Assembly (NCBI GenBank): GCA_013204105.1
Contig: JABMOM010000003.1
Span: 62,001 to 126,000, forward strand
DNA: 64,000 nucleotides
Origin: Flavobacteriales bacterium
GTDB lineage: Bacteria > Bacteroidota > Bacteroidia > Flavobacteriales_G > Salibacteraceae
Direction: 5' to 3'
Shown here: one piece after another, positions 1-64,000 of the stretch
How the letters are laid out: each line of letters starts with the position of its first letter
Numbering within the stretch: position 1 is the first letter of the stretch
Position numbers and translations under genes: made by a program
Notes under the pieces: generated by a model
Databases searched by the model: none
Seen by the model: only the letters and a program-made list of their open reading frames with translations
What the model was told of the DNA's origin: nothing

Positions 1-404
1 GTTTCGATTGGTCTACCGGAAGTACCACCAATGAGACCACCATCACGGAATCTGGAGACTATTTCGTAACCGTGATTGACACCTTTGGTTGCCGGCATGT
101 CGACAGTATTGGTTTAAATGACCGCTGTCCAGGCTCCGTGTTTGTGCCCAATGTATTCACCCCCAGTGCAGATGGGATCAACGATGAGTTTTGCGTTGAA
201 TTGACCAACATCGTCGACTTCGAATTTTCGGTCTACGATCGCTGGGGCGGTGAAATCCTTTACTCTTCCAACCAAACCAAATGTTGGGACGGAGAGATCA
301 GTGGAACAGATGCAACTGAAGGCGTCTATTACTACATCCTCAACACCCTAGACGCAATGGGAGAAAGGGCTTCTTTTAGAGGAGCCTTTACCCTGCTTCG
401 ATAA
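1..404 (+). CDS. T9SS type B sorting-domain protein, 3' end only
   Basis: The 5' end lies outside the window; the reading frame is open from base 3 and stops at 402-404. The visible 133 residues start with an Ig/SprB-like repeat end (WSTG ... GDYFVTV) and continue into a complete gliding-motility-associated C-terminal domain (CHU_C, type B): VPNVFTPSADGINDEF, YDRWGGEI, a WDG turn and the terminal FTLLR. This domain targets proteins through the type IX secretion system to the cell surface. The N-terminal cargo domains cannot be seen, so its function is unknown. It is convergent with the dipeptidase gene, with only 2 bases between stop codons. Confidence 0.85.
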   Translation, partial: FDWSTGSTTNETTITESGDYFVTVIDTFGCRHVDSIGLNDRCPGSVFVPNVFTPSADGINDEFCVELTNIVDFEFSVYDRWGGEILYSSNQTKCWDGEISGTDATEGVYYYILNTLDAMGERASFRGAFTLLR

Positions 405-406
405 GT

Positions 407-1780
407 TTAGGATTCAGCCGTAAAGTGCTTATAGAACAGTGGAATCGTCTCGATACCCTTGAGGTAGTTGAAGATGCCGTAATGCTCATTGGGGGAATGG
501 ATGTCATCGCTGTTCAAGCCAAATCCTAAGAGGATCGATTTGAGCCCTAATTCCTTCTCGAACAGTGCAATAATCGGAATACTTCCTCCGCTTCGCTCCG
601 GAATTGGACGGGTTCCAAAGCTCTCTTCCATCGCTTTCGATGCGGCCACGTAGCCCGGGAAATTCGTAGGAATAACGATGGGCTCTCCTCCGTGATGTGG
701 GGTGACTTTTATCTTGACGGACGGAGGTGCGATTTTCTTGAAATGCGACTCAAACTTTCGGGTAATATCATTCGGATCTTGGTAGGGTACCAGTCGCATG
801 GATATCTTGGCGTAGGCTTTAGAAGGGAGCACCGTTTTCGCTCCCTGACCGATGTATCCTCCCCAAATACCATTGACATCCAAACTCGGCCGTATGCTTG
901 TTCCTTCGGAGGGCGAATATCCTGATTCACTGCGCGTTGAGGCAACGCCTAGCCCCTTTCTGTATGCTTCAATATCAAACGGTGCCTTGGCCATCTCGGC
1001 GCGGTCTTCTGCGCTCACTTCCTCCACGTCATCATAGAATCCTTCGATCGTAATGTGATGGTTTTCATCTTGAAGTGATGCGATCATTTCGCAAAGCACA
1101 TTTACAGGATTGGCCACACCCCCGCCGTACACGCCGGAGTGCAGGTCTTTATTGGGTCCCGTTACTTCTACCTCCACATAGGAGAGTCCACGAAGACCGA
1201 CGGTAATGGACGGGACATCGTTCGCGATGATCGAAGTATCTGAGACTAGGATCACATCCGCCTTGAGCTTTTCTTTGTTTTCCTTTACCCAGATAGCAAG
1301 ATTGCTCGAGCCAACTTCCTCTTCCCCTTCGATCATGAATTTGACATTACAAGGCAGGCCGCCCGATCGCTCCATGATCTCAAATGCCTTGACATGCATG
1401 TACATCTGTCCTTTATCATCGCAGGCACCCCTCGCATAAATCTTCCCATCCTTCACCACCGGCTCGAACGGAGGCGAATCCCATAGATCGACAGGATCTG
1501 CGGGTTGCACGTCGTAATGACCATACACCAATACGGTGGGCTTAGATGGGTCGATTGTCCTTTCGGCGTAGACAATAGGGTGACCCGCCGTCTGGTGGAT
1601 TTCAGCCATGTCCGCACCAGCCTTGAGCAGGCTCTCCTTTACAACCAGCGCACAACGCTGCACGTCATCCTTGAATGCAGGATCCGCACTCACTGAAGGA
1701 ATGCGAAGCAATTCGAAAAGTTCTTCTAGAAATCTGTCTTTGTTGGCATCAATGTAGCTGAGGATTTCTGGTCTGTTCAT
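407..1780 (-). CDS. M20 family dipeptidase
   Basis: A 457-residue zinc peptidase of the M20/CNDP-like dipeptidase family, expected to cleave dipeptides in the cytoplasm (no signal peptide). Visible metal and catalytic motifs are GHYDVQP (His88, Asp90), ARGACDDKGQ (bridging Asp near 121), EGEEEVGS (Glu153-155 region with the general base), SDTS near residue 181, and HSPNEH near the C-terminus. The lid/dimerisation domain lies between the two catalytic halves, with the family motif LHSGVYGG. The length fits the family. It is a single gene on the minus strand, with a 177-base gap to the divergent cargo gene at 1958. Family assignment is secure; substrate specificity is not. Confidence 0.92.
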   Translation of the reverse strand: MNRPEILSYIDANKDRFLEELFELLRIPSVSADPAFKDDVQRCALVVKESLLKAGADMAEIHQTAGHPIVYAERTIDPSKPTVLVYGHYDVQPADPVDLWDSPPFEPVVKDGKIYARGACDDKGQMYMHVKAFEIMERSGGLPCNVKFMIEGEEEVGSSNLAIWVKENKEKLKADVILVSDTSIIANDVPSITVGLRGLSYVEVEVTGPNKDLHSGVYGGGVANPVNVLCEMIASLQDENHHITIEGFYDDVEEVSAEDRAEMAKAPFDIEAYRKGLGVASTRSESGYSPSEGTSIRPSLDVNGIWGGYIGQGAKTVLPSKAYAKISMRLVPYQDPNDITRKFESHFKKIAPPSVKIKVTPHHGGEPIVIPTNFPGYVAASKAMEESFGTRPIPERSGGSIPIIALFEKELGLKSILLGFGLNSDDIHSPNEHYGIFNYLKGIETIPLFYKHFTAES

Positions 1781-1957
1781 GGCGCTAATTTCAATTTACT
1801 CATAAGAAGTCCCGCAAATATAGAAGATGGACGCGGAGGGATAGGATTGCCATCAAGGCTAAATTACAGGGGATAAACCGCCGATAATCACCTATGAATC
1901 TGAAACAGAATGATTAAACTTGTAAGTTAACCTAGTTGTATCCAATTCTACTGCATT

Positions 1958-3490
1958 ATGAAGCTTCGAACGATACTTATGACCCTATGTGTGCTTCTCC
2001 CTTTTTTCGGGGTCGCCCAAGGCGATAATCCAAACGCCCCCCAAATTAAAATCATTGGCGGTGATCAGACGATCAATTGCACCTCGCAACCGGTTGAAAT
2101 TGGCATTGAGGTGAAGCACTGGCAAGAGGGCTTCACGTATCAGTGGAGCCACGGCCCAGCGGATTCCATCCTTCAAGTCAAGCCACAACAAACGCGCGTT
2201 TATGAGGTCAACATTCAACATGAGGCCCTCGGATACAACGTGACGCGAAGCATCGAAGTAAAGGTCTTCAACGCACCAGTGGTAGTGCAGAATGAGCAGA
2301 TCATTGTAGACAAGCAAACCTGTCCTGGTACAGACATCCAACTTGGAATAGATCCCATTGGCGGCCACGCCCCTTTCACTTTCGCATGGAGTTCTGGACA
2401 AATAGTAGCCTCACCAATCGTCAATCCAACAGAAGAAACGGCCTATACCGTTGTTGTAACTGACATTTGCGGCACGCAAGATCAAGCCGTCGTTACGGTG
2501 AGCTTTGAAAACCATGACCCTCTGATTGCACCTCAGACCAAGGAGATTCCATTCTTGTGCGATGGAGAAGACATCGACCTAGTCGCCCCCGCTCAAGCAA
2601 CCCAAGGTGGCGTAGGATACGGATATACCTACACCTTCAGCACATGGAGTGAACACGATCAGGCGCTGCCCGCAAAAGCGATAGATGGTGCAACATACAC
2701 CTACTTGGTCAGCGATGCTTGTGGTATTCAAGAAGCGAGTTCAAGGCTGGTGCTGGTTGCGGAGGAAATGGAGGTGCCAACTGCAGAGGACGTCATCGTG
2801 TGCAAGGGAGCTGAAGCTCAGATCACACGATCAACCGACCCTTTTTATTTTTGGGACGGACAAACCATGCACACCGACTTCGCAGATCTTTTCGAGCGAG
2901 ACACGGAAGTGAATCTTATTTACATTGATGAATGCGGCATAACCCATGCTGCCGTGCGCAATGTGGTCATTGACAAGGTTGAGACAGACTTTGACATGCA
3001 GGTTAACCACTTCGACCGCATCGTGCAGCTCTACGCACCGCTTTCTGCAGATGGACAGGAGATTACTTGGTACTTGAATGCGGAAAAGGTGAGCGTAGAA
3101 CCCGACCCCATCATAGCGCTTTTAGAAGCGGATGAAAATGAGATTATACTGGAGGTTGAGAATGAAAATGGGTGCATAGAAAGAACAGGGAGAACTGTAA
3201 TTTTGCAGGATGGCGTGGAGCTTCCTTCTGCATTTTCCCCGAACGGAGATGGATTAAACGACAAATTCAGCGTTCGGTTTGAAGATGAATTGGTGAAGTT
3301 TAACATAAATATTTTTGACCGTTGGGGGCAACTAATCTATGAATCAAACGACCAGTACTTTGAGTGGGACGGTATGATGGGGGGTAAAGCTTCCCCTCTT
3401 ACCAGTTACGCTTACATCCTGAGGGCGGAAACGGTTGAAGGACGACAAATAGAAAAAAGAGGCACAGTCTCGACCTTGATCTTTGATTGA
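1958..3490 (+). CDS. T9SS type B sorting-domain protein, SprB-like repeats
   Basis: A 510-residue secreted protein. An N-terminal signal peptide (MKLRTILMTLCVLLPF, cleavage after VAQ) is followed by two or three Ig/SprB-like repeats with the pattern Y-x-W-S-x-G ... Y-x-V ... C-G, then a module with GGVGYGYTYTF, and a type B sorting domain (LPSAFSPNGDGLNDKF, IFDRWGQLIYES, WDG). It has no recognisable enzyme or adhesin domain. Its modules resemble the C-terminal half of the next gene, which suggests duplication. It overlaps the next gene's longest open frame, and the stop codon lies one base before the ATG at 3492, so the two are probably cotranscribed. Role at the cell surface is inferred. Confidence 0.85.
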   Translation: MKLRTILMTLCVLLPFFGVAQGDNPNAPQIKIIGGDQTINCTSQPVEIGIEVKHWQEGFTYQWSHGPADSILQVKPQQTRVYEVNIQHEALGYNVTRSIEVKVFNAPVVVQNEQIIVDKQTCPGTDIQLGIDPIGGHAPFTFAWSSGQIVASPIVNPTEETAYTVVVTDICGTQDQAVVTVSFENHDPLIAPQTKEIPFLCDGEDIDLVAPAQATQGGVGYGYTYTFSTWSEHDQALPAKAIDGATYTYLVSDACGIQEASSRLVLVAEEMEVPTAEDVIVCKGAEAQITRSTDPFYFWDGQTMHTDFADLFERDTEVNLIYIDECGITHAAVRNVVIDKVETDFDMQVNHFDRIVQLYAPLSADGQEITWYLNAEKVSVEPDPIIALLEADENEIILEVENENGCIERTGRTVILQDGVELPSAFSPNGDGLNDKFSVRFEDELVKFNINIFDRWGQLIYESNDQYFEWDGMMGGKASPLTSYAYILRAETVEGRQIEKRGTVSTLIFD

Positions 3491-3491
3491 A

Positions 3492-6455
3492 ATGAAGAAA
3501 GTTTACTTATTGCTGACCACATTGCTTCTCTCTGCCTTGGGCATTGAGGCACAACAGATTGTCACTACAGCTTCGGCACCTTATAATACTGCCACTTACC
3601 TCATTAATAGTGTATTGATGGGGCAAGGCATGCAAGCGTATAACATTGGTTCATATGGCGCCACCAGCCAGCGCGGTTTCTTCTATAACGGAGGTTCAGC
3701 GATTGGCATCGACAGCGGATTAGTCTTGTCTTCGGGTAACGTAACCAACATTATGACATCTACAGGTAGCACGGCATCCACAGCGATTGCGAATGGAACT
3801 GGCCAAGGAGCTGGTGACGCCGACCTCCTTTCGGTAGCGCAGAGCGTCCCTGCCCTTATAGGTCAGAACTTCAACGTATACTCGACATGGGACGCTTCGA
3901 TCATCAGCTTCGACTTTGTTCCAGGTGGTGACACGGTGGAGTTCAACTATGTATTCGGTTCGGATGAATACACTACTTGGATCAACACGAGTTACAATGA
4001 CGTTTTCGGCTTTTTTCTTTCCGGACCAGGCATCAGCGGTTCTTACAGCAACAACGCTATCAACGTTGCCACCGTTCCAAACACAAGCCCGGCGCTTCCC
4101 ATCTCGATCAGTACGATTCACCCTAACTTAAACAGCTCCTATTACAATTCAGGCGGTTCGCTTTTGGCGTTTAACGGGTATACCGATGTCATGACAGCGA
4201 TCCTCGCGGTTCAGGCTTGTGATACCTTTCACTTGAAGTTAGGCGTTGCAGACGGCTCAGATAAAATACTTGACACGGGTGTTTTCCTCGAGGCAGGAAG
4301 TTTTGTTTCTACTGGTCTTGTTGTTCAACCTGAACCTTCTTACAACCCATTTGGGGCAGACACTGCACTTTATGAAGGTTGTGGCGATGTGAAAATCTTC
4401 TTCACGAGAAATGATAGCGTTTTACCAGCAGCAACGCTTTCCTATGAGGTTTGGGGATCCGCTCAAATGGGCGTTGACTACTCGAACATCATCAACTCTG
4501 CGGGCAACCCTTGCATCTTCAACACTACTTCCGGCCATTGGGAGTGTGAAGTTGCGTTCCTTTCAGGAGAGCAGACTGACTCGATCGCTTTCACCGTATT
4601 CTACGACAACATCGTCGAGGGCATTGAAGACCTAATCATCGCCATCTCAGACAGTATACAATTAGGCTGTCATACCGGCGATACCATTGAACTTACCGTC
4701 CTAGATCAGCCTGATCTTCAAATCGCCGCATTTGGCGATGTGACGCTGGATTGTAATGACAGCGCTGCATTGATCGGCGTTAATGTTCCGAGTGGACTCC
4801 CTCCGTTCACCTACGCTTGGAGCAACGGACCCATAGATAGTTCCCAGTATGTCCAACCTACCCTTACTTCCACTTACGTGGTTACCGTGACGGATGGGTG
4901 CGGACAGCAGCAAGAAACAGACTTTGTCAATATCAGCGTCTTCAACGTGCCTTGGTCTTCTGTGAAGTTTGGAGATAACCAGACCATCAGTTGTATTGAC
5001 TCGCCCGTTGACATTGGCGTTGGCGTAGTGTTCAACGACGGAATCTGGCATGGTGATATCACCTTTCTCTGGAGCACCGGTTCTACGGACTCCGTCATCT
5101 CTGTATTCTCTGTGGTAGACACGACGTATTCTGTAACCATCACCCGAGGATGCACACAAGAGACGGTGGTACACACATTCAACCTCTTGACGTACAACGA
5201 TCCTGTGATCACAGCGACAAAAGACATCCCTGTTACCTACTTCGATTGCCCAGGTGATACTGCTACCATCAAAATAGATGTGAGTGGAGGTTATCCTCCG
5301 TACACCTATGCATGGAGCAATGGCAACTCTACTTCAAGCCAAATCGTCGGACCATTGTTGACTACCACGTATACCGTAACAGTGCAAGATATTTGTGCGC
5401 TCATTGACTATGTGGGCGAGGTTACTGTAACCATGCCGATCGCAGATCCATTAGAAATCCATGGTATGCTGAATGATACCGTGCCATGTTTGAATACCAA
5501 AGTGCACTTCGGTCCGGCCGAACCACGCGGAGGATTTGGATGGGGATACCTCTTGAGCTTCGATAATTTCGACACAGACACTAATCGCATCCAAGACATC
5601 ATGTTGGAGGACGAGCAGTCGTATACCATTTGGTTAACGGATGGATGTAGAACCGACACCATTACAAAGACCGTTTATGGCGTCGTAGCTGAAAAGAACG
5701 ACCTTGATCTATTGGTGCACAACGACACTTTGATCTGCTATGGCGATGAGATCACACTGAATTCTGAAGCCATCTTCGGAGCTCCTGCGTACATCTACAA
5801 GTGGAGCAATGGCGTAACCACGGCAGACAACAGAGTCTCTCCAACAGAGCCAACGACGTACACAATCCGCATGAGTGACTTCTGCGATACCGTGCGCACG
5901 GCAAGCATCTTTGTAGATGTATCCGAGATTCGACCAGATTTCGATTGGGAGTATCTCAATGATTACGAAGTAGAGTTTACGAACCTATCAACAGGTACGA
6001 GCGAGCTTACCGGATTCATTTGGGATATTGATAAAGCAGGATTGAAATCCTTCGAACAATCTCCTATCATCGGCATGCCGGATGGCGGTCAGTACCTCGC
6101 TTCACTAACGGTGATTGATGAGTACGGTTGTGAGGCCTTGGATTCTGCACTGATTGCTCCTTCCTTCCACTTGTACATCCCAACTGGATTCTCGCCGAAC
6201 AACGATGGACTAAACGATAAGTGGAGCATCCAGAGCACCGGAATTCGCGAAATGAAACTGGTTATCTATAACCGTTGGGGTGAAGAGGTGTTCTCAACCT
6301 CTGATAAGACTTTTGAATGGGATGGAACCATGAACGGCCAGCGACTCCAAATGGGCAGCTATACGTATCGAATCGTCTTCTACACAGATGACGATCAATA
6401 CATCGAACGTCGCGGTTCTTTCAACCTATTGAATGATTTTCAGTCACGCAATTAG
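3492..6455 (+). CDS. Choice-of-anchor L domain protein with T9SS type B sorting domain
   Basis: A 987-residue secreted protein. I chose the ATG at 3492, which gives a clean signal peptide (MKKVYLLLTTLLLSALGIEA), over an in-frame TTG at 3483. Residues about 25-260 match the choice-of-anchor L domain of Bacteroidota surface proteins (SGNVTNI, GAGDADL, FEFNYVFGSDEY-like segment, FGFFLSGPGI). A Calx-beta-like segment follows (about 280-400), then four or five SprB-like repeats (TYAWSNG ... TYTVTV), then the CHU_C type B domain (TGFSPNNDGLNDKW, IYNRWGEE, FNLL). It is a likely adhesin or surface structural protein exported by T9SS. A strong terminator follows at 6481. Confidence 0.88.
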   Translation: MKKVYLLLTTLLLSALGIEAQQIVTTASAPYNTATYLINSVLMGQGMQAYNIGSYGATSQRGFFYNGGSAIGIDSGLVLSSGNVTNIMTSTGSTASTAIANGTGQGAGDADLLSVAQSVPALIGQNFNVYSTWDASIISFDFVPGGDTVEFNYVFGSDEYTTWINTSYNDVFGFFLSGPGISGSYSNNAINVATVPNTSPALPISISTIHPNLNSSYYNSGGSLLAFNGYTDVMTAILAVQACDTFHLKLGVADGSDKILDTGVFLEAGSFVSTGLVVQPEPSYNPFGADTALYEGCGDVKIFFTRNDSVLPAATLSYEVWGSAQMGVDYSNIINSAGNPCIFNTTSGHWECEVAFLSGEQTDSIAFTVFYDNIVEGIEDLIIAISDSIQLGCHTGDTIELTVLDQPDLQIAAFGDVTLDCNDSAALIGVNVPSGLPPFTYAWSNGPIDSSQYVQPTLTSTYVVTVTDGCGQQQETDFVNISVFNVPWSSVKFGDNQTISCIDSPVDIGVGVVFNDGIWHGDITFLWSTGSTDSVISVFSVVDTTYSVTITRGCTQETVVHTFNLLTYNDPVITATKDIPVTYFDCPGDTATIKIDVSGGYPPYTYAWSNGNSTSSQIVGPLLTTTYTVTVQDICALIDYVGEVTVTMPIADPLEIHGMLNDTVPCLNTKVHFGPAEPRGGFGWGYLLSFDNFDTDTNRIQDIMLEDEQSYTIWLTDGCRTDTITKTVYGVVAEKNDLDLLVHNDTLICYGDEITLNSEAIFGAPAYIYKWSNGVTTADNRVSPTEPTTYTIRMSDFCDTVRTASIFVDVSEIRPDFDWEYLNDYEVEFTNLSTGTSELTGFIWDIDKAGLKSFEQSPIIGMPDGGQYLASLTVIDEYGCEALDSALIAPSFHLYIPTGFSPNNDGLNDKWSIQSTGIREMKLVIYNRWGEEVFSTSDKTFEWDGTMNGQRLQMGSYTYRIVFYTDDDQYIERRGSFNLLNDFQSRN

Positions 6456-6480
6456 TCATAATTGAATATTGATTAGGTGA

Positions 6481-6511
6481 ACCCGATCTGCTTGCAGGTC
6501 GGGTTTTTTTT
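6481..6511 (+). terminator. Rho-independent terminator
   Basis: An 11-base-pair stem (ACCCGATCTGC / GCAGGTCGGGT, one G-T pair) with a TT loop is followed by eight T residues. It ends transcription of the two cargo genes 25 bases after the stop codon at 6455 and abuts the stop codon of the convergent ABC transporter gene. Confidence 0.9.
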
Positions 6512-7256
6512 ACATCCTCTTTCGGGTCATCATGCCGGAGGCATTCACAAAGTCGAGGATCTCTTTGTTGTCTGTCTCCATGATCTCCTGATTGGTGCCT
6601 TCCCACCACTTTTCTCCGTAGTGGATGAACATGATGTACTCACCGATCTCAATGACTGAATTCATGTCATGTGTGATTACCAATGTGGTCATTTCATTTT
6701 CCTTGGTAATCTCCTGGATCAAGGCATCGATGATGATGGAGGTCTGTGGGTCGAGTCCGGAATTAGGCTCGTCGCAAAAAAGGTATCGAGGCTTCGGTGA
6801 GATTGCTCGAGCAATGCCCACTCGCTTTTTCATACCACCACTCAATTCAGATGGATACAAAGCATGCGCTTCTGTCAACTCAACCCGTTCCAGCACGCTG
6901 TCTACTCGCATCTCCTTCTCCTTGGAGCTCAGGTCGGTTAGAATATCCAGTGGAAAGCGCACATTCTCTCGTACGGTGAAGTAATCAAACAAGGCACTGC
7001 CTTGGAAGAGGAAGCCAATCTCCTTTCGAACTGTTTTTCGCTCCTTCGCTGTCATATGCACAAAGTCACGTCCATCATACAACACTTCGCCTTCATCGGG
7101 CTCGATAAGGCCTACCAAACAGCGCGCTAACGTACTCTTACCGCTTCCACTTGCACCTATGACTAGACTGGTCACTCCTGCTTCGAAGTCGGCGGAAATT
7201 TGCTTCAACACCTCTTTCTCGCCAAATGCTTTAGAAAGCCCCTTTACCTCGATCAT
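6510..7256 (-). CDS. mlaF: MlaF-like ABC transporter ATP-binding protein
   Basis: A 248-residue ABC ATPase. It shows Walker A (GASGSGKST, residues 33-41), Q-loop (FLFQGSALFDYFTV), the signature LSGGMKKRVGIARA, Walker B (YLFCDEP) and the H-loop (VITHD). The phrase GSALFDYFTVRENV and the KKR signature variant are typical of MlaF, the ATPase of the Mla/Mce phospholipid transporter that keeps outer-membrane lipid asymmetry. It overlaps the permease gene by 4 bases (ATGA), so translation is likely coupled. No MlaD (MCE-domain) gene is adjacent in this window, so the periplasmic partner must be elsewhere. Confidence 0.9.
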   Translation of the reverse strand: MIEVKGLSKAFGEKEVLKQISADFEAGVTSLVIGASGSGKSTLARCLVGLIEPDEGEVLYDGRDFVHMTAKERKTVRKEIGFLFQGSALFDYFTVRENVRFPLDILTDLSSKEKEMRVDSVLERVELTEAHALYPSELSGGMKKRVGIARAISPKPRYLFCDEPNSGLDPQTSIIIDALIQEITKENEMTTLVITHDMNSVIEIGEYIMFIHYGEKWWEGTNQEIMETDNKEILDFVNASGMMTRKRM

Positions 7257-7996
7257 ATCAAGAAGATTTGAGTGATGAGGTAGTTGACCGCAAGGATGAT
7301 GATCGAACTCTGAACTACGCCACGGGTGCTCGCCTTACCCACTTCCAGAGCGCCTCCCGACGCGTAATAACCTTGATAGGAAGGAACTGAAGTGAAAATG
7401 AATGCGAAAACTGCTGATTTAGATAGGGCGTAGACGACATGGTACATTCTAAAATCCAATTGCAATCCAAACTCATAATTCGCAACGCTCACTACGTCGG
7501 TGAACATGGCAATAAGGTATCCGCCCCCGATTGAAACAAACATGGAAATGATCACCAAGAAAGGGCTGATCAATACGGCCGCCGTAATCTTGGGGAGAAT
7601 CAAATATGCGCTGGAGTTCACACCCATGATTTCAAGGGCATCGATCTGTTCAGTCACCCGCATGAGTCCGATCTCAGAGGCGATGTTAGAGCCGATCTTT
7701 CCTGCCAATATCAAAGCCATGATGGTAGGGCTAAACTCCAATATGGTAGACTGACGGGTCGCGAATCCAATCGTGTACGTCGGAATAAAAGCGCTGTCGA
7801 TGTTGGCTCCGGTTTGAATCGTGATGACCGCTCCCATGAAAACTGAGATCACCATAATGATGCCCAGTGAATCCAGCCCGAGGGACACCATTTCATCCAG
7901 CAATCTACGCCGGTAGATAGACAGTTTCTCAGGTCGACTGAAAGCCCTCCACATCAAAATGAAGTATCTGCCCAAATGAAAGAGAAACGATGCCAT
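7253..7996 (-). CDS. mlaE: MlaE-like ABC transporter permease
   Basis: A 247-residue inner-membrane protein with five or six hydrophobic segments. It contains the MlaE family landmarks: an N-terminal amphipathic region, GAVITIQTGANI, ATRQSTILEFSPTIMALILAGK, and the cytoplasmic coupling sequence EIGLMRVTEQIDALEIMG that docks to MlaF. Together with the overlapping mlaF it forms the membrane core of a lipid transporter between outer and inner membrane. It is the first gene of a two-gene leftward operon; the region 7997-8056 must hold divergent promoters for this operon and the small lipoprotein gene. The assignment rests on family motifs and gene pairing. Confidence 0.9.
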   Translation of the reverse strand: MASFLFHLGRYFILMWRAFSRPEKLSIYRRRLLDEMVSLGLDSLGIIMVISVFMGAVITIQTGANIDSAFIPTYTIGFATRQSTILEFSPTIMALILAGKIGSNIASEIGLMRVTEQIDALEIMGVNSSAYLILPKITAAVLISPFLVIISMFVSIGGGYLIAMFTDVVSVANYEFGLQLDFRMYHVVYALSKSAVFAFIFTSVPSYQGYYASGGALEVGKASTRGVVQSSIIILAVNYLITQIFLI

Positions 7997-8056
7997 CGCA
8001 GCAAATGTAACTCTTATTCAATGTGGACTTGCCGCACAATTCAGTAGCTTTGAACG

Positions 8057-8215
8057 ATGCGTTTTGTAAAAATCCTCTTCCTATTTTGTGTAGCATGCTC
8101 CTTAAGTGGATGTGGCCTATTCAAGGGGAAAAAGAATTGCGATTGTCCTTCTTGGGGCACACAGCATCTGCGAGAGACGCCGGCAGACAGCCGACTTGCG
8201 GACAACCATGAGTAA
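8057..8215 (+). CDS. Small putative lipoprotein, 52 residues
   Basis: A short open frame with an ATG at 8057 and TAA at 8213-8215. The product begins with a lipoprotein signal: MRFVKILFLFCVACSLSG followed by Cys19 (lipobox LSGC). The mature part is only about 33 residues (CGLFKGKKNCDCPSW...), with a Cys-Asp-Cys pair. It overlaps the start of the SprT-like gene by 8 bases (ATG at 8208), as expected of a translationally coupled pair. I do not recognise the family. It could be an outer-membrane or periplasmic lipoprotein; the lipobox and tight coupling support it being real. Confidence 0.65.
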   Translation: MRFVKILFLFCVACSLSGCGLFKGKKNCDCPSWGTQHLRETPADSRLADNHE

Positions 8216-8825
8216 AGAAGCATTTTCAAAAGGCCTTTCCAAATATATTCCGGTTGAGGCAATCGACACCGTTTACGGATGGTTGGAACCCCATCGGATC
8301 AAGCTGAAAATCAGCAAGCCGCGAACGACCAAACTCGGGGATTTCAGGGTGCGATCGAGGGACGCCCCTGCACAGATATCTGTCAACGGCAACCTCAATC
8401 CATACTCCTTCCTGATTACGCTCACGCATGAGGTAGCGCATTTGAAAGACTACGAGCAACGAGGACATCTTCGCGAAGCGCACGGACCAACTTGGAAAGA
8501 ACACTACGTAGGCCTTTTGGCTGAATTGCGCTGCACCAAAGCCTTTCCTGAAGACCTTTTGCCCGCATTGGATCAGCACATGCGAAGGCCAAAAGCGGCT
8601 TCCTGCTCCGACCCAAACCTCCTCGATGCCCTTCGGACTTACGATGACCATCAGTCCCTAAGGCTTAAAGACTTGCAGGAAGGCTCCTACTTCACACTCT
8701 CCAATGGCAGGGTATTTCAGCGCGGCCCCCTTCGGCGAACGCGCTACAAATGCCTTGAACCCTCAAGCAACCGATGGTACTTGATCCACGGTGAAGCCGA
8801 GGTGACGATGGCCAACGTATCCTAA
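8208..8825 (+). CDS. SprT-like zinc metalloprotease-fold protein
   Basis: A 205-residue protein with the SprT-like fold. I chose the ATG at 8208 because an in-frame ATG at 8106 would run through the lipoprotein gene. It carries the zinc motif HEVAH (residues 74-78) in ITLTHEVAHLKDYEQRG and a further candidate ligand in AHGPTWKEHY, the arrangement found in SprT/Spartan-type proteins. Spartan homologues degrade DNA-protein crosslinks; the bacterial SprT-like proteins are poorly defined and the substrate here is unknown. The C-terminal 60 residues (LSNGRVFQRG, RRTRYKC) look like a small beta domain. No signal peptide is seen, so it should be cytoplasmic. Confidence 0.8.
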   Translation: MSKEAFSKGLSKYIPVEAIDTVYGWLEPHRIKLKISKPRTTKLGDFRVRSRDAPAQISVNGNLNPYSFLITLTHEVAHLKDYEQRGHLREAHGPTWKEHYVGLLAELRCTKAFPEDLLPALDQHMRRPKAASCSDPNLLDALRTYDDHQSLRLKDLQEGSYFTLSNGRVFQRGPLRRTRYKCLEPSSNRWYLIHGEAEVTMANVS

Positions 8826-8890
8826 ATCCTAACGATGGCTTGGACTCAGAGCCGCGTCTGTGCATTACTTTCGCGCCTCAATTCACTGAA

Positions 8891-9976
8891 ATGAAAGAAG
8901 TTTACTGTGTAGTAATGGCAGGTGGAATCGGAAGTCGGTTCTGGCCTATGAGCCGACAAAAGACGCCCAAGCAATTCTTGGACATCATGGGCACTGGTTC
9001 CTCGTTGATTCAATTGACCTACGATCGTTTCAAGACCATTTCCCGGCCCGATCAATTCATGATTGTCACCTCTGACGATTACGCCCAAATGACCTTAGAG
9101 CATCTGCCTGAACTGACCCAAGCCCAGGTCTTGGCGGAGCCATCTAGAAAGAACACCGCTCCGTGCATCGCCTATGCGGCCTACAAGCTCTATAAAAAGA
9201 ATCCTGACGCCATTATGGTTGTTTCCCCTGCGGATCACATCATCCTGAAGGAAAGCGCCTTTCTCGAAACGCTGCAAACAGCGATCGATCACGCATCGGA
9301 AACGGGACACTTGGTCACGATCGGAATCAAGCCAAGCCGACCCGATTCGGGCTACGGATACATCCAATTTCACCGGGAAGAGGCCTATGCCGCCGAAGAC
9401 ATCCGGGCGGTGAAGACGTTTACCGAAAAGCCAAGTGTAGAACTGGCCCTTCAATTTCTCCAGAGCGGCGATTTCTATTGGAACAGCGGCATGTTTGTAT
9501 GGAAGGCATCCAGCATTGTAGAAGCATTCCGCACCTTGATGCCAGACATGGCAGAACTCTTTGAAGAGGAGCAAGATGCCCTGAACGGACCAGAAGAGAC
9601 GAGGGCCATCAAGAGCATTTACAACCAATGTCCTAACATTTCCATCGACTACGGCATCATGGAGAAGGCCAAAAACGTGGACGTCGTCTTGGGCGACTTC
9701 GGTTGGTCAGACTTGGGCACCTGGGGTTCGCTCTATGAGCAACTCGACCACGATGACAAGGACAACGTAAAGTTGAACGGTCAAATCAAGACCTACAACA
9801 CCGACCATTCGATCATCCTTACCAAAAAAGGCAAACTTGCCGTGGTACAAGGCCTAACGAACTACATCGTCATCGATACCGACGATGTCTTGTTGATCTG
9901 CCAGAAAGACGAAGAGCAAAAGATTAAGCAGTTTGTGCAGGACCTAAAAGATTCCAAGCTGAATCAATACATGTAG
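8891..9976 (+). CDS. manC: Mannose-1-phosphate guanylyltransferase
   Basis: A 361-residue nucleotidyltransferase. The ATG at 8891 is preferred to an in-frame TTG 51 bases upstream because the family begins with a strand leading directly to the nucleotide loop (VVMAGGIGSRFWPMSR). Further motifs are the PxxK-like KTPKQFLDI, VVSPADHII, GYGYIQF, TFTEKP and FYWNSGMFVW. It makes GDP-mannose from mannose-1-phosphate and GTP for polysaccharide and glycan synthesis in the cytoplasm. It is the short single-domain form without the C-terminal isomerase domain; the window also holds a PGI/PMI gene at 35309 that could supply mannose-6-phosphate. A terminator follows directly. Confidence 0.92.
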   Translation: MKEVYCVVMAGGIGSRFWPMSRQKTPKQFLDIMGTGSSLIQLTYDRFKTISRPDQFMIVTSDDYAQMTLEHLPELTQAQVLAEPSRKNTAPCIAYAAYKLYKKNPDAIMVVSPADHIILKESAFLETLQTAIDHASETGHLVTIGIKPSRPDSGYGYIQFHREEAYAAEDIRAVKTFTEKPSVELALQFLQSGDFYWNSGMFVWKASSIVEAFRTLMPDMAELFEEEQDALNGPEETRAIKSIYNQCPNISIDYGIMEKAKNVDVVLGDFGWSDLGTWGSLYEQLDHDDKDNVKLNGQIKTYNTDHSIILTKKGKLAVVQGLTNYIVIDTDDVLLICQKDEEQKIKQFVQDLKDSKLNQYM

Positions 9977-9981
9977 AAAGC

Positions 9982-10008
9982 AAAAAAGCCCCTCGTGAGG
10001 GCTTTTTT
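9982..10008. terminator. Bidirectional Rho-independent terminator
   Basis: A GC stem around CCCTCGTGAGGG is flanked by six A residues on the left and six T residues on the right. It lies between the convergent manC and fumC stop codons and could end transcription from both sides. Confidence 0.88.
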
Positions 10009-10028
10009 ATATCTATAGTATACCTCGA

Positions 10029-11426
10029 CTAGCTCAGGCTACCTATCATTTTGCTTGGGTTTACCCACTGGTCGAATTCATCGGCCGTCAAGTAGCCCAA
10101 ATTGATAGCTTCCTCTTTTAGCGTCGTTCCATTCTCGTGCGCTGTCTTGGCGATCTTAGCTGCTTTCTCGTAACCGATCTTGGTGTTTAGGGCCGTAACA
10201 AGCATTAGGCTGTTATCCAAGTTCTGCTTGATCCTGCCGTGATTGGGCTCGATGCCGACCGCACAATGGTCATTGAAAGAAGCGCATGCCTCTCCGATCA
10301 ATCGCGCGCTTGACAAGACATTGTAGGCCATGACTGGCTTGAACACATTGAGCTCAAAATGCCCCGTGGCTCCTGCCATGGTTACGGCCACGTCATTGCC
10401 CATCACCTGTGCACAAACCATGGTCAAGGCTTCGGCCTGGGTTGGGTTCACCTTACCCGGCATGATGCTCGAGCCTGGCTCGTTGGCTGGAATGATCAAT
10501 TCACCGATGCCACAGCGCGGTCCGCTTGCCAACAAACGGATGTCGTTGCCGATCTTCATCAGACTCACAGCGAGCTGTTTTAACGCCCCGTGTGTCTCCA
10601 CAAGTGCATCATGTGCTGCAAGGGCCTCAAACTTGTTCTCAGCCGTTCTGAAGGGGTGTCCGGTGAAGTCTGCGATCTTCTTCGCTACCAACTCTGAATA
10701 GCCTTCCGGTGTGTTGATACCTGTACCTACCGCCGTGCCTCCCAAAGCGATTTCAGAGAGGTGGTCCAGGGTATTGCGCAATGCTTTGATTCCGTGGTTG
10801 AGTTGTGCCACGTAGCCCGACAATTCCTGTCCGACCGTCAGCGGAGTAGCATCCATCAGGTGCGTCCTTCCGATCTTCACGACGTTCATGAATTCCTTGG
10901 ACTTCGCTTGAAGTGTGTCGCGCAATTTCTCTACGCCTGGAATGGTTGTTTCTACCACCATCTTGTAGGAAGCAATGTGCATTCCTGTGGGGTAGGTATC
11001 GTTCGAACTCTGCGATTTATTGACGTCATCGTTCGGGTGGATCTTCTTTTGTCCTTCGCCGAGGGTTCCACCGTCGAGCACATGGGCTCGGTTAGAAACC
11101 ACCTCGTTCACATTCATATTGGATTGGGTTCCAGAACCCGTCTGCCAGATCACCAGTGGAAACTGATCATCCAATTTACCCGTTAAAATCTCATCGCAAA
11201 CCTTCGATATGAGGTCTCGCTTTTCTTCTGTCAACACTCCCAAATCACAGTTGGCGTGTGCTGCGGCCTTTTTCAGGTAGGCGAATCCGTAGATGACCTC
11301 CAGCGGCATGCTCGCCTCTGGGCCAATTTTGAAGTTGTTTCGGGAACGCTCCGTCTGGGCTCCCCAGTACTTATCGGCGGGAACATTGACCTCGCCCATC
11401 GTGTCTTTTTCGATCCTGTATTCCAT
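10029..11426 (-). CDS. fumC: Class II fumarate hydratase
   Basis: A 465-residue enzyme of the fumarase/aspartase superfamily, catalysing reversible hydration of fumarate to L-malate in the TCA cycle in the cytoplasm. Visible landmarks are the N-terminal [30 protein letters not shown], the [14 protein letters not shown] segment, [13 protein letters not shown] with the catalytic His, and the superfamily signature [15 protein letters not shown] with the catalytic Ser loop. The [12 protein letters not shown] form and the length fit FumC better than aspartase or argininosuccinate lyase. It is a single gene facing the manC terminator. Confidence 0.95.
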
Positions 11427-11535
11427 CTTTTTGCGCGTTATCGTTTACTCAATTCTACTTTGCTCAATTTCTTGTTCACATCGCATATCGTAAATAGGCG
11501 CGATGCTTTATATTCGCTGCCAAATGTAAACTGCC

Positions 11536-11709
11536 ATGGGAGAATATATTGGCTTCTTTATCTTTCTTTTCTTTCTATTGATGGCCTTTTGGATCCTCAT
11601 CTTCTTGATCGGATTCTTGGGATATTGGTCCATCATGGGCGGGCTCAATAGCTTGATGCCTAGCTTGTTCAATAAGAAAGAGGAAGAGACCACTACGGCC
11701 GAAGAATAG
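11536..11709 (+). CDS. Small membrane protein, 57 residues
   Basis: A short open frame from ATG 11536 to TAG 11707-11709 in the gap between the divergent fumC promoter and the convergent prfB. The product has a very hydrophobic stretch (residues about 4-33, with FFIFLFFLLMAFW and ILIFLIGFLG) followed by GGLNSLMPSLFNKK and an acidic tail EEETTTAEE. It would be a one- or two-pass inner-membrane protein with a charged cytoplasmic tail. I do not recognise a family. The composition contrast between membrane part and tail, and its exact fit in the gap, make it plausible. Confidence 0.6.
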   Translation: MGEYIGFFIFLFFLLMAFWILIFLIGFLGYWSIMGGLNSLMPSLFNKKEEETTTAEE

Positions 11710-11716
11710 GCGCGAC

Positions 11717-12826
11717 CTATTCAGATTCTTCTGTCTCCAGTTTGCCTGCACTCCACATCAGGAAGGCTTCCAGAAACTTATCGATATCTCCATTGAGTAC
11801 CGCGTCAGCGTCTGACGTTTCCACGCCTGTGCGTACATCCTTGACCATCTTGTAGGGGTGCAACACGTAGTTGCGGATTTGACTTCCCCATTCAATCTTC
11901 ATCTTGTTCGATTCAATCTCGGCTTGCTTCGCACGCTTTTCTTCGAGTTCCATCTCATAGAGGCGTGACTTCAGCAACTGAATGGCCTTTTCCCGGTTCT
12001 GCAATTGAGAACGCGTCTCGGTGTTTTCAATGACAATCCCAGAAGGTTTGTGCCGCAAGCGCACACCGGTCTCCACCTTGTTGACATTCTGTCCACCCGC
12101 TCCACCTGATCGGAAGGTATCCCAATCGATGTCAGAGGGGTTCACCTCGATCTCTATTGTATCGTCCACAAGCGGATATACATAGACCGACACAAAGGAT
12201 GTATGGCGTTTGGCATTGCTGTCGAACGGTGAAATACGCACCAATCTATGCACGCCATTCTCACCTTTCAGGTATCCAAAGGCAAAGTCTCCCGTGAATT
12301 GCAGCGTAACGGTCTTAATGCCCGCCACATCGCCGCCTTGATAGTTTATCTCTGTGATCTTATAGCCGTTCTTCTCACCCCACATCATGTACATGCGCAT
12401 GAGCATAGAGGCCCAATCACAGCTCTCGGTACCACCCGCACCTGCGGTGATCTGTAAGACAGCTTCGAGGCCATCCTCTTCGGCGCTCAGCATATTTTTC
12501 ATCTCGAGGTCGTCGAGAATTTTCATCAGCTTGGCGTACTGGCCTTCCACCTCGGCTTGTTCCGCTTCTCCTTCCTTTAGGAATTCGTAGAGGACTTTGA
12601 GATCTTCTTGGGCAGTAATCAGTTCATCAAAGGCTTTGGTCCAAACCTTCTTCTTATTGATCTGTTTTAAGATGCCCTCGGCCTCCTTTGGGTCATTCCA
12701 AAAATTAGGGTCGAGGGTCTTTTGCTCTTCATCGGCGATTAGCGCCTTTTTGTGGTCAATATCAAGGTAGGACCGCAGTGCCTTGAGGCGCTCGTCAATC
12801 GCTTTGATATCATCAATGGTGATCAT
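11717..12826 (-). CDS. prfB: Peptide chain release factor 2
   Basis: A 369-residue class I release factor recognising UGA and UAA stop codons. It shows the RF2 anticodon tripeptide in [15 protein letters not shown] and the peptidyl-tRNA hydrolysis motif GGQ in [14 protein letters not shown]. The N-terminal coiled domain and the PCRF region ([19 protein letters not shown]) are complete. The whole protein is in one frame: the site where many bacteria place the autoregulatory +1 frameshift reads TAC-CTT-GAT here, with no in-frame UGA. The length is normal for the family. It converges on the small membrane protein gene with a 7-base gap. Confidence 0.95.
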
Positions 12827-12896
12827 GCGGCAAATGTAAAGCTTAGGAAGAAGCTTTCTACTCAGCTATCCGTTGTGGTTCGGGACTTCGTTTACA

Positions 12897-13421
12897 TTAG
12901 GATGCTCCCCACTTTCCCTTCTCTTCTAGTGCGCTTTTGAACTCTGCGTAGGTATAGCCTTTCCGCATCAGGTAGTCGCTCACTTTTTGTTTCCGTTCCA
13001 AGGGTTTTCCTTCGGTGGTCTTCAGCTTCTTTTCAATGAGCCTGCGCACGGTGGCTTGGTATTCCTCCTCATCGATTTCGGTCATGGCTGTATCGATGAG
13101 TCGGGAATGGATCTGCCGCTGTTGGAGCTCCCGTTTGATTTTATAGCGTCCCCACTGTTTGGTGCGGAAGTAGCCACGGGCAAAACTTCGGGCAAAGCGT
13201 TCTTCGTTCAAAAGGTCCTCCTCCATCATTTGCATGAGCACTTGATCCACCTCCTTCTTGAACAAGCCCATGGCATAGAGCTTATCGCGCACCTCTTTAT
13301 GGCACCGTTCTCGGTAATTGCAAAAGGTGCGGATCTTGATCACCGCTTCAGAAATGCTTGGCCGTTTCAATCCAACGAAACTAGGGATCAAAGTTGAACA
13401 TGATCTGAACAAGCTTTTCAC
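12897..13421 (-). CDS. recX: RecX family regulatory protein
   Basis: A 174-residue RecX-like protein built of three-helix repeats. Family features include CNYRERCHKEVRDKLYAMG near the N-terminus, the DLLNEERFARSFARGYFR segment, KQWGRYKIKRELQ, and the C-terminal second repeat with RKGYTYAEFKSAL. RecX binds RecA filaments and limits recombinase activity; recA is not in this window. The longest frame starts at a GTG (13421); the true start could be a few codons later at a TTG, since the first 20 residues do not look like the family. It lies upstream of prfB on the same strand with a 70-base gap. Confidence 0.85.
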   Translation of the reverse strand: MKSLFRSCSTLIPSFVGLKRPSISEAVIKIRTFCNYRERCHKEVRDKLYAMGLFKKEVDQVLMQMMEEDLLNEERFARSFARGYFRTKQWGRYKIKRELQQRQIHSRLIDTAMTEIDEEEYQATVRRLIEKKLKTTEGKPLERKQKVSDYLMRKGYTYAEFKSALEEKGKWGAS

Positions 13422-13462
13422 CTTTCAGACAAATATTCCAGGAATGGTGGGGTCAAAAAAAA

Positions 13463-13482
13463 AGGCCACCTGCTGGTGACCT
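13463..13482 (-). terminator. Rho-independent terminator for the RNase G operon
   Basis: On the minus strand, a stem AGGTCACC/GGTGGCCT (one mismatch, AGC/CAG loop region) is followed by a run of nine T residues. It lies 28 bases after the RNase G stop codon and should end the leftward HU-TPR-RNase G transcript. Confidence 0.85.
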
Positions 13483-13509
13483 TTTCATTTTTATCAATCG
13501 AAGTCGTGC

Positions 13510-15069
13510 TTAGAACAGGATCTCCTTCCCATCCTTATCCAAGAATTCATAGTCGAGGATCGTCAGTGCCGTTTTGGGCTCTACGGTGATCCACTTCTTG
13601 AAGAGCTTGAACCACTTTCGCTGGTAGCCGTACATGTTCTTCTGCAGGTATGCTGCAACGAACGGGTGTGCTGCCAATGAAATGGTCACTTCTTTCTTGT
13701 CTTCGAATACCGCCTTCAAGTTGTTCTCGATCTCATCTACGATGGTGATCGCAGCTTGCACTTCTCCTGTGCCTTTGCACGTAGGACAAACTTCAGCGGT
13801 TTTGATGGTCATTTCTGGACGTACGCGCTGACGCGTGATCTCCACCAAACCAAATCGACTCACAGGCAGTACCTGGTGTTTCGCTCGGTCGGCGTCCATG
13901 TACTCACGGAATTTGTTGAGCAGGGTCTTGCGATTCTCTGCCTTCCGCATGTCGATGAAGTCGATGACAATGAGTCCACCCATGTCACGCAGCCGGAGCT
14001 GTCGAGCGACTTCTTCTGCGGCCTCAAGGTTGACCTTGATGGCGCTGTTCTCTTGACTCGCCTCTCCCTTCGCCGTGTTGCCGCTGTTGACGTCGATGAC
14101 GTGCATGGCTTCGGTGTGTTCGATGACGAGGTAGGCGCCACTTTTCATTGTGACGTGTTTTCCAAACAGACTCTTGATCTGTTTTTCAATGCCGTAATGC
14201 TCCATGACATCCGTCTTGGCCTTGTGAAGTTTCACAAGCTTATCGGCATCTGGCGAGATGGACTTCAGATAGGTCGTTATGTCCTTCTGCAGTTCGGGGC
14301 TATCGACCACCACTTGATTGAACGATGCGTTGAGTAAATCCCTCAACATAACGTTTGTGCGATCGATCTCGCCTAGTACTTTTTTAGGAGGCTTTGTTGA
14401 AGTAAAATTTCCAAAGCCTTCTTCCCAACGCTGCACAAGATTGCGCAGGTCGGCATCGAGTTCGGCTACTTTTTGGCCTTCGGCCACGGTTCGCACGATT
14501 ACACCAAAACCTTTCGGTCTGATGCTCGATATCAATCTCCTGAGACGGTCGCGCTCTTCGCGCTTCTTGATCTTCTGAGAAACCGAGATCTTATCTCCAA
14601 AAGGAACCAGCACCAGGAATCTTCCTGCGATGCTCATCTCGCATGTTAAGCGAGGGCCTTTTGTCGAAATGGGCTCTTTCGCGATTTGAACGAGAATGTA
14701 TCGGTTGGGTTTAACCACCTGATCCATTTTTCCGTTCTTATCAATATCCGGTTCGGTACTGAAGTCTGCTAGACTTCCATTGTTCCGTTTTCCGGCGATC
14801 CCTTCAGAAACGAATTTCTGAAGCGACGCGAATTGAGGGCCCAGATCATGGTAATGTAGGAACGCATCTTTCTCGTATCCTACATCTACAAATGCTGCAT
14901 TCAGTCCAGGAACGACGCGTTTAACGCGTCCCAGAAAGAGGTCGCCCACATTGAAACCCTTATCGAGTTTCTCGTTGTAGTATTCGACCAAGCCTTTATC
15001 CTCAAGAAGAGCAATATTTACTTCACCATCCCCGGAGCGAATGATCAGTTCTTTGCTTTTCTCATCCAC
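13510..15069 (-). CDS. rng: Ribonuclease E/G family protein
   Basis: A 519-residue endoribonuclease of the RNase G type. An N-terminal S1 RNA-binding domain (GDLFLGRVKRVVPGLNAAFVD) is followed by an RNase H-like catalytic core with the metal-binding Asp in IDVNSGN and a second acidic motif in IVIDFIDM, then the zinc-link motif CPTCKGTG. It processes rRNA and degrades mRNA from 5'-monophosphate ends. It lacks the long C-terminal scaffold of RNase E, as usual in Bacteroidota. It is the last gene of a leftward set with HU, a TPR protein and a 30-residue basic protein, 47 bases after the latter. Confidence 0.94.
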   Translation of the reverse strand: MDEKSKELIIRSGDGEVNIALLEDKGLVEYYNEKLDKGFNVGDLFLGRVKRVVPGLNAAFVDVGYEKDAFLHYHDLGPQFASLQKFVSEGIAGKRNNGSLADFSTEPDIDKNGKMDQVVKPNRYILVQIAKEPISTKGPRLTCEMSIAGRFLVLVPFGDKISVSQKIKKREERDRLRRLISSIRPKGFGVIVRTVAEGQKVAELDADLRNLVQRWEEGFGNFTSTKPPKKVLGEIDRTNVMLRDLLNASFNQVVVDSPELQKDITTYLKSISPDADKLVKLHKAKTDVMEHYGIEKQIKSLFGKHVTMKSGAYLVIEHTEAMHVIDVNSGNTAKGEASQENSAIKVNLEAAEEVARQLRLRDMGGLIVIDFIDMRKAENRKTLLNKFREYMDADRAKHQVLPVSRFGLVEITRQRVRPEMTIKTAEVCPTCKGTGEVQAAITIVDEIENNLKAVFEDKKEVTISLAAHPFVAAYLQKNMYGYQRKWFKLFKKWITVEPKTALTILDYEFLDKDGKEILF

Positions 15070-15116
15070 TTTTTATGATGTATTGTTGACCCGGGGTCAG
15101 TTATAAGGAAGAATAA

Positions 15117-15209
15117 TTATTTCTTCTTCTTGTGACGATTCTTTCTCAAACGCTTCTTGCGCTTGTGAGTCGCCATCTTGTGTCTTTTTCTTTTCTTACC
15201 GCTTGGCAT
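15117..15209 (-). CDS. 30-residue highly basic protein, AURKAIP1/COX24 (mS38/bS22)-like
   Basis: A very short open frame starting with ATG at 15209 and ending TAA at 15117. The sequence is almost entirely Lys, Arg and His, with MPSGKKRKRHKMATHKRKK at the N-terminus and RKNRHKKKK at the end. Size and composition resemble the AURKAIP1/COX24 domain proteins, which include mitochondrial mS38 and the actinobacterial small-subunit protein bS22, so a ribosome-bound role is likely. It starts 1 base after the TPR stop codon and precedes RNase G by 47 bases, clearly within the operon. The family link is from memory of the motif and not confirmed by a search. Confidence 0.75.
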   Translation of the reverse strand: MPSGKKRKRHKMATHKRKKRLRKNRHKKKK

Positions 15210-15210
15210 C

Positions 15211-15705
15211 TCAATTTGGTATTTGATTCAACATTGTTTGAGCATCATCTCTGAGCTCGGAATTATTCTGATCCATTTCAAGGAAGGCCTCGAGATGTGC
15301 TTTTGCTTCATTTGTGTTCCTCATGTTCACCTTGGCCAGTCCCAACCAATAGTTCGCCTCGGCAAACTGTGGGTCGATCTGCTGAACGATTTCAAATCGC
15401 TCAACGACCTTTTCCCATTGTCCGGTCTGTGCCGAGAACTTTCCGAGGTGAAACTGCGCCCTGAAATTGGACGGATTTTCCTCGGCGATCTGCCTCAGGT
15501 ACAAGATCCCTTGCATGGGTGCCTCACTGGAGATGATGGCCAAGGCTGAATCGATTTGATTCTCGACCGTTGGCGGCTCGCTATTGGCGACCTCTTTGGC
15601 CGACGATACCACATCTCCCGTATGACGGGGAGCAAACATGAAAAGAACGATCACTACGACGGTTGCACCTACGGCCAGGTAATGCTTTATGCTAAATCCG
15701 GCCAT
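15211..15705 (-). CDS. TPR repeat protein with N-terminal membrane anchor
   Basis: A 164-residue protein. Residues about 8-25 (YLAVGATVVVIVLFMF) form a single membrane anchor. Two or three tetratricopeptide repeats follow, with typical patterns NFRAQFHLGKFSAQTGQWEKVVERFE and FAEANYWLGLAKVNMRNTNEAKAHLEAFL (split here in the description of positions 75-145). TPR modules mediate protein-protein contacts; the partner is unknown. It sits between HU (9-base gap) and the 30-residue basic protein (1-base gap), a neighbourhood common beside RNase G in Bacteroidota. Its function cannot be given from sequence. Confidence 0.82.
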   Translation of the reverse strand: MAGFSIKHYLAVGATVVVIVLFMFAPRHTGDVVSSAKEVANSEPPTVENQIDSALAIISSEAPMQGILYLRQIAEENPSNFRAQFHLGKFSAQTGQWEKVVERFEIVQQIDPQFAEANYWLGLAKVNMRNTNEAKAHLEAFLEMDQNNSELRDDAQTMLNQIPN

Positions 15706-15714
15706 GCCCTCGTC

Positions 15715-16005
15715 TTACTTAACTTTTACACTCTTCTTCACCTTGTCAACGAACGTCTTCGCTGGCTTAAAGGCTGGAATATTGTGCGCAGGAATAATGA
15801 TGGTGGTGTTTTTGGAAATATTACGTCCCGTTTTTTCAGCCCTCTCTTTCACGATGAAACTTCCAAAACCCCTCAAATAAACATTCTCTCCACGCGCCAA
15901 AGAATTCTTTACGCTGTTCATGAATGCTTCAACTGTGGTCAGGACCTCCATCTTGTCAACACCTGTCTTTTCCGCGATTTCCGTTACGATTTCTGCCTTC
16001 GTCAT
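15715..16005 (-). CDS. HU/IHF family DNA-binding protein
   Basis: A 96-residue nucleoid protein. It starts with the classical helix MTKAEIVTEIAEKTGV, includes FMNSVKNSLARGENVYLRGFGSF and the DNA-clamp arm NISKNTTIIIPAHNIPAFKP, with the Pro of the beta arm that intercalates at DNA kinks. The C-terminal KTFVDKVKKSVKVK is typical of the Bacteroidota HU group. It bends and compacts DNA. It is the first gene of the leftward operon that ends with RNase G; the 122-base gap to mutY (16006-16127) holds the divergent promoters. Confidence 0.93.
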   Translation of the reverse strand: MTKAEIVTEIAEKTGVDKMEVLTTVEAFMNSVKNSLARGENVYLRGFGSFIVKERAEKTGRNISKNTTIIIPAHNIPAFKPAKTFVDKVKKSVKVK

Positions 16006-16127
16006 TATTTCTACTCTGTTATAAACTTTTGATATTCAGTGATTTTACCAATTTCAAAAAACGGGCTGCGAAGATAGAATGATTTTAATACTCTGAAAGC
16101 CAAGGTGGAAGTATTTTCGCGCCATTA

Positions 16128-17183
16128 ATGATTCTAGCCCGCTCCAGACTTCAAAATTGGTACACTGAAAATAAACGGGACCTTCCTTGGCGCAGTGAAC
16201 CGACCCCTTATCACATCTGTCTGTCGGAAATCATCCTCCAACAAACACGTGTCGCACAAGGAATGGACTATTACCTGCGCTTTGTCGATGCTTTTCCTAC
16301 CGTCTACCTCTTAGCCTCTGCCGAAGAAGACCAGATCCTGAAACTCTGGCAAGGCCTCGGCTACTACAACCGTGCCCGCAACCTTCACGCAGCGGCCAAG
16401 CAGGTGGTCAAGATGCATGGCGGCATCTTTCCTGATCAATACCAAGGACTGCTCGAGCTCAAAGGGGTCGGACCTTATACCGCTGCCGCCATTGCCTCCA
16501 TCGCCTATCAATTGCCACACGCTGCGGTAGATGGCAACGTTATCCGTGTAATAGCGCGCCTTCACGGAATTGAAACACCGGTTGACCAAGGTCCAACGTT
16601 GAAGGATATCCAAGGCCTGGCAGACGCGTTTCTTTCCAAGGAGCTTCCCGGTGACCACAACCAGGCGATGATGGAATTGGGCGCCATGATCTGCACGCCA
16701 CGCAAACCAAATTGCGTAGCATGTCCCCTCCGACCTGAATGCAAGGCACAAAAACTCGGTCTGATCGAGGTCATCCCTGTCAAATCGAAAAAGGTCAAGC
16801 GCAGATCGCGCTACTTTCATTACCTCATTGTCAATGACGGAGAAAAGACGGCCATTCAACAGCGCAACGAAAAAGACATTTGGGCTGGCTTATACGAGTT
16901 TCCCCTGATCGAAACTGCCGTCGATGAAAGCTTAACTGATGAGGAGATAAAAGCTCACTTTGGCTTAGACAGAATCAACGTAATCAGGGTCAACCCAGCT
17001 GCCAAGCATGTACTCAGCCATCAAGACATTCATACCCGCTTCTACCATGTGGCGCTCTCCCTTGACCAAGTGGCCAATTGCAAGCTTGTCACCTTCGAGG
17101 AACTTCATACGTTTGCCCTCCCGCGATTGATCGATCGGTATCTTGAAAACAACTCGCCGATCGATGGCAAAAAGCGGCATTAA
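16128..17183 (+). CDS. mutY: A/G-specific adenine glycosylase
   Basis: A 351-residue DNA glycosylase that removes adenine opposite 8-oxoguanine or guanine. It has the HhH-GPD core: SEIILQQTRV with the catalytic Glu, LELKGVGPYTAAAIAS hairpin and VDGNVIRV with the catalytic Asp. The iron-sulfur cluster ligands follow as C-x6-C-x2-C-x5-C (CTPRKPNCVACPLRPEC). A C-terminal NUDIX-like domain (WAGLYEFPLIE) recognises 8-oxoG. It begins the conserved Bacteroidota order mutY-ssb-gldE-gldD and is 31 bases upstream of ssb. Confidence 0.95.
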   Translation: MILARSRLQNWYTENKRDLPWRSEPTPYHICLSEIILQQTRVAQGMDYYLRFVDAFPTVYLLASAEEDQILKLWQGLGYYNRARNLHAAAKQVVKMHGGIFPDQYQGLLELKGVGPYTAAAIASIAYQLPHAAVDGNVIRVIARLHGIETPVDQGPTLKDIQGLADAFLSKELPGDHNQAMMELGAMICTPRKPNCVACPLRPECKAQKLGLIEVIPVKSKKVKRRSRYFHYLIVNDGEKTAIQQRNEKDIWAGLYEFPLIETAVDESLTDEEIKAHFGLDRINVIRVNPAAKHVLSHQDIHTRFYHVALSLDQVANCKLVTFEELHTFALPRLIDRYLENNSPIDGKKRH

Positions 17184-17214
17184 TCACTAAGTTTGTTTAA
17201 ATCCAATAGTAGAA

Positions 17215-17676
17215 ATGGCAGGTGGCGTAAATAAGGTAATCTTGATAGGAAACCTGGGGACAGACCCAGAAGTGAAGACATTGACCAGTGGGACCAAAGT
17301 GGCCCGTCTCCGGATCGCTACTTCTGAATCGTATACGAACAAAGAAGGGGAACGCGTAACCAATACAGAGTGGCACAGTGTCAACTTGTGGAGGGGTTTG
17401 GCTGAAGTGGCTGAGAAATACCTCAAAACGGGAAACACCATTTACGTTGAAGGAAAACTACGCACCCGCAGCTATGACGATAAAGACGGCGTTACCCGTT
17501 ACGTCACCGAAATTGAAGGCGACAACATGACCATGTTGGGCGGCCGTAATGATGGAGGCGGATCCGCACCTTCTCAGGGTTCTAGTCCGGCAGCGTCACA
17601 ACCAGCGCCAAAGCAACAGGCTACCAAGCCAACGGAAAGTGCTCCTGACGCTGACGACGATGACCTCCCGTTCTAA
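17215..17676 (+). CDS. ssb: Single-stranded DNA-binding protein
   Basis: A 153-residue SSB. An N-terminal OB-fold (MAGGVNKVILIGNLGTDPEV ... WHSVNLWRGLAEVAEKYLKTG ... YVEGKLRTRSY) is followed by a disordered Gly/Ser/Gln/Pro linker and the acidic protein-interaction tip DADDDDLPF. The tip recruits repair and replication partners. Length and tail are normal. It lies between mutY and gldE, as in many gliding Bacteroidota. Confidence 0.96.
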   Translation: MAGGVNKVILIGNLGTDPEVKTLTSGTKVARLRIATSESYTNKEGERVTNTEWHSVNLWRGLAEVAEKYLKTGNTIYVEGKLRTRSYDDKDGVTRYVTEIEGDNMTMLGGRNDGGGSAPSQGSSPAASQPAPKQQATKPTESAPDADDDDLPF

Positions 17677-17691
17677 CTAAACCGAAGTAAT

Positions 17692-19029
17692 TTGGACCCT
17701 GGCGAACCGTCAACGAGCATCCTGCTAGACATCCTTCAACCTTGGAATTATTCCGTGGTCTTCGGAATGGTAGCGATGCTCATCCTACTCCTTCTTTCAG
17801 CCTTGATCAGCGGATCCGAAGTAGCCTTCTTCTCACTCTCTCCTCAAGACAAGCAACAGCTCGAAGAAGAACAATCCAGCAGCTCGAAACTGGTCATCGA
17901 ACTGCTCAAGCGACCCAAAACCTTGTTGGCGACGATCCTGATCGGCAACAACTTGGTGAACGTTAGCATCATCATTCTTTCGTCGCTCATCATGGAGCTG
18001 ATGTTCGATTTCGCAGGACGAGAGGTCTTAGCCTTTGTCATCCAGGTCATGGTTGTCACTTTGATCATCCTAATCGTCGGTGAGATCTCCCCAAAGGTCT
18101 ACGCATCAAAACAAGCCCTGCGATTGAGCCTTTTCATGTCGCGCCCACTGGCCGCCATGCGAAAAGTATTTTGGCCGCTTTCACAAATCTTGGTCAAAAG
18201 CACCCGACGCATTGATCAAAAGGCCCGAGAGTCCGATACAGGAGGTCTAATCACGGCAGATGAGCTGAATCGCGCCTTGGAACTCACTACTGATCACACC
18301 ACGGGGGAAGACGAGAAACGCATCCTCAGCGGCATCGTAAAGTTCGGCTCGACGGAAGTACGACAGGTGATGACACCCAGGATAGATGTGATCTCCTTCA
18401 ACGTAAACATCACCTACAAGGAACTCAACAAGAAGATCATCGAAAACGGGTACAGCCGCATTCCCATCTTCGAAGAGTCGTTCGACAACGTGCTGGGCAT
18501 CCTCTATGTAAAGGATCTCCTGAGCCACTTGAACGAAGCCGACGATTTCAATTGGCGCACCCTCCTCAGACCAGCAACGTTTGTAACGGAGAATAAGAAG
18601 TTGGACGACCTGCTGCGCGAATTTCAGGACGATAAGAACCACATGGCGGTAGTGGTGGATGAGTACGGCGGTAGTTCAGGCGTTATCTCGCTGGAAGACA
18701 TCATAGAAGAAATCGTAGGTGAGATCAGCGATGAATTTGACGAAGACGAATTGGTATACACCAAGATCGATGACCAGAACTATGTTTTTGAAGGCAAGAC
18801 GGCGCTCATCGATATGTATCGGGTGCTGGACATTGATGGGGAAGATTTTGAAAAGGTGAAAGGCGATAGCGATTCGATCGCAGGTTTCATTCTCGAACTT
18901 TCGGAGAAGATCCCGCAGAAGAACGAGCGCATTCGTTTCAAGCATTATCAATTCACCGTGGAGGCAGCCGACAAACGACGCATCAAACGCATCAAATTGA
19001 CCATTCTTCCAAACGAAGAGGGCAAATGA
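17692..19029 (+). CDS. gldE: Gliding motility-associated protein GldE, CBS/CorC-domain membrane protein
   Basis: A 445-residue membrane protein starting with TTG 15 bases after ssb. It has an N-terminal DUF21/CNNM domain with three or four hydrophobic segments (about residues 18-160; LILLLLSALISGSEVAFFSL is characteristic), a pair of CBS domains (VMTPRIDVISF, YSRIPIFEESFDNVLGILYVKDLL region, about 215-340) and a C-terminal transporter-associated CorC_HlyC domain. Its position between ssb and gldD identifies it as GldE, which supports assembly of the gliding and T9SS machinery; the CNNM fold otherwise suggests divalent cation transport. It overlaps gldD by 4 bases. Confidence 0.92.
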   Translation: MDPGEPSTSILLDILQPWNYSVVFGMVAMLILLLLSALISGSEVAFFSLSPQDKQQLEEEQSSSSKLVIELLKRPKTLLATILIGNNLVNVSIIILSSLIMELMFDFAGREVLAFVIQVMVVTLIILIVGEISPKVYASKQALRLSLFMSRPLAAMRKVFWPLSQILVKSTRRIDQKARESDTGGLITADELNRALELTTDHTTGEDEKRILSGIVKFGSTEVRQVMTPRIDVISFNVNITYKELNKKIIENGYSRIPIFEESFDNVLGILYVKDLLSHLNEADDFNWRTLLRPATFVTENKKLDDLLREFQDDKNHMAVVVDEYGGSSGVISLEDIIEEIVGEISDEFDEDELVYTKIDDQNYVFEGKTALIDMYRVLDIDGEDFEKVKGDSDSIAGFILELSEKIPQKNERIRFKHYQFTVEAADKRRIKRIKLTILPNEEGK

Positions 19030-19640
19030 AACGACTCAGCCTCCTTTCACTGATCGCAGCATTCACGTTCATCGCGTGCGAAGACGATTACACACCCAAG
19101 CCGCATGCCTATGCCCGGGTTGACCTTCCGGCTCACGAGTACATTCACGCTGGCGGAGAGCAGTGGCATTGTCCTTATTCCTTTGATTTCTCAAAGTACA
19201 GCGCGATCACGGTTGACCCGCAATTTCAGAAAAGCAATTGCTGGTACAATATCTATTACCCACGCTACAAAGCGACCCTTCACCTTACCTACACCGATCT
19301 CAACGACGATTTGGGACAGCACATCGAAGACAGCCGGAAGTTGGCGATGAAGCATATTTCAAAAGCTGCGCAAATCGACGAAACCCTGATCGAATTTTCA
19401 GACAAGAATGTCTATGGGATTGTGTATGACTTTGCTGGAGAGACGGCTTCGGACATGCAGTTTTTCCTCACCGACAGCACCGATCATTTTTTACGAGGAG
19501 CGCTCTATTTTCGGGTACGGCCAAACAAGGATAGTTTGGCACCGGTGATCACCTATATCAAGCAAGACATTTCACACTTGATCGGCTCCCTTACGTGGAG
19601 CGACGATAGGAGTGCTGATGGTACAAGTACACAACACTGA
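19026..19640 (+). CDS. gldD: Gliding motility lipoprotein GldD
   Basis: A 204-residue lipoprotein. The signal ends in the lipobox FIAC (Cys18) after MKRLSLLSLIAAFTF. The mature part has the family phrases PKPHAYARVDLP, CPYSFDFSKYS, CWYNIYYPRYKATLHLTY and DMQFFLTDSTDHFLRGALYF. GldD is required for gliding and T9SS function in Flavobacterium. The ATG overlaps the gldE stop (ATGA), which implies coupled translation. The last 50 bases overlap the 3' end of the convergent heme A synthase gene. Confidence 0.93.
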   Translation: MKRLSLLSLIAAFTFIACEDDYTPKPHAYARVDLPAHEYIHAGGEQWHCPYSFDFSKYSAITVDPQFQKSNCWYNIYYPRYKATLHLTYTDLNDDLGQHIEDSRKLAMKHISKAAQIDETLIEFSDKNVYGIVYDFAGETASDMQFFLTDSTDHFLRGALYFRVRPNKDSLAPVITYIKQDISHLIGSLTWSDDRSADGTSTQH

Positions 19641-20631
19641 GTAAGACAACCATCGCAAACACTTGATGGATCACGCCCATGTAGATGGGCACTTCCATGA
19701 GCAGTGTGGCCACGCCAAGAATAAATTGTAGGCCGATCGTCACGCTCAGAAGCATTCCTCCCAAACGCTGATCTGCACGCCATGCCTTAGCCTTTCCCCA
19801 AAGCATGAGGGCCATGATCAATACAATGGCGCCGAGGGTCCTGTGAACGAATTGCACCCCAGATCTTCCCTCAAAGAAATTCGAGATAAAAGGTTCCAGC
19901 GCAGTCGCTGCAGGAGCTATAACATCACCATCCATCAACGGCCAGGTATTGTGTATCCATCCTGCCCGAAGTCCTGCCACAAACGCTCCCCATACGATCT
20001 GTACAAATACCGCCAAACCGACCCAAAAAACGAAGCTTCGACCGGCCGTTACTTCGGCTGTTTGTTGTCCATAGTGCCGATAACGCAGCGCTACCCAGAA
20101 GATATAACTGCAGGCGATGAAGGCGGTCGACAAGTGAGCTGCAAGGCGGTACTGACTCACCCTCGGCACATCCACCAGTCCGCTCTTTACCATAAACCAC
20201 CCAAGAAAGGCTTGGAATGCGCCAAGCCCCAAGATGATGAGGAAATGCTTCAGCATGTCTTTTGGAATCCACTTTTTCCATAGAAAAATGGCAAACGGAA
20301 TGAGGAAGACCATCCCGATCATCCGACCAAACATGCGGTGGATGTATTCCCACCAATAGATCGATTTGAAATCGTCGAGCGAGAAATGCTGGTGTACTTC
20401 TTTGAATTCAGGCGAGGCTTGGTAATGGGCGAACTCTTGCTGCCAAGCTGCTTCGGTTGAAGGTGGAAGCGAACCCGCAAAGCTCCAATGAACCATGGAG
20501 AGGCCCGAATGCGTCAGGCGGGTAATACCCCCGATTACCACCATGCCCAAAACGAGCAGGATACCGAGGTACAGCCAATAGGTTACGATTTTTTTAGGGG
20601 AGAATGATTGTGTCATTTTATACTCTAACAA
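19591..20631 (-). CDS. ctaA: Heme A synthase, CtaA/COX15 family
   Basis: A 346-residue membrane protein with about eight transmembrane segments. It carries the paired heme-ligand histidines of the family in WWEYIHRMFGRMIG, RLAAHLSTAFI, FVHRTLGAIVL and VIHQVFAMVVLLS, and the N-terminal LVVIGGITRLTHSGLSMVHW motif pattern. It oxidises the heme O methyl group to make heme A for cytochrome oxidase. The first ATG region allows starts at 20631 or 20616 (MTQSFSPKK). It is downstream of a small secreted protein gene (17-base gap). Its 3' end overlaps gldD by 50 bases on the opposite strand. Confidence 0.93.
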   Translation of the reverse strand: MLEYKMTQSFSPKKIVTYWLYLGILLVLGMVVIGGITRLTHSGLSMVHWSFAGSLPPSTEAAWQQEFAHYQASPEFKEVHQHFSLDDFKSIYWWEYIHRMFGRMIGMVFLIPFAIFLWKKWIPKDMLKHFLIILGLGAFQAFLGWFMVKSGLVDVPRVSQYRLAAHLSTAFIACSYIFWVALRYRHYGQQTAEVTAGRSFVFWVGLAVFVQIVWGAFVAGLRAGWIHNTWPLMDGDVIAPAATALEPFISNFFEGRSGVQFVHRTLGAIVLIMALMLWGKAKAWRADQRLGGMLLSVTIGLQFILGVATLLMEVPIYMGVIHQVFAMVVLLSVVYLYHQHSYRRST

Positions 20632-20648
20632 ACGAGTACAAAAATGGA

Positions 20649-20897
20649 TCAGAGAATAAAGCCAAGGGCGTCAAAAACATTCGGGAACTTGAATCCTTCG
20701 GATTCTTCCTCTGAAGTTCGCTTTTTGTTCAATTTGTTCTCTGCGAAGTCAATGACCTCTTCAGTGCTCATCGTTTGAACGGTTCCGTTCTTCGCATCGT
20801 CCACGGTGCAAAAACGATTGCTGTCAGCATTCATCCCTGAGAATCCAAGGACGATGACGAAAGAGATGGCGAGAAATTTATATATCGGTGCTCTCAT
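20649..20897 (-). CDS. Small secreted protein of unknown function, 82 residues
   Basis: An open frame upstream of ctaA. I chose the internal ATG at 20897, which begins a signal peptide (MRAPIYKFLAISFVIVLGFSG) rather than the longer frame from 20939. The mature part is short and polar with one Cys (NRFCTVDDAKNGTVQ), a helical segment (STEEVIDFAENKLNKKR) and the hydrophobic end VFDALGFIL. I do not recognise a family. It is cotranscribed with ctaA (17-base gap), which might suggest a link to respiration, but nothing in the sequence proves it. Confidence 0.65.
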   Translation of the reverse strand: MRAPIYKFLAISFVIVLGFSGMNADSNRFCTVDDAKNGTVQTMSTEEVIDFAENKLNKKRTSEEESEGFKFPNVFDALGFIL

Positions 20898-20987
20898 GAC
20901 TGTGCAAATGTAGACGTAAAAAGGAAAGAATGGTTGCATCTGTCCTTTTGTTGTGTCGTGCGCAGGTTATCTTTGCCGGCCTTATCC

Positions 20988-21827
20988 ATGGCAAACGAAG
21001 AACGCATAGACGAAGAGGCTGAAATGTCTTTCCTTGACCACCTAGAGATCCTCCGGTGGCATTTAGTCCGATCGATCAGCGCCGTGATGCTCGCGGCGAT
21101 TGGAGCCTTCATATTCAAAGGCTTCATTTTTGACGTCCTCATCTTCGGACCGAAAAGCCCTGACTTCATTACCTACCGTGCACTCTGTGCCTTTTCCAAT
21201 AAACTCAGTCAATGGATCCCAGCCCTCTTTCCTGATGGTGCCATCTGCATCGGACAGGACCTCCCCGACCTGATCAACTTGACCATGGCGGGTCAATTCT
21301 CGGCTCATATCCTGACCTCTTTGGTCGCAGGGGTAATCCTCGCCTTTCCTTTCATCCTTTGGGAGGTATGGCGCTTCATCGGTCCTGGCTTGAAAAAGCA
21401 AGAACGGAACATGGCCAGGGGCTTCATCGCTGCGGCTTCTCTCCTGTTCTTCACCGGCGTGCTGTTCGGCTACTACGTTATCTGTCCCCTTTCTATCAAC
21501 TTCTTCCTGAACTACCAGGTCAGCGAGACGGTACTGAACAGTCCGACCTTGACTACTTACATTTCCCTGATCACCAGCGTGGTGATTGCTTGTGGAGCTG
21601 TCTTTGAATTGCCAATCCTGGTGTACTTCCTCACGAAGGTTGGACTCGTCACTCCTAAAATGCTGAAAGCCTTCCGTCGTCATGCATTTGTCTCCGCATT
21701 GATCCTCTCCGCTGTGATCACTCCACCCGACGTGTTCAGTCAGATTCTCGTCTCTATACCGATTCTGATCCTGTACGAACTTAGTATCTGGATCTCACGT
21801 ATTGTTACCAAGCGGGAAGCTGCTTAA
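20988..21827 (+). CDS. tatC: Sec-independent protein translocase TatC
   Basis: A 279-residue six-span membrane protein, the receptor of the twin-arginine translocase for folded proteins. The ATG at 20988 (MANEERIDEEAEMSFLDHL) is preferred to 20934 because the family begins with this cytoplasmic helix. Landmarks are MSFLDHLEILRWHL, FILWEVWRFIGPGL followed by a charged KKQER stretch, FFTGVLFGYYVICPLS, VFELPILVYFLTKVGL and the Asp/Pro-rich VITPPDVFSQI. A larger periplasmic loop (about residues 60-95) holds two Cys, common in Bacteroidota. It is followed by the DUF5686 gene and lptB. Confidence 0.94.
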   Translation: MANEERIDEEAEMSFLDHLEILRWHLVRSISAVMLAAIGAFIFKGFIFDVLIFGPKSPDFITYRALCAFSNKLSQWIPALFPDGAICIGQDLPDLINLTMAGQFSAHILTSLVAGVILAFPFILWEVWRFIGPGLKKQERNMARGFIAAASLLFFTGVLFGYYVICPLSINFFLNYQVSETVLNSPTLTTYISLITSVVIACGAVFELPILVYFLTKVGLVTPKMLKAFRRHAFVSALILSAVITPPDVFSQILVSIPILILYELSIWISRIVTKREAA

Positions 21828-21863
21828 ACTTGTAGGCAGACCTACTACCGACCTAGCTCGCAC

Positions 21864-24344
21864 ATGGACCAAATCAGCCTAAGACGCATTGCTTCTTTCA
21901 TCATCCTGTTGATGTTGATCAGCGCCGCTGCTATGGCCCAAAAAACCATCGTTACTGGCAAGGTGCTGGACGCCGCTTCGGGTGAGCCTCTTCCTTTCGT
22001 CAACGTCTTCTTCAAGGACAGTAAGATCGGCACGGCGAGCGACATCAACGGGTATTACCGCATTGAGACCTACTACCCCACTGATTCCCTGGTTGCTTCA
22101 ATGGTGGGGTATTCGCGCATCGCTCATAAGGTGAAGGAGGACCTGGCACAGGTGGTGGACTTCAAGATGCCCGTTTCCGGCATTGCCTTGGGCGAGGTTA
22201 TGGTAGTCGGCGATCGAAAGGAAAAAGATCCAGCTCTAGAGATCATGAAACGCGTCGTGCGCAACAAGAAGGCCAACAACCGTGAGAAGTTGGACGCCTA
22301 CGAGTATTCGGTATACAATAAGATCGAATTCGATATGAATAACATCGGCGAAGATTTCAAAAATCGTCGTGTGATGCGCCCCTTCGAGTTCATATTTGAA
22401 AACATAGATTCCACCTCTGAGGAAAAGCCCTTTCTACCGATCTTCCTCACCGAATCGAAATCCCACTATTTCTACACACGTACCCCCAAGAACAGCAAAG
22501 AGCTCATCGAGGCGACAAAAGTGGCGGGCATAAAGAACGAAAGCGTAAGTCAGTTTTTGGGAGACATGTACCAGAACACTAATATTTATGACAACTACAT
22601 CGGAGCTTTCGGAAAAAGCTTTGTAAGCCCCATTGCGGACCTCGGCAATTTGAGTTACAAATACTTTCTGCTGGACAGCGCAGTCCTTGACAACCGCTAC
22701 AAGTGCTATAAGATCGCCTTCCTTCCGCGTAGGAAAGGTGAGATGGTTTTTGAGGGAGAGATGTGGGTACACGATACCACCTTCGCGGTAAAGCAGATCG
22801 AAGCGACCATCCGCAAGGATGCCAACATCAACTGGATCAATGGCTTCAAAGTTTACCATGAGTATAACCAAGTGGCACCAGAAGTATGGATGCTCACCAA
22901 AGAAAACGTGGTTGTGGATTTCAATGTCAGCGAAAAAGCGGTAGGATTCTACGGAAGAAAGACCACTATTTACGATGACTTCACCATCAATGAACCCAAA
23001 GACGAAGCCTTCTTTCAGGCCTTCAGCAACATTGAAGTAGCTGAAGACGCCAACGAAAAATCAAGCGGCTATTGGGAAGAACAGCGCCCAGAAGAATTGA
23101 GTGCGACAGAATCACAGATCTACCAAATGGTGGATACGATTCAACACATTCCTGCCTTCCGCACCTATGTGGACATCATCACCCTTTTCGTGACAGGCTA
23201 CAAAGAATTTAAATATGTGGACCTCGGCCCGTACTTCACGTTTGTCAGCTACAATCAAATCGAAGGATTGCGCCTTCGGGTCGGAGGCAAGACCAATGCT
23301 GACTTCAGTACCCGGCTCGAATTCTCTGGCTACATCGCCTATGGCCTAAAGGATCAACTCATCAAATACTCAGGTGGCAACAGGATTTTCCTGTCCAAAA
23401 AACCGCGGCAAATCCTCAGCCTCTCGCACCGACGTGATTTGGAGCAATTGGGAGTCAGCGCCAATGCTTGGCAGACCGACAACATTTTATCCTCCGTTTT
23501 TCGACGTACTCCGAACAACCAGCTCAATGCATTTGAAGAATACAAAATCGGCTACGACATTGAATTCTTGCCCGGTTGGAGTGCGGCCATTGGCTTCAAC
23601 CGCAGAGACATTTGGTCGGTGGGCTCGATCCCTTTCCAACAAGAGGCATCGGATGGGACATTGCGCAACATCAACCGCCTCAGTACTTCCGAGGTGCGCG
23701 TTTCTACACGTGTCGCTCTCGGTGAAAAATTCCTGAACGGAGAACTGGACAGAGTCAGCCTCGGAACCAAGAATCCGATCATACGTGCTGAAGCGGCCTT
23801 TGGCATCAAAGGTTTTTTGAGCGGGGAATACGAATACCAACGGGTATCTATCAACCTGCAAGACCGCATTGAATTCAATCCGATCGGGATGAGCGACATC
23901 ACCCTTGAAGTGGGAAAAATATGGGGCAGGCTGCCCTTTCCCTTGCTTCAGCTCTACAGTGGAAATGAGACCTATTTCTACGATGCTTACGCCTACAATC
24001 TCATGAATTTCTATGAATTCGTGGGTGACCAATGGGCTTCGGTGTTTTGGGTGCATCATTTCAACGGACTCCTTTTCAACAAACTGCCGCTCTTCAGAAA
24101 ATTGAAGTGGCGCGAAGTGGCCTCCATGCGCGCGGCAATCGGAGACTTATCTGACAAACACTCCAGTGAAATGGTCTTTCCTCAAGACTTATTCAACCTA
24201 GACAAGCCCTATGTAGAGGTTGGCGCTGGTATAGAGAACATTTTAAAGATCTTTAGGGTTGACGCATTGTGGAGATTGACATATTTGAACAATCCTGACG
24301 TTGTACCTTTCGGCATCAGAACAACTTTCCAAATCGACTTCTAA
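21864..24344 (+). CDS. DUF5686 outer-membrane protein with carboxypeptidase-like regulatory domain
   Basis: An 826-residue envelope protein. A signal peptide (cleavage after AMAQ, about residue 26) precedes a carboxypeptidase D regulatory-like beta domain ([20 protein letters not shown], residues 30-110), then a long DUF5686 region ending in alternating beta strands and a terminal Phe (FQIDF), as expected of an outer-membrane barrel. It resembles TonB-dependent receptors in its N-terminal domain but lacks a plug domain. Function is unknown in the family. The stop codon at 24342-24344 is directly followed by the ATG of lptB, so the genes are cotranscribed and may both serve the cell envelope. 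Confidence 0.88.
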
Positions 24345-25445
24345 ATGAAGCTAAGGGCAGAGCATCTCGTCAAAAAATACAAAAGCCGCACGGTGGTAAA
24401 CGACGTGTCGGTAGAAGTGGAACAGGGCGAGATCGTAGGACTCCTCGGGCCGAACGGCGCGGGCAAGACCACCTCTTTTTACATGATTGTAGGCTTGATC
24501 AAGCCAAACGAAGGGCGGATCTTCCAAGACGAGACGGACATCACCAGTCTTCCGATGTACTTGCGCTCAAAAAGCGGCATTGGATATCTCCCACAGGAGG
24601 CATCGGTTTTTAGAAAACTGAGCGTTGAAGACAACATCAAGGCCGTACTAGAGATGCGCGACGACCTGAACAAGGCGCAACAAAATGAAAAACTCGAAGG
24701 CCTGCTCAATGAGTTTGGCCTGCAACTCGTCCGGAAGAATCGCGGCGACCTGTTGTCCGGTGGCGAACGCCGCAGGACAGAAATTGCCCGCGCACTCGCT
24801 TCCGATCCGAAATTCATCTTACTAGACGAACCCTTCGCCGGAGTAGACCCGATTGCCGTGGAAGACATCCAGTCAATCGTTGCCACGCTCAAAGACAAAA
24901 ACATCGGCATCCTCATCACGGACCACAACGTGCAAGAGACCCTCTCGATTACCGATCGAGCCTACCTTTTGTTTGAGGGGAGTATCCTCAAGGCAGGAAC
25001 AGCAGAGGAATTAGCAAGCGACCCCGAGGTGAGAAAGGTATACCTGGGACAGAATTTCGAATTGAAGAAAACGAAGAACAACAACTCATCGCAAGGATTT
25101 TTAGAGTCTTTATCCGTCGTTGAGTTGAGTTTCTTCAGCCACTACCAGCGAGAACGCATGACCCCGGCAACGAAGGGAATGCTGGATGCACTGTTGGAGA
25201 AAAACCACCTGACCCAGGAATTCCTCAAAGGAGTGCACGAAGACGAAAAGGATAAGGTGGTGAAGCAAGAAGGCCACTGCCCTCGTTGCGGAACAGAAAA
25301 ATTGCTAGTTACCAAGGAAACCAAGGTGAGCACTAATAAGATGGAAGGATTGTCTGGACTATCCGGATCGGAAACGATGGTCGAGAAAGTGAGTTGCAAT
25401 GTCTGCGGGCTCGTCCTTTCCGACCCTAATTATCAAACGCTTTAA
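24345..25445 (+). CDS. lptB: LPS export ATP-binding protein LptB with C-terminal zinc-ribbon extension
   Basis: Residues 1-246 are a complete LptB: Walker A (GPNGAGKTT), the Q-loop in [15 protein letters not shown], signature [15 protein letters not shown], Walker B ([13 protein letters not shown]) and the H-loop (LITDHNV). LptB drives extraction of lipopolysaccharide from the inner membrane with LptF/G. The usual LptB ends near residue 245; this protein continues for 120 more, with a helical segment and a zinc ribbon formed by Cys312-x2-Cys315 (HCPRCG) and Cys351-x2-Cys354 (CNVCG). The extension is in frame with no sign of a frameshift. The LptB call is firm; the role of the extension is unknown. 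Confidence 0.92.
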
Positions 25446-25448
25446 GCC

Positions 25449-25709
25449 TTAGGCAGTCTCCAGCGCGTGCAAGTGAAAGGAGTACCGCTCCATGATCACG
25501 TTGCAAAGCAGCTTCTTACACGCCTTATCCACCATAGCACTCGCGCTAGCCTCATCCGAAGCTTCTACTTCTAGTTGAATGTGCTTCCCGATACGCACAT
25601 TGGCGATCTCTTTCAGACCCAAGTTGGTCATGGTGGCGGATACCGCTTTCCCCTGTGGATCCAGGAGGTTGTCGTGCGGCATGATATCGATTTCAGCTTT
25701 GAATTTCAT
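25449..25709 (-). CDS. purS: Phosphoribosylformylglycinamidine synthase subunit PurS
   Basis: An 86-residue protein. A longer frame from 25811 exists, but the ATG at 25709 gives the normal PurS start (MKFKAEIDIMPHDNLLDPQG). The pattern LDPQGKAV, NLGLKEIANVRIGKHIQLEV and LLCNVIMERYSF matches PurS, the small subunit that joins PurL and PurQ in the fourth step of purine synthesis. Its start overlaps the 3' end of pssA by 17 bases on the same strand, so it is translated from the pssA message. PurL and PurQ are not in the window. Confidence 0.9.
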   Translation of the reverse strand: MKFKAEIDIMPHDNLLDPQGKAVSATMTNLGLKEIANVRIGKHIQLEVEASDEASASAMVDKACKKLLCNVIMERYSFHLHALETA

Positions 25710-26583
25710 CTGCTGTGCGCTTACTTTTTGAGCCCTCAAAGGTGGCATAAATGAATGAAAGGAGGAAATATCCAGCCATGAATATTGGCAGGATGAGATA
25801 ATCAATGGCACCTACACTGAATGGGATAAAACTCAGGTAAGGCAATAAGAAAATCAGGTAGGATACCGCTGCCCAGATCAAGATGCCGTAGCTCCACTTG
25901 TTCTTCTGCCATCCCAATCCCTTGAATTTTAAGGACAGCGTAGGGATACTCGAAACCATCATGATGGCCAGAAAGACCGCAAGGATCTGATACGTAAGCG
26001 TGTTAAACATCAACTTTACCAATCCTATATCCGAAGCATCCCAGCGCCGCTCACCACCCAATAGATCTACAAAGGTTGGCGTGAGTGGGTTGTAGAAATT
26101 CAGGTGGTAGTTCATCTCTAGGACCAACGGAATACTGACCACCACCATCGTCATGGCAGGTGTTGCCAAGCCCTGAAAATGCGAGGCGTGGTTTTCCAAT
26201 AAATTGAATTTGCCCAGTCGATACGCAGAAGCCATCGGAATGAGTCCAGCCACCGAGGCGTTGAGCAGCACCGTCATCGGCCAATCACCGATTTCAACGA
26301 AGTAGTAACCCTGGGTGATGACCATCATCTGAAAGAGAATGAATCCCGGCACCACACCCGATGTTACCAAGTCGGCCAAACTATCGAGTTGCACGCCCAA
26401 TTCGCTTTGCGCTTTCAAGGCCCTTGCGATGAATCCATCAAAAAAATCAAGGACCAAGGCTACACCGACAAAGACGACCGCAGTGACCATTTGCTCCCGG
26501 GCGATGTACACCAATGCCATGAATCCACAGAAGAGATTGCCCAGGGTGAAAAGGTTCGGGATGAATCGAATAATGCTTCTCAT
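25693..26583 (-). CDS. pssA: CDP-diacylglycerol--serine O-phosphatidyltransferase
   Basis: A 296-residue membrane enzyme of the CDP-alcohol phosphotransferase family. The catalytic motif D-x2-D-G-x2-A-R-x8-G-x3-D-x3-D is complete near residues 46-71 (LDFFDGFIARAL then GVQLDSLADL). Around seven hydrophobic segments follow. It makes phosphatidylserine, the precursor of phosphatidylethanolamine. The N-terminal IRFIPNLFTLGNLFCGF is typical of PssA. It forms a two-gene unit with purS. Confidence 0.93.
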   Translation of the reverse strand: MRSIIRFIPNLFTLGNLFCGFMALVYIAREQMVTAVVFVGVALVLDFFDGFIARALKAQSELGVQLDSLADLVTSGVVPGFILFQMMVITQGYYFVEIGDWPMTVLLNASVAGLIPMASAYRLGKFNLLENHASHFQGLATPAMTMVVVSIPLVLEMNYHLNFYNPLTPTFVDLLGGERRWDASDIGLVKLMFNTLTYQILAVFLAIMMVSSIPTLSLKFKGLGWQKNKWSYGILIWAAVSYLIFLLPYLSFIPFSVGAIDYLILPIFMAGYFLLSFIYATFEGSKSKRTADEIQS

Positions 26584-26685
26584 GTGCGGCCAAAGATATC
26601 TGTTTCCTTGGGCGTGCTGCGCAATTTATGGTGAGAAGATGAGTTAGTTAGACCAACCAAACACCCGTTTATCTCGTACATTTGA

Positions 26686-27777
26686 ATGACAGCCATGAAG
26701 CATCTCACAGCGATCCTCATTCTAACCCTGGCATGGGCAGATGGCGCCTTGGCGCAGGCGCCCAAATACAGCAATGAATTCCTAAGCATTGGAGTCGGTG
26801 CGCGCGGTTTGGCAATGAGCAAAGCCCAAGTTGCCTCCGTGAACGATGTTACTTCTGCCTATTGGAATCCAGCCGGACTCATGGGCATCCAAAATGACCT
26901 TCAAGTTTCGGCCCAACACGCCGAATATTTCGCGGGTATTGCGAAGTATGATTACGCCGGTGTGGCTACCAAAATCGATAGCAGCAGTGCCCTTGCCTTT
27001 AGCTTTGTGCGCTTTGGAGTAGACGACATTCCGAATACAACAGACCTCATCGACCAAAACGGACAGGTCAATTACGACCGCATCACTTCATTTTCCGCCG
27101 CTGATTATGCCTTTCTCGTTTCCTACGCCCGCAACCTCGGCATCGAGGGTTTGACCGTGGGTGGAAATGCCAAGGTCGTTTACCGACAGATCGGCAGCAT
27201 GGCCAAAGCGTGGGGATTTGGACTGGATGTAGGGGCGCAATACAACTACAAAGGATGGCGCTTCGGAGCCATGGGTCGCGACATTACATCGACCTTCAAC
27301 TCCTGGAGTTTTAACCTGGACAGCACTACCGTGGCGGTTTTTCAAGCCACCGACAATGAAATTCCTTCCAACGGACTGGAGATCACTTTGCCAAAACTGG
27401 TCTTAGGCGCTGCGAGAGAGTTCACCATTAAAGACCGCGTTGGCATTCTTGCCGAGGTGAATGTTGACATCACCACCGACGGAAAACGCAACGTACTGAT
27501 CAGCGGCGACCCCTTGAGCATTGACCCAAACCTGGGTGTGGAAATCGACTACATGGACATCGTCTATTTCCGAGCCGGTATTGGCAACTTCCAGCGCATC
27601 AAAGCTGAAGTAGGAAATTACTACGAGTACTCCTTCCAGCCCAACATCGGCATCGGCGTTCAGTTGAAAGAAACCGTGAGCATCGACTATGCCTTAACGG
27701 ACATCGGCGACCAAAGTGTAGCCTTGTATTCCAATGTCTTCAGTCTTCGCATCGCGATCAATAAAAAGTCTGGATGA
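26686..27777 (+). CDS. PorV/PorQ family outer-membrane protein
   Basis: A 363-residue outer-membrane beta-barrel protein. The signal peptide ends about residue 23 (GALAQAPKYSNEFL). The motif FLSIGVGARGLAMSKAQVA followed by SAYWNPAGLMGI is the hallmark of the PorV/PorQ family, FadL-like barrels of the type IX secretion system. PorV shuttles cargo from the translocon to the PorU sortase. This gene overlaps the following C25 peptidase by 4 bases, which supports a shuttle-sortase pair. It may be the main PorV or a dedicated paralogue; sequence alone cannot decide. Confidence 0.85.
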   Translation: MTAMKHLTAILILTLAWADGALAQAPKYSNEFLSIGVGARGLAMSKAQVASVNDVTSAYWNPAGLMGIQNDLQVSAQHAEYFAGIAKYDYAGVATKIDSSSALAFSFVRFGVDDIPNTTDLIDQNGQVNYDRITSFSAADYAFLVSYARNLGIEGLTVGGNAKVVYRQIGSMAKAWGFGLDVGAQYNYKGWRFGAMGRDITSTFNSWSFNLDSTTVAVFQATDNEIPSNGLEITLPKLVLGAAREFTIKDRVGILAEVNVDITTDGKRNVLISGDPLSIDPNLGVEIDYMDIVYFRAGIGNFQRIKAEVGNYYEYSFQPNIGIGVQLKETVSIDYALTDIGDQSVALYSNVFSLRIAINKKSG

Positions 27778-30700
27778 AACGGTTTTGGGCTGCCATAGGC
27801 TTGGCCGTCACCGGTCAAATGGCGCTGGCTCAGTCTCATGCCAACGATTGGGTTGACTACGACCCAAGCCGAACCTACCTAGAGGTAAGGGTCTCTAAAA
27901 CAGGCCTTTATCGCATTGACGACGATGCGCTAGGTACAGCCCTCGACGGCATTGGCATGGACCTGAACGACGTCGACCCGCGCTCCATTCAAGTCTTCGG
28001 CCGCGGTGAAGAACAATACATCCACATAGAAGGAGAAGGAGATGGCACCTTCGACGCAGGTGACTTCATTGAGTTCTACGCGGAGCACAACGACGGCTGG
28101 TTGGACGCATCGTTTTATCCGAGTGCAGGTCAGCACACGAACCCATATTACAGCCTTTACAACGACACCGCCTCCTACTACATCACTTGGGATCCAAATG
28201 GTGCGCAGTCGACCTTCCGGTTTACGGATGTTCCACTGACGGCTCCTTCTGGGCAATCGCTTTCTTATGTGTGGCAAGAAGAGGTGAAGTTTTACAACAA
28301 CACCTATCAAAAAGGAAAGGACCTCGGCGGGGGTGTACCTCCCGGCACCTACGTAGGCGGCAAGGGTTGGATGAGTGGAAATTTTGGCTACAACAGCGGA
28401 AGCACACCTACCCTTTCCCCATTTGCCTTCAACACTCCACACCCCTTCACCCAAGCGAGTGCACCCAGCAGCACCCTTCAAGTGGCTGTGGGGGGAGTGA
28501 ATAACGGTGCGGGGGGATTAGAAGCGCATCATCTCGAAGTGGGCGTTGACAATGGCAGTGGCTACAATGTAATTGACAATCTACTGTACAGTTCATACGC
28601 TTACCTCCAAACATCCTTTCAACTGCCCGCTAGCCAGATCGGAACTACCACGACCGTGCGGTTGAGGACCAACTCGACCATCTCTCCACTCAACACAGCA
28701 TCTGACTATAGTTCTTGTGCATTTCTTACCCTTACTTATCCAAGGACCTTGGCGTTGGATGGTGCCAATGCCTTTCTTTTCAGCGTACCTCAAGGAGCCG
28801 TTGAAGTTTCGTTTGCCGCGACAGACTTCACCACCATCACGACTACACACCTGTACGACCTCGGTCAGCACAAGCGCGTTGAGGTCAACCACAACACTAC
28901 CACCGGTACGGTGCAATGCAACTTGGCCGCTGGAAATAAACGTCCGTGCTACCTCGCGGCTTCCAGCGCTATCCTACCGCTTGCGTCAGGCGACCTATCA
29001 GAAGTCAGCTTCACCGATCCAGGCACCTTGGCTGCAGCAGATGCCTATGTCATTGTAACCCATTCCTCTTTAATGAACCAGGCGCAGAGCTACGGCACCT
29101 ATCGCGCTGCAGACCAAAACGTGGTCTTGGTAGACATCGAAACCCTTTACGATCAATTTTCATACGGTGTAAGAAAGCATCCCATCGCCGTGCGCAACTT
29201 TATGGAATACGCGATTTCCGAGTGGTCTTCTCCTCCCCAGTTCTTGTTCATCATCGGAAAATCAATCGAGGAAAAGACGATGCGCAAGAATGCCAATCAT
29301 CAGCGCAACACCTTGGTTCCAGCCATGGGTTACCCGGTCTCTGACATTCTCTTAACGGCGGGATTGAATGGTGAAAAGGCATACGTTCCAGCGGTTCCCA
29401 CGGGACGCCTCGCCGCGAGAGAAGGACAAGAAGTCACCACTTACTTAAACAAGGTGCGCGACTTTGAAAAGTCGCAAACCGAATTGATCAACCCTTACAG
29501 CATCGGGAATCGCCAATGGCAAAAGCACATCTTGCATTTCGCTGGTGGCGACGATGCCCAGGAGAACAATCGCTTCAAGAGCTACCTAAGCGGTTACCAA
29601 AGCGCCATCGAAGACAGCCTATTTGGCGGGAAGGTCTTCTTGTTCAGCAAGACGAGTGGCAACGTGATCGAACAACTCAACACGGACAGCGTGCGAGAAC
29701 TCATCAAGACCGGGCCTGCGATCATGACCTTTTTCGGCCATGCTTCCGGCAACAGTTTTGACTTGAGCGTAGACGACCCTTCCTTGTGGGAAAATCAAGG
29801 CCGCTATCCCTTGGTCATTGCCAATTCATGCTTTTCGGGCAACATTCACCTTCCGGTAAATGCGGTGGCCAGCGTGTCCGAGCAATACGTCCTTACGCAA
29901 AATGAAGGAGCGATCGCCTTTATGGCAACGCCCGATCTAAGTTTTGAATCCGCCCTCAATAATTACACGCGCGTATTCTACCGCCAGGTGGCTGCTGCGA
30001 ATTACGGCGCCAGCATTGGTGAGCAGATGAAGGCCACGTGCGACACAATGCTGGGCGACGATCAAAATTCCACCATCGCTATTGAAATGACATTGCACGG
30101 TGATCCAGCTTTGAAGCTTTATCCCCACGATCAATCTGAGATTACCATCAATGATCCCGTGGAAGGTGCCGATGTCCGCTTCAAACCCAAAAACATCACT
30201 ACCGACCTTGATTCCTTCGATGTGATCGTTACGCTTTCCAATCTCGGAAGGAGCGTTACCGATGCCTTTTCCATCACTGCTCGCAGGATATTGCCCAACG
30301 AACAGGAGATCATAGAAACCATTGAATTATCGAGCCTTGACTACGAGAAAGCAATCACCTTTCGCTTTGCCACCATGCCTGAAGTTGCGGCAGGTGAGAA
30401 CAGACTGATCATCGAAGTGGACCAGCCGCTCGACTTGATCCCGGAATACATCGAGTCCACGAACAACATCATCTCTAACCTGGCCTTCAACATTTCCAGT
30501 TCAGACATCTTTCCGGTCTATCCGTACAACTTTGGCGTGGTTCCAGACTTCAATGTTACCCTCCGAGCCAACACAGGTTTCCCATTGCTTCCTGAAGTGG
30601 AATACACCCTCCAGATCGACACGACCGACCGCTATTCGAGTGCCTTTATGCAATCTACCCAAATCACCCAGCGCGGTGCGGTAATCGAATGGACTCCAGG

Positions 30701-32870
30701 ATTGGACCTCGAAGGTTTTCAGGACAGCACCGTCTTCTTCTGGCGTGTTACTCCGACGGCAGACACGTCGAAATGGCGAGAATTCTCCTTTCAGGTTATC
30801 GCCAATGCGGTTGGCTGGGGACAGGATCACTTCTTTCAGTACAAGAACAACGCACGTGATTTACTTGATTTCAATCGATCTAATCGCCGCTTGAATTTCT
30901 CTGAATCCTCTCGCGATCTGTTTGTGCAAGTCATTGGAAACCCGACGCCCCTCGACTACAACGACAACTTCTACACCCTGGATGGACAGTCCGCTCCGCT
31001 GGGTGAATACGGCATTGCCTCGGTCAACCCGGGCATAGCGGTGGTGGTCATCGACTCCACCGATTTGAAACCTTGGGGCACCTATGGCGTTGGCACAACG
31101 GGCAACTACGAGAACGAAGACAAGCAATTTGGGAACAGCAACAATGGACCTGCTCACCGGACCCGAGTGGAGTACTTCTTCACTTTCAGCGTCACGAACG
31201 CCAACCACATGAACGCGCTGGTCAACATGCTGCAAAATGAGGTAGAAGATGGACAATACCTGTTGGTCTATACCCAACTGCGCGGCCTATTTAGCGATAC
31301 GAACCATTGGTCAGAAGCGCATTTACAATATTTCGAATCCTTGGGGGCCGATTCAATCCGGATGGCAGGTGATCAGCTTCCGTATATCTTCTTGGTAAAG
31401 AAAGGATACCCGAACACCTCCAAAGAAGTCATTGGCACATCTGCGAACGAAGTGATCAAGTTGAGCAGCAAGCTCTTTTCAAATTTCCGCCTGGGATCCA
31501 TGGATGCTCCCGTAATCGGTCCGGCAATGGATTGGTCTACCGCGCATTTCAAGCCAGGAACCCTAGACGCGGGAGCCGGTGACGTCAATTCAACGACCAT
31601 CTTCAAGGACGATGGCGCGGCCAGCACATTGCCCTATGACACCTTAAACAGTGCTGGAATCAGTGACTTGAGCTCCATCGCCATCGACTCCTTCCCTTAT
31701 TTGAGGCTGGGTTTCAATACAGAGGACAACACCTTCCTCACGGCGGGGCAATTGCGCAATTGGCACGTACTGTACAACCCGGCACCCGACCTTGCGATCA
31801 ACCCGATCAAGGGACAGACTTTGGTAGCCAATGAACGCCTCACGGCGGGAACTGATCTTCAGTTCGGGATTGCCATTGAAAACATCAGTGCCTTTGACAT
31901 GGGAGAGTTCAAAGTCCATTATTGGTATGTAGATGCCGATGGCGAACGGATAGAAGATGCATGGCTAACCTACCCCTCTGCGGCTTCTGGAGAAGTAATC
32001 TTTGATTCAGTGACCTTCTCCTCTCAAGGTTTGTCTGGACGATACGTATGCTACATGTCGGTGAATCCGATGGGAGAAGACTGGCATCGGGAACAATACC
32101 AATTCAACAACAACGCCTTCTTGGCGATATCCATTGATGCGGATCGCAAGAACCCCTTGCTCGACGTTACGTTTGACGGGGTGCACATTCTGAACGGCGA
32201 CATCGTCTCTCCCCTGCCCGAGATCGTGATGGAATTGAAGGATGAAAATCCCGTTTTGTTGATGGACGACACCACGACCTTCGATGTTTTCTTGACCGAC
32301 CCGAGTCGCATTGAGAGACGTATTCCTTTTTACGGCAATGGCCAGGAGGTAATGTTTTTTGAGCCCGCCACCTCGGCACAGAACAAGGCACGCATCACCT
32401 ACCAACCAAAAATCGCGTTGAAAGACGGAACGTACAAATTGCGCGTGATGGGACGCGATGCTTCGGGCAATGAAAGCGGTGATGAAGCCTACACCATCGA
32501 ATTCGAGGTCATCAACAAGAGCAGCGTAACCCATGTAGTGAATTACCCCAATCCATTCAGCACTTCCACGCGTTTTGTCTTCACCTTGACCGGGTCCATC
32601 CTTCCTGATGTGTTCACCATCCAGATCATGACGGTCACCGGCAAGGTGGTACGAGAAATCACCAAAGATGAGCTCGGCACGATTCACATTGGACGAAACA
32701 TGTCTGACTACGCCTGGGATGGCCGCGATGAATATGGAGATCGTTTAGCGAATGGGGTCTACCTCTACCGGGTAATCATGAAGGTCAACGGAGAAGCCAT
32801 CGACCGCCGAGAAACTTCTGCGGATCAGTATTTCCGGAAGGAGTTTGGGAAGATGTATTTGTTTCGGTAA
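27774..32870 (+). CDS. C25 (gingipain-like) cysteine peptidase, putative T9SS sortase PorU2
   Basis: A 1698-residue exported protein. A signal peptide (to about residue 20) is followed by beta-rich N-terminal domains with a DYDPSRTYLEVRVSKTGLYRI start seen in PorU-like proteins (residues about 24-46). The C25 peptidase core spans about 430-790, with catalytic His656 in FFGHASGN and Cys686 in ANSCFSGN. CARDB- and Ig-like domains follow, and a type A sorting region closes the protein (NYPNPFSTSTRF ... DRLANGVYLYR). PorU removes cargo sorting signals at the surface; the classic PorU is near 1100-1300 residues, so this is the long PorU2-like form. It is coupled to the PorV-like gene. Confidence 0.85.
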   Translation: MKRFWAAIGLAVTGQMALAQSHANDWVDYDPSRTYLEVRVSKTGLYRIDDDALGTALDGIGMDLNDVDPRSIQVFGRGEEQYIHIEGEGDGTFDAGDFIEFYAEHNDGWLDASFYPSAGQHTNPYYSLYNDTASYYITWDPNGAQSTFRFTDVPLTAPSGQSLSYVWQEEVKFYNNTYQKGKDLGGGVPPGTYVGGKGWMSGNFGYNSGSTPTLSPFAFNTPHPFTQASAPSSTLQVAVGGVNNGAGGLEAHHLEVGVDNGSGYNVIDNLLYSSYAYLQTSFQLPASQIGTTTTVRLRTNSTISPLNTASDYSSCAFLTLTYPRTLALDGANAFLFSVPQGAVEVSFAATDFTTITTTHLYDLGQHKRVEVNHNTTTGTVQCNLAAGNKRPCYLAASSAILPLASGDLSEVSFTDPGTLAAADAYVIVTHSSLMNQAQSYGTYRAADQNVVLVDIETLYDQFSYGVRKHPIAVRNFMEYAISEWSSPPQFLFIIGKSIEEKTMRKNANHQRNTLVPAMGYPVSDILLTAGLNGEKAYVPAVPTGRLAAREGQEVTTYLNKVRDFEKSQTELINPYSIGNRQWQKHILHFAGGDDAQENNRFKSYLSGYQSAIEDSLFGGKVFLFSKTSGNVIEQLNTDSVRELIKTGPAIMTFFGHASGNSFDLSVDDPSLWENQGRYPLVIANSCFSGNIHLPVNAVASVSEQYVLTQNEGAIAFMATPDLSFESALNNYTRVFYRQVAAANYGASIGEQMKATCDTMLGDDQNSTIAIEMTLHGDPALKLYPHDQSEITINDPVEGADVRFKPKNITTDLDSFDVIVTLSNLGRSVTDAFSITARRILPNEQEIIETIELSSLDYEKAITFRFATMPEVAAGENRLIIEVDQPLDLIPEYIESTNNIISNLAFNISSSDIFPVYPYNFGVVPDFNVTLRANTGFPLLPEVEYTLQIDTTDRYSSAFMQSTQITQRGAVIEWTPGLDLEGFQDSTVFFWRVTPTADTSKWREFSFQVIANAVGWGQDHFFQYKNNARDLLDFNRSNRRLNFSESSRDLFVQVIGNPTPLDYNDNFYTLDGQSAPLGEYGIASVNPGIAVVVIDSTDLKPWGTYGVGTTGNYENEDKQFGNSNNGPAHRTRVEYFFTFSVTNANHMNALVNMLQNEVEDGQYLLVYTQLRGLFSDTNHWSEAHLQYFESLGADSIRMAGDQLPYIFLVKKGYPNTSKEVIGTSANEVIKLSSKLFSNFRLGSMDAPVIGPAMDWSTAHFKPGTLDAGAGDVNSTTIFKDDGAASTLPYDTLNSAGISDLSSIAIDSFPYLRLGFNTEDNTFLTAGQLRNWHVLYNPAPDLAINPIKGQTLVANERLTAGTDLQFGIAIENISAFDMGEFKVHYWYVDADGERIEDAWLTYPSAASGEVIFDSVTFSSQGLSGRYVCYMSVNPMGEDWHREQYQFNNNAFLAISIDADRKNPLLDVTFDGVHILNGDIVSPLPEIVMELKDENPVLLMDDTTTFDVFLTDPSRIERRIPFYGNGQEVMFFEPATSAQNKARITYQPKIALKDGTYKLRVMGRDASGNESGDEAYTIEFEVINKSSVTHVVNYPNPFSTSTRFVFTLTGSILPDVFTIQIMTVTGKVVREITKDELGTIHIGRNMSDYAWDGRDEYGDRLANGVYLYRVIMKVNGEAIDRRETSADQYFRKEFGKMYLFR

Positions 32871-32900
32871 GGGCTAGTATCGAGGGACTAGTAGTAGGAC

Positions 32901-33013
32901 AACTTTGCGTCCTTTGCGCCTTTCCTTTGCGCTCTCCGCGTGAACCTCGATCCCATCAGGGTTCACGCAAAGTTCGCTGAGGCGCTTCGCTTGATCGCTA
33001 AGGACGCGAAACT
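32901..33013. repeat. Imperfect long inverted repeat between convergent genes
   Basis: The 167-base gap between the PorU2-like gene and the exonuclease gene is filled with CTTTGCG/CGCAAAG-type words. The ends pair (32901-32918 with 32996-33013, 14 of 18 positions), and a perfect 9-base-pair stem (GCGTGAACC, 32938-32946, with GGTTCACGC, 32960-32968) forms the centre. It could fold as a large hairpin in RNA or be a REP- or MITE-like remnant. No T-tract is present, so it is not a standard terminator. Confidence 0.7.
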
Positions 33014-33037
33014 AGCGCTGACGCAGGCCGCTGTCAG

Positions 33038-33742
33038 CTACGAATCCAATTCCTCATCCGTCAACATCGGCATTTGGTTCATCCTCAAGAAGACTTGCAC
33101 CAAGGTGACCACGTCTTTTTCGCAATAGGTTACAATCCGCGGCAGGTTCTTTTCTTCCCAAAAAACCCCAGCTACTTGGCTGCCGTCTATGTCGTCCTTC
33201 GGGGTTGGCAATCCAAACACGTGGGCGAGCAGCTTTAGGGAGGTGAAATTCTTGAAGTCGCCGAATTTCCACATCTGCATGGTATCTAGGTGCTTGATTT
33301 CCCAGGGCTTTTTCCCCGCTATGTCGAGTATCCGAGGGAGTGGCATGCCGTGGATCAGCATTCTACGAGCGATGTAAGGAAAGTCAAATTCCTTTCCGTT
33401 GTGTCCACACAGTAAGTGCTCGTCGCCACTGAAATGTTTGTCTAGCAGTGAATTAAACTCTTTGAGCAAGGCCGCCTCATCCTCGTTTGCATAGGACTTG
33501 ATCCTCAACTCGCGCTTTGGCCCACGGTCGTTTATTATGCCCACGCTGATGCAAACGATCTTTCCGAATTCGGCGTAGATGCCTGCTCTCTCAAATACCG
33601 AGGCGGGGGTATCTTCTTCGGTTTTCAGAAGAAAGCGGGCCTTTTCTTCCCAGAGTTTTTGGTAGGTCTCTTCGGCCTTTTCAAACGCGGGGTATTGCGG
33701 AACCGTTTCAATGTCGAGAAAGAGAATGTTGCTCAGGTGCAT
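33038..33742 (-). CDS. PolB-like predicted 3'-5' exonuclease
   Basis: A 234-residue DEDD-fold exonuclease. The three exonuclease motifs are visible: FLDIETVPQ (motif I Asp/Glu), LLCGHNGKEFDFPYIARR (motif II Asp) and VTYCEKDVVTLVQVF (motif III Tyr/Asp). The arrangement matches the predicted PolB-like 3'-5' exonuclease family found as stand-alone proteins in Bacteroidota. It probably trims or proofreads DNA or RNA; the substrate is unknown. The ATG at 33742 avoids overlap with the upstream gene, while an alternative GTG at 33748 would overlap its stop. Confidence 0.87.
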   Translation of the reverse strand: MHLSNILFLDIETVPQYPAFEKAEETYQKLWEEKARFLLKTEEDTPASVFERAGIYAEFGKIVCISVGIINDRGPKRELRIKSYANEDEAALLKEFNSLLDKHFSGDEHLLCGHNGKEFDFPYIARRMLIHGMPLPRILDIAGKKPWEIKHLDTMQMWKFGDFKNFTSLKLLAHVFGLPTPKDDIDGSQVAGVFWEEKNLPRIVTYCEKDVVTLVQVFLRMNQMPMLTDEELDS

Positions 33743-33744
33743 GG

Positions 33745-34146
33745 TCACAGAATTAGAATGCCTTTCTGATCCATCACCGGAAGGTCAACAAGGTTCTTGT
33801 CCAGCAATGTATCCGGCAGAAAGATAAATTTCTTATCGAAGATGGTCTTCCCGATGTAAAAACTCACCCAGTATTGATTGTTGAGCCCCGTCAACTCATC
33901 CAAAATGACTTCGATGGCCCTGGAAGATTTGGGCAACACGTCTTCGAAATAATGCCGAAGCTCTGAGGTGCTGACTTTTTCATCGTCTTTCTTGCCGTAG
34001 CCCCTGGTGGATACCAACACGTTTGTAATTGGCTCATCCAGCATGTTGATGATGTACACCTTCCAGGTCTTCATGCCCTCGGCGTCATGGGGGACGGCAC
34101 ACACCCCTACTTGTTCGACTTTGGGAAAATCGATGTCCTCTTTCAT
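33745..34146 (-). CDS. Conserved small protein of unknown function
   Basis: A 133-residue cytoplasmic-looking protein without signal peptide. It starts MKEDIDFPKVEQVGVCAVP and contains WKVYIINMLDEPITNVLVSTRGYG and, near the C-terminus, LPVMDQKGILIL. I recall this as a Bacteroidota family that databases sometimes label as a phenylalanyl-tRNA synthetase subunit, but no synthetase motif is present, so that name should not be used. It sits between the exonuclease and the serine hydrolase, overlapping the latter's stop by 4 bases, in a leftward gene set. Function is unknown. Confidence 0.75.
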   Translation of the reverse strand: MKEDIDFPKVEQVGVCAVPHDAEGMKTWKVYIINMLDEPITNVLVSTRGYGKKDDEKVSTSELRHYFEDVLPKSSRAIEVILDELTGLNNQYWVSFYIGKTIFDKKFIFLPDTLLDKNLVDLPVMDQKGILIL

Positions 34147-35303
34147 TCTTTGATCATTCGTAGGCCCATATCCAAGTAATCGTAAACGTCCTCCGGATGC
34201 TCCTTTCCACTTCCGACATTGCGCGTTCTGCCCATGCGCACCACAATCAATTCTTCTTCGGGATAGACCAACACGTACTGTCCCTTGATTCCTCGCATGA
34301 AGAAAAATTCATGCCCATTGTGATCCCCTAGCCACCAGCAGTACCCATAGCTTTCGGAAGGATACTCGGCTCCGTGCTCAGGCCAGTTGACCGATGCAGC
34401 TACATAGGCGCTGTCGACCACTTGTAGTCCATTCCAATTTCCATGGTGGAGGTAGAGTTTGCCAATGCGGGCGAAATCTTTGGCGGTGGCATTGATGCAA
34501 CAGAATGCCTTTTCAGTGCCGTCTTTATGGTCGAGCGACCAAAAGGCTGAATGCTCAGCGCCTACCTTTTTCCACACATACTCAGCGGCATAATCTGCCA
34601 ATTCGCGTCGGGTGGCGCTCTTCAGCGCAAAGGCCAACACTTGGGTGGTTCCACTCTGGTAAGTATAGCGCTCTCCAGGTGTTTCCGTCACCTCGTAGTT
34701 GCGCAATAGCGCCTCCAAATCATCGCCATAATTGGCTCTGGCGGGAAAGGCGAATGGGTTGATGTAGCTCTCGTCGAAGTTGATCCCCGAAGACATCGTG
34801 AGCAAGTGCTCTAAGGTCATTTGCTTTCCGAGTCCAGCCTCGTATTGCGGCAAGTAATGATAGACGGGGTCGTTGACGCTTTTGATCTCTCCCCTTTCTA
34901 TCGCCACCCCAGTAAGGAGACCGACGATGGACTTAGCCATGCTAAAGGAGTTGCTCCTAGAAGTGTCGGTAAAGCCTTCCCAGTATTGCTCATAAATGAG
35001 CGAATCGCGGTGGATGACCACAAACGAGACCGACTCATATTCTTGGTGGTAATCTTCCTCCTCATCAGTCAAAACAAGCTTGCCGAAGCGCTCAGAGATG
35101 GGCCAAGGTTGGGGTTTATCCACTGCCATGACCCGATTGGGCATGTCTTTATATTCTTGGATACCGGGTCCGAGTCTACCTTGCAAAACCGTATTGCCTA
35201 GCGTGTTATAGATGTAGTGATGTCCCGTAATCTCGATGACGAAATGCAGCAACAACAACCAGAAGGCGATCCATCCTAATCGTTTGAATAAAATAGATCC
35301 CAT
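34143..35303 (-). CDS. Serine hydrolase, beta-lactamase class C family
   Basis: A 386-residue protein with an N-terminal membrane anchor or signal (residues about 8-28, LGWIAFWLLLLHFVIEITG). It has the class C/penicillin-binding fold motifs: SMAKS (S-x-x-K nucleophile) in SFSMAKSIVGLLTGVAI, and YQSG (Y-x-S) in ERYTYQSGTTQV; a late motif with MRGIKGQYVLVYPEE is in the KTG position. Members are esterases, peptidases or PBP-like enzymes, and true beta-lactamase activity should not be assumed. It overlaps the next leftward gene by 4 bases and follows the PGI/PMI gene by 5 bases. Confidence 0.86.
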   Translation of the reverse strand: MGSILFKRLGWIAFWLLLLHFVIEITGHHYIYNTLGNTVLQGRLGPGIQEYKDMPNRVMAVDKPQPWPISERFGKLVLTDEEEDYHQEYESVSFVVIHRDSLIYEQYWEGFTDTSRSNSFSMAKSIVGLLTGVAIERGEIKSVNDPVYHYLPQYEAGLGKQMTLEHLLTMSSGINFDESYINPFAFPARANYGDDLEALLRNYEVTETPGERYTYQSGTTQVLAFALKSATRRELADYAAEYVWKKVGAEHSAFWSLDHKDGTEKAFCCINATAKDFARIGKLYLHHGNWNGLQVVDSAYVAASVNWPEHGAEYPSESYGYCWWLGDHNGHEFFFMRGIKGQYVLVYPEEELIVVRMGRTRNVGSGKEHPEDVYDYLDMGLRMIKE

Positions 35304-35308
35304 GCTTC

Positions 35309-36301
35309 CTAAAATTTAGATAGTTCGTCTTTCAGCCAATCAATCACTTCGATCTCGATCGAATCAACGCCTTTGAATTCGGCGAGGTAAACGGTCATCC
35401 AATCTCCCAAATGAATAAGGTGCAAAGCTTGCTCAATGCGAGAAGAGCCTACTGCACTGAACTGGTGGATGTGCGGTGTCTTTTTTCGGTAGACGGTTTC
35501 AGTGAGCTCCATGCGCTTTGCCACGCGTTCGTGGTCAAAATCACTGGTGAGGAAGATGACGGCCAATTCATTGCTTCCACTTGGCCACCCCACCAATTCA
35601 TTGTGGTTCATTTCTGGGTAGGTATTGAACCACGAAAGTCCCTTGCTGTTTTCTGCGATCTGCTGTTTCCAGCGCGTTGCTACTCCTTCTAACCAAGAGG
35701 CCGTATAGATGACAGGAAGCTTGTGTTGGATGCTTTCGGCCAAGGTGTGGGCAGCGTTCTTGATCTGCTCTTCGTGCGCATCGAGGTAGGCAATCGCGGC
35801 ATTGAATTGCCGTGCCCAAGCTCCATTGGTCAATTGAAATGCTTCCGCCAAACGGAAGAGTTGCACGATGGTCAAACCAAACGCTGCGCGAGGTGGAAGA
35901 CCACCCGGTACGGTAATCAAAGGCCATTCGTTTTCGAGTGCCATGTCGCTGAGCTTTCCGCCAGAACTGATGCAAGCGAAATGTGCTCCTTGACGCACGG
36001 CTTGTTCTACGGCCTCGAGTGTTTCTTCTGTATTTCCTGAGTAAGAGCAAGCGATGACCAAAGTATCTTCATTGACGAAGGCTGGGATCGTATAGTCCTT
36101 GGACGATTGGATCGGCACGGTACAATGATCGGCGAGCATTTGCGCCAATATGGTTCCACCAATTCCAGAGCCGCCCATTCCGCAGATCAAAACATTCTTG
36201 CACGGCTTTCCTTTCCTCACATTGAATTCGGCAGCGATCTGCAAGGCTTGACGCAAGTGTTGCGTGAAGTCAGCCACCAAAAGGTCCATCTTCATTTCCA
36301 T
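35309..36301 (-). CDS. Bifunctional phosphoglucose/phosphomannose isomerase
   Basis: A 330-residue SIS-domain sugar isomerase of the archaeal/Bacteroidota type. Motifs are LICGMGGSGIGGTIL (phosphate loop), VIACSYSGNTEETL, a second SIS domain (VIYTASWLEGVATRWKQQ), the catalytic Glu in YPEMNHNELVGW and HLGDWMTVYLAEFKGVDSI at the end. It interconverts glucose-6-phosphate, mannose-6-phosphate and fructose-6-phosphate, which could feed the manC product of this window. It heads a leftward set with the serine hydrolase, the small conserved protein and the exonuclease. The exact substrate preference is inferred from the family. Confidence 0.9.
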   Translation of the reverse strand: MEMKMDLLVADFTQHLRQALQIAAEFNVRKGKPCKNVLICGMGGSGIGGTILAQMLADHCTVPIQSSKDYTIPAFVNEDTLVIACSYSGNTEETLEAVEQAVRQGAHFACISSGGKLSDMALENEWPLITVPGGLPPRAAFGLTIVQLFRLAEAFQLTNGAWARQFNAAIAYLDAHEEQIKNAAHTLAESIQHKLPVIYTASWLEGVATRWKQQIAENSKGLSWFNTYPEMNHNELVGWPSGSNELAVIFLTSDFDHERVAKRMELTETVYRKKTPHIHQFSAVGSSRIEQALHLIHLGDWMTVYLAEFKGVDSIEIEVIDWLKDELSKF

Positions 36302-36387
36302 AGGGACAAATATAGCAGTGGTAGCGCAGGCGTTGATTCGTTATCTGCCGAATTCTCATCATCTTTGCCGACCAATTTTTTGCACAC

Positions 36388-37899
36388 ATGTCAAACGAAC
36401 TGAACGACCAGGAAAGAGAACGAAGAGAAAGCCTCGACGAACTGCGCGCGCTGGGAATTGATCCGTACCCCGCGGCAATGTATCCAACGAACACTACCTC
36501 TGTGGTGATCAAACAGGAATTCGAGCAGGACGAGAACAGTGGGAAGGACGTGTGCATCGCCGGTCGACTCATGGGTCGCCGCATCATGGGCAAGGCATCC
36601 TTTGCCGAGATCATGGATCACAACGGGCGCATTCAAGTGTACTTCAATCGCGACGAAATCTGTCCGGATGAAGACAAGACCATGTACAATACGGTCTTCA
36701 AGAAACTGCTCGACATCGGAGACTTCATCGGCATCAAGGGACATGTGTTTCGCACCCAATTAGGCGAGATTTCCGTGCATGTAAAGGAATTCACCGTGTT
36801 ATCTAAAACGTTGAAGCCTCTGCCGATCGTAAAGACGGATGCAGAAGGAAACGTACACGATGGTTTTGCCGACAAGGAGCAACGCTACAGAATGCGCTAC
36901 CTCGACTTGGTGGTCAACCCACACGTGAAAAAAGTGTTTGAACAACGCACCAAGATCATGAACTCCTTGCGCTCGTTTATCAACGAACGAGGCTATTTGG
37001 AAGTAGACACGCCGGTATTGCAACCCATTCCTGGAGGGGCTGCGGCGCGTCCGTTCACCACGCACCACAACACGCTCGATCAGGACATGTATTTGCGCAT
37101 TGCAAATGAGCTGTACTTGAAGCGATTGATCGTAGGCGGTTATGAAGGAGTGTACGAATTCTCTCGCAACTTCCGCAACGAAGGCATGGACCGCACGCAC
37201 AATCCAGAATTCACGGTCATGGAGATCTACGTGGCCTACAAGGACTATCAGTGGATGATGGACTTCACCGAAGAGATGATCGAGAAGGCGGTGGTGGACC
37301 TGCACGGAAAAACGCAGTTGGAACTGGGCGAAACCACGATTGAATTCAAACGACCTTTCAAGCGGGTTACCTTCTTGGGTGCGATCAAGGATGCCACAGG
37401 AACCGACGTTTCAGGAATGAATGAAGAGGACCTCCGCGACTTCTGCAAGACGCTGCACATCCAAACCGACACTTCGATGGGCCGCGGAAAGTTGCTCGAC
37501 GAAATTTTTGGAGAAGTAGCCGAACCGGGCTTCATCCAACCGACGTTCGTCATGGACTACCCGATCGAAATGAGTCCGCTGTGCAAGCGTCACCGCGAAG
37601 ACCCAACGCTCACTGAGCGCTTCGAATTGATGGTGAACGGAAAGGAATTGGCCAACGCCTACTCCGAGCTCAACGACCCCATCGATCAGCGCGAGCGCTT
37701 TGAGGAACAACTCAAGCTAAGCGAAAAGGGCGACGACGAAGCCATGTTCATCGACCAGGACTTCCTGCGTTCCTTGGAGTACGGCATGCCCCCGACCTCA
37801 GGTATGGGCATCGGCATCGACCGCTTGGTAATGTTCCTGACCAACCAGGATTCCATCCAAGACGTACTCTTCTTTCCTCAGATGAGGCCCGAACGTTAG
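36388..37899 (+). CDS. lysS: Lysine--tRNA ligase, class II
   Basis: A 503-residue class II aminoacyl-tRNA synthetase. An N-terminal OB-fold anticodon domain (VCIAGRLMGRRIMGKASFAE) precedes the catalytic core: motif 1 around RSFINERGYLEVDTPVLQP, motif 2 (FRNEGMDRTHNPEFT) and motif 3 (GMGIGIDRLVMFL). The end, FFPQMRPER, is the usual LysS C-terminus. It is monocistronic and divergent from the PGI/PMI gene. The DNA encoding MRPER-stop is repeated twice more in degenerate form downstream, described separately. Confidence 0.96.
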   Translation: MSNELNDQERERRESLDELRALGIDPYPAAMYPTNTTSVVIKQEFEQDENSGKDVCIAGRLMGRRIMGKASFAEIMDHNGRIQVYFNRDEICPDEDKTMYNTVFKKLLDIGDFIGIKGHVFRTQLGEISVHVKEFTVLSKTLKPLPIVKTDAEGNVHDGFADKEQRYRMRYLDLVVNPHVKKVFEQRTKIMNSLRSFINERGYLEVDTPVLQPIPGGAAARPFTTHHNTLDQDMYLRIANELYLKRLIVGGYEGVYEFSRNFRNEGMDRTHNPEFTVMEIYVAYKDYQWMMDFTEEMIEKAVVDLHGKTQLELGETTIEFKRPFKRVTFLGAIKDATGTDVSGMNEEDLRDFCKTLHIQTDTSMGRGKLLDEIFGEVAEPGFIQPTFVMDYPIEMSPLCKRHREDPTLTERFELMVNGKELANAYSELNDPIDQRERFEEQLKLSEKGDDEAMFIDQDFLRSLEYGMPPTSGMGIGIDRLVMFLTNQDSIQDVLFFPQMRPER

Positions 37900-38038
37900 T
37901 GAGGTGCCGAATCCACGAGCACCCGAAAAAAACATACAACCACGCGAGCTAAATGCGACCGGAGCGTTAGCGGAGGGAGAATTCACGAGCACCCGAAAAA
38001 ATAGGCAGACCGGCGAGTAGATGAGGCCCGAACGTTAG
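37881..38038 (+). repeat. Degenerate tandem repeat of the lysS 3' end
   Basis: The lysS terminal sequence ATGAGGCCCGAACGTTAG (37882-37899) recurs as ATGCGACCGGAGCGTTAG (37953-37970) and again unchanged at 38021-38038. The segment after the first two copies is also shared (ATTCACGAGCACCCGAAAAA or a close match at about 37910-37931 and 37980-38001). The period is about 68-71 bases. Only the first copy is coding; the others are in gene-free DNA. Confidence 0.85.
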
Positions 38039-38300
38039 GTTAGGGAGTAGGGATTAGGTGATTGGTGATTGGTGATTGGTGATTGGTGAAAAACTAAAAG
38101 TGAAAAGTGGATGGGGAGTAGGCGGAATATCTTGAGTGCAGAAAGATTGAAGAGCAAAGATTAGTTCGGGGTTATCAAACCCAATAGCGAATCTTCAACT
38201 ACAACTTCAACTCTGGTTCGCTAGAAAGTCCTTCCATTGGAATTACTTTGGGTGACCGAAGCACAAGCCAGCAGCCAGAAGCGAGCAGCCAGCAGCTATC

Positions 38301-38350
38301 TCAAATGTCAGTTCGAGTGGCCGCGCCAGAGGCGTGGATGAATCGAGAAC
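38301..38350 (+). repeat. GTCAGTTCGAGTG...TCGAGAAC dispersed repeat, copy 1
   Basis: A 50-base element with an internal GC-rich hairpin (GCGCC AGA GGCGT) between ends GTCAGTTCGAGTGG and ATCGAGAAC. A nearly identical copy lies at 38439 and an inverted copy at 56989. Similar elements are common between genes in Bacteroidota genomes. Confidence 0.8.
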
Positions 38351-38438
38351 AACATGGGTTTAGGGAATAGGGATTAGTTGATTGGTGATTGGTGAAAAAC
38401 TAAAAGTGAAAAGTGAAAGAGGGATAGGACATCTTCTC

Positions 38439-38488
38439 TCAAATGTCAGTTCGAGTGGCCGCGCCAGAGGCGTGGATGTATCGAGAAC
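38439..38488 (+). repeat. GTCAGTTCGAGTG...TCGAGAAC dispersed repeat, copy 2
   Basis: Differs from copy 1 by a single visible base (GTATCGAG instead of GAATCGAG). It continues into block B (38489-38569), which is shared with the right-hand locus. Confidence 0.8.
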
Positions 38489-38577
38489 AATTTCAATGAG
38501 CTCATGTGCTAATGGGCTAATCAACTATTCCCTACTCCCCAATCAACTAATCCCCGCTGCGAAGCAGCCTGCAGCCA

Positions 38578-41500
38578 TCACCTCAGTAGATTCACCATTC
38601 CTAGGAGCTCTTGGATCTCGCCTTTGGAGGTGGTGTACTTGATGTAGTAGGAATACGAACCTGTGGGTGCTTTGCGCACTCCTTTTACGGTTCCGTCCCA
38701 CCCGGAGTAGATGTCGTTGGATTCGAAGATGACCTCTCCCCAGCGATCCCAGATTTGGACGAAGAAGGGTTGGTCTTCATTGAAGCCTTGGGCCAACCAC
38801 ATGTCATTGTCGCCATCTCCATTGGGAGTGAAGGTATTGGGCACATACAACGTGGTGATCGGATCAAAGTCCAATATCTTTTCGAGGGAATCGGGGCAAT
38901 TGAATTCGTTCCACGCCCACATCGAAATGGGATAATTGCCATGGCGTTGATAGAAATGCGTCGGTTGGAACTGCTTGCTAGAATCACCATCACCGAAGGT
39001 CCACAGGTACTTGAAGGCCCCGTTGGTTCGGTTGTCAAATTCTACTGTTGGATCATACATTCCCAAGCCATTTGTTAGGATGTCAAATTTGGCCACTGGT
39101 CTTGGGTAGACCGTTACCGTGTCGTTCAACCAAGCCCCAACATTGCAACCCTCATCCGAGGTAGAACTGAGAAAAATTCGGTAATGCACAGGCAGGGTTG
39201 TATCGTTCTTGAGCACGATGCTCGCTTCGCGCTGGTTTGAAACGCTTCGACCTCTTACGATCCAGTTCGTGGACAAACTTCCATTGCCAATGGTGCTCTT
39301 ATCGACCAAGTTCACCTGAAGATCAGTACAACCCGCTAAAGGAGAAATATCATAATCAACCACCGGGGATTCGTGGATCTTCACCGTGCGGTAGGTAGTG
39401 TCCTTGCAACCATTGTTGGAAGAGACCACCAGCGAAACATCATAGGTTCCGGGTGCTCCATAAGGATGTCCAGGAAACTGTTCGTTGGAAGTGCTGTCGT
39501 CGCCAAAGTTCCAACTCCACTGATTGACCAACCCCATGGGAATCTTACTCAAGTCCGTGAAGTTTGTGGTGTCGTGCTGGCACGCAGGGTCTGCCATAAA
39601 AGAGGCTTTCGGCAGTGGAAAGATGAAGGCTGCGTTTTCATCAAAGGTGGTGCACCCGTAATTGGAGGTCGTAGTCAATCGAATATTGACAGAGCCAAAG
39701 GTTTGTGTATAGTAAGTGGGATTGGGCTGCAAAGAGAAGGTGTCTGAGTCGAGCTCCCACACCCAAGAAACGATGGCATCGCCGCCGGGAGTGACATTGG
39801 CAATGGAGCTTTGATCCGTAAACGGAAGGTCATCACCTACGCATACATTGTTGGTCCAACCGAAGGCCGTATGTGGGATAGGATAGACGCGAATATTCTG
39901 GACGATCGTATCGGTGCACCCGAAGTTCGTGATCACCGAGTGGGCGACGCTGAAGAGACCCGGTGATGTATAGTCGTGACTCGGCGATTGCACCGTAGTG
40001 CTCGTCCCGTCTCCTAGGTTCCAAGCATACTGGAGAATAGTGCCGCTCTGAGAAGTACTGGTCGGACTGAAGAAAGCCGTCTCGTTTAGGCAGATCGAAT
40101 CCAAGGTGAATCCTGGCACCGGAAGGTGATAGGCGAGAGTATTGAGGGTAATGTCATCCGAACAACCACTGTCTGAAGTGACCACCAAAGTGACGTTCTG
40201 CGAACCCGGCGTCTGAAACTGATGGCTCGGACTTGGAAGCGCAGAGGTATCTCCATCGCCGAAGGACCACAACCAATTTGCGATGGCTCCCAAGGCGATG
40301 GTGGAACTGTCTTGGAAGGCGTGCACCTCATTAAAGCAAACCGGGTCAACCTTGAAATCTGCATTGGGAACGGCATGAACAAACACATCCGTGCTGAGGG
40401 AGTCGTCGCACCCTTGGGCATCTACCACATAGAACGTAGCTGTGTAAGTACCATGCCCGGGATAGATGTGGTCAGGATTTGGGGATGTATAATCAATACT
40501 GCCATCGGTGTTGACATCCCACGATTTTGAAATGATGGGTGGACCAGCTGAGGCGGAATTGTCGGTGAATTGCACTGCTGTGCCATCGCATTCATTCCCT
40601 ACGCCGAAAGACGGATCTGGATTGGGATGCACCACCACGTTCATGAAGGTATCGAGTATGCACCCTGAAGTGGTTTCAAATTCTAAGGTCACGTAGTAGG
40701 TATTCCCCGCTGCGTACAAATGCGCAGGGGATGCTTGGCTCGAGGTAGACCCATCGCCAAAATCCCAGCTGTAGGAAAGAATGGATGAGGCCGGCATTAG
40801 GGTGGAATACGAGAACTGGGTGGAGTCTCCCAAACAGACCGTATTGGCAGCAATGCTCACTTCATCCACATACTCCACATAGACCGAATCAGAACTAGAA
40901 CAATCACCCAATCCAATGGTGCAGTAATACAATCCTGCGCTATCCAGCAGGATGGACGCGGTGGTATCCCCAGTATTCCACAGGTAATAGTCACCTGATA
41001 TTTGGGTCGTAAATAAGGTATCCTCACCGGTACACAAGTAAACGGTATCAGGCTCTGACGGATGGGTGCCAATGTTGACGTGAAACGGGTTCGGAAGGCC
41101 CCACCGGCAAACGCAGGTTGATGACCCAGAAATGCTAAAACCGCTGATTTGAAAATTACACCCTGTACCTGCTGTATTCGGCAAATTGATCACCCCCAAG
41201 GACGTTTGTCCATACTTCGAGATGTAGATTTTGCCATCGGGAGCCAGGGCTAGGTAACTGAGTCCGGGGCCTCCCAATTGCGTCTGGGTTGAATTTGTGA
41301 AGTTGTATTGATACAAGTACTGACCGTATCCGCTGGTGTAGTAAAGTTTGGTTCCATCTGGAGACCATGCGGAACCGAAGCCATTGGTCACCGTTCCGAT
41401 GTTGGTCCAATTGGAGGTCTGCCCCGTATTGTTGTCGAAATCGCAGATATACATGCCGCTGTTCTCGACGCTCATGGCCATCTTGGTAAAGTCCTCTGAA

Positions 41501-42138
41501 AACACGATGTTGCCCCTAGCGCTTTCGCCAGAAATTCCTGTGGCTGTTGCCACCGGACTGCTACTCACGCCATTGGTGTCGATCAAATAAGCGGTCACGG
41601 AATCATTGCCGCTCGTGATCATCATCCAGTAAGCTGGACACAGCGTTCCATGAGGTGCTGTACCACATCGTTCTGTGCCGGTGGACTGCAAGAAATTGTT
41701 CTTCGAAGTGACGGTACCATTCGCCCCGATGCTCATATCTGCCTCTGACCAATAGGCATTCGTAATGTTGTTGTGAAAGATGTAAAATTGATCGAGTGAG
41801 GCTCCCGGTTTAGGAAGGATCAAAGCGCTTTCAATCGAAGATGAGTTGGCCGTGAGTCCCGTTCCGTTGGAAAGGGTGTTGTTGTTTTGCCCATTGTAAA
41901 CCGTCGCTCCGTCTGTATAGGCGATGAAATCACCATTGGCTGGATTGCTCCAAACGGCGGAGGCTTCAAAGGAGTTGATGGAGAGCGTACAAGAAACTAC
42001 CGGTGCTCCGCCTCCCGAAAAGTCCATATGCACCCCCGTGCCGAAGGCCCAATGGTCATACTCGTTGCCTTGCGCATGGGCAAGCAAACTGAAGCACAAT
42101 AAAGTGCCCATGAGCATGAAATTTCTTGGGTGTCGCAT
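38578..42138 (-). CDS. PKD-domain cargo protein with T9SS type B sorting domain
   Basis: An 1186-residue secreted protein. I chose the ATG at 42138, which begins a signal peptide (MRHPRNFMLMGTLLCF, cleavage after AHAQ); the longer frame to 42279 would overlap the prsW gene. Residues about 25-370 look like a beta-propeller (repeating FSEDFTKMAMSVE, WSPDGTKLYYTSG, LALAPDGKIYISK). About eight PKD-like repeats follow, recognisable by WDFGDGSTS, WSFGDGDTS and YSWNFGDD-like cores, each near 85 residues. A CHU_C type B domain closes the protein (VPNTFTPNGDGDNDMW, IWDRWGEV, MVNLLR). It is probably a large surface adhesin or structural protein exported by T9SS. Confidence 0.9.
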   Translation of the reverse strand: MRHPRNFMLMGTLLCFSLLAHAQGNEYDHWAFGTGVHMDFSGGGAPVVSCTLSINSFEASAVWSNPANGDFIAYTDGATVYNGQNNNTLSNGTGLTANSSSIESALILPKPGASLDQFYIFHNNITNAYWSEADMSIGANGTVTSKNNFLQSTGTERCGTAPHGTLCPAYWMMITSGNDSVTAYLIDTNGVSSSPVATATGISGESARGNIVFSEDFTKMAMSVENSGMYICDFDNNTGQTSNWTNIGTVTNGFGSAWSPDGTKLYYTSGYGQYLYQYNFTNSTQTQLGGPGLSYLALAPDGKIYISKYGQTSLGVINLPNTAGTGCNFQISGFSISGSSTCVCRWGLPNPFHVNIGTHPSEPDTVYLCTGEDTLFTTQISGDYYLWNTGDTTASILLDSAGLYYCTIGLGDCSSSDSVYVEYVDEVSIAANTVCLGDSTQFSYSTLMPASSILSYSWDFGDGSTSSQASPAHLYAAGNTYYVTLEFETTSGCILDTFMNVVVHPNPDPSFGVGNECDGTAVQFTDNSASAGPPIISKSWDVNTDGSIDYTSPNPDHIYPGHGTYTATFYVVDAQGCDDSLSTDVFVHAVPNADFKVDPVCFNEVHAFQDSSTIALGAIANWLWSFGDGDTSALPSPSHQFQTPGSQNVTLVVTSDSGCSDDITLNTLAYHLPVPGFTLDSICLNETAFFSPTSTSQSGTILQYAWNLGDGTSTTVQSPSHDYTSPGLFSVAHSVITNFGCTDTIVQNIRVYPIPHTAFGWTNNVCVGDDLPFTDQSSIANVTPGGDAIVSWVWELDSDTFSLQPNPTYYTQTFGSVNIRLTTTSNYGCTTFDENAAFIFPLPKASFMADPACQHDTTNFTDLSKIPMGLVNQWSWNFGDDSTSNEQFPGHPYGAPGTYDVSLVVSSNNGCKDTTYRTVKIHESPVVDYDISPLAGCTDLQVNLVDKSTIGNGSLSTNWIVRGRSVSNQREASIVLKNDTTLPVHYRIFLSSTSDEGCNVGAWLNDTVTVYPRPVAKFDILTNGLGMYDPTVEFDNRTNGAFKYLWTFGDGDSSKQFQPTHFYQRHGNYPISMWAWNEFNCPDSLEKILDFDPITTLYVPNTFTPNGDGDNDMWLAQGFNEDQPFFVQIWDRWGEVIFESNDIYSGWDGTVKGVRKAPTGSYSYYIKYTTSKGEIQELLGMVNLLR

Positions 42139-42223
42139 TGTTTGTTTGAGGGTCGGTTGACCCTGTAGACGCAAAAGTAAGTCGAACGTTGTCGGAACAC
42201 GCATTTTTCGAAAGCACCTGCGC

Positions 42224-43426
42224 TTACTCTGCACCCCAGGAATCGGTATTACTGGGCTCATTCGGGATGACTGAGTCAAAGACCTTCTGCCCTACCGAGA
42301 GCATTTTGGGTGCGATGCGAAAGCGACTGAAACTCAGGCTCAAGTAGTAGATCAGGAATCCGTAACCATACAATTGCCCTCGGAGAAATCCATTTGCAGT
42401 CGTCTTTCCATGGGCAATGCCAATGATCAAGGCGGAGGCGATCAACAGGGCAGATAACCAAAAGATGAGAAAATACCGGAGCTTATCATTGATCAGCTTC
42501 CGGTGTGGATTAAAGAACCGCGATGCATTGATGGTCCTGTTCTTCATACTGAACCAGAAGTGGGTGGTCAACAAGAAAAAGATCAAGGTCAATCCGTCGT
42601 ACTGCTTGGCGATCACATTGATGAGCCAGAAGTCGTAAAACCCATGCATCAAGGCTGCGATCAAGAATCCGCCAACTAAGAACCGCCAGCCCGTCCAGTG
42701 CTTCTTGTACACGGAAATCATGACGGAATAGCCTACAACCGAGCTGAAGGTCATGTGCGCTACCGTCGCAAACAATGCACGCGCGTTGATCGCGAAGAAA
42801 TCCGACCGCATGATGTACATGGAGTTCTCGATGAATGCGAATCCTAGCGCGGAGATAGCTGCGTACAGAATGAAATCATAGGGTTCACGCACGACATGTT
42901 TATATCGAATGATCACCAACAACGGCAAGAGCTTCACGAATTCCTCCACCATCCCGATGCCGACGACGCAATAGATGAAATCGTTCCACTGATCCCCGTT
43001 CAAGTCAAATCCAAGTTGATAGTTTATGAAATTGGAAATTGGAAAAACAAGCCAGGGGGTTACGCAACCCAAAACGAAGACCACCAAGATGTTGGACCAC
43101 CGCTCTGGGTCAAAGATGTCGAGCTTTCGTAAGTATACGGCCCAGATGGAGCTGATGGCAAGGGCTGTGGAAATACCGATGATGGTGTTAAAATGCAAAC
43201 GATCGGCTTCATCCACCAATGGAGAGATATTGGGCAGGGCCAGTTCAATGAGCAAGAACCCTGCGATCAGAAAGCCCCCGACGGTAATTACGTACTTGTG
43301 GCGTTTGAATTTCCAGAAGTCCTGACTGTCTGAACTACGCCTAAAATCGAGGTATTTATAGCGCAAGAACTGAAAGATCAGGAAGGCGCCGATCAGGTTG
43401 AAGATGATCGTGAGAAGTCTCCACAT
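42224..43426 (-). CDS. PrsW family intramembrane metalloprotease
   Basis: A roughly 400-residue polytopic membrane protein. The start is taken at the ATG at 43426 (MWRLLTIIFNLIGAF); a longer frame from 43486 exists. The catalytic motifs of the PrsW/CPBP-like family are present: GMVEEFVKLLP (E-E-x-x-K), a His in ATVAHMTFSSVVGY and the HGFYDFW motif. Bacillus PrsW cleaves anti-sigma factor RsiW within the membrane. No anti-sigma gene is adjacent, so the substrate is unknown. It is divergent from gpsA and upstream of the PKD cargo gene on the same strand. Confidence 0.88.
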   Translation of the reverse strand: MWRLLTIIFNLIGAFLIFQFLRYKYLDFRRSSDSQDFWKFKRHKYVITVGGFLIAGFLLIELALPNISPLVDEADRLHFNTIIGISTALAISSIWAVYLRKLDIFDPERWSNILVVFVLGCVTPWLVFPISNFINYQLGFDLNGDQWNDFIYCVVGIGMVEEFVKLLPLLVIIRYKHVVREPYDFILYAAISALGFAFIENSMYIMRSDFFAINARALFATVAHMTFSSVVGYSVMISVYKKHWTGWRFLVGGFLIAALMHGFYDFWLINVIAKQYDGLTLIFFLLTTHFWFSMKNRTINASRFFNPHRKLINDKLRYFLIFWLSALLIASALIIGIAHGKTTANGFLRGQLYGYGFLIYYLSLSFSRFRIAPKMLSVGQKVFDSVIPNEPSNTDSWGAE

Positions 43427-43503
43427 GAGCCAAAGCTGAGAAAAAGATTGAAGCCGTAGACTTAGGCCCCGTTCTGCGCTTCGCATTTTTTACTTTTGAG
43501 GCA

Positions 43504-44496
43504 ATGGAACATACGTTCGGAGTAATCGGAGGCGGGAGCTGGGCCACGGCCATTGCGAAGATGTTGAGCAACAATTCTTCAAAGGTGAACTGGTGGCTGC
43601 GGCATGAGGAAAGCGTGGAATACCTGAAAAAGTTCAGGCACAACGACCGCTACTTGCAGTCAGTAGAATTTGACATGGATAGGGTACACCCGAGCCATGA
43701 CCTGAAAAAGGTCGTCTCAGAAAGCGACATCCTCGTAGTAGCCATTCCCTCGGCGTTCATCTTCGAGACATTTAACGGTTTCAAGGTCGATGGCATTGAA
43801 AAGAAGATTCTGTTCAGCGCGATCAAAGGCATCGTGCCCGAGTATCACTCCATTCCAGCGCGCTTTTTTCACAAAGAATTTGGCATCCCTTACGAGCGCA
43901 TTGGCATCATCTCCGGCCCTTGCCACGCTGAAGAGATCGCTTTGGAGCGATTGAGTTACCTCACCCTGGCCTGTCCCGATGTGGAAATTGCTGCGATCAT
44001 GGCCGAGGCCTTGGCTTGCAGGTATGTCAAGACCTCAACATCAGAAGACATCTTCGGAACAGAGATCAGTGCAGTCATGAAGAACATCATGGCCATCGCT
44101 TCTGGCATTTGCCACGGCTTGGGCTACGGCGATAACTTTCAGGCGGTACTCATCAGCAATTCCATTCAGGAGATCGAAAACTTTGTAGATGCGGTGAGTC
44201 CGGTGCACCGTGACGTAAACTCATCGGCTTATCTGGGAGACCTACTCGTAACCGCCTATTCTCAATTCAGCCGCAACCGCGCCTTCGGCATGATGATCGG
44301 TAAAGGCTACAGCGTCAAAGCGGCGCAATTGGAAATGAGCATGATTGCAGAAGGCTATTATGCCGTGAAATCGATCGTGGAGATGAACAAGAAGTTTGGG
44401 GTTGATTTACCGATTACGCGTGCGGTCTATCACATTCTGTATGAAAAGATCTCACCGGTGATTGAAATGAACCTGCTCAAGGACAAGTTCGTTTGA
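43504..44496 (+). CDS. gpsA: Glycerol-3-phosphate dehydrogenase, NAD(P)+
   Basis: A 330-residue cytoplasmic enzyme reducing dihydroxyacetone phosphate to sn-glycerol-3-phosphate for phospholipid synthesis. The Rossmann motif GVIGGGSWATAIAKML is at the N-terminus; further motifs are NDRYLQSV, VVAIPSAF, ILFSAIKGI with the catalytic Lys, ISGPCHAEEI and ISAVMKNIMAIASGI. The stop codon TGA at 44494-44496 is immediately followed by the reverse-strand stop of the histidine kinase gene, so the two convergent genes abut with no spacer. Confidence 0.95.
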   Translation: MEHTFGVIGGGSWATAIAKMLSNNSSKVNWWLRHEESVEYLKKFRHNDRYLQSVEFDMDRVHPSHDLKKVVSESDILVVAIPSAFIFETFNGFKVDGIEKKILFSAIKGIVPEYHSIPARFFHKEFGIPYERIGIISGPCHAEEIALERLSYLTLACPDVEIAAIMAEALACRYVKTSTSEDIFGTEISAVMKNIMAIASGICHGLGYGDNFQAVLISNSIQEIENFVDAVSPVHRDVNSSAYLGDLLVTAYSQFSRNRAFGMMIGKGYSVKAAQLEMSMIAEGYYAVKSIVEMNKKFGVDLPITRAVYHILYEKISPVIEMNLLKDKFV

Positions 44497-46956
44497 TCAC
44501 TCCGTCGATGACAACTCGGGAAGGGTAACCGTTAACTTGGTGCCTACTCCTTCTTCCGACACATAGCTCACCTCTCCGTCAATGTTCTTGGCAGATTCTC
44601 TTAGGATGTACAATCCCAATCCGGAACCCGGCACGGTGCTGGTACCTCGAAAGAAGATGTCCCAGATTTGATCCTCGTGGTCTTTTTTAATGCCAATGCC
44701 ATTGTCTTCAATTTCTAGAGTCAGTTTTCCTGCTTCATTTCTGGCGCGAATCGCGATGAAGGGCTTGTCCTTTTTCGGATCGGCGTATTTGATCGCGTTG
44801 GAAAGTAGGTTGTTGATGATGATCCGGATGCGCAGGGCATCGCTGTGGATGGTGAGGGCATCGTCTACTTCGATGAAGTAATCCAGATTGTCGTAGTTCG
44901 ACATGTATACCAAGTCGTTCATGCATTCGTCCAAGACCTTCTTAAGCCGCACCTCTTCAGGGTGAACATCCAGCCTCTTGTTTCTAGAATAGTCGATTAC
45001 ATCCCTTATGTATCGATCCAGGCGGTCCAAGGCCTCTCGCTGCATGGAGAGAATGTTGTTGAGTTCACCTTCGTCTTCTGCCTCTTCGGCCAGGGAGTTG
45101 AGACCAAGCACAGAAGCGATTGGTGCACGGAGGTCGTGGGAAATGCTGTAGACGAAGCGGTCCAGTTCCTTGTTGAGTTGGTTCAACTCATCGTTTCGGC
45201 CTTCCAACCGGAACTGCGCCCGTTTGATTTCATTGATATCGAACGAATACCCGATCAAGAATTTCTTGACCGATCGTCCTTCTTTGAAGTGTACGGGAAC
45301 AAGATTGCGAATGTGGTAAGTATCTCTACCGTCTCGCGTTTTCATTTTTTCTTCCCACCGAATGGAGAGTTCGCCTCGCAAGGCTTCCTTGACCCTCTCA
45401 TCCCTCAGTTCTGCAAAACTTGTTTCTAAGTTCCGATATTGAACGTAATCTAGATCGTTTTTCCCAATTAAGAATTGGCGGAGTTGGTCGTCTGCAATCG
45501 CGTTCTTGCTGATGTAGAAGTACTTTCCATTCTCGTCGACCAGTACACACTCCACTGGGATGTTATCGAGTACGTTTTGGTAGAACTCGCGCGTGTCAAG
45601 AAGTTCCAGCTCTTGGTTTTTTAGCTCTGTACGATCCTGCACCGTTCCGAACCACTCCACCGAACCGTCGCCTACGGACTTCTGGCTAGTGTAATAGAGA
45701 AACTTCATCTCTCCCTCCGGGGTCTTGTACCAAGAACCGAATTCGAACGCCTTGTTCATTGAGGATGATCGTTCCAGCCCGACCGTCATTTCGTCTAAGG
45801 TCATGTCTAAGAAGCCCTTGCACCAGACATCAAAGGAATCCGCAAAATCTGACGGCAAGAAGCCGTGAATATTGGCCCATTCTCCGGACCACTCAACGCG
45901 ACCTTCCTTTGGCATAGCCCGCCAGTTTCCGACCTTGGCAAGGCGCTGTGCCTCTCTCAATTGACGTTCGCTCGACTGCAGTAAATCTGTCTGCTCTTGT
46001 TGAGGCGTAACATCTGCAATCGTACCCACCAAGAAAACTTCCCCAGCCTCGTGTACTTTGCTGCTGCTCAACCGACCCCAAAAGGTGGAACCATCTTTTC
46101 GTCGATACTTCAGCAACATGTTGGTTACCCTACCAAACTTTTCAATGCGCGAAAGCAAGGTGTCGCGATCTGATTTTGACTCGTATAAATTCACGGGATG
46201 AATGCCCATCACTTCTTCCTTTGAGGCATATCCATACATCTTAGCAAAGGCGTCGTTGACGTATTCCAATCCTTGTGTGACGGATGACTTAAAGATCGCC
46301 TCATCCATGTTGTCGCTGATGGTTTGTAGGATGGAGGCATCGCGCTCAGAGACCTGCCATGTGGCAAGGGTACGTGCAGAGCGAATACGATTGGTTTTCT
46401 GCAAGACCACTCCCATCATGATTACCAGGATAACGGAGAAGGTAAACGACGTAAAGCGCATTATTTCCAGCTCGACCGGGGCCAAGGAAACGTACGCCAA
46501 GTCGAAAAAATAGATAATGGCAATCCCTACGATCGAAACCACGAAGTACGTAGCCAGCATGTTGAAGACTTGTGAGGCCCGTCTTCTAAAAAGGAAGACG
46601 TACATCAGGAGGCAGATGAGCAGAACGAATTGGAAATTGGTATCGTCTCCGTAGTAGCCTACTACAGACAGCATGAGCACCGCAGGATCCATCACAAAGA
46701 TCCATTTGGCAAGGCCATAGGCACGACGCCTGTTCGCTTCCAAAGTAGAGACCGCTGCCACGAGATGCATCAAGAGTATGGCGGTAGTAAAGACCGAATG
46801 TTGAGGTACGAAGATGTAGGAGGGAATGACTCCCAGTATCATCAGTATCGCACCCTGCACCTTGATGGAGTTGACCACTTTGATCTCATCCACCAACTCT
46901 TCAGGCGTATCCTCATACACCCCTAATCTGACCAGTCGTTTAAAGAGTTTTTTCAC
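44497..46956 (-). CDS. Membrane-bound PAS sensor histidine kinase
   Basis: An 819-residue hybrid of an N-terminal membrane region (five or six hydrophobic segments, about residues 28-195), three PAS domains (about 205-325, 335-450 and 455-585), a HisKA dimerisation domain with phospho-acceptor His607 (SISHDLRAPIASVLG) and an HATPase domain with N box (INNLLSNAIKYAD), G1 box (EDNGIGI) and G2 box (GSGLGLYIL). PAS 1 and 2 show the GRLSSSKV and GTIADVT patterns of sensory PAS folds. No receiver or response-regulator gene is adjacent. It overlaps the uvrC stop by 4 bases (ATGA), so it is cotranscribed with uvrC. The signal is unknown. Confidence 0.9.
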   Translation of the reverse strand: MKKLFKRLVRLGVYEDTPEELVDEIKVVNSIKVQGAILMILGVIPSYIFVPQHSVFTTAILLMHLVAAVSTLEANRRRAYGLAKWIFVMDPAVLMLSVVGYYGDDTNFQFVLLICLLMYVFLFRRRASQVFNMLATYFVVSIVGIAIIYFFDLAYVSLAPVELEIMRFTSFTFSVILVIMMGVVLQKTNRIRSARTLATWQVSERDASILQTISDNMDEAIFKSSVTQGLEYVNDAFAKMYGYASKEEVMGIHPVNLYESKSDRDTLLSRIEKFGRVTNMLLKYRRKDGSTFWGRLSSSKVHEAGEVFLVGTIADVTPQQEQTDLLQSSERQLREAQRLAKVGNWRAMPKEGRVEWSGEWANIHGFLPSDFADSFDVWCKGFLDMTLDEMTVGLERSSSMNKAFEFGSWYKTPEGEMKFLYYTSQKSVGDGSVEWFGTVQDRTELKNQELELLDTREFYQNVLDNIPVECVLVDENGKYFYISKNAIADDQLRQFLIGKNDLDYVQYRNLETSFAELRDERVKEALRGELSIRWEEKMKTRDGRDTYHIRNLVPVHFKEGRSVKKFLIGYSFDINEIKRAQFRLEGRNDELNQLNKELDRFVYSISHDLRAPIASVLGLNSLAEEAEDEGELNNILSMQREALDRLDRYIRDVIDYSRNKRLDVHPEEVRLKKVLDECMNDLVYMSNYDNLDYFIEVDDALTIHSDALRIRIIINNLLSNAIKYADPKKDKPFIAIRARNEAGKLTLEIEDNGIGIKKDHEDQIWDIFFRGTSTVPGSGLGLYILRESAKNIDGEVSYVSEEGVGTKLTVTLPELSSTE

Positions 46957-48779
46957 GTTCGCGAACGAAAATAGTCAACTATCGCCTTCGCTTGGGCCAC
47001 TGTAGAAACGGTGGCCAGCTCTTCTTGACTCAGTTGTTTAATCCGTTCCAAGCTGTAGAATACACGCAGAAGCTCTTTCGCGGTCTTCTCGCCTATACCA
47101 TTAATCTCCAATAATTCGCTCTGAAAGGCATTCTTGCTGCGCTTGTTTCGGTGATGCGTTATCCCAAAACGATGCGCTTCATTCCGCATGCGCTGGATGA
47201 TCTTTAGCGACTCCGAACGTTTGTCGATGTAGATGGGGATTGGATCCTCGGGAAAGAAGATCTCTTCGAGTTTTTTTGCAATACCGATCACCGCAACCTT
47301 TCCTCTCAGCTCAAGTTTGTCGAGGCTTTTGACCGCCGAGCTCAGTTGGCCTTTTCCACCGTCCACAACGATCAGTTGTGGGAGCGATTGATTCTCGTCT
47401 ATCAATCGTTTGTAGCGCCGATAAATCACCTCTTCCATGGAGGCAAAATCATCGGGTCCTTCCACCGTCTTGATGTTGAAATGACGGTAGTCTTGCTTGC
47501 TAGGCTTGGCATCTTTAAAAACGACACAAGCCGCCACGGGAAAACTTCCGTGGAAATTTGAATTGTCGAAGCATTCGATGTGTACCGGCAATGCCGAAAG
47601 GCGAAGGTCTTCCTTCAAGGTCTTAAGCACACGATTGGCATGTCGATTCGGGTCAATTTTATCCTGGGCCTTTTGTCGATCCAGCATGAAGAAACGCAGG
47701 TTTTTGAGCGAGAAATCGATCAATGCTTTCTTATCGCCTCGTTGTGGATGATGAAATTCGGCATGCTCCCATTCGGCACTCACGTCTATGTTAACAAGGA
47801 TCTCCTTGGCTGAACTTTGAAACACGGAACGCATCTCTGCCACTGCCGTAAGCAAAAGGTCTTCCTTGTCCTCGTCCAATTTTTTCTTGAATTCCAGGGA
47901 ATGGCTTTGGATGATGGCGCCGTTGACAACGCGCATGAAATTAACGTAGGCGAATGCATCATCCGCCACTACGCTGGCCACATCCACGTCTCGAATGACG
48001 GGGCTTACTACCACGGATTTACTCTGATAATCCTGCAGTAGATCGTTGTTGGCCTTGAGTTGCGCAGCGAGCTCAAAGTCCAATGCTTCAGCTGCGACCT
48101 GCATGCGTTCCTTGGTCGCTTTGATTACTTCATCCACATCCCCTTTAACCAGTTTTCGAATTTCGTCGATGCTCGCGTTATAGGACTCCTCCGTTTGTCT
48201 GCCTTCACATGGTCCTAGGCAATTTCCGATGTGGAACTCTAGGCAGACCTTGAATTTTCCTTTCTGAATGTTCTCCTCACTCAGTGCATAATTGCACGTA
48301 CGGACCTTGTGCAACTTGGTGGCAAGGCCTAGTACCGCCTTCATTCGTTTTACCGAGGCATAGGGGCCGAAGTACTCGGAGCCATCACGTACCACATTCC
48401 TTGTTGGAAAAACCCTAGGAAAACGCTCCTTCTTGATGCATATCCAAGGGTAGGTCTTATCATCCCGCAATTGGATGTTGTACTTCGGCTGATGCTCTTT
48501 GATCATCGAGTTCTCGAGCAACAAAGCTTCAAACTCATTCGCGACAATGATGTGCTCTACGTGACGGATTTTTTTGACGAGCAATCGGGTCTTGCCGCTT
48601 TCGTAGCGGTCCCGATTGAAATAGGAGGATACCCGCTTTCGGAGATCCTTTGCCTTTCCGACGTAGATGATCTTTCCATCCTTGTCGAAATACTGATAGA
48701 CCCCCGGCTTGTGGGGTAAGTTGGAGACCTTCTCCTTCAATTCATCGCTGTGGTAACTCTCGTCGCTCATGCGCCGCAA
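46953..48779 (-). CDS. uvrC: Excinuclease ABC subunit C
   Basis: A 608-residue nucleotide excision repair nuclease. The N-terminal GIY-YIG nuclease (KPGVYQYFDKDGKIIYVGKA) makes the 3' incision, a UVR domain (about residues 205-240, for UvrB contact) follows, then an RNase H-like 5' incision domain (HIECFDNSNFHGS, IVVDGGKGQL) and a terminal helix-hairpin-helix (INGIGEKTAKELLRVF). Length is normal. It is divergent from the merR gene, and the 126-base gap carries a candidate operator 26 bases before its start codon. The PAS kinase gene follows with a 4-base overlap. Confidence 0.95.
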   Translation of the reverse strand: MRRMSDESYHSDELKEKVSNLPHKPGVYQYFDKDGKIIYVGKAKDLRKRVSSYFNRDRYESGKTRLLVKKIRHVEHIIVANEFEALLLENSMIKEHQPKYNIQLRDDKTYPWICIKKERFPRVFPTRNVVRDGSEYFGPYASVKRMKAVLGLATKLHKVRTCNYALSEENIQKGKFKVCLEFHIGNCLGPCEGRQTEESYNASIDEIRKLVKGDVDEVIKATKERMQVAAEALDFELAAQLKANNDLLQDYQSKSVVVSPVIRDVDVASVVADDAFAYVNFMRVVNGAIIQSHSLEFKKKLDEDKEDLLLTAVAEMRSVFQSSAKEILVNIDVSAEWEHAEFHHPQRGDKKALIDFSLKNLRFFMLDRQKAQDKIDPNRHANRVLKTLKEDLRLSALPVHIECFDNSNFHGSFPVAACVVFKDAKPSKQDYRHFNIKTVEGPDDFASMEEVIYRRYKRLIDENQSLPQLIVVDGGKGQLSSAVKSLDKLELRGKVAVIGIAKKLEEIFFPEDPIPIYIDKRSESLKIIQRMRNEAHRFGITHHRNKRSKNAFQSELLEINGIGEKTAKELLRVFYSLERIKQLSQEELATVSTVAQAKAIVDYFRSRT

Positions 48780-48804
48780 AGATGAACTTCTATTGAAAAC
48801 CCTC

Positions 48805-48834
48805 TGTTTAGCATTTACAAGCTTTCTTTAAACA
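48805..48834. promoter_or_regulatory. Candidate operator 1, TGTTTA-N18-TAAACA
   Basis: An inverted repeat with 6-base arms (48805-48810 and 48829-48834) separated by exactly 18 bases. It lies in the shared gap between the divergent uvrC and merR genes, 26 bases before the uvrC ATG and 72 before the merR ATG. The same arms and spacing occur twice before the sigma-factor gene. It is probably bound by the MerR/CarH-like regulator; that is inference. Confidence 0.65.
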
Positions 48835-48905
48835 CATTTTCGAGAATATTACCTTAGTCAGCGAACATCCTGATAACCTCTTGTGTTATAGCGGGATTAA
48901 AGATT

Positions 48906-49790
48906 ATGGGAGTATATTCAATCAAGGACTTAGAGCAGCTGACGGGGATCAAGTCCCACACCATCCGAATATGGGAACAACGGTATGGGATTATTGAGCC
49001 CAAGCGCACCGATACAAACATCCGATTTTACGACGATGAGCAGTTGAAATTCCTTCTAAATGTAGCCCTGCTCAGTCGCCATGGCTACAAGATCTCCAAG
49101 ATTTCAAAGCTTTCTGAAGTCGCGTTTAAGGATGAAATCGAGAAACTCTACGAGCAGACCTTGATTCACAATACCGATGTGATATTGGACCTAGACGCCA
49201 ATGATCTCATGGTTTCGATGATCGACATGGATGCCGAGAAATTTCATCGGATCTATGAAAACTCTGTCAAGAACAATGGCTTCGAGCGCACCATTACACA
49301 CTTGATCTACCCGTTCCTTGAAAAGGTGGGCATCCTTTGGTCTATTGGTCAGGTTAACCCATCGCATGAACATTTCATCTCTTGCCTGATTCGTCAAAAG
49401 GTGATCGCTGGCATTGATCGACTGCCAAATCCTTCCACCGGGAAAAAATTCCTCCTCTTTCTACCCCAAGGTGAGCACCACGAAATTGGCTTATTAATGG
49501 CGAGTTTCTTGCTAAAGAAGAATGGCTGCATTGTCTACTACATGGGTCAAAACCTTCCTGACAAGGATATCGAATCATCCATTGTCACCATTCATCCGGA
49601 TGCTGTGCTGACCTTTTTTGTGGATCCCGCCGTTCTCACTCAGGCTGCCGAAACAGTGCAAACAATAATCAAATGGTGCGGGGATTGTGAAATTTTAATC
49701 GCTACCCGACCTGCTCCGCAACTCGATGAAATCAAGCATAAGAACCTGCACTTCCTGCACGGCATCGCGGATCTAGAGAACTATTTCTGA
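48906..49790 (+). CDS. MerR family regulator with B12-binding photosensor domain (CarH/LitR-like)
   Basis: A 294-residue regulator. Residues 3-72 form the MerR winged helix (YSIKDLEQLTGIKSHTIRIWEQRYGII). A helical bundle (about 75-170) carries W145-x9-E155-H156, and a Rossmann-like B12 domain (about 182-290) carries the cobalamin motif E190-x-H192-x-x-G195. In Thermus CarH the matching residues (W131, E141, H142, H177) bind adenosylcobalamin; the protein represses in the dark and is released by light. The residue after Trp145 is Ser, whereas CarH has His132 there. Downstream sigma, carotenoid and photolyase genes fit a light-responsive repressor. Confidence 0.88.
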   Translation: MGVYSIKDLEQLTGIKSHTIRIWEQRYGIIEPKRTDTNIRFYDDEQLKFLLNVALLSRHGYKISKISKLSEVAFKDEIEKLYEQTLIHNTDVILDLDANDLMVSMIDMDAEKFHRIYENSVKNNGFERTITHLIYPFLEKVGILWSIGQVNPSHEHFISCLIRQKVIAGIDRLPNPSTGKKFLLFLPQGEHHEIGLLMASFLLKKNGCIVYYMGQNLPDKDIESSIVTIHPDAVLTFFVDPAVLTQAAETVQTIIKWCGDCEILIATRPAPQLDEIKHKNLHFLHGIADLENYF

Positions 49791-49862
49791 CCATCTTCCT
49801 GCCTAGTCCCTGCGATTACTTAACACTTCGAAAGTCTCTATTTTAAAGGCATTCAGTGTTTT

Positions 49863-49892
49863 TGTTTATACTTTTCGTGATTTTGTTAAACA
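49863..49892. promoter_or_regulatory. Candidate operator 2, TGTTTA-N18-TAAACA
   Basis: Second copy of the inverted repeat (arms 49863-49868 and 49887-49892, 18-base spacer) upstream of the sigma-factor gene. It lies just before the -33-like TTG of the candidate promoter, a position compatible with repression or activation by the MerR-like protein. Confidence 0.65.
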
Positions 49893-49897
49893 TTTTC

Positions 49898-49928
49898 TTG
49901 CAGGAAAGGATGTTTGGACCTGCATTTG
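49898..49928 (+). promoter_or_regulatory. Candidate Bacteroidota-type promoter for the sigma/carotenoid operon
   Basis: A TTG at 49898-49900 and TGCATTTG at 49921-49928 (seven of eight positions of the Bacteroidota -7 consensus TAnnTTTG) are separated by 20 bases. Transcription would start near 49935, giving a short leader before the ATG at 49959. This is a pattern match, not a measured start. Confidence 0.4.
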
Positions 49929-49956
49929 TTTAAGTTTAATCAAAAAACATTAAACA
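49927..49956. promoter_or_regulatory. Candidate operator 3, TGTTTA-N18-TAAACA
   Basis: Third copy (arms 49927-49932 and 49951-49956, 18-base spacer). It overlaps the end of the candidate -7 box and ends 2 bases before the sigma-factor ATG, so a bound protein would cover the expected transcription start. The TTAAACATT context also occurs at operator 2. Confidence 0.65.
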
Positions 49957-49958
49957 TT

Positions 49959-50468
49959 ATGTCAACCGTAGAATTCAATCAGCAGATTCTTTCCTTCCGC
50001 AAGCCGCTCGAGTATTTCGCATTCAGCTTAACGCACAACGACGATGACGCGCAGGATTTGGTGCAGGATACGTACATGAAAGCCGTTGCATACAAAGACA
50101 AGTTCAGGGAGGCGACCAATCTAAAGGCATGGATGTACACCATCATGAAGAATACCTTCATCAACAATTACCGACGTCAAATTAAATCGAGGACGATCAT
50201 TGATCAATCCGAAGACCTATATTATCTTTCTAATGCTCCGGATGCCAGAGATAAGCATCCAGGCAGCATGTACAACCACGGCGAGATTTTCAAAAGCGTC
50301 AACGCTTTGCAGGAGGAATACCGCATTCCCTTTAACATGCACAACGAAGGATATAAATACAAGGAGATCGCAGATTACTTGAAGCTTCCTATTGGAACCG
50401 TTAAGAGTCGCATTTTTCTTGCTCGTAAGAAGTTGATGGATGTCCTAAGTGACTACAATCCCAACTAA
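49959..50468 (+). CDS. ECF-type RNA polymerase sigma factor
   Basis: A 169-residue extracytoplasmic-function sigma factor. I chose the ATG at 49959 (MSTVEFNQQIL) over an upstream TTG at 49914. Region 2 spans about residues 8-78 (DDAQDLVQDTYMKAV, TNLKAWMYTIMKNTFINNYRR) and region 4 about 110-162 (YKYKEIADYLKLPIGTVKSR). There is no anti-sigma gene nearby, so control is more likely by the upstream MerR/CarH-like repressor, as for LitR/LitS in Streptomyces. It is 8 bases upstream of crtI and probably directs transcription of light-induced genes. Confidence 0.9.
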   Translation: MSTVEFNQQILSFRKPLEYFAFSLTHNDDDAQDLVQDTYMKAVAYKDKFREATNLKAWMYTIMKNTFINNYRRQIKSRTIIDQSEDLYYLSNAPDARDKHPGSMYNHGEIFKSVNALQEEYRIPFNMHNEGYKYKEIADYLKLPIGTVKSRIFLARKKLMDVLSDYNPN

Positions 50469-50476
50469 TCGCACTC

Positions 50477-51943
50477 ATGCCCACCACCACCGTCATCGGG
50501 TCCGGGTTCTCGGCGCTTTCGGCAGCTACATCGCTCGCGGACAAGGGACATGAAGTAACCGTCCTAGAGAAAAATGATTCTCCCGGAGGTCGTGCCCGCA
50601 AGTTCGAAACCGATGGTTTTGTCTTTGACATGGGACCGAGTTGGTATTGGATGCCCGACGTGTTCGAAAAGTATTTTGAGCGCTTTGGCAAGTCTCCTTC
50701 TGATTACTACGAGCTCAAGCGCCTTGACCCTTCATATCGGGTTTATTTCGAAGACGAATGCATGGACATTCCCGCCAATTTCGAACAACTTCAGGCGCTC
50801 TTCGAAGCCAAAGAAAAAGGGGCGGGGGCGCGTTTAGCTTCGTTTCTTGAAGACGCCGCAATCAAGTACGATGCTGGGATCAATGACCTCGTCCATCGTC
50901 CAAGTCTCTCGCCTTTGGAATTCATCGATTGGAAGGTGATCAAAGGACTCTTTCAGCTCGATCTCTTCTCTAACTTCAAGGATTTCGCTCGGAAGTATTT
51001 CAGCGATCCCAAGTTGCTCAGCATCATCGAATTTCCTGTTCTCTTTCTTGGCGCAATGCCGAAGGAAACTCCTGCTCTGTACAGCTTGATGAACTATGCC
51101 GACTTGAAACTTGGTACGTGGTACCCCATGGGCGGAATGCACAAAATCGTAGAAGGAATGGTAGCCCTGGCCAAAGAAAAAGGGGTGAAATTTCAGTTCA
51201 ATCAAAACGTTGAACGCATTTATGAAGATGGCGACATGAAGGTAGTCACTCCATCCGGCACGGTCTCTTCAGACTATGTGGTAGGAGGTGCCGACTACGC
51301 GCACATCGATCAAGCCTTGTTGGATCCAGCCGATCGGCAGTACAGTACGGCTTACTGGGACAAGCGGGTTATGGCCCCTTCGAGCTTGCTTTTCTACGTA
51401 GGAGTCAACAAGCGGGTCAAAAACCTGCTCCATCACAACCTCTTTTTCGACGCTGATTTTAACGCCCATGCGGAGGAGATCTATAAGTCCAAGCAATGGC
51501 CCAAGCATCCGCTGTTTTACGTATGCGCGCCGTCGGTGACGGATCCATCCGTCGCTCCTGAGGGGTATGAAAATCTTTTCTTCCTCATCCCCATCGCTGC
51601 GGGCATTGATGGTGATTCAGACGAAGTGCGTGAGCGCTACTTCCGAATGATCCTCGAGCGCATCACAAAGCAGACGGGTGAAGACATTTCCGAAAACATC
51701 GTTTACAAAAGAAGTTACGCGGTAAAAGAATTCGTGGAAGACTACAATGCTTTCAAGGGCAATGCCTACGGACTCGCAAACACCTTGCTCCAGACCGCCT
51801 TTTTAAAGCCAAGAATCAAACACAAGAAATTGAAGCACCTATACTTTACTGGCCAGTTGACGGCGCCGGGACCTGGCGTTCCTCCATCGCTTATCAGCGG
51901 CCAAGTAGTTGCCGATCATATAGTTAAACACAACTTGAATTGA
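50477..51943 (+). CDS. crtI: Phytoene desaturase, CrtI type
   Basis: A 488-residue FAD-dependent carotenoid desaturase. The N-terminal dinucleotide fold reads VIGSGFSALSAATSLADKGHEVTVLEK with PGGRAR (positions 5-41), followed by FDMGPSWYWMPDVF. The C-terminal CrtI signature is in YFTGQLTAPGPGVPPSLISG. It converts colourless phytoene to neurosporene or lycopene by successive desaturation. It is 8 bases after the sigma gene and shares its stop region with the crtB start. The final desaturation product cannot be predicted from sequence. Confidence 0.93.
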   Translation: MPTTTVIGSGFSALSAATSLADKGHEVTVLEKNDSPGGRARKFETDGFVFDMGPSWYWMPDVFEKYFERFGKSPSDYYELKRLDPSYRVYFEDECMDIPANFEQLQALFEAKEKGAGARLASFLEDAAIKYDAGINDLVHRPSLSPLEFIDWKVIKGLFQLDLFSNFKDFARKYFSDPKLLSIIEFPVLFLGAMPKETPALYSLMNYADLKLGTWYPMGGMHKIVEGMVALAKEKGVKFQFNQNVERIYEDGDMKVVTPSGTVSSDYVVGGADYAHIDQALLDPADRQYSTAYWDKRVMAPSSLLFYVGVNKRVKNLLHHNLFFDADFNAHAEEIYKSKQWPKHPLFYVCAPSVTDPSVAPEGYENLFFLIPIAAGIDGDSDEVRERYFRMILERITKQTGEDISENIVYKRSYAVKEFVEDYNAFKGNAYGLANTLLQTAFLKPRIKHKKLKHLYFTGQLTAPGPGVPPSLISGQVVADHIVKHNLN

Positions 51944-51945
51944 CC

Positions 51946-52782
51946 ATGAAAGAGCTCTTTGACAACGTCAGTTTGCAAGCCAGCAAGATCACGACACGAT
52001 CATACAGTACTTCATTCTCATTGGGAACTCGCTTCCTAGGGCCATCTGTTCGCGATGCCGTTTACTCGATCTACGGGTTCGTGCGTTTCGCGGATGAAAT
52101 CGTAGACAGCTTTCACGGCTACGATAAAGAACGCCTGCTCGATAAATTTCGGCGAGACGCGTATGAAGCCATCGAAGACCGCATCTCGCTCAACCCGATT
52201 CTCAATAGTTTTCAGCACGCCGTGCACAACTATGGCATAGAACGGGAATTGATCGATACGTTTCTAGAAAGTATGCGCATGGATCTCGACAAGAAAAACT
52301 ATTCCAGACAGGGTTATGAGCAATACATCTTGGGAAGTGCTGAAGTGGTCGGATTGATGTGCTTGCGTGTATTCGTGCAAGGCGACGATGAGATGTACAA
52401 CCGTCTCCAGCAACCCGCTATGCGTCTAGGTTCAGCTTTTCAGAAGATCAATTTCCTACGCGACATGAAGGCCGATTTCGCCGAGATGGGAAGAACCTAT
52501 TTTCCTGGCATCGACATGCAGAACTTCAACGACAATGAAAAGAAGCGCATCGAAAAGGAAATCGAAGAGGATTTCGCGGAAGGATATGCCGGCATCATTC
52601 AACTTCCAAAGAATTCGCGCTTTGGGGTCTACATGGCATACGTGTACTTCTATCAGCTCTTCAAGAAGATCGAACGCACCCAAGCGATCGATATCCTGAA
52701 GGCCAGGATCCGTATTCCGAATCAACATAAGTACGCCATTTTTGTAGAGAGCTACCTCAAGCACAGCCTCAACTTGATATGA
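51946..52782 (+). CDS. crtB: Phytoene synthase
   Basis: A 278-residue squalene/phytoene synthase that condenses two geranylgeranyl diphosphates to phytoene. Both Asp-rich substrate-Mg motifs are present: ADEIVD (in YGFVRFADEIVDSFHGYD) and RDMKAD (in KINFLRDMKADFAEMG). TRSYSTSFSLGTRFL and YILGSAEVVGLMCLRVF are family landmarks. I chose the ATG at 51946, with an alternative TTG at 51940 overlapping the crtI stop. The stop overlaps the start of the next gene by 4 bases. Confidence 0.93.
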   Translation: MKELFDNVSLQASKITTRSYSTSFSLGTRFLGPSVRDAVYSIYGFVRFADEIVDSFHGYDKERLLDKFRRDAYEAIEDRISLNPILNSFQHAVHNYGIERELIDTFLESMRMDLDKKNYSRQGYEQYILGSAEVVGLMCLRVFVQGDDEMYNRLQQPAMRLGSAFQKINFLRDMKADFAEMGRTYFPGIDMQNFNDNEKKRIEKEIEEDFAEGYAGIIQLPKNSRFGVYMAYVYFYQLFKKIERTQAIDILKARIRIPNQHKYAIFVESYLKHSLNLI

Positions 52783-53279
52783 AGCAATGGGCAGTAATAG
52801 TATTGTGCTTGGCCTTGACAAGCGGCATACGGGCGAACGACCCCGACAAGGTCAGAAGCACCTTCATGCTGGCTACCCAAGATTTGGATTTGCGGGCAGG
52901 TCTAGTGGAGGGCTTGCGTGTCAATAAAGGTGGCGATCCTTCTTTTCGGTCTGCCTACCTAGGCGCTTCTTTGACATTACTTGCCGAATGCTCCTTGGCT
53001 CCATGGACTAAGTACAAGCAATTCGTGCAAGGAACTGAACTCTTGGAAGAAGCAATTGCTGCCGAACCCAATGAAACCGAGTTTAGGTACCTGCGCTTCA
53101 TCATTCAAATCAATGCGCCGTCGTTCCTAAATTACGATGAGAATCTTAAGGAAGACTACCTAGCCATCAAGAACACTTTCAGCGATTCAACCGAGGAAGC
53201 CCTCTGGATGAAACACTATCGATCTTTCGAGAAACAACATGGAAAAATAATCCGAGAGCAAGTAGACATAGCCCAATGA
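52779..53279 (+). CDS. Secreted protein of unknown function in the carotenoid operon
   Basis: A 166-residue protein with an N-terminal signal peptide (MKQWAVIVLCLALTSGIRA, cleavage about residue 19). The mature part is helical with TPR-like spacing (LGASLTLLAECSLAPW, LLEEAIAAEPNETEFRYLRFIIQ) but no clear repeat family. It overlaps crtB by 4 bases and idi by 4 bases, so it is translated in series with carotenoid enzymes. I do not recognise it. A role in carotenoid placement in the envelope is a guess from context only. Confidence 0.75.
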   Translation: MKQWAVIVLCLALTSGIRANDPDKVRSTFMLATQDLDLRAGLVEGLRVNKGGDPSFRSAYLGASLTLLAECSLAPWTKYKQFVQGTELLEEAIAAEPNETEFRYLRFIIQINAPSFLNYDENLKEDYLAIKNTFSDSTEEALWMKHYRSFEKQHGKIIREQVDIAQ

Positions 53280-53800
53280 TCATGGAAAAAGTAATCCTCG
53301 TAAACGAAGACGATCGCTCCACTGGATGGATGGAGAAAATGGAAGCCCACCGGAACGGAGTCTTGCATCGCGCCTTCTCGGTGTTCGTTTTCAATGACAA
53401 AGGAGAAATGCTGATCCATCGGCGGGCTCTTGATAAGTACCATTCAGGTGGCTTGTGGACGAATGCCTGTTGCAGCCACCCACGGGAAGGGGAGACCACA
53501 GAAGAGGCAGCGCACCGCAGACTCATGGAAGAAATGGGCTTTGACTGCGATATCCAAGAGCAATTCTCATTCATCTACCGCGCTGAGTTGGACAATGACT
53601 TGATCGAGCACGAACTCGACCATGTATTCTTCGGCCGTTTCAACGGCAACCCGGTTCCCCACCCTGAGGAAGTGTGTGAATGGAAGTACGTTTCCTTGCA
53701 GGCGCTCCATCGAGACGTGAACATGCGCCCTGGAGCCTATACCGAGTGGTTCAAGATCGCGCTGAATGAGATCCGAAGCAAGAAAACGGCCTTCGTATAG
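53276..53800 (+). CDS. idi: Isopentenyl-diphosphate delta-isomerase, type I
   Basis: A 174-residue Nudix-fold isomerase converting isopentenyl diphosphate to dimethylallyl diphosphate, the primer for isoprenoid chains. It has VLHRAFSVFVFN, the active-site Cys in WTNACCSHPREGE, and the Nudix-like RRLMEEMGFDC with metal-binding Glu; HELDHVFFGRF follows. The frame begins ATG-ATC-ATG; the second ATG at 53282 (MEKVILVNEDD) is an equally good start. Its place between crtB and the photolyase genes ties precursor supply to pigment synthesis. Confidence 0.93.
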   Translation: MIMEKVILVNEDDRSTGWMEKMEAHRNGVLHRAFSVFVFNDKGEMLIHRRALDKYHSGGLWTNACCSHPREGETTEEAAHRRLMEEMGFDCDIQEQFSFIYRAELDNDLIEHELDHVFFGRFNGNPVPHPEEVCEWKYVSLQALHRDVNMRPGAYTEWFKIALNEIRSKKTAFV

Positions 53801-53814
53801 TAAAAGCACGAATC

Positions 53815-54027
53815 ATGGAACCATTGGACCACCTAAACATCAATCGGGAGGCAATAGACGCTAACCGATTCAACCCAACGGCAAAAAACATTATCGTTCC
53901 GTTCATCGCGTCAGGGATCGACGAATACGACTGCGTAGACACCTCAAAGGCCCACCCTCGTGGCAGGTGGCTTGAACGCTTACAACGACATGAGCGCATC
54001 AAACGATTGAGTTATGCCCGGCCCTAA
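53815..54027 (+). CDS. Small protein of unknown function, 70 residues
   Basis: A short open frame 14 bases after idi, overlapping the photolyase start by 14 bases. The product is polar with no membrane segment or signal: it includes HLNINREAIDANRFNP, VPFIASGIDEYDC and a basic C-terminal part HPRGRWLERLQRHERIKRL. I do not recognise a family. Its exact fit between two operon genes, ATG start and balanced composition support a real gene; the overlap means the photolyase may depend on its translation. Confidence 0.6.
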   Translation: MEPLDHLNINREAIDANRFNPTAKNIIVPFIASGIDEYDCVDTSKAHPRGRWLERLQRHERIKRLSYARP

Positions 54028-55330
54028 ACAAGCAATATCCCTCTTCTGGTTTCGGCGCGACTTACGCCTCGAAGACAACCATGGACTTTACCAAGCGCTG
54101 AAGGACGGAAAGAACGTTCAACCCATCTTCATTTTTGACAGCAACATCTTAGACAAACTAGAGGATAAAGATGACCGCAGGGTCAGCTTCATCCATGCGC
54201 AACTCGTCAAGATCGAAGCCCAATTAAGCCAATTCGGAGCGCATTTATGGGTCTTCCACGGAAATCCAATCGATGTCTTCCAACTGCTCGTAAAAGACTA
54301 CTCCATCGAGGCGCTGTATGCCAATCGCGATTACGAACCATACGCCAGAGACCGCGACAAGGCCGTTCACACACTACTAGAATCGAAGGGCATTCGGTTC
54401 CGGGCTTTTAAGGACCAAGTCATTTTTGAGAAGGAAGAAGTGATGAAGGACAACGGTGAGCCGTATGTGGTTTATTCCCCCTTTATGCGCAAATGGAAAA
54501 GCATCGTGACCGAGGATCACTTTGCGCCCTACCCGAGCGAGGAACAGACACAACATTTCCACCGATCTGAGCGAGGCAAAATGGTCTCGATTCAAGCCCT
54601 CGGCTTTGGGCAACACCCTGCCGATTGGAACGATGCAGAAGTTGATCTGTCAGTCGTCAAGCACTACCACCAAACGCGCGATCTACCTGGGAAGCCTGGC
54701 ACTAGTCGACTATCTCACCACCTGCGATTTGGAACGGTAAGTATTCGAGCCTTGATGCGCATCGGCAGGGATCTGAATGAAAAATGGTACAACGAGCTCA
54801 TCTGGCGGGAATTCTACCAAAGCATCCTGTGGCATTTCCCCCGTGTGATCAGCGAGAGCTTCCGAAAAGAATACGACCACATCGAATGGAGGAACAATGA
54901 GGCTGAGTTTGAAGCTTGGTGCGAAGGCCGTACCGGTTACCCCATCGTAGATGCCGGTATGCGCGAACTGAATCAGACCGGATTCATGCACAACCGGGTG
55001 CGCATGATTGTCGCCAGCTTTTTGACCAAGCATTTACTGATCGACTGGCGCTGGGGCGAAGCCTATTTCGCAAGAAAACTGATTGACTTTGACCTGGCCT
55101 CAAACAACGGAGGATGGCAATGGGCAGCGGGATGTGGTGTAGATGCCGCGCCTTACTTCCGGGTTTTCAATCCCTACCTACAAACGGAAAAATTCGATCC
55201 AGACCAGACCTATATTCTACGTTGGGTACCTGAAGTTGGTACGGACCAATATCCAGATCCAATTGTAGATCACAAATTCGCAAGAAACCGGGTACTAGAA
55301 GTGTATAAGGCTGCCCTAAAGCCAAGCTAA
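54014..55330 (+). CDS. phrB: Deoxyribodipyrimidine photolyase
   Basis: A 438-residue cryptochrome/photolyase family protein. The N-terminal alpha/beta antenna domain starts LFWFRRDLRLEDNHGLYQAL; the FAD-binding domain contains WREFYQSILWHFPRV, RTGYPIVDAGMRELNQTGFMHN (split at positions near 315-338), RMIVASFLTKHLLIDWRWGE and NNGGWQWAAGCGVDAAPYFR. These are class I CPD photolyase signatures, which repair UV-induced cyclobutane dimers using blue light. It is the last gene of the sigma-carotenoid operon and converges on paaB with a 22-base gap. Confidence 0.93.
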   Translation: MPGPKQAISLFWFRRDLRLEDNHGLYQALKDGKNVQPIFIFDSNILDKLEDKDDRRVSFIHAQLVKIEAQLSQFGAHLWVFHGNPIDVFQLLVKDYSIEALYANRDYEPYARDRDKAVHTLLESKGIRFRAFKDQVIFEKEEVMKDNGEPYVVYSPFMRKWKSIVTEDHFAPYPSEEQTQHFHRSERGKMVSIQALGFGQHPADWNDAEVDLSVVKHYHQTRDLPGKPGTSRLSHHLRFGTVSIRALMRIGRDLNEKWYNELIWREFYQSILWHFPRVISESFRKEYDHIEWRNNEAEFEAWCEGRTGYPIVDAGMRELNQTGFMHNRVRMIVASFLTKHLLIDWRWGEAYFARKLIDFDLASNNGGWQWAAGCGVDAAPYFRVFNPYLQTEKFDPDQTYILRWVPEVGTDQYPDPIVDHKFARNRVLEVYKAALKPS

Positions 55331-55352
55331 GTCCACCCTGACAACTGAAAAA

Positions 55353-55643
55353 TTACATATGCTTCACCTCGTCTGGTAGGTCGTAGAAGGTCGGATGTCG
55401 ATAAATCTTGTCGCTCGCGGGTTCAAACAGCGATTCTTTATCCTCTGGATCGGAAGCCATGATGTTGTTGGACTCCATCACCCAAATGCTCACTCCTTCG
55501 TTGCGGCGTGTATAAACGTCGCGCGCCATTTCCAATGCCATTTCAGCATCAGCAGCGTGGAGGCTTCCTGCGTGACGGTGGCTCAATCCTGCCTTGCTTC
55601 GGATGAATACTTCCCAGAGCGGCCAGTTCTTCTTCTTTGACAT
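55353..55643 (-). CDS. paaB: 1,2-phenylacetyl-CoA epoxidase subunit PaaB
   Basis: A 96-residue small subunit of the ring 1,2-phenylacetyl-CoA epoxidase. It matches PaaB in WPLWEVFIRSKAGLSHRHAGS, LHAADAEMALEMARDVYTRR and WVMESNNIMAS. PaaB is thought to bridge the PaaA/PaaC core and help couple it to the reductase. It follows paaA by 16 bases. The usual next genes, paaC and paaD, are not present; the photolyase gene begins on the other strand immediately after. Confidence 0.93.
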   Translation of the reverse strand: MSKKKNWPLWEVFIRSKAGLSHRHAGSLHAADAEMALEMARDVYTRRNEGVSIWVMESNNIMASDPEDKESLFEPASDKIYRHPTFYDLPDEVKHM

Positions 55644-55659
55644 AGTGGTGTGTTTTATA

Positions 55660-56610
55660 CTAAGCCGCTTGCGAGGCTTTCTTTCTTAGTTGTTTCTTAT
55701 CGGCGTAGGCCATGGCTGCTTCACGCACCCATTCGCCTTCATCATAGGCTCCTTTGCGGTCGCGGAGGCGCTGGCGATTGCACTTGCCTCTGCCCTTGAC
55801 CACATTCCAGAATTCGTCCCAATCGATCGGCCCCATTTCCCAATGGCCCGTCTCTTCGTTGAATTTCAAATCGGGGTCTGGCACTTCGCAACCGAGCAAG
55901 TGGCATTGCGCTACGGTCATGTCTAGGAAGCGCTGCCGCAATTCGTCGTTCGAAAAGCGCTTGATCTTCCATTTCATGCTTTGAGCGGAGTGCGCAGAAT
56001 CGGCATCGTTCGGTCCGAACATCATCAGTGAAGGCCACCACCATCGGTCGATGGCATCTTGGGCCATGCGTTTTTGTTCAGCGGTACCATTGGCCATGGC
56101 CAGCATGATGCTGAATCCTTGACGCTGGTGAAAGCTCTCTTCCTTGCAAACGCGCACCATCGCTCTGCTGTAGGGTCCAAAAGAACATCGGCAAAGCGGC
56201 ACTTGATTCATGATCGCAGCACCATCCACTAACCAGCCAACGGCTCCAATGTCCGCCCAAGTAAGGGTCGGGTAATTGAAGATCGATGAGTATTTCGCTT
56301 TTCCTGCATGCAGGTCTTCGATGGTGTCGTCTCGTTCAACCCCAAGCGTCTCGGTGGCAGAATAGAGGTACAGACCGTGTCCTGCCTCGTCTTGGATCTT
56401 AGCCAATAAGGCCACCTTCCGCTTCAAGCTAGGTGCTCTGGTAATCCAGTTTGCCTCCGGCAGCATGCCTACAATTTCGCTGTGGGCGTGCTGGGAGATC
56501 TGACGGACGAGGGTTTTCCGGTAATCATCCGGCATCCAATCCTTCGGTTCGATCTTGATCTCCGCGTCTACTTTGTCTTGAAATATCTTCTCTAGGTCCT
56601 TTTCAGCCAT
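55660..56610 (-). CDS. paaA: 1,2-phenylacetyl-CoA epoxidase subunit PaaA
   Basis: A 316-residue ferritin-like di-iron oxygenase, the catalytic subunit that epoxidises phenylacetyl-CoA in aerobic phenylacetate degradation. The carboxylate/His ligands lie in [27 protein letters not shown] and [35 protein letters not shown] is the family N-terminal region. Length is normal. It is the first gene of a leftward paaAB pair; its start faces the gene-free repeat locus, beyond which lies paaE in the opposite direction. Confidence 0.94.
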
Positions 56611-56807
56611 GGTACAATTGTGTGTTGTGCGAATATACTTACGTTGCCTTATTCGGCAGCAGGCGTGGTGGAGGAACTATAGGGAAACAGACGAAAATCA
56701 GTTTTTGTTTGCTTGGGGTTGGCTGCTGGCTGCTGGCTGCTTGCTGCTTCGCAGCGGGGAGTGGTTGATTGGGGATTCGGGAGTGGGAATTAGTTGATTA
56801 GCTCATT

Positions 56808-56885
56808 GAAGTTGTAGTTGTAGTTGAAGATTCGCTATTGGTTTTGAAAACCCCGCACTAATCTTTGCTCTTCAATCTTTCTGCA
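56808..56885 (-). repeat. Block A, inverted copy of 38137-38211
   Basis: Read on the minus strand, the segment from TGCAGAAAGATTGAAGAGC to CAACTACAACTTC matches the left locus with a few substitutions and one short indel. It is the longest unique-looking shared block and is not part of a gene. Confidence 0.8.
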
Positions 56886-56988
56886 CCAAGCTGGCTGCTT
56901 CGCAGCGGGGAGTAGTTGATTGGGGATTCGGGAGTGGGAATTAGAGGATCAGGTCATTAGCCCATTAGTACATGAGCTCATTGAAGTT

Positions 56989-57032
56989 GTTCTCGATACA
57001 TCCACGCCTGCGGCGTGGCCACTCGAACTGAC
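56989..57032 (-). repeat. GTCAGTTCGAGTG...TCGAGAAC dispersed repeat, copy 3
   Basis: An inverted copy of the elements at 38301 and 38439, with the central hairpin changed in a compensating way (ACGCC GCA GGCGT), so the stem is kept. It borders block B'. Confidence 0.8.
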
Positions 57033-57294
57033 AGCGTTGGGGGGAAGCCCTAGGCCCCACACTCGAACCAACATCTTGGGAGGTCTCTTCCAACTGCGCA
57101 CTGCGTACTGCCTACTGCCTACTCCCCATCCACTTTTAGTTTTTCATTTTCCCAATCCCGAATCCCGAATCCCAAATCCCCATCAAAGCGAAGCGAAGAT
57201 CCCCCGCCCAAAGAAACCCTGCCCAAAATCAGTTCTTCACTTGCCCGTTCCATAGGTCTGAAATCCTATTTTTACCGCCACAAACGAAGCCCCT

Positions 57295-58377
57295 ATGCCG
57301 AAGTTCCATTCCCTGAAAGTACGTGACGTTAGAAAAGAAACCGAAGACGCGGTTTCTGTATCCTTTGACGTGCCGGAAGAGTTGAAAGATGAGTACTCTT
57401 TTATTCAAGGACAGTACCTCACGTTTAAGAAAGAGCTAAACGGCGAAGAGATCAGAAGGAGTTACTCCATCTGCCGAAGTCCACTGGACAATGACCTAAG
57501 GGTGGCCATTAAAAGGGTGGAAGACGGGTTGTTCTCGACCTACGCCAACGATCAACTAGAAGTGGGTGATGTCTTAGACGTCATGACTCCCCTCGGTCGC
57601 TTTTACACACCTATCGACCCCGACAATGAAAAGCACTACGTAGCCTTCGCTGCTGGAAGTGGTATCACACCGGTGATGGCACACATGCGCACCGTATTGG
57701 CAATGGAACCGAAGAGTGAATTCACCCTGATCTTCGGCAACAAATCATCGAGCAGCATCATCTTCAAAGAAGAGATCGATGACCTAAAAAACGAGTACAT
57801 GGATCGTTTGCGGGTCTACCATGTTTTGAGCCGAGAGCAGCACGAATTTCCGCTCCTTTTCGGACGCATCGATGAAGAGAAGTGCAACACCTTCATGAAG
57901 TATTTCATCCAGCCGGAATCCATCGACGAAGTGTTTGTATGCGGCCCTGCACCGTTGGTTGAGAGTGTTAGAAAGGTGATGAGCGAAGCGGGAATCGACC
58001 GCAAGAAAGTACACTTCGAGCTCTTTGCCTCACCTCAGCAACTCGCCGAACGCGAAGGGTATGCGAAGCCCAAACGCGAGAAGAAAGAAGGGTTTCAAGC
58101 CCACGTTCAGATCATTTTGGATGGGGTGGCTACGGATTTCACGATGGATTCGGAGGACTCTAACATCTTGGATGCCGCGTTGAAGAATGGCGCCGATCTT
58201 CCCTTTGCCTGTAAGGGTGGTGTATGCGCCACTTGTCGAGCAAAATTGGATGAGGGCAAGGTAGAGATGGAAGTGAACTACTCCCTCGAACCCGACGAAC
58301 TCGAACGAGGCTTCATCCTAACCTGCCAATCCCACCCCACCACTGAAAAAGTGGTTGTGAACTTCGACGAAGTATAG
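57295..58377 (+). CDS. paaE: 1,2-phenylacetyl-CoA epoxidase reductase subunit PaaE
   Basis: A 360-residue flavin and iron-sulfur reductase that feeds NADPH electrons to the PaaA di-iron site. The FAD domain has RRSYSICRSPL, the nucleotide domain has AAGSGITPVMAHMRTVL and VCGPAPLVESV, and the C-terminal plant-type ferredoxin domain has CKGGVCATCRAKL with the fourth Cys in ILTCQSHP. It is divergent from paaAB across the repeat locus, a split arrangement compared with the usual paaABCDE order. Function depends on PaaC, which is not in the window. Confidence 0.93.
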   Translation: MPKFHSLKVRDVRKETEDAVSVSFDVPEELKDEYSFIQGQYLTFKKELNGEEIRRSYSICRSPLDNDLRVAIKRVEDGLFSTYANDQLEVGDVLDVMTPLGRFYTPIDPDNEKHYVAFAAGSGITPVMAHMRTVLAMEPKSEFTLIFGNKSSSSIIFKEEIDDLKNEYMDRLRVYHVLSREQHEFPLLFGRIDEEKCNTFMKYFIQPESIDEVFVCGPAPLVESVRKVMSEAGIDRKKVHFELFASPQQLAEREGYAKPKREKKEGFQAHVQIILDGVATDFTMDSEDSNILDAALKNGADLPFACKGGVCATCRAKLDEGKVEMEVNYSLEPDELERGFILTCQSHPTTEKVVVNFDEV

Positions 58378-58455
58378 GCTTCCCTGTTCGAAAATCTTTC
58401 TTGACTTCGGGATTTTTACCTTAGTCTGTACATCTTTGCCCAAATCTTGTGATAG

Positions 58456-59409
58456 ATGAGTGACACGCGAATTTTAGTGATTGGAGCCTGCGGACAAGTC
58501 GGCACCGAATTGGTTGAAGAGCTGGCCAACAAGTTCGGCAAGGACCGGGTCATCGCATCCGACATCCGTGCAGAAGCATCCTTTGACGTCCCCTATCTCC
58601 AGCTCGACGTCATGAACCGAGAGCGCGTTCGAGAAGTGGTGGTGGACAACAACGTAACGGAGGTCTATCATCTCGCCGCGCTTCTCTCTGCTACCGCTGA
58701 GCAGAACCCTGAATTTGGTTGGAAGTTGAACATGGACGGATTGTTCTCCATTCTCGACCTTGGAAAAGAAGGCATCCTCAAGAAGATCTTTTGGCCCAGT
58801 TCGATCGCTGTTTTCGGCCCAACTACGCCACGACATGACACACCGCAACGCACCATCATTGAACCCACTACCGTTTATGGCATTTCGAAATTTGCCGGTG
58901 AACGATGGTGCGAATACTACCATACCCGATGGGGCGTAGACGTCCGCAGTGTGCGGTATCCAGGATTGATCGGCCACAAGTCATTGCCTGGGGGTGGAAC
59001 TACAGATTACGCAGTAGACATCTTCCACCAAGCGCTTCAGCAAGGGAGCTATGAATGCTTTCTGAGCGCAGAAACGGCTTTGCCCATGATGTACATGAGC
59101 GACGCGGTTAAGGCGACGATCGACATCATGCAAGTTCCATTGGAAGAGGTCAAGATCCGCTCCAGTTATAACATTTCTGCCATGAGTTTTGATCCCGCTG
59201 GTGTGGCTTCGGAGATCCAAAAACACCTTCCTGATTTCAGTATTTCTTACGCTCCAGACTTTCGTCAAGCCATCGCCAACAATTGGCCCGCATCTATTGA
59301 TGATGCTGAAGCCCGCGCGGATTGGGGATGGCAACACGCCTATGACCTTCCATCAATGGTAGATGATATGTTGAAAAACCTTCGGAACAAATTGGAAGTT
59401 TCGGCGTAA
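58456..59409 (+). CDS. L-threonine 3-dehydrogenase, SDR type
   Basis: A 317-residue NAD-dependent dehydrogenase of the extended SDR/epimerase fold. It shows the nucleotide loop GACGQVGTELVEEL, the catalytic Tyr-x3-Lys (VYGISK), and the phrases RYPGLIGHKSLPGGGTTDYA and LPMMYMSDAVKATIDIM (quoted in separate parts). These are typical of the short-chain threonine dehydrogenases of Cytophaga and Flavobacterium rather than the zinc-dependent enzyme. It oxidises L-threonine to 2-amino-3-oxobutanoate. It is a single gene with a 78-base upstream gap. Confidence 0.88.
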   Translation: MSDTRILVIGACGQVGTELVEELANKFGKDRVIASDIRAEASFDVPYLQLDVMNRERVREVVVDNNVTEVYHLAALLSATAEQNPEFGWKLNMDGLFSILDLGKEGILKKIFWPSSIAVFGPTTPRHDTPQRTIIEPTTVYGISKFAGERWCEYYHTRWGVDVRSVRYPGLIGHKSLPGGGTTDYAVDIFHQALQQGSYECFLSAETALPMMYMSDAVKATIDIMQVPLEEVKIRSSYNISAMSFDPAGVASEIQKHLPDFSISYAPDFRQAIANNWPASIDDAEARADWGWQHAYDLPSMVDDMLKNLRNKLEVSA

Positions 59410-59506
59410 TGTTATCACCGCTTTTAAGTCCATTTCAATAAGGCAATCAATCTTGGAAATAAGTTTATCTTTTCGCCCGTTTTCGAACAGCAGACTAAGC
59501 ACACTC

Positions 59507-60385
59507 ATGATCAGAACGATACTCTTTGCGGCACTACTATTCATTGGAACTGGACTCTTTGCTCAGAACGAAACCAATGCAGAAGGACGGCGCGTTGGCT
59601 ATTGGAAAGTAAGCGCCGCCGATGACCCGAAAGCGGGCTACTCTCCTGACGCATTGGTGGAAGAAGGTACATACGAGATCGGTAGGAAATCGGGTGTTTG
59701 GAAGGCGTACTTCCCCTCCGGAAAACTGAAAAGTGAGATCACTTATATCACGGGTCGACCCAAGGGAGCGTATACCACCTACTACGAAAACGGCCAGATC
59801 GAAGAGAAGGGAAATTGGAGCCTCAACAAGAATCAAGGCAAGTTCACCCGCTATTACGAGAACGGTCAAGTGCAACAAGACTTCACATTTGATGACACCG
59901 GAAAGCGCAACGGAGCACAGAAATATTTCTACGAGAACGGTCAGCTGATGATCGAGGGAAGTTGGAACGGCGGTAAAGAAGATGGAGAGGTAAAAGAATA
60001 CTTCGAGAATGGCGAAGTGAAATCCGTCCGCGTATTCAACGGAGGAAAAATGGACGCCGCTAAATCTACCTTTAAGAAGCCTTCAACGCCAGCAGCTGCT
60101 CCCAAGACAGAGCCCGAGCCCGTAAAGGTCGATGACAAAGCCAAGACTACGGTAGCTGTTGCAAAGGCAGAAGCGAATCCCAACATTGGCTATTTCGACG
60201 GCAATGGACAGCATACCCTCTACAACAAGAACCGTCAGATTTCGCAGAAAGGGCTTTTTCAAAGCGGTCGCCTAAAAGACGGTAAGGTTTATCGGTATAA
60301 CGACGATGGCATCCTTCAAACCATCGAGATGTACAAGAATTTCCGCTACGTCGGAGATGGAGTCATCACCGATGATATGAGGTAA
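59507..60385 (+). CDS. Secreted MORN-repeat protein
   Basis: A 292-residue exported protein. I chose the ATG at 59507, which gives a signal peptide (MIRTILFAALLFIGTGLFAQ), over the longer frame from 59453. About six MORN/YwqK-like repeats follow, with recurring units such as WKAYFPSGKLKSEITY, YYENGQIEEKGNW, YYENGQVQQDF and YFENGEVKSV (residues about 50-190). A Pro/Ala/Lys linker and a last repeat (YNKNRQISQKGLF) end the protein. Databases often call such proteins YwqK antitoxins, but nothing here supports a toxin pair. Its function is unknown. Confidence 0.82.
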   Translation: MIRTILFAALLFIGTGLFAQNETNAEGRRVGYWKVSAADDPKAGYSPDALVEEGTYEIGRKSGVWKAYFPSGKLKSEITYITGRPKGAYTTYYENGQIEEKGNWSLNKNQGKFTRYYENGQVQQDFTFDDTGKRNGAQKYFYENGQLMIEGSWNGGKEDGEVKEYFENGEVKSVRVFNGGKMDAAKSTFKKPSTPAAAPKTEPEPVKVDDKAKTTVAVAKAEANPNIGYFDGNGQHTLYNKNRQISQKGLFQSGRLKDGKVYRYNDDGILQTIEMYKNFRYVGDGVITDDMR

Positions 60386-60519
60386 CTTCAAGCTATCAGC
60401 GGTCAGCTGTCGGCATTGAGGGATTTCATCCGCTCACTTTTTCGCTCCTCCTTTCCTTCTATTCGGATGGAAGAAATCGCTCGCAGCAAGTATCTTTGCC
60501 GCTTTGCGAACAGAACGCC

Positions 60520-61989
60520 ATGGAAAATTCATTGCAACTTTACAACACCCTCTCGGGTAAGAAAGAACCGTTTGAACCGATCAAACCACCCTTTGTGGGC
60601 TTGTACGTTTGCGGTCCTACCGTATACAGCAATGCACACCTCGGTAACGGTCGCACTTTCCTTTCCTTTGACTTAATCAATCGCTACCTGCGCCACCTGG
60701 GCTACAGGGTGCGGTATGTCCGCAATATTACGGACGTGGGACACATCACCACCGACGTCGACGAAGGCGTGGATCGCATCGGAGAGCAAGCACGATTGGA
60801 GCAATTGGAGCCCATGGAGATCGTACAGAAGTACACCTTGGACTTCCATGAGATCATGGCAAATCTGAACCTGCTCCCGCCTGATATTGAACCAACTGCT
60901 ACAGGTCACATGATCGAACAGATCGAGATGATCAAGACCATTTTGGAGAAAGGCTTTGCCTACGAATCAGACGGCAACATCTACTTCGACGTGCAGGCTT
61001 ATAAGGAGAAGTACAACTACGGAGAGCTGAGCGGAAGAAACGTAGAAGAGTTGTTCAGCAACACGCGGACACTTGACGGTCAAAGCGAGAAGCGCTTCTT
61101 TGCCGATTTCGCACTTTGGAAAAAAGCTTCGCCCGAACACATCATGCGCTGGCCATCCCCCTGGGGATTAGGATTTCCGGGTTGGCACCTTGAGTGTTCA
61201 TCCATGAGCACCAAATACCTCGGTGAGCAATTTGACATTCACGGCGGTGGAATGGACCTAAAATTTCCTCACCACGAATCTGAAGTAGCACAAAACACAG
61301 CCTGCAGCGGCCACGGTCCTGCGAAGTATTGGGTACACACCAACATGCTGACCTTCGAAGGCTCGAAGATGTCCAAGTCACTGGGCAACTCCATTCTTCC
61401 CAACGAACTTTTCACCGGCGATCACCCCTTGCTAAAGCGCGGATTCCACCCGATGGTGGTGCGGTTCTTTATGCTGCAAGCGCACTATCGCAGCACCTTG
61501 GATTTCTCCAACGACGCCCTAGAAGCCGCCGAGAAAGGCTATCAACGATTGATGGCAGGCGTCAAGATCTTGGGCGCCCTGCCCGTATCGGACTCCAGCG
61601 ACGTAGACGTGGCTGGACTCAAGGCAAAGTGCTACGCGGCGATGAACGACGACTTCAACAGCCCCGTGCTGATTGGAAACTTATTCGACGCGGTGAAGAT
61701 GATCAACTCGACTGCTGAAGGCCGACTAAAGATTACTGCTGTCGACAAAGCCAGCTTGCAAGAACTAGTGCGCGCATTTGTGGATGAGGTCCTCGGACTC
61801 AAGGGCATAGAAGACACCAGTGACGGTGGTATGATCGAAGGGCTGATGGACTTGATCCTCGACGTTAGAGCGCGGGCGCGGGCAAATAAAGATTGGGGAA
61901 CGTCGGACGCGATCCGCGACCAATTGGTAGACCTCAAGATTGTGGTCAAAGACGGAAAAGAAGGAGCCACATGGGAAGTAAAGGCTTGA
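60520..61989 (+). CDS. cysS: Cysteine--tRNA ligase
   Basis: A 489-residue class I aminoacyl-tRNA synthetase. I chose the ATG at 60520 (MENSLQLYNTLSGKK); a TTG 24 bases earlier is less likely. The HIGH-like motif is in YSNAHLGNGRTF, the zinc-binding Cys in YVCGPTV, WHLECSSM and HHESE, and the KMSKS motif in GSKMSKSLGN. The C-terminal DALR-like anticodon region is complete. The stop overlaps the start of the M28 lipoprotein gene by 19 bases. Confidence 0.95.
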   Translation: MENSLQLYNTLSGKKEPFEPIKPPFVGLYVCGPTVYSNAHLGNGRTFLSFDLINRYLRHLGYRVRYVRNITDVGHITTDVDEGVDRIGEQARLEQLEPMEIVQKYTLDFHEIMANLNLLPPDIEPTATGHMIEQIEMIKTILEKGFAYESDGNIYFDVQAYKEKYNYGELSGRNVEELFSNTRTLDGQSEKRFFADFALWKKASPEHIMRWPSPWGLGFPGWHLECSSMSTKYLGEQFDIHGGGMDLKFPHHESEVAQNTACSGHGPAKYWVHTNMLTFEGSKMSKSLGNSILPNELFTGDHPLLKRGFHPMVVRFFMLQAHYRSTLDFSNDALEAAEKGYQRLMAGVKILGALPVSDSSDVDVAGLKAKCYAAMNDDFNSPVLIGNLFDAVKMINSTAEGRLKITAVDKASLQELVRAFVDEVLGLKGIEDTSDGGMIEGLMDLILDVRARARANKDWGTSDAIRDQLVDLKIVVKDGKEGATWEVKA

Positions 61990-62981
61990 TTCGTTTCGCT
62001 GCATTGGCAGCGGTAATCCTGCTTTTCGAAGCATGCGGAGGAGAGGAACGCAAAATTGAACCGCCGGTAAAGCAAGCTGCGAAACCCGCTGTCCAACTGA
62101 AAGCAACCCCCGACTTCAAAGGAGATTCAGCGTACGCCTTCGTTCAACGACAAGTGGATTTCGGTCCACGCGTCCCCAACACGAAAGCGCACAAAGCATG
62201 CGCCCAATGGTTGACGTCATCGCTCGAACGTTTTGGATTGGAAACGCTCGTTCAAGAAGCTACGGTCACGGCGTTCAACGATGAACGACTTGAGATTTAC
62301 AACATCATGGGCAGGTACAACTCTGCCGCCCCGAAGCGGATTTTACTGGCCGCGCATTGGGATACTCGTCCGTACGCCGATCGGGGCAGTGAGGACAAAA
62401 ACAAACCCATCGACGGTGCCAACGATGGTGGAAGCGGTGTTGCTGTGCTCCTTGAGTTGGCACAGGCCATTCATGCCGATTCAATGACACCGGAAATTGG
62501 CTTTGACATCCTCTTCCTCGATGGGGAAGACTATGGCAAGCCCGAATCATCGATGATCGGAAAGTCGAACGATTCCTGGTGCCTCGGCTCACAGTATTGG
62601 TCTAAGAACATTCCTATTGAAGGCTACGCACCCGAGTATGGCATCTTGCTAGACATGGTTGGAGCCTCAGACGCCGTCTTTCCGAAAGAAGGTGCTTCTG
62701 TTTATTACGCCCCGCAAGTGGTGGAAAAAGTATGGTCGATTGCGCAAGCCATGGGACACCGAGGTTACTTCTCGACCATGAATGGCAACCCCTTGATCGA
62801 CGACCACGTGTACCTCAATAAGATCGCGGAAATTCCTACGATTGACATCATTCACTACGACATGCTGCGTTCTGATTTTGGCCCCTTTCATCATACCCAC
62901 GATGACAACATGGACATCATCGATAGAGGTACTTTGAAAGTAGTTGGTGATGTGGTCATGCAGGTAATCTATCAAGAATGA
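61971..62981 (+). CDS. M28 family lipoprotein peptidase / glutaminyl cyclase-like
   Basis: A 336-residue zinc enzyme. The ATG at 61971 yields a lipoprotein signal (MGSKGLIRFAALAAVILLFEAC, lipobox at Cys22), though it lies inside the cysS 3' end. M28 metal ligands are visible in LLAAHWDTRPYAD, DGANDGGSGVAVLLE, FLDGEDYG and PFHHTHDDNMD. The arrangement GAND-GSG and IIHYDMLRSDFGPFHHT fits the glutaminyl-peptide cyclotransferase-like branch, so it may cyclise N-terminal Gln rather than act as an aminopeptidase. Lipidation places it in the periplasm or outer membrane. It overlaps the PAP2 gene by 4 bases. Confidence 0.88.
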   Translation: MGSKGLIRFAALAAVILLFEACGGEERKIEPPVKQAAKPAVQLKATPDFKGDSAYAFVQRQVDFGPRVPNTKAHKACAQWLTSSLERFGLETLVQEATVTAFNDERLEIYNIMGRYNSAAPKRILLAAHWDTRPYADRGSEDKNKPIDGANDGGSGVAVLLELAQAIHADSMTPEIGFDILFLDGEDYGKPESSMIGKSNDSWCLGSQYWSKNIPIEGYAPEYGILLDMVGASDAVFPKEGASVYYAPQVVEKVWSIAQAMGHRGYFSTMNGNPLIDDHVYLNKIAEIPTIDIIHYDMLRSDFGPFHHTHDDNMDIIDRGTLKVVGDVVMQVIYQE

Positions 62982-63559
62982 GGAGTAGGTTAATCCTTCT
63001 GTTTGCAACAATCTCCTTTTCGGTCTCTGCACAAAATATCGATATAGACTTATTGCAAGCCGTCAATGTGCACCGCGCTAAAAGCCTCGACCCTAGCTTT
63101 CAGTTCATCACCCAATCCGCGTCACCCCTGAGTGTTGCTACTCCCTTAGTAGTCTTTACAGCAGGAATTTTAAGGAATGACACTAACCTGGCAAGAAATG
63201 GCATCATGATCGGCGGGGCTATGGCCTTGTCGGCAACTACTACGTTGATTTTAAAGTATACGGTTAATCGACCAAGGCCCTTCGAGACCTTTCCTTTCAT
63301 CGTTCAGTTGTCAGATGTTGGGTCTCCTTCTTTCCCATCGGGTCATACCTCAAACGTTTTCGCAACTGCCACTTCCCTCTCTTTGGCCTTTCCAAAATGG
63401 TACGTAACAGCTCCAGCCTTGCTTTGGGCCTCGGCCGTTGGTTATTCGCGCATGCACCTAGGTGTGCACTATCCAAGCGACGTGCTGGTCGGCGCAGCCA
63501 TCGGCGCTGGATCTGCCTTTCTCAGTCACTACCTCAATAGACGACTTTTTCGCAAGTAA
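62978..63559 (+). CDS. PAP2 family phosphatase
   Basis: A 193-residue membrane or secreted phosphatase with an N-terminal signal or first membrane segment (MRSRLILLFATISFSVSAQ). The three PAP2 motifs are complete: KYTVNRPRP (motif 1), PSFPSGHTS (motif 2 with catalytic His) and YSRMHLGVHYPSDVLVG (motif 3). Such enzymes dephosphorylate undecaprenyl diphosphate, phosphatidic acid or lipid A. The substrate here is not known. It overlaps the M28 lipoprotein stop by 4 bases (ATGA). Confidence 0.9.
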   Translation: MRSRLILLFATISFSVSAQNIDIDLLQAVNVHRAKSLDPSFQFITQSASPLSVATPLVVFTAGILRNDTNLARNGIMIGGAMALSATTTLILKYTVNRPRPFETFPFIVQLSDVGSPSFPSGHTSNVFATATSLSLAFPKWYVTAPALLWASAVGYSRMHLGVHYPSDVLVGAAIGAGSAFLSHYLNRRLFRK

Positions 63560-63624
63560 ATCGTCCATTTCACTAGCTCGGCTTTGCTTTCATAAGGTTA
63601 TATTTCGGCAAATTTCCCTCGAAC

Positions 63625-64000
63625 ATGGCCGACGATAAAAAGCTATTCCTTCTCGACGCATTTGCGCTCATCTACCGCGCCTATTATTCGTTCATTTCCA
63701 ATCCGCGGGTCAGCAGCAAAGGACTCAATACGTCTGCCATGTTTGGCTTCACGAATACCCTTTGGGACCTGATCAACAAGGAGAAGCCAACCCACATCGC
63801 CGTAGTGTTTGACCCCCCCAGTGGCGACCAAGAAAATTTTCGCGTGGAGCAATATGCGGAGTACAAGGCAAATCGTGAAGCCATGCCAGAGGACATCCGA
63901 AAGTCGATTCCTTACATTAAGGCCATCGTGCAGGGTTTCAAAATTCCAACCCTTGAAGTGGAAGGGTTTGAAGCGGATGACGTGATCGGAACCCTGGCAA
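63625..64000 (+). CDS. polA: DNA polymerase I, 5' end only
   Basis: The gene runs off the window; 125 codons are visible with no stop. They start at ATG 63625 and encode the 5'-3' exonuclease (FEN-like) domain: LFLLDAFALIYRAYYSFIS, the GLNTSAMFGFTNTL region, HIAVVFDPP, FRVEQYAEYKANREAMPED and the metal-binding GFEADDVIGTLA. These match Bacteroidota PolA closely. It repairs and fills DNA after Okazaki fragment removal and excision repair. It follows the PAP2 gene by 65 bases. Confidence 0.93.
   Translation, partial: MADDKKLFLLDAFALIYRAYYSFISNPRVSSKGLNTSAMFGFTNTLWDLINKEKPTHIAVVFDPPSGDQENFRVEQYAEYKANREAMPEDIRKSIPYIKAIVQGFKIPTLEVEGFEADDVIGTLA

Follow-up and report, generated by a model that had tools for sequence, protein, structure and literature searches.

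The 64-kb window, by which we mean the whole stretch of DNA that was analysed, contains a gene for a MerR-type regulator with B12-binding domains (carH) between a divergent uvrC and a predicted operon that begins with an ECF-type sigma factor and continues into carotenoid genes. Three palindromes, hereafter operators 1, A and B in the putative sense, lie in the two gaps on either side of carH. The features are as follows.

46953..48779 (ATG at 48770), minus strand: uvrC, the divergent neighbour (Pfam UvrC domains)
48805..48834, no strand: operator 1, a single palindrome, exact match, in the gap between the divergent uvrC and carH
48906..49790, plus strand: carH, MerR-type HTH and B12-binding domains (Pfam MerR_1 and B12-binding_2, match to CarH in the PDB, alignment)
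49863..49892, no strand: operator A, upstream member of the pair before the sigma-crt operon, exact match
49898..49900, plus strand: -33 element (TTG) in the promoter predicted for the sigma gene, offset from operator A as in relatives, in the arrangement TTG-N20-TGCATTTG
49921..49928, plus strand: predicted -7 element TGCATTTG, one mismatch to TAnnTTTG, strict in relatives at the same position
49927..49956, no strand: operator B, lying across the sigma gene's expected transcription start and 5' UTR, exact match, conserved
49959..50468, plus strand: ECF-type sigma factor, heading the predicted target operon (Pfam Sigma70_r2 and Sigma70_r4_2)
50477..51943, plus strand: crtI-like phytoene desaturase (Pfam Amino_oxidase)
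51946..52782, plus strand: crtB phytoene synthase (Pfam SQS_PSY)
52779..53279, plus strand: crt-associated 166-aa protein, function unassigned, no Pfam match, homologues adjoin crtB/idi in relatives
53276..53800, plus strand: NUDIX protein, idi-like (isopentenyl-diphosphate isomerase; Pfam NUDIX)
54014..55330, plus strand: DNA photolyase/cryptochrome family (Pfam DNA_photolyase and FAD_binding_7)

The position of the 166-aa gene (52779-53279) between crtB and idi is kept in other crt operons. A short reading frame at 53815-54014, immediately before the photolyase gene and overlapping its start, gave no match in a Pfam search.

The regulator has the domain order of CarH/LitR proteins, with a MerR HTH at the N terminus and, after it, the helical and Rossmann domains that bind B12 (MerR_1 and B12-binding_2 were above the Pfam cutoff and B12-binding was below it, at 23.3 vs 32.1 bits), and it matches Thermus thermophilus CarH in the PDB (5c8d/3whp, E about 4e-22). 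As in that family, the photosensing motif W145-x9-E155-H156 and the axial H192 are invariant in 19 homologues, and W-x9-EH and the lower axial histidine of the window protein align to 3whp/5c8d. By analogy, Bacteroidota CarH would be predicted to form an oligomer that depends on AdoCbl and to leave the DNA upon illumination. In our alignments, the DNA-binding wing reads R-T-x-T-N-I-R in Bacteroidota CarH vs R-T-P-G-G-H-R in Thermus CarH, a difference that would be compatible with another mode of reading DNA but is no proof of one.

A preliminary description of this DNA had reported three copies of TGTTTA-N18-TAAACA, at 48805, 49863 and 49927, all within the two gaps flanking the merR gene (carH), and had judged an origin by chance to be very unlikely. 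Consistent with this, the pattern has these three exact matches in the window and no other, at exactly these coordinates and inside those gaps, against a dinucleotide-shuffle expectation of 0.00, and allowing two mismatches yielded merely three further scattered matches. The entire genome (3,106,204 bp) holds four palindromic sites and 0 matches to the reversed-pattern control. Three of the four lie within 1.15 kb around carH, and the fourth (G000:C25:67725-67754, equal to L005:8726-8755) lies a few bases upstream of the start codon (ATG) for a secreted fasciclin (FAS1) protein with four domains. An equal density genome-wide, which the description had named as evidence against its claim, was not what the scan found, as 4 sites in 3.1 Mb are unevenly spread. 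Its distance of 26 bases from operator 1 to uvrC is right if uvrC starts at the TTG at 48779, with 25 bases between, but the likelier ATG at 48770 leaves 34 bases. Few close relatives keep operator 1 (L007 and L012 exactly, L013 with one mismatch), and no recognisable promoter was found beside it by eye in the window sequence. Because it is weakly conserved and lies outside a recognisable promoter bracket, we regard it as no more than a candidate autoregulatory site, and any role at uvrC or carH as tentative.

Arm spacing and position at the sigma-gene promoter

Homologues of carH were present in 48 of 60 relatives, and in most of the carH-bearing relatives two palindromes stand 63-65 bp apart in the carH-to-sigma gap. 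To define the motif more widely, 80 named Bacteroidota carH loci from five orders (Flavobacteriales, Cytophagales, Chitinophagales, Saprospirales and Bacteroidales) were selected by protein similarity alone. Here, a spacer of N18 between the arms was counted 61 times and N19 nine times, with every other spacer from 0 to 39 counted 0-2 times each. The logo of 140 distinct sites gave the extended motif TTTGTTTAAyn-WWW..WWW-nrTTAAACAAA, in which the arms are fixed by construction and the informative columns are those outside and between them. One-base variants numbered 47, with change most frequent (18) at half-site position 5, a free position of TnnACA. In a genome of the same genus (L162, G001:C25:9000-15600), the sole carH is distant (34%) and lies near FAS1 and an operator pair 41 bp apart; possibly, the local carH was replaced.

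Housekeeping promoters of Bacteroidota carry a -33 TTG and a -7 TAnnTTTG element. In the window, operator A ends 5 bp before the -33 TTG, and the last two bases of the -7 element are the first two of operator B, in agreement with the earlier suggestion that this palindrome (numbered operator 3 there) covers the expected transcription start of the sigma gene. Taken alone, the one-mismatch promoter is no rarer than chance in the window, and we call it because its position is conserved in relatives; the nearest relative (CarH 88% identical) has TACATTTG at the -7 position. A strict TTG-N19-21-TAnn-TTTG/C promoter was found between or across the operators in 26 of 55 pair loci, compared with 0.2% of shuffled segments, and in nearly all of these 26 the end of operator A is 4-6 bp from the TTG. 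The pair distance before the sigma gene is usually 44, 54-55.5 or 63-65 bp, and the end (G) of the -7 box falls at position 22, 10-12 or 2 of operator B, respectively. Because the distance from A to the TTG is constant and the -7 position moves through B in steps, operator A is fixed relative to the promoter and operator B shifts by roughly one helical turn per step.

Distribution of the motif and the genes behind it

We next compared the occurrence of the motif with that of carH by pattern searches of 196 genomes of the class, of which 124 have CarH and 72 do not. The loose pattern gave 314 sites vs 118 reversed controls in the CarH-positive genomes and 55 sites vs 76 reversed controls in the CarH-negative ones. 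The loose sites in the latter (family f41 and others) were discarded as candidates, being nearly all without the extended core and at the control rate. The strict extended pattern was present in 86 of 124 CarH-positive vs 1 of 72 CarH-negative genomes (Fisher p=5e-24, which is optimistic because genomes and loci are phylogenetically related, as are all p-values here other than that of the within-genus test), and its control gave 2 matches in all. Within the 11 genera that hold both kinds of genome, 19 of the 20 site-bearing genomes are CarH-positive (within-genus permutation p=1.5e-5). The presence of the motif therefore tracks the presence of carH, which supports the earlier proposal of an operator family of a Bacteroidota B12 photosensor. 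Likewise, loci of carH, sigma and crt genes throughout the class carry the motif, the absence of which from related sigma/crt operons had been named beforehand as an outcome that would count against the proposal.

The strict N18 form is absent from 38 of the 124 CarH-positive genomes. At carH, four CarH-positive genomes lacking N18 sites show N19 sites that match exactly, and the N18 sites of a fifth carry one mismatch. In family f10 (L193-L196, L209 and L210), carH is present and no recognisable operator was found at carH; this family may have evolved another CarH site. Thus, the palindrome as CarH operator is not universal among CarH-positive Bacteroidota. The single CarH-negative genome with a strict site (G181) has a crtI contig that begins inside crtI, and its carH may have been lost to an assembly gap. 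In a genome that is 82% complete (G039), sites are present and carH was not found. Scanning the crtI loci of eight CarH-negative genomes that retain crtI revealed no exact or one-mismatch site.

To see what else may be controlled, 40 site-bearing regions were read, most of them unlinked to carH; as they were chosen for holding a site, they inform on content and not on frequency. Sites precede sigma (SigC) and photolyase genes (L150, L152, L165 and L169), crtI/crtB (L153 and L167), a Caroten_synth/crt cluster (L145) and genes for FAS1 proteins (L151, L160-L162, L164 and L168). Others stand before genes for GTP cyclohydrolase I (L176) and 6-pyruvoyl-tetrahydropterin synthase (PTPS, L146), DUF2805 and photolyase-type genes (L156), a TetR/ABC1-kinase pair (L158) and SRPBCC-like genes (L159 and L166, with weak or no Pfam support). 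Secreted DUF4397 proteins, which have sites before their genes in five regions (L147, L170, L172, L175 and L178), are a candidate photoprotection family. A site upstream of a bacteriorhodopsin-family gene (L155:2574-2603, genome G040) suggests that at least one genome places a rhodopsin under B12/light control.

Proposed dark repression and competing explanations

From the sites, their geometry, the promoter phasing, the content of the regulon and the co-occurrence with carH, we propose, with a probability of roughly 85%, that TGTTTA-N18/19-TAAACA is the operator of Bacteroidota CarH, at which AdoCbl-CarH would repress from A and B in the dark and let go in the light. The assignment of CarH as the binder, repression, control by AdoCbl and light, and bridging or cooperation between A and B are modelled on CarH proteins that have been characterised (PMC9304148). 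CarH loaded with AdoCbl would, in the dark, bind one palindrome per symmetric protein unit. At the sigma-crt promoter, it would occupy two palindromes on the same helix face. Protein at operator A would adjoin the -33 box on its upstream side, and protein at operator B would cover the -7 box, the transcription start or both, leaving RNA polymerase no access; the two operators could be held by one bridging tetramer or by two units side by side. Light would break the Co-C bond, CarH would disassemble or release the DNA, and the sigma factor and carotenoid genes would be expressed, together with fasciclin, photolyase and other photoprotection genes elsewhere in the genome.

Instead of repressing in the dark, CarH, as a member of the MerR family, could bind these sites as a classical activator or combine activation with repression, and operator A does end just upstream of the -33 box, a position allowing contact with RNA polymerase. 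Classical MerR activators, however, are bound between the -35 and -10 elements of promoters with over-long spacers, whereas here the operators flank a promoter of normal N19-21 spacing or overlap its outer parts, with operator B reaching across the -7 box or the start. Further, the CarH proteins characterised so far, like PmlR2, act as repressors (PMC9304148, PMC9758184), and overall we consider activation unlikely. It is distinctly improbable that another transcription factor, co-inherited with carH, binds the palindrome, with CarH using nearby 11-bp tandem TnnACA repeats of the kind that make up its known operators (PMC9304148). Co-occurrence by itself cannot identify the binder, but tandem 11-bp direct repeats were not enriched in 61.7 kb of carH flanks (4 pairs vs 3.0 in shuffles, 0 triples), the half-site of the palindrome itself fits TnnACA, and a non-exhaustive survey of the annotated site regions found no second regulator beside carH.

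The sites precede the sigma gene in many genomes, as they would if the ECF sigma factor beside carH, and not CarH, read the motif in autoregulation. We give this little credence, because a symmetric palindrome also stands before crtI without an intervening sigma gene (L180-L182) and before FAS1 and rhodopsin genes, the promoter between the operators matches the housekeeping Bacteroidota consensus, and one CarH-negative genome with a SigC homologue near crtI (L211) is devoid of the motif. Finally, we rejected RNA hairpins (a terminator or leader structure) as barely plausible, since weak folds at operator B (-7.8 kcal/mol, z -2.3) and at the FAS1 site (-9.5 kcal/mol, z -3.7) contrast with operators 1 and A, which fold no better than shuffles, and with 47 changes confined to a single arm and two-change sites of which 5 are compensatory vs 74 that are not.

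Overall, strong comparative evidence points to the palindrome as the docking site of CarH, in a layout that differs from every CarH operator we found described in the open-licence literature. It also seems likely that inverted TnnACA half-sites 24-25 bp apart are used Bacteroidota-wide, with a double operator phased so as to hold the promoter from both ends across about 4, 5 or 6 helical turns. If so, CarH would assemble on DNA in another way than head to tail, the arrangement of the Thermus structure, and the phylum would share a light regulon that in places includes rhodopsin. CarH is an optogenetic and photochemical model in wide use, and to our knowledge its operator is known solely as tandem 11-bp repeats; a sharply defined, distinct operator across one phylum would offer a test of the same photoreceptor fold reading a symmetric site. 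Bacteroidota are major pigmented, rhodopsin-bearing bacteria of surface waters whose light regulation is poorly known, and the motif could serve as a genome-readable label for their light regulon. The paired sites, set in steps of about one turn around a fixed promoter, provide a model of repression by cooperation or bridging that can be tested, and family f10, with carH and no recognisable operator, would suit a study of specificity change.

Comparison with known operators

In the open-licence literature, we found no description of a Bacteroidota CarH operator, of the TGTTTA/TAAACA motif or of a Bacteroidota light regulon. Light-induced carotenoids of Chryseobacterium lacus (PMC7064467) were considered as a precedent and set aside, having been reported without a car/lit regulator. 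The element between or overlapping the operators, at a fixed distance from A, is of the housekeeping type of the phylum and would be the promoter being controlled.

CarH operators of Thermus thermophilus, Bacillus megaterium and Myxococcales consist of 11-bp tandem repeats, nnnnTnnACAn (PMC9304148). The Bacteroidota sites resemble them in that TAAACA, found in all sites, is an instance of TnnACA, in their location at the -35/-10 region of carotenoid promoters and in a cognate regulator with the same domains and B12 signature. They differ in that the half-sites are inverted and 24-25 bp apart (N18/N19).

Class II LitR operators of Pseudomonas, T(G/A)TACA-N12-TGTA(C/T)A, serve LOV-protein-controlled regulators, whose light-inducible targets include PhrB (photolyase), CryB (cryptochrome) and FolE (PMC9758184). 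Both systems have two separated TGTnnA/TnnACA-like hexamers per site, an overlapping regulon (photolyase, folE and cryB) and two sites per promoter, one near -35 and one between start site and start codon; correspondingly, the predicted promoter lies between operators A and B or is overlapped by them. The spacer, by contrast, is 18/19 in Bacteroidota vs 12 in Pseudomonas, where the hexamers are TGTACA, and TGTTTA/TAAACA arms at N12 spacing had 0 exact matches in the 80 carH loci.

The CarA operator of Myxococcus xanthus was described as two inverted repeats bound cooperatively by two dimers, within a contiguous stretch of ~55 bp that was later read as five 11-bp repeats; the inverted repeats are not conserved outside Myxococcus/Corallococcus, and CarA is B12-independent (PMC9304148). 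Paired inverted repeats at a carotenoid promoter are thus common to both systems, whereas the contiguous ~55-bp operator and the B12 independence set CarA apart. The preliminary description had called the operator previously undescribed, and this stands for the inverted N18/N19 arrangement of half-sites and the phased pair at the promoter, which are new against the open-licence literature, but not for the half-site, which is the TnnACA already known from other CarH operators (PMC9304148).
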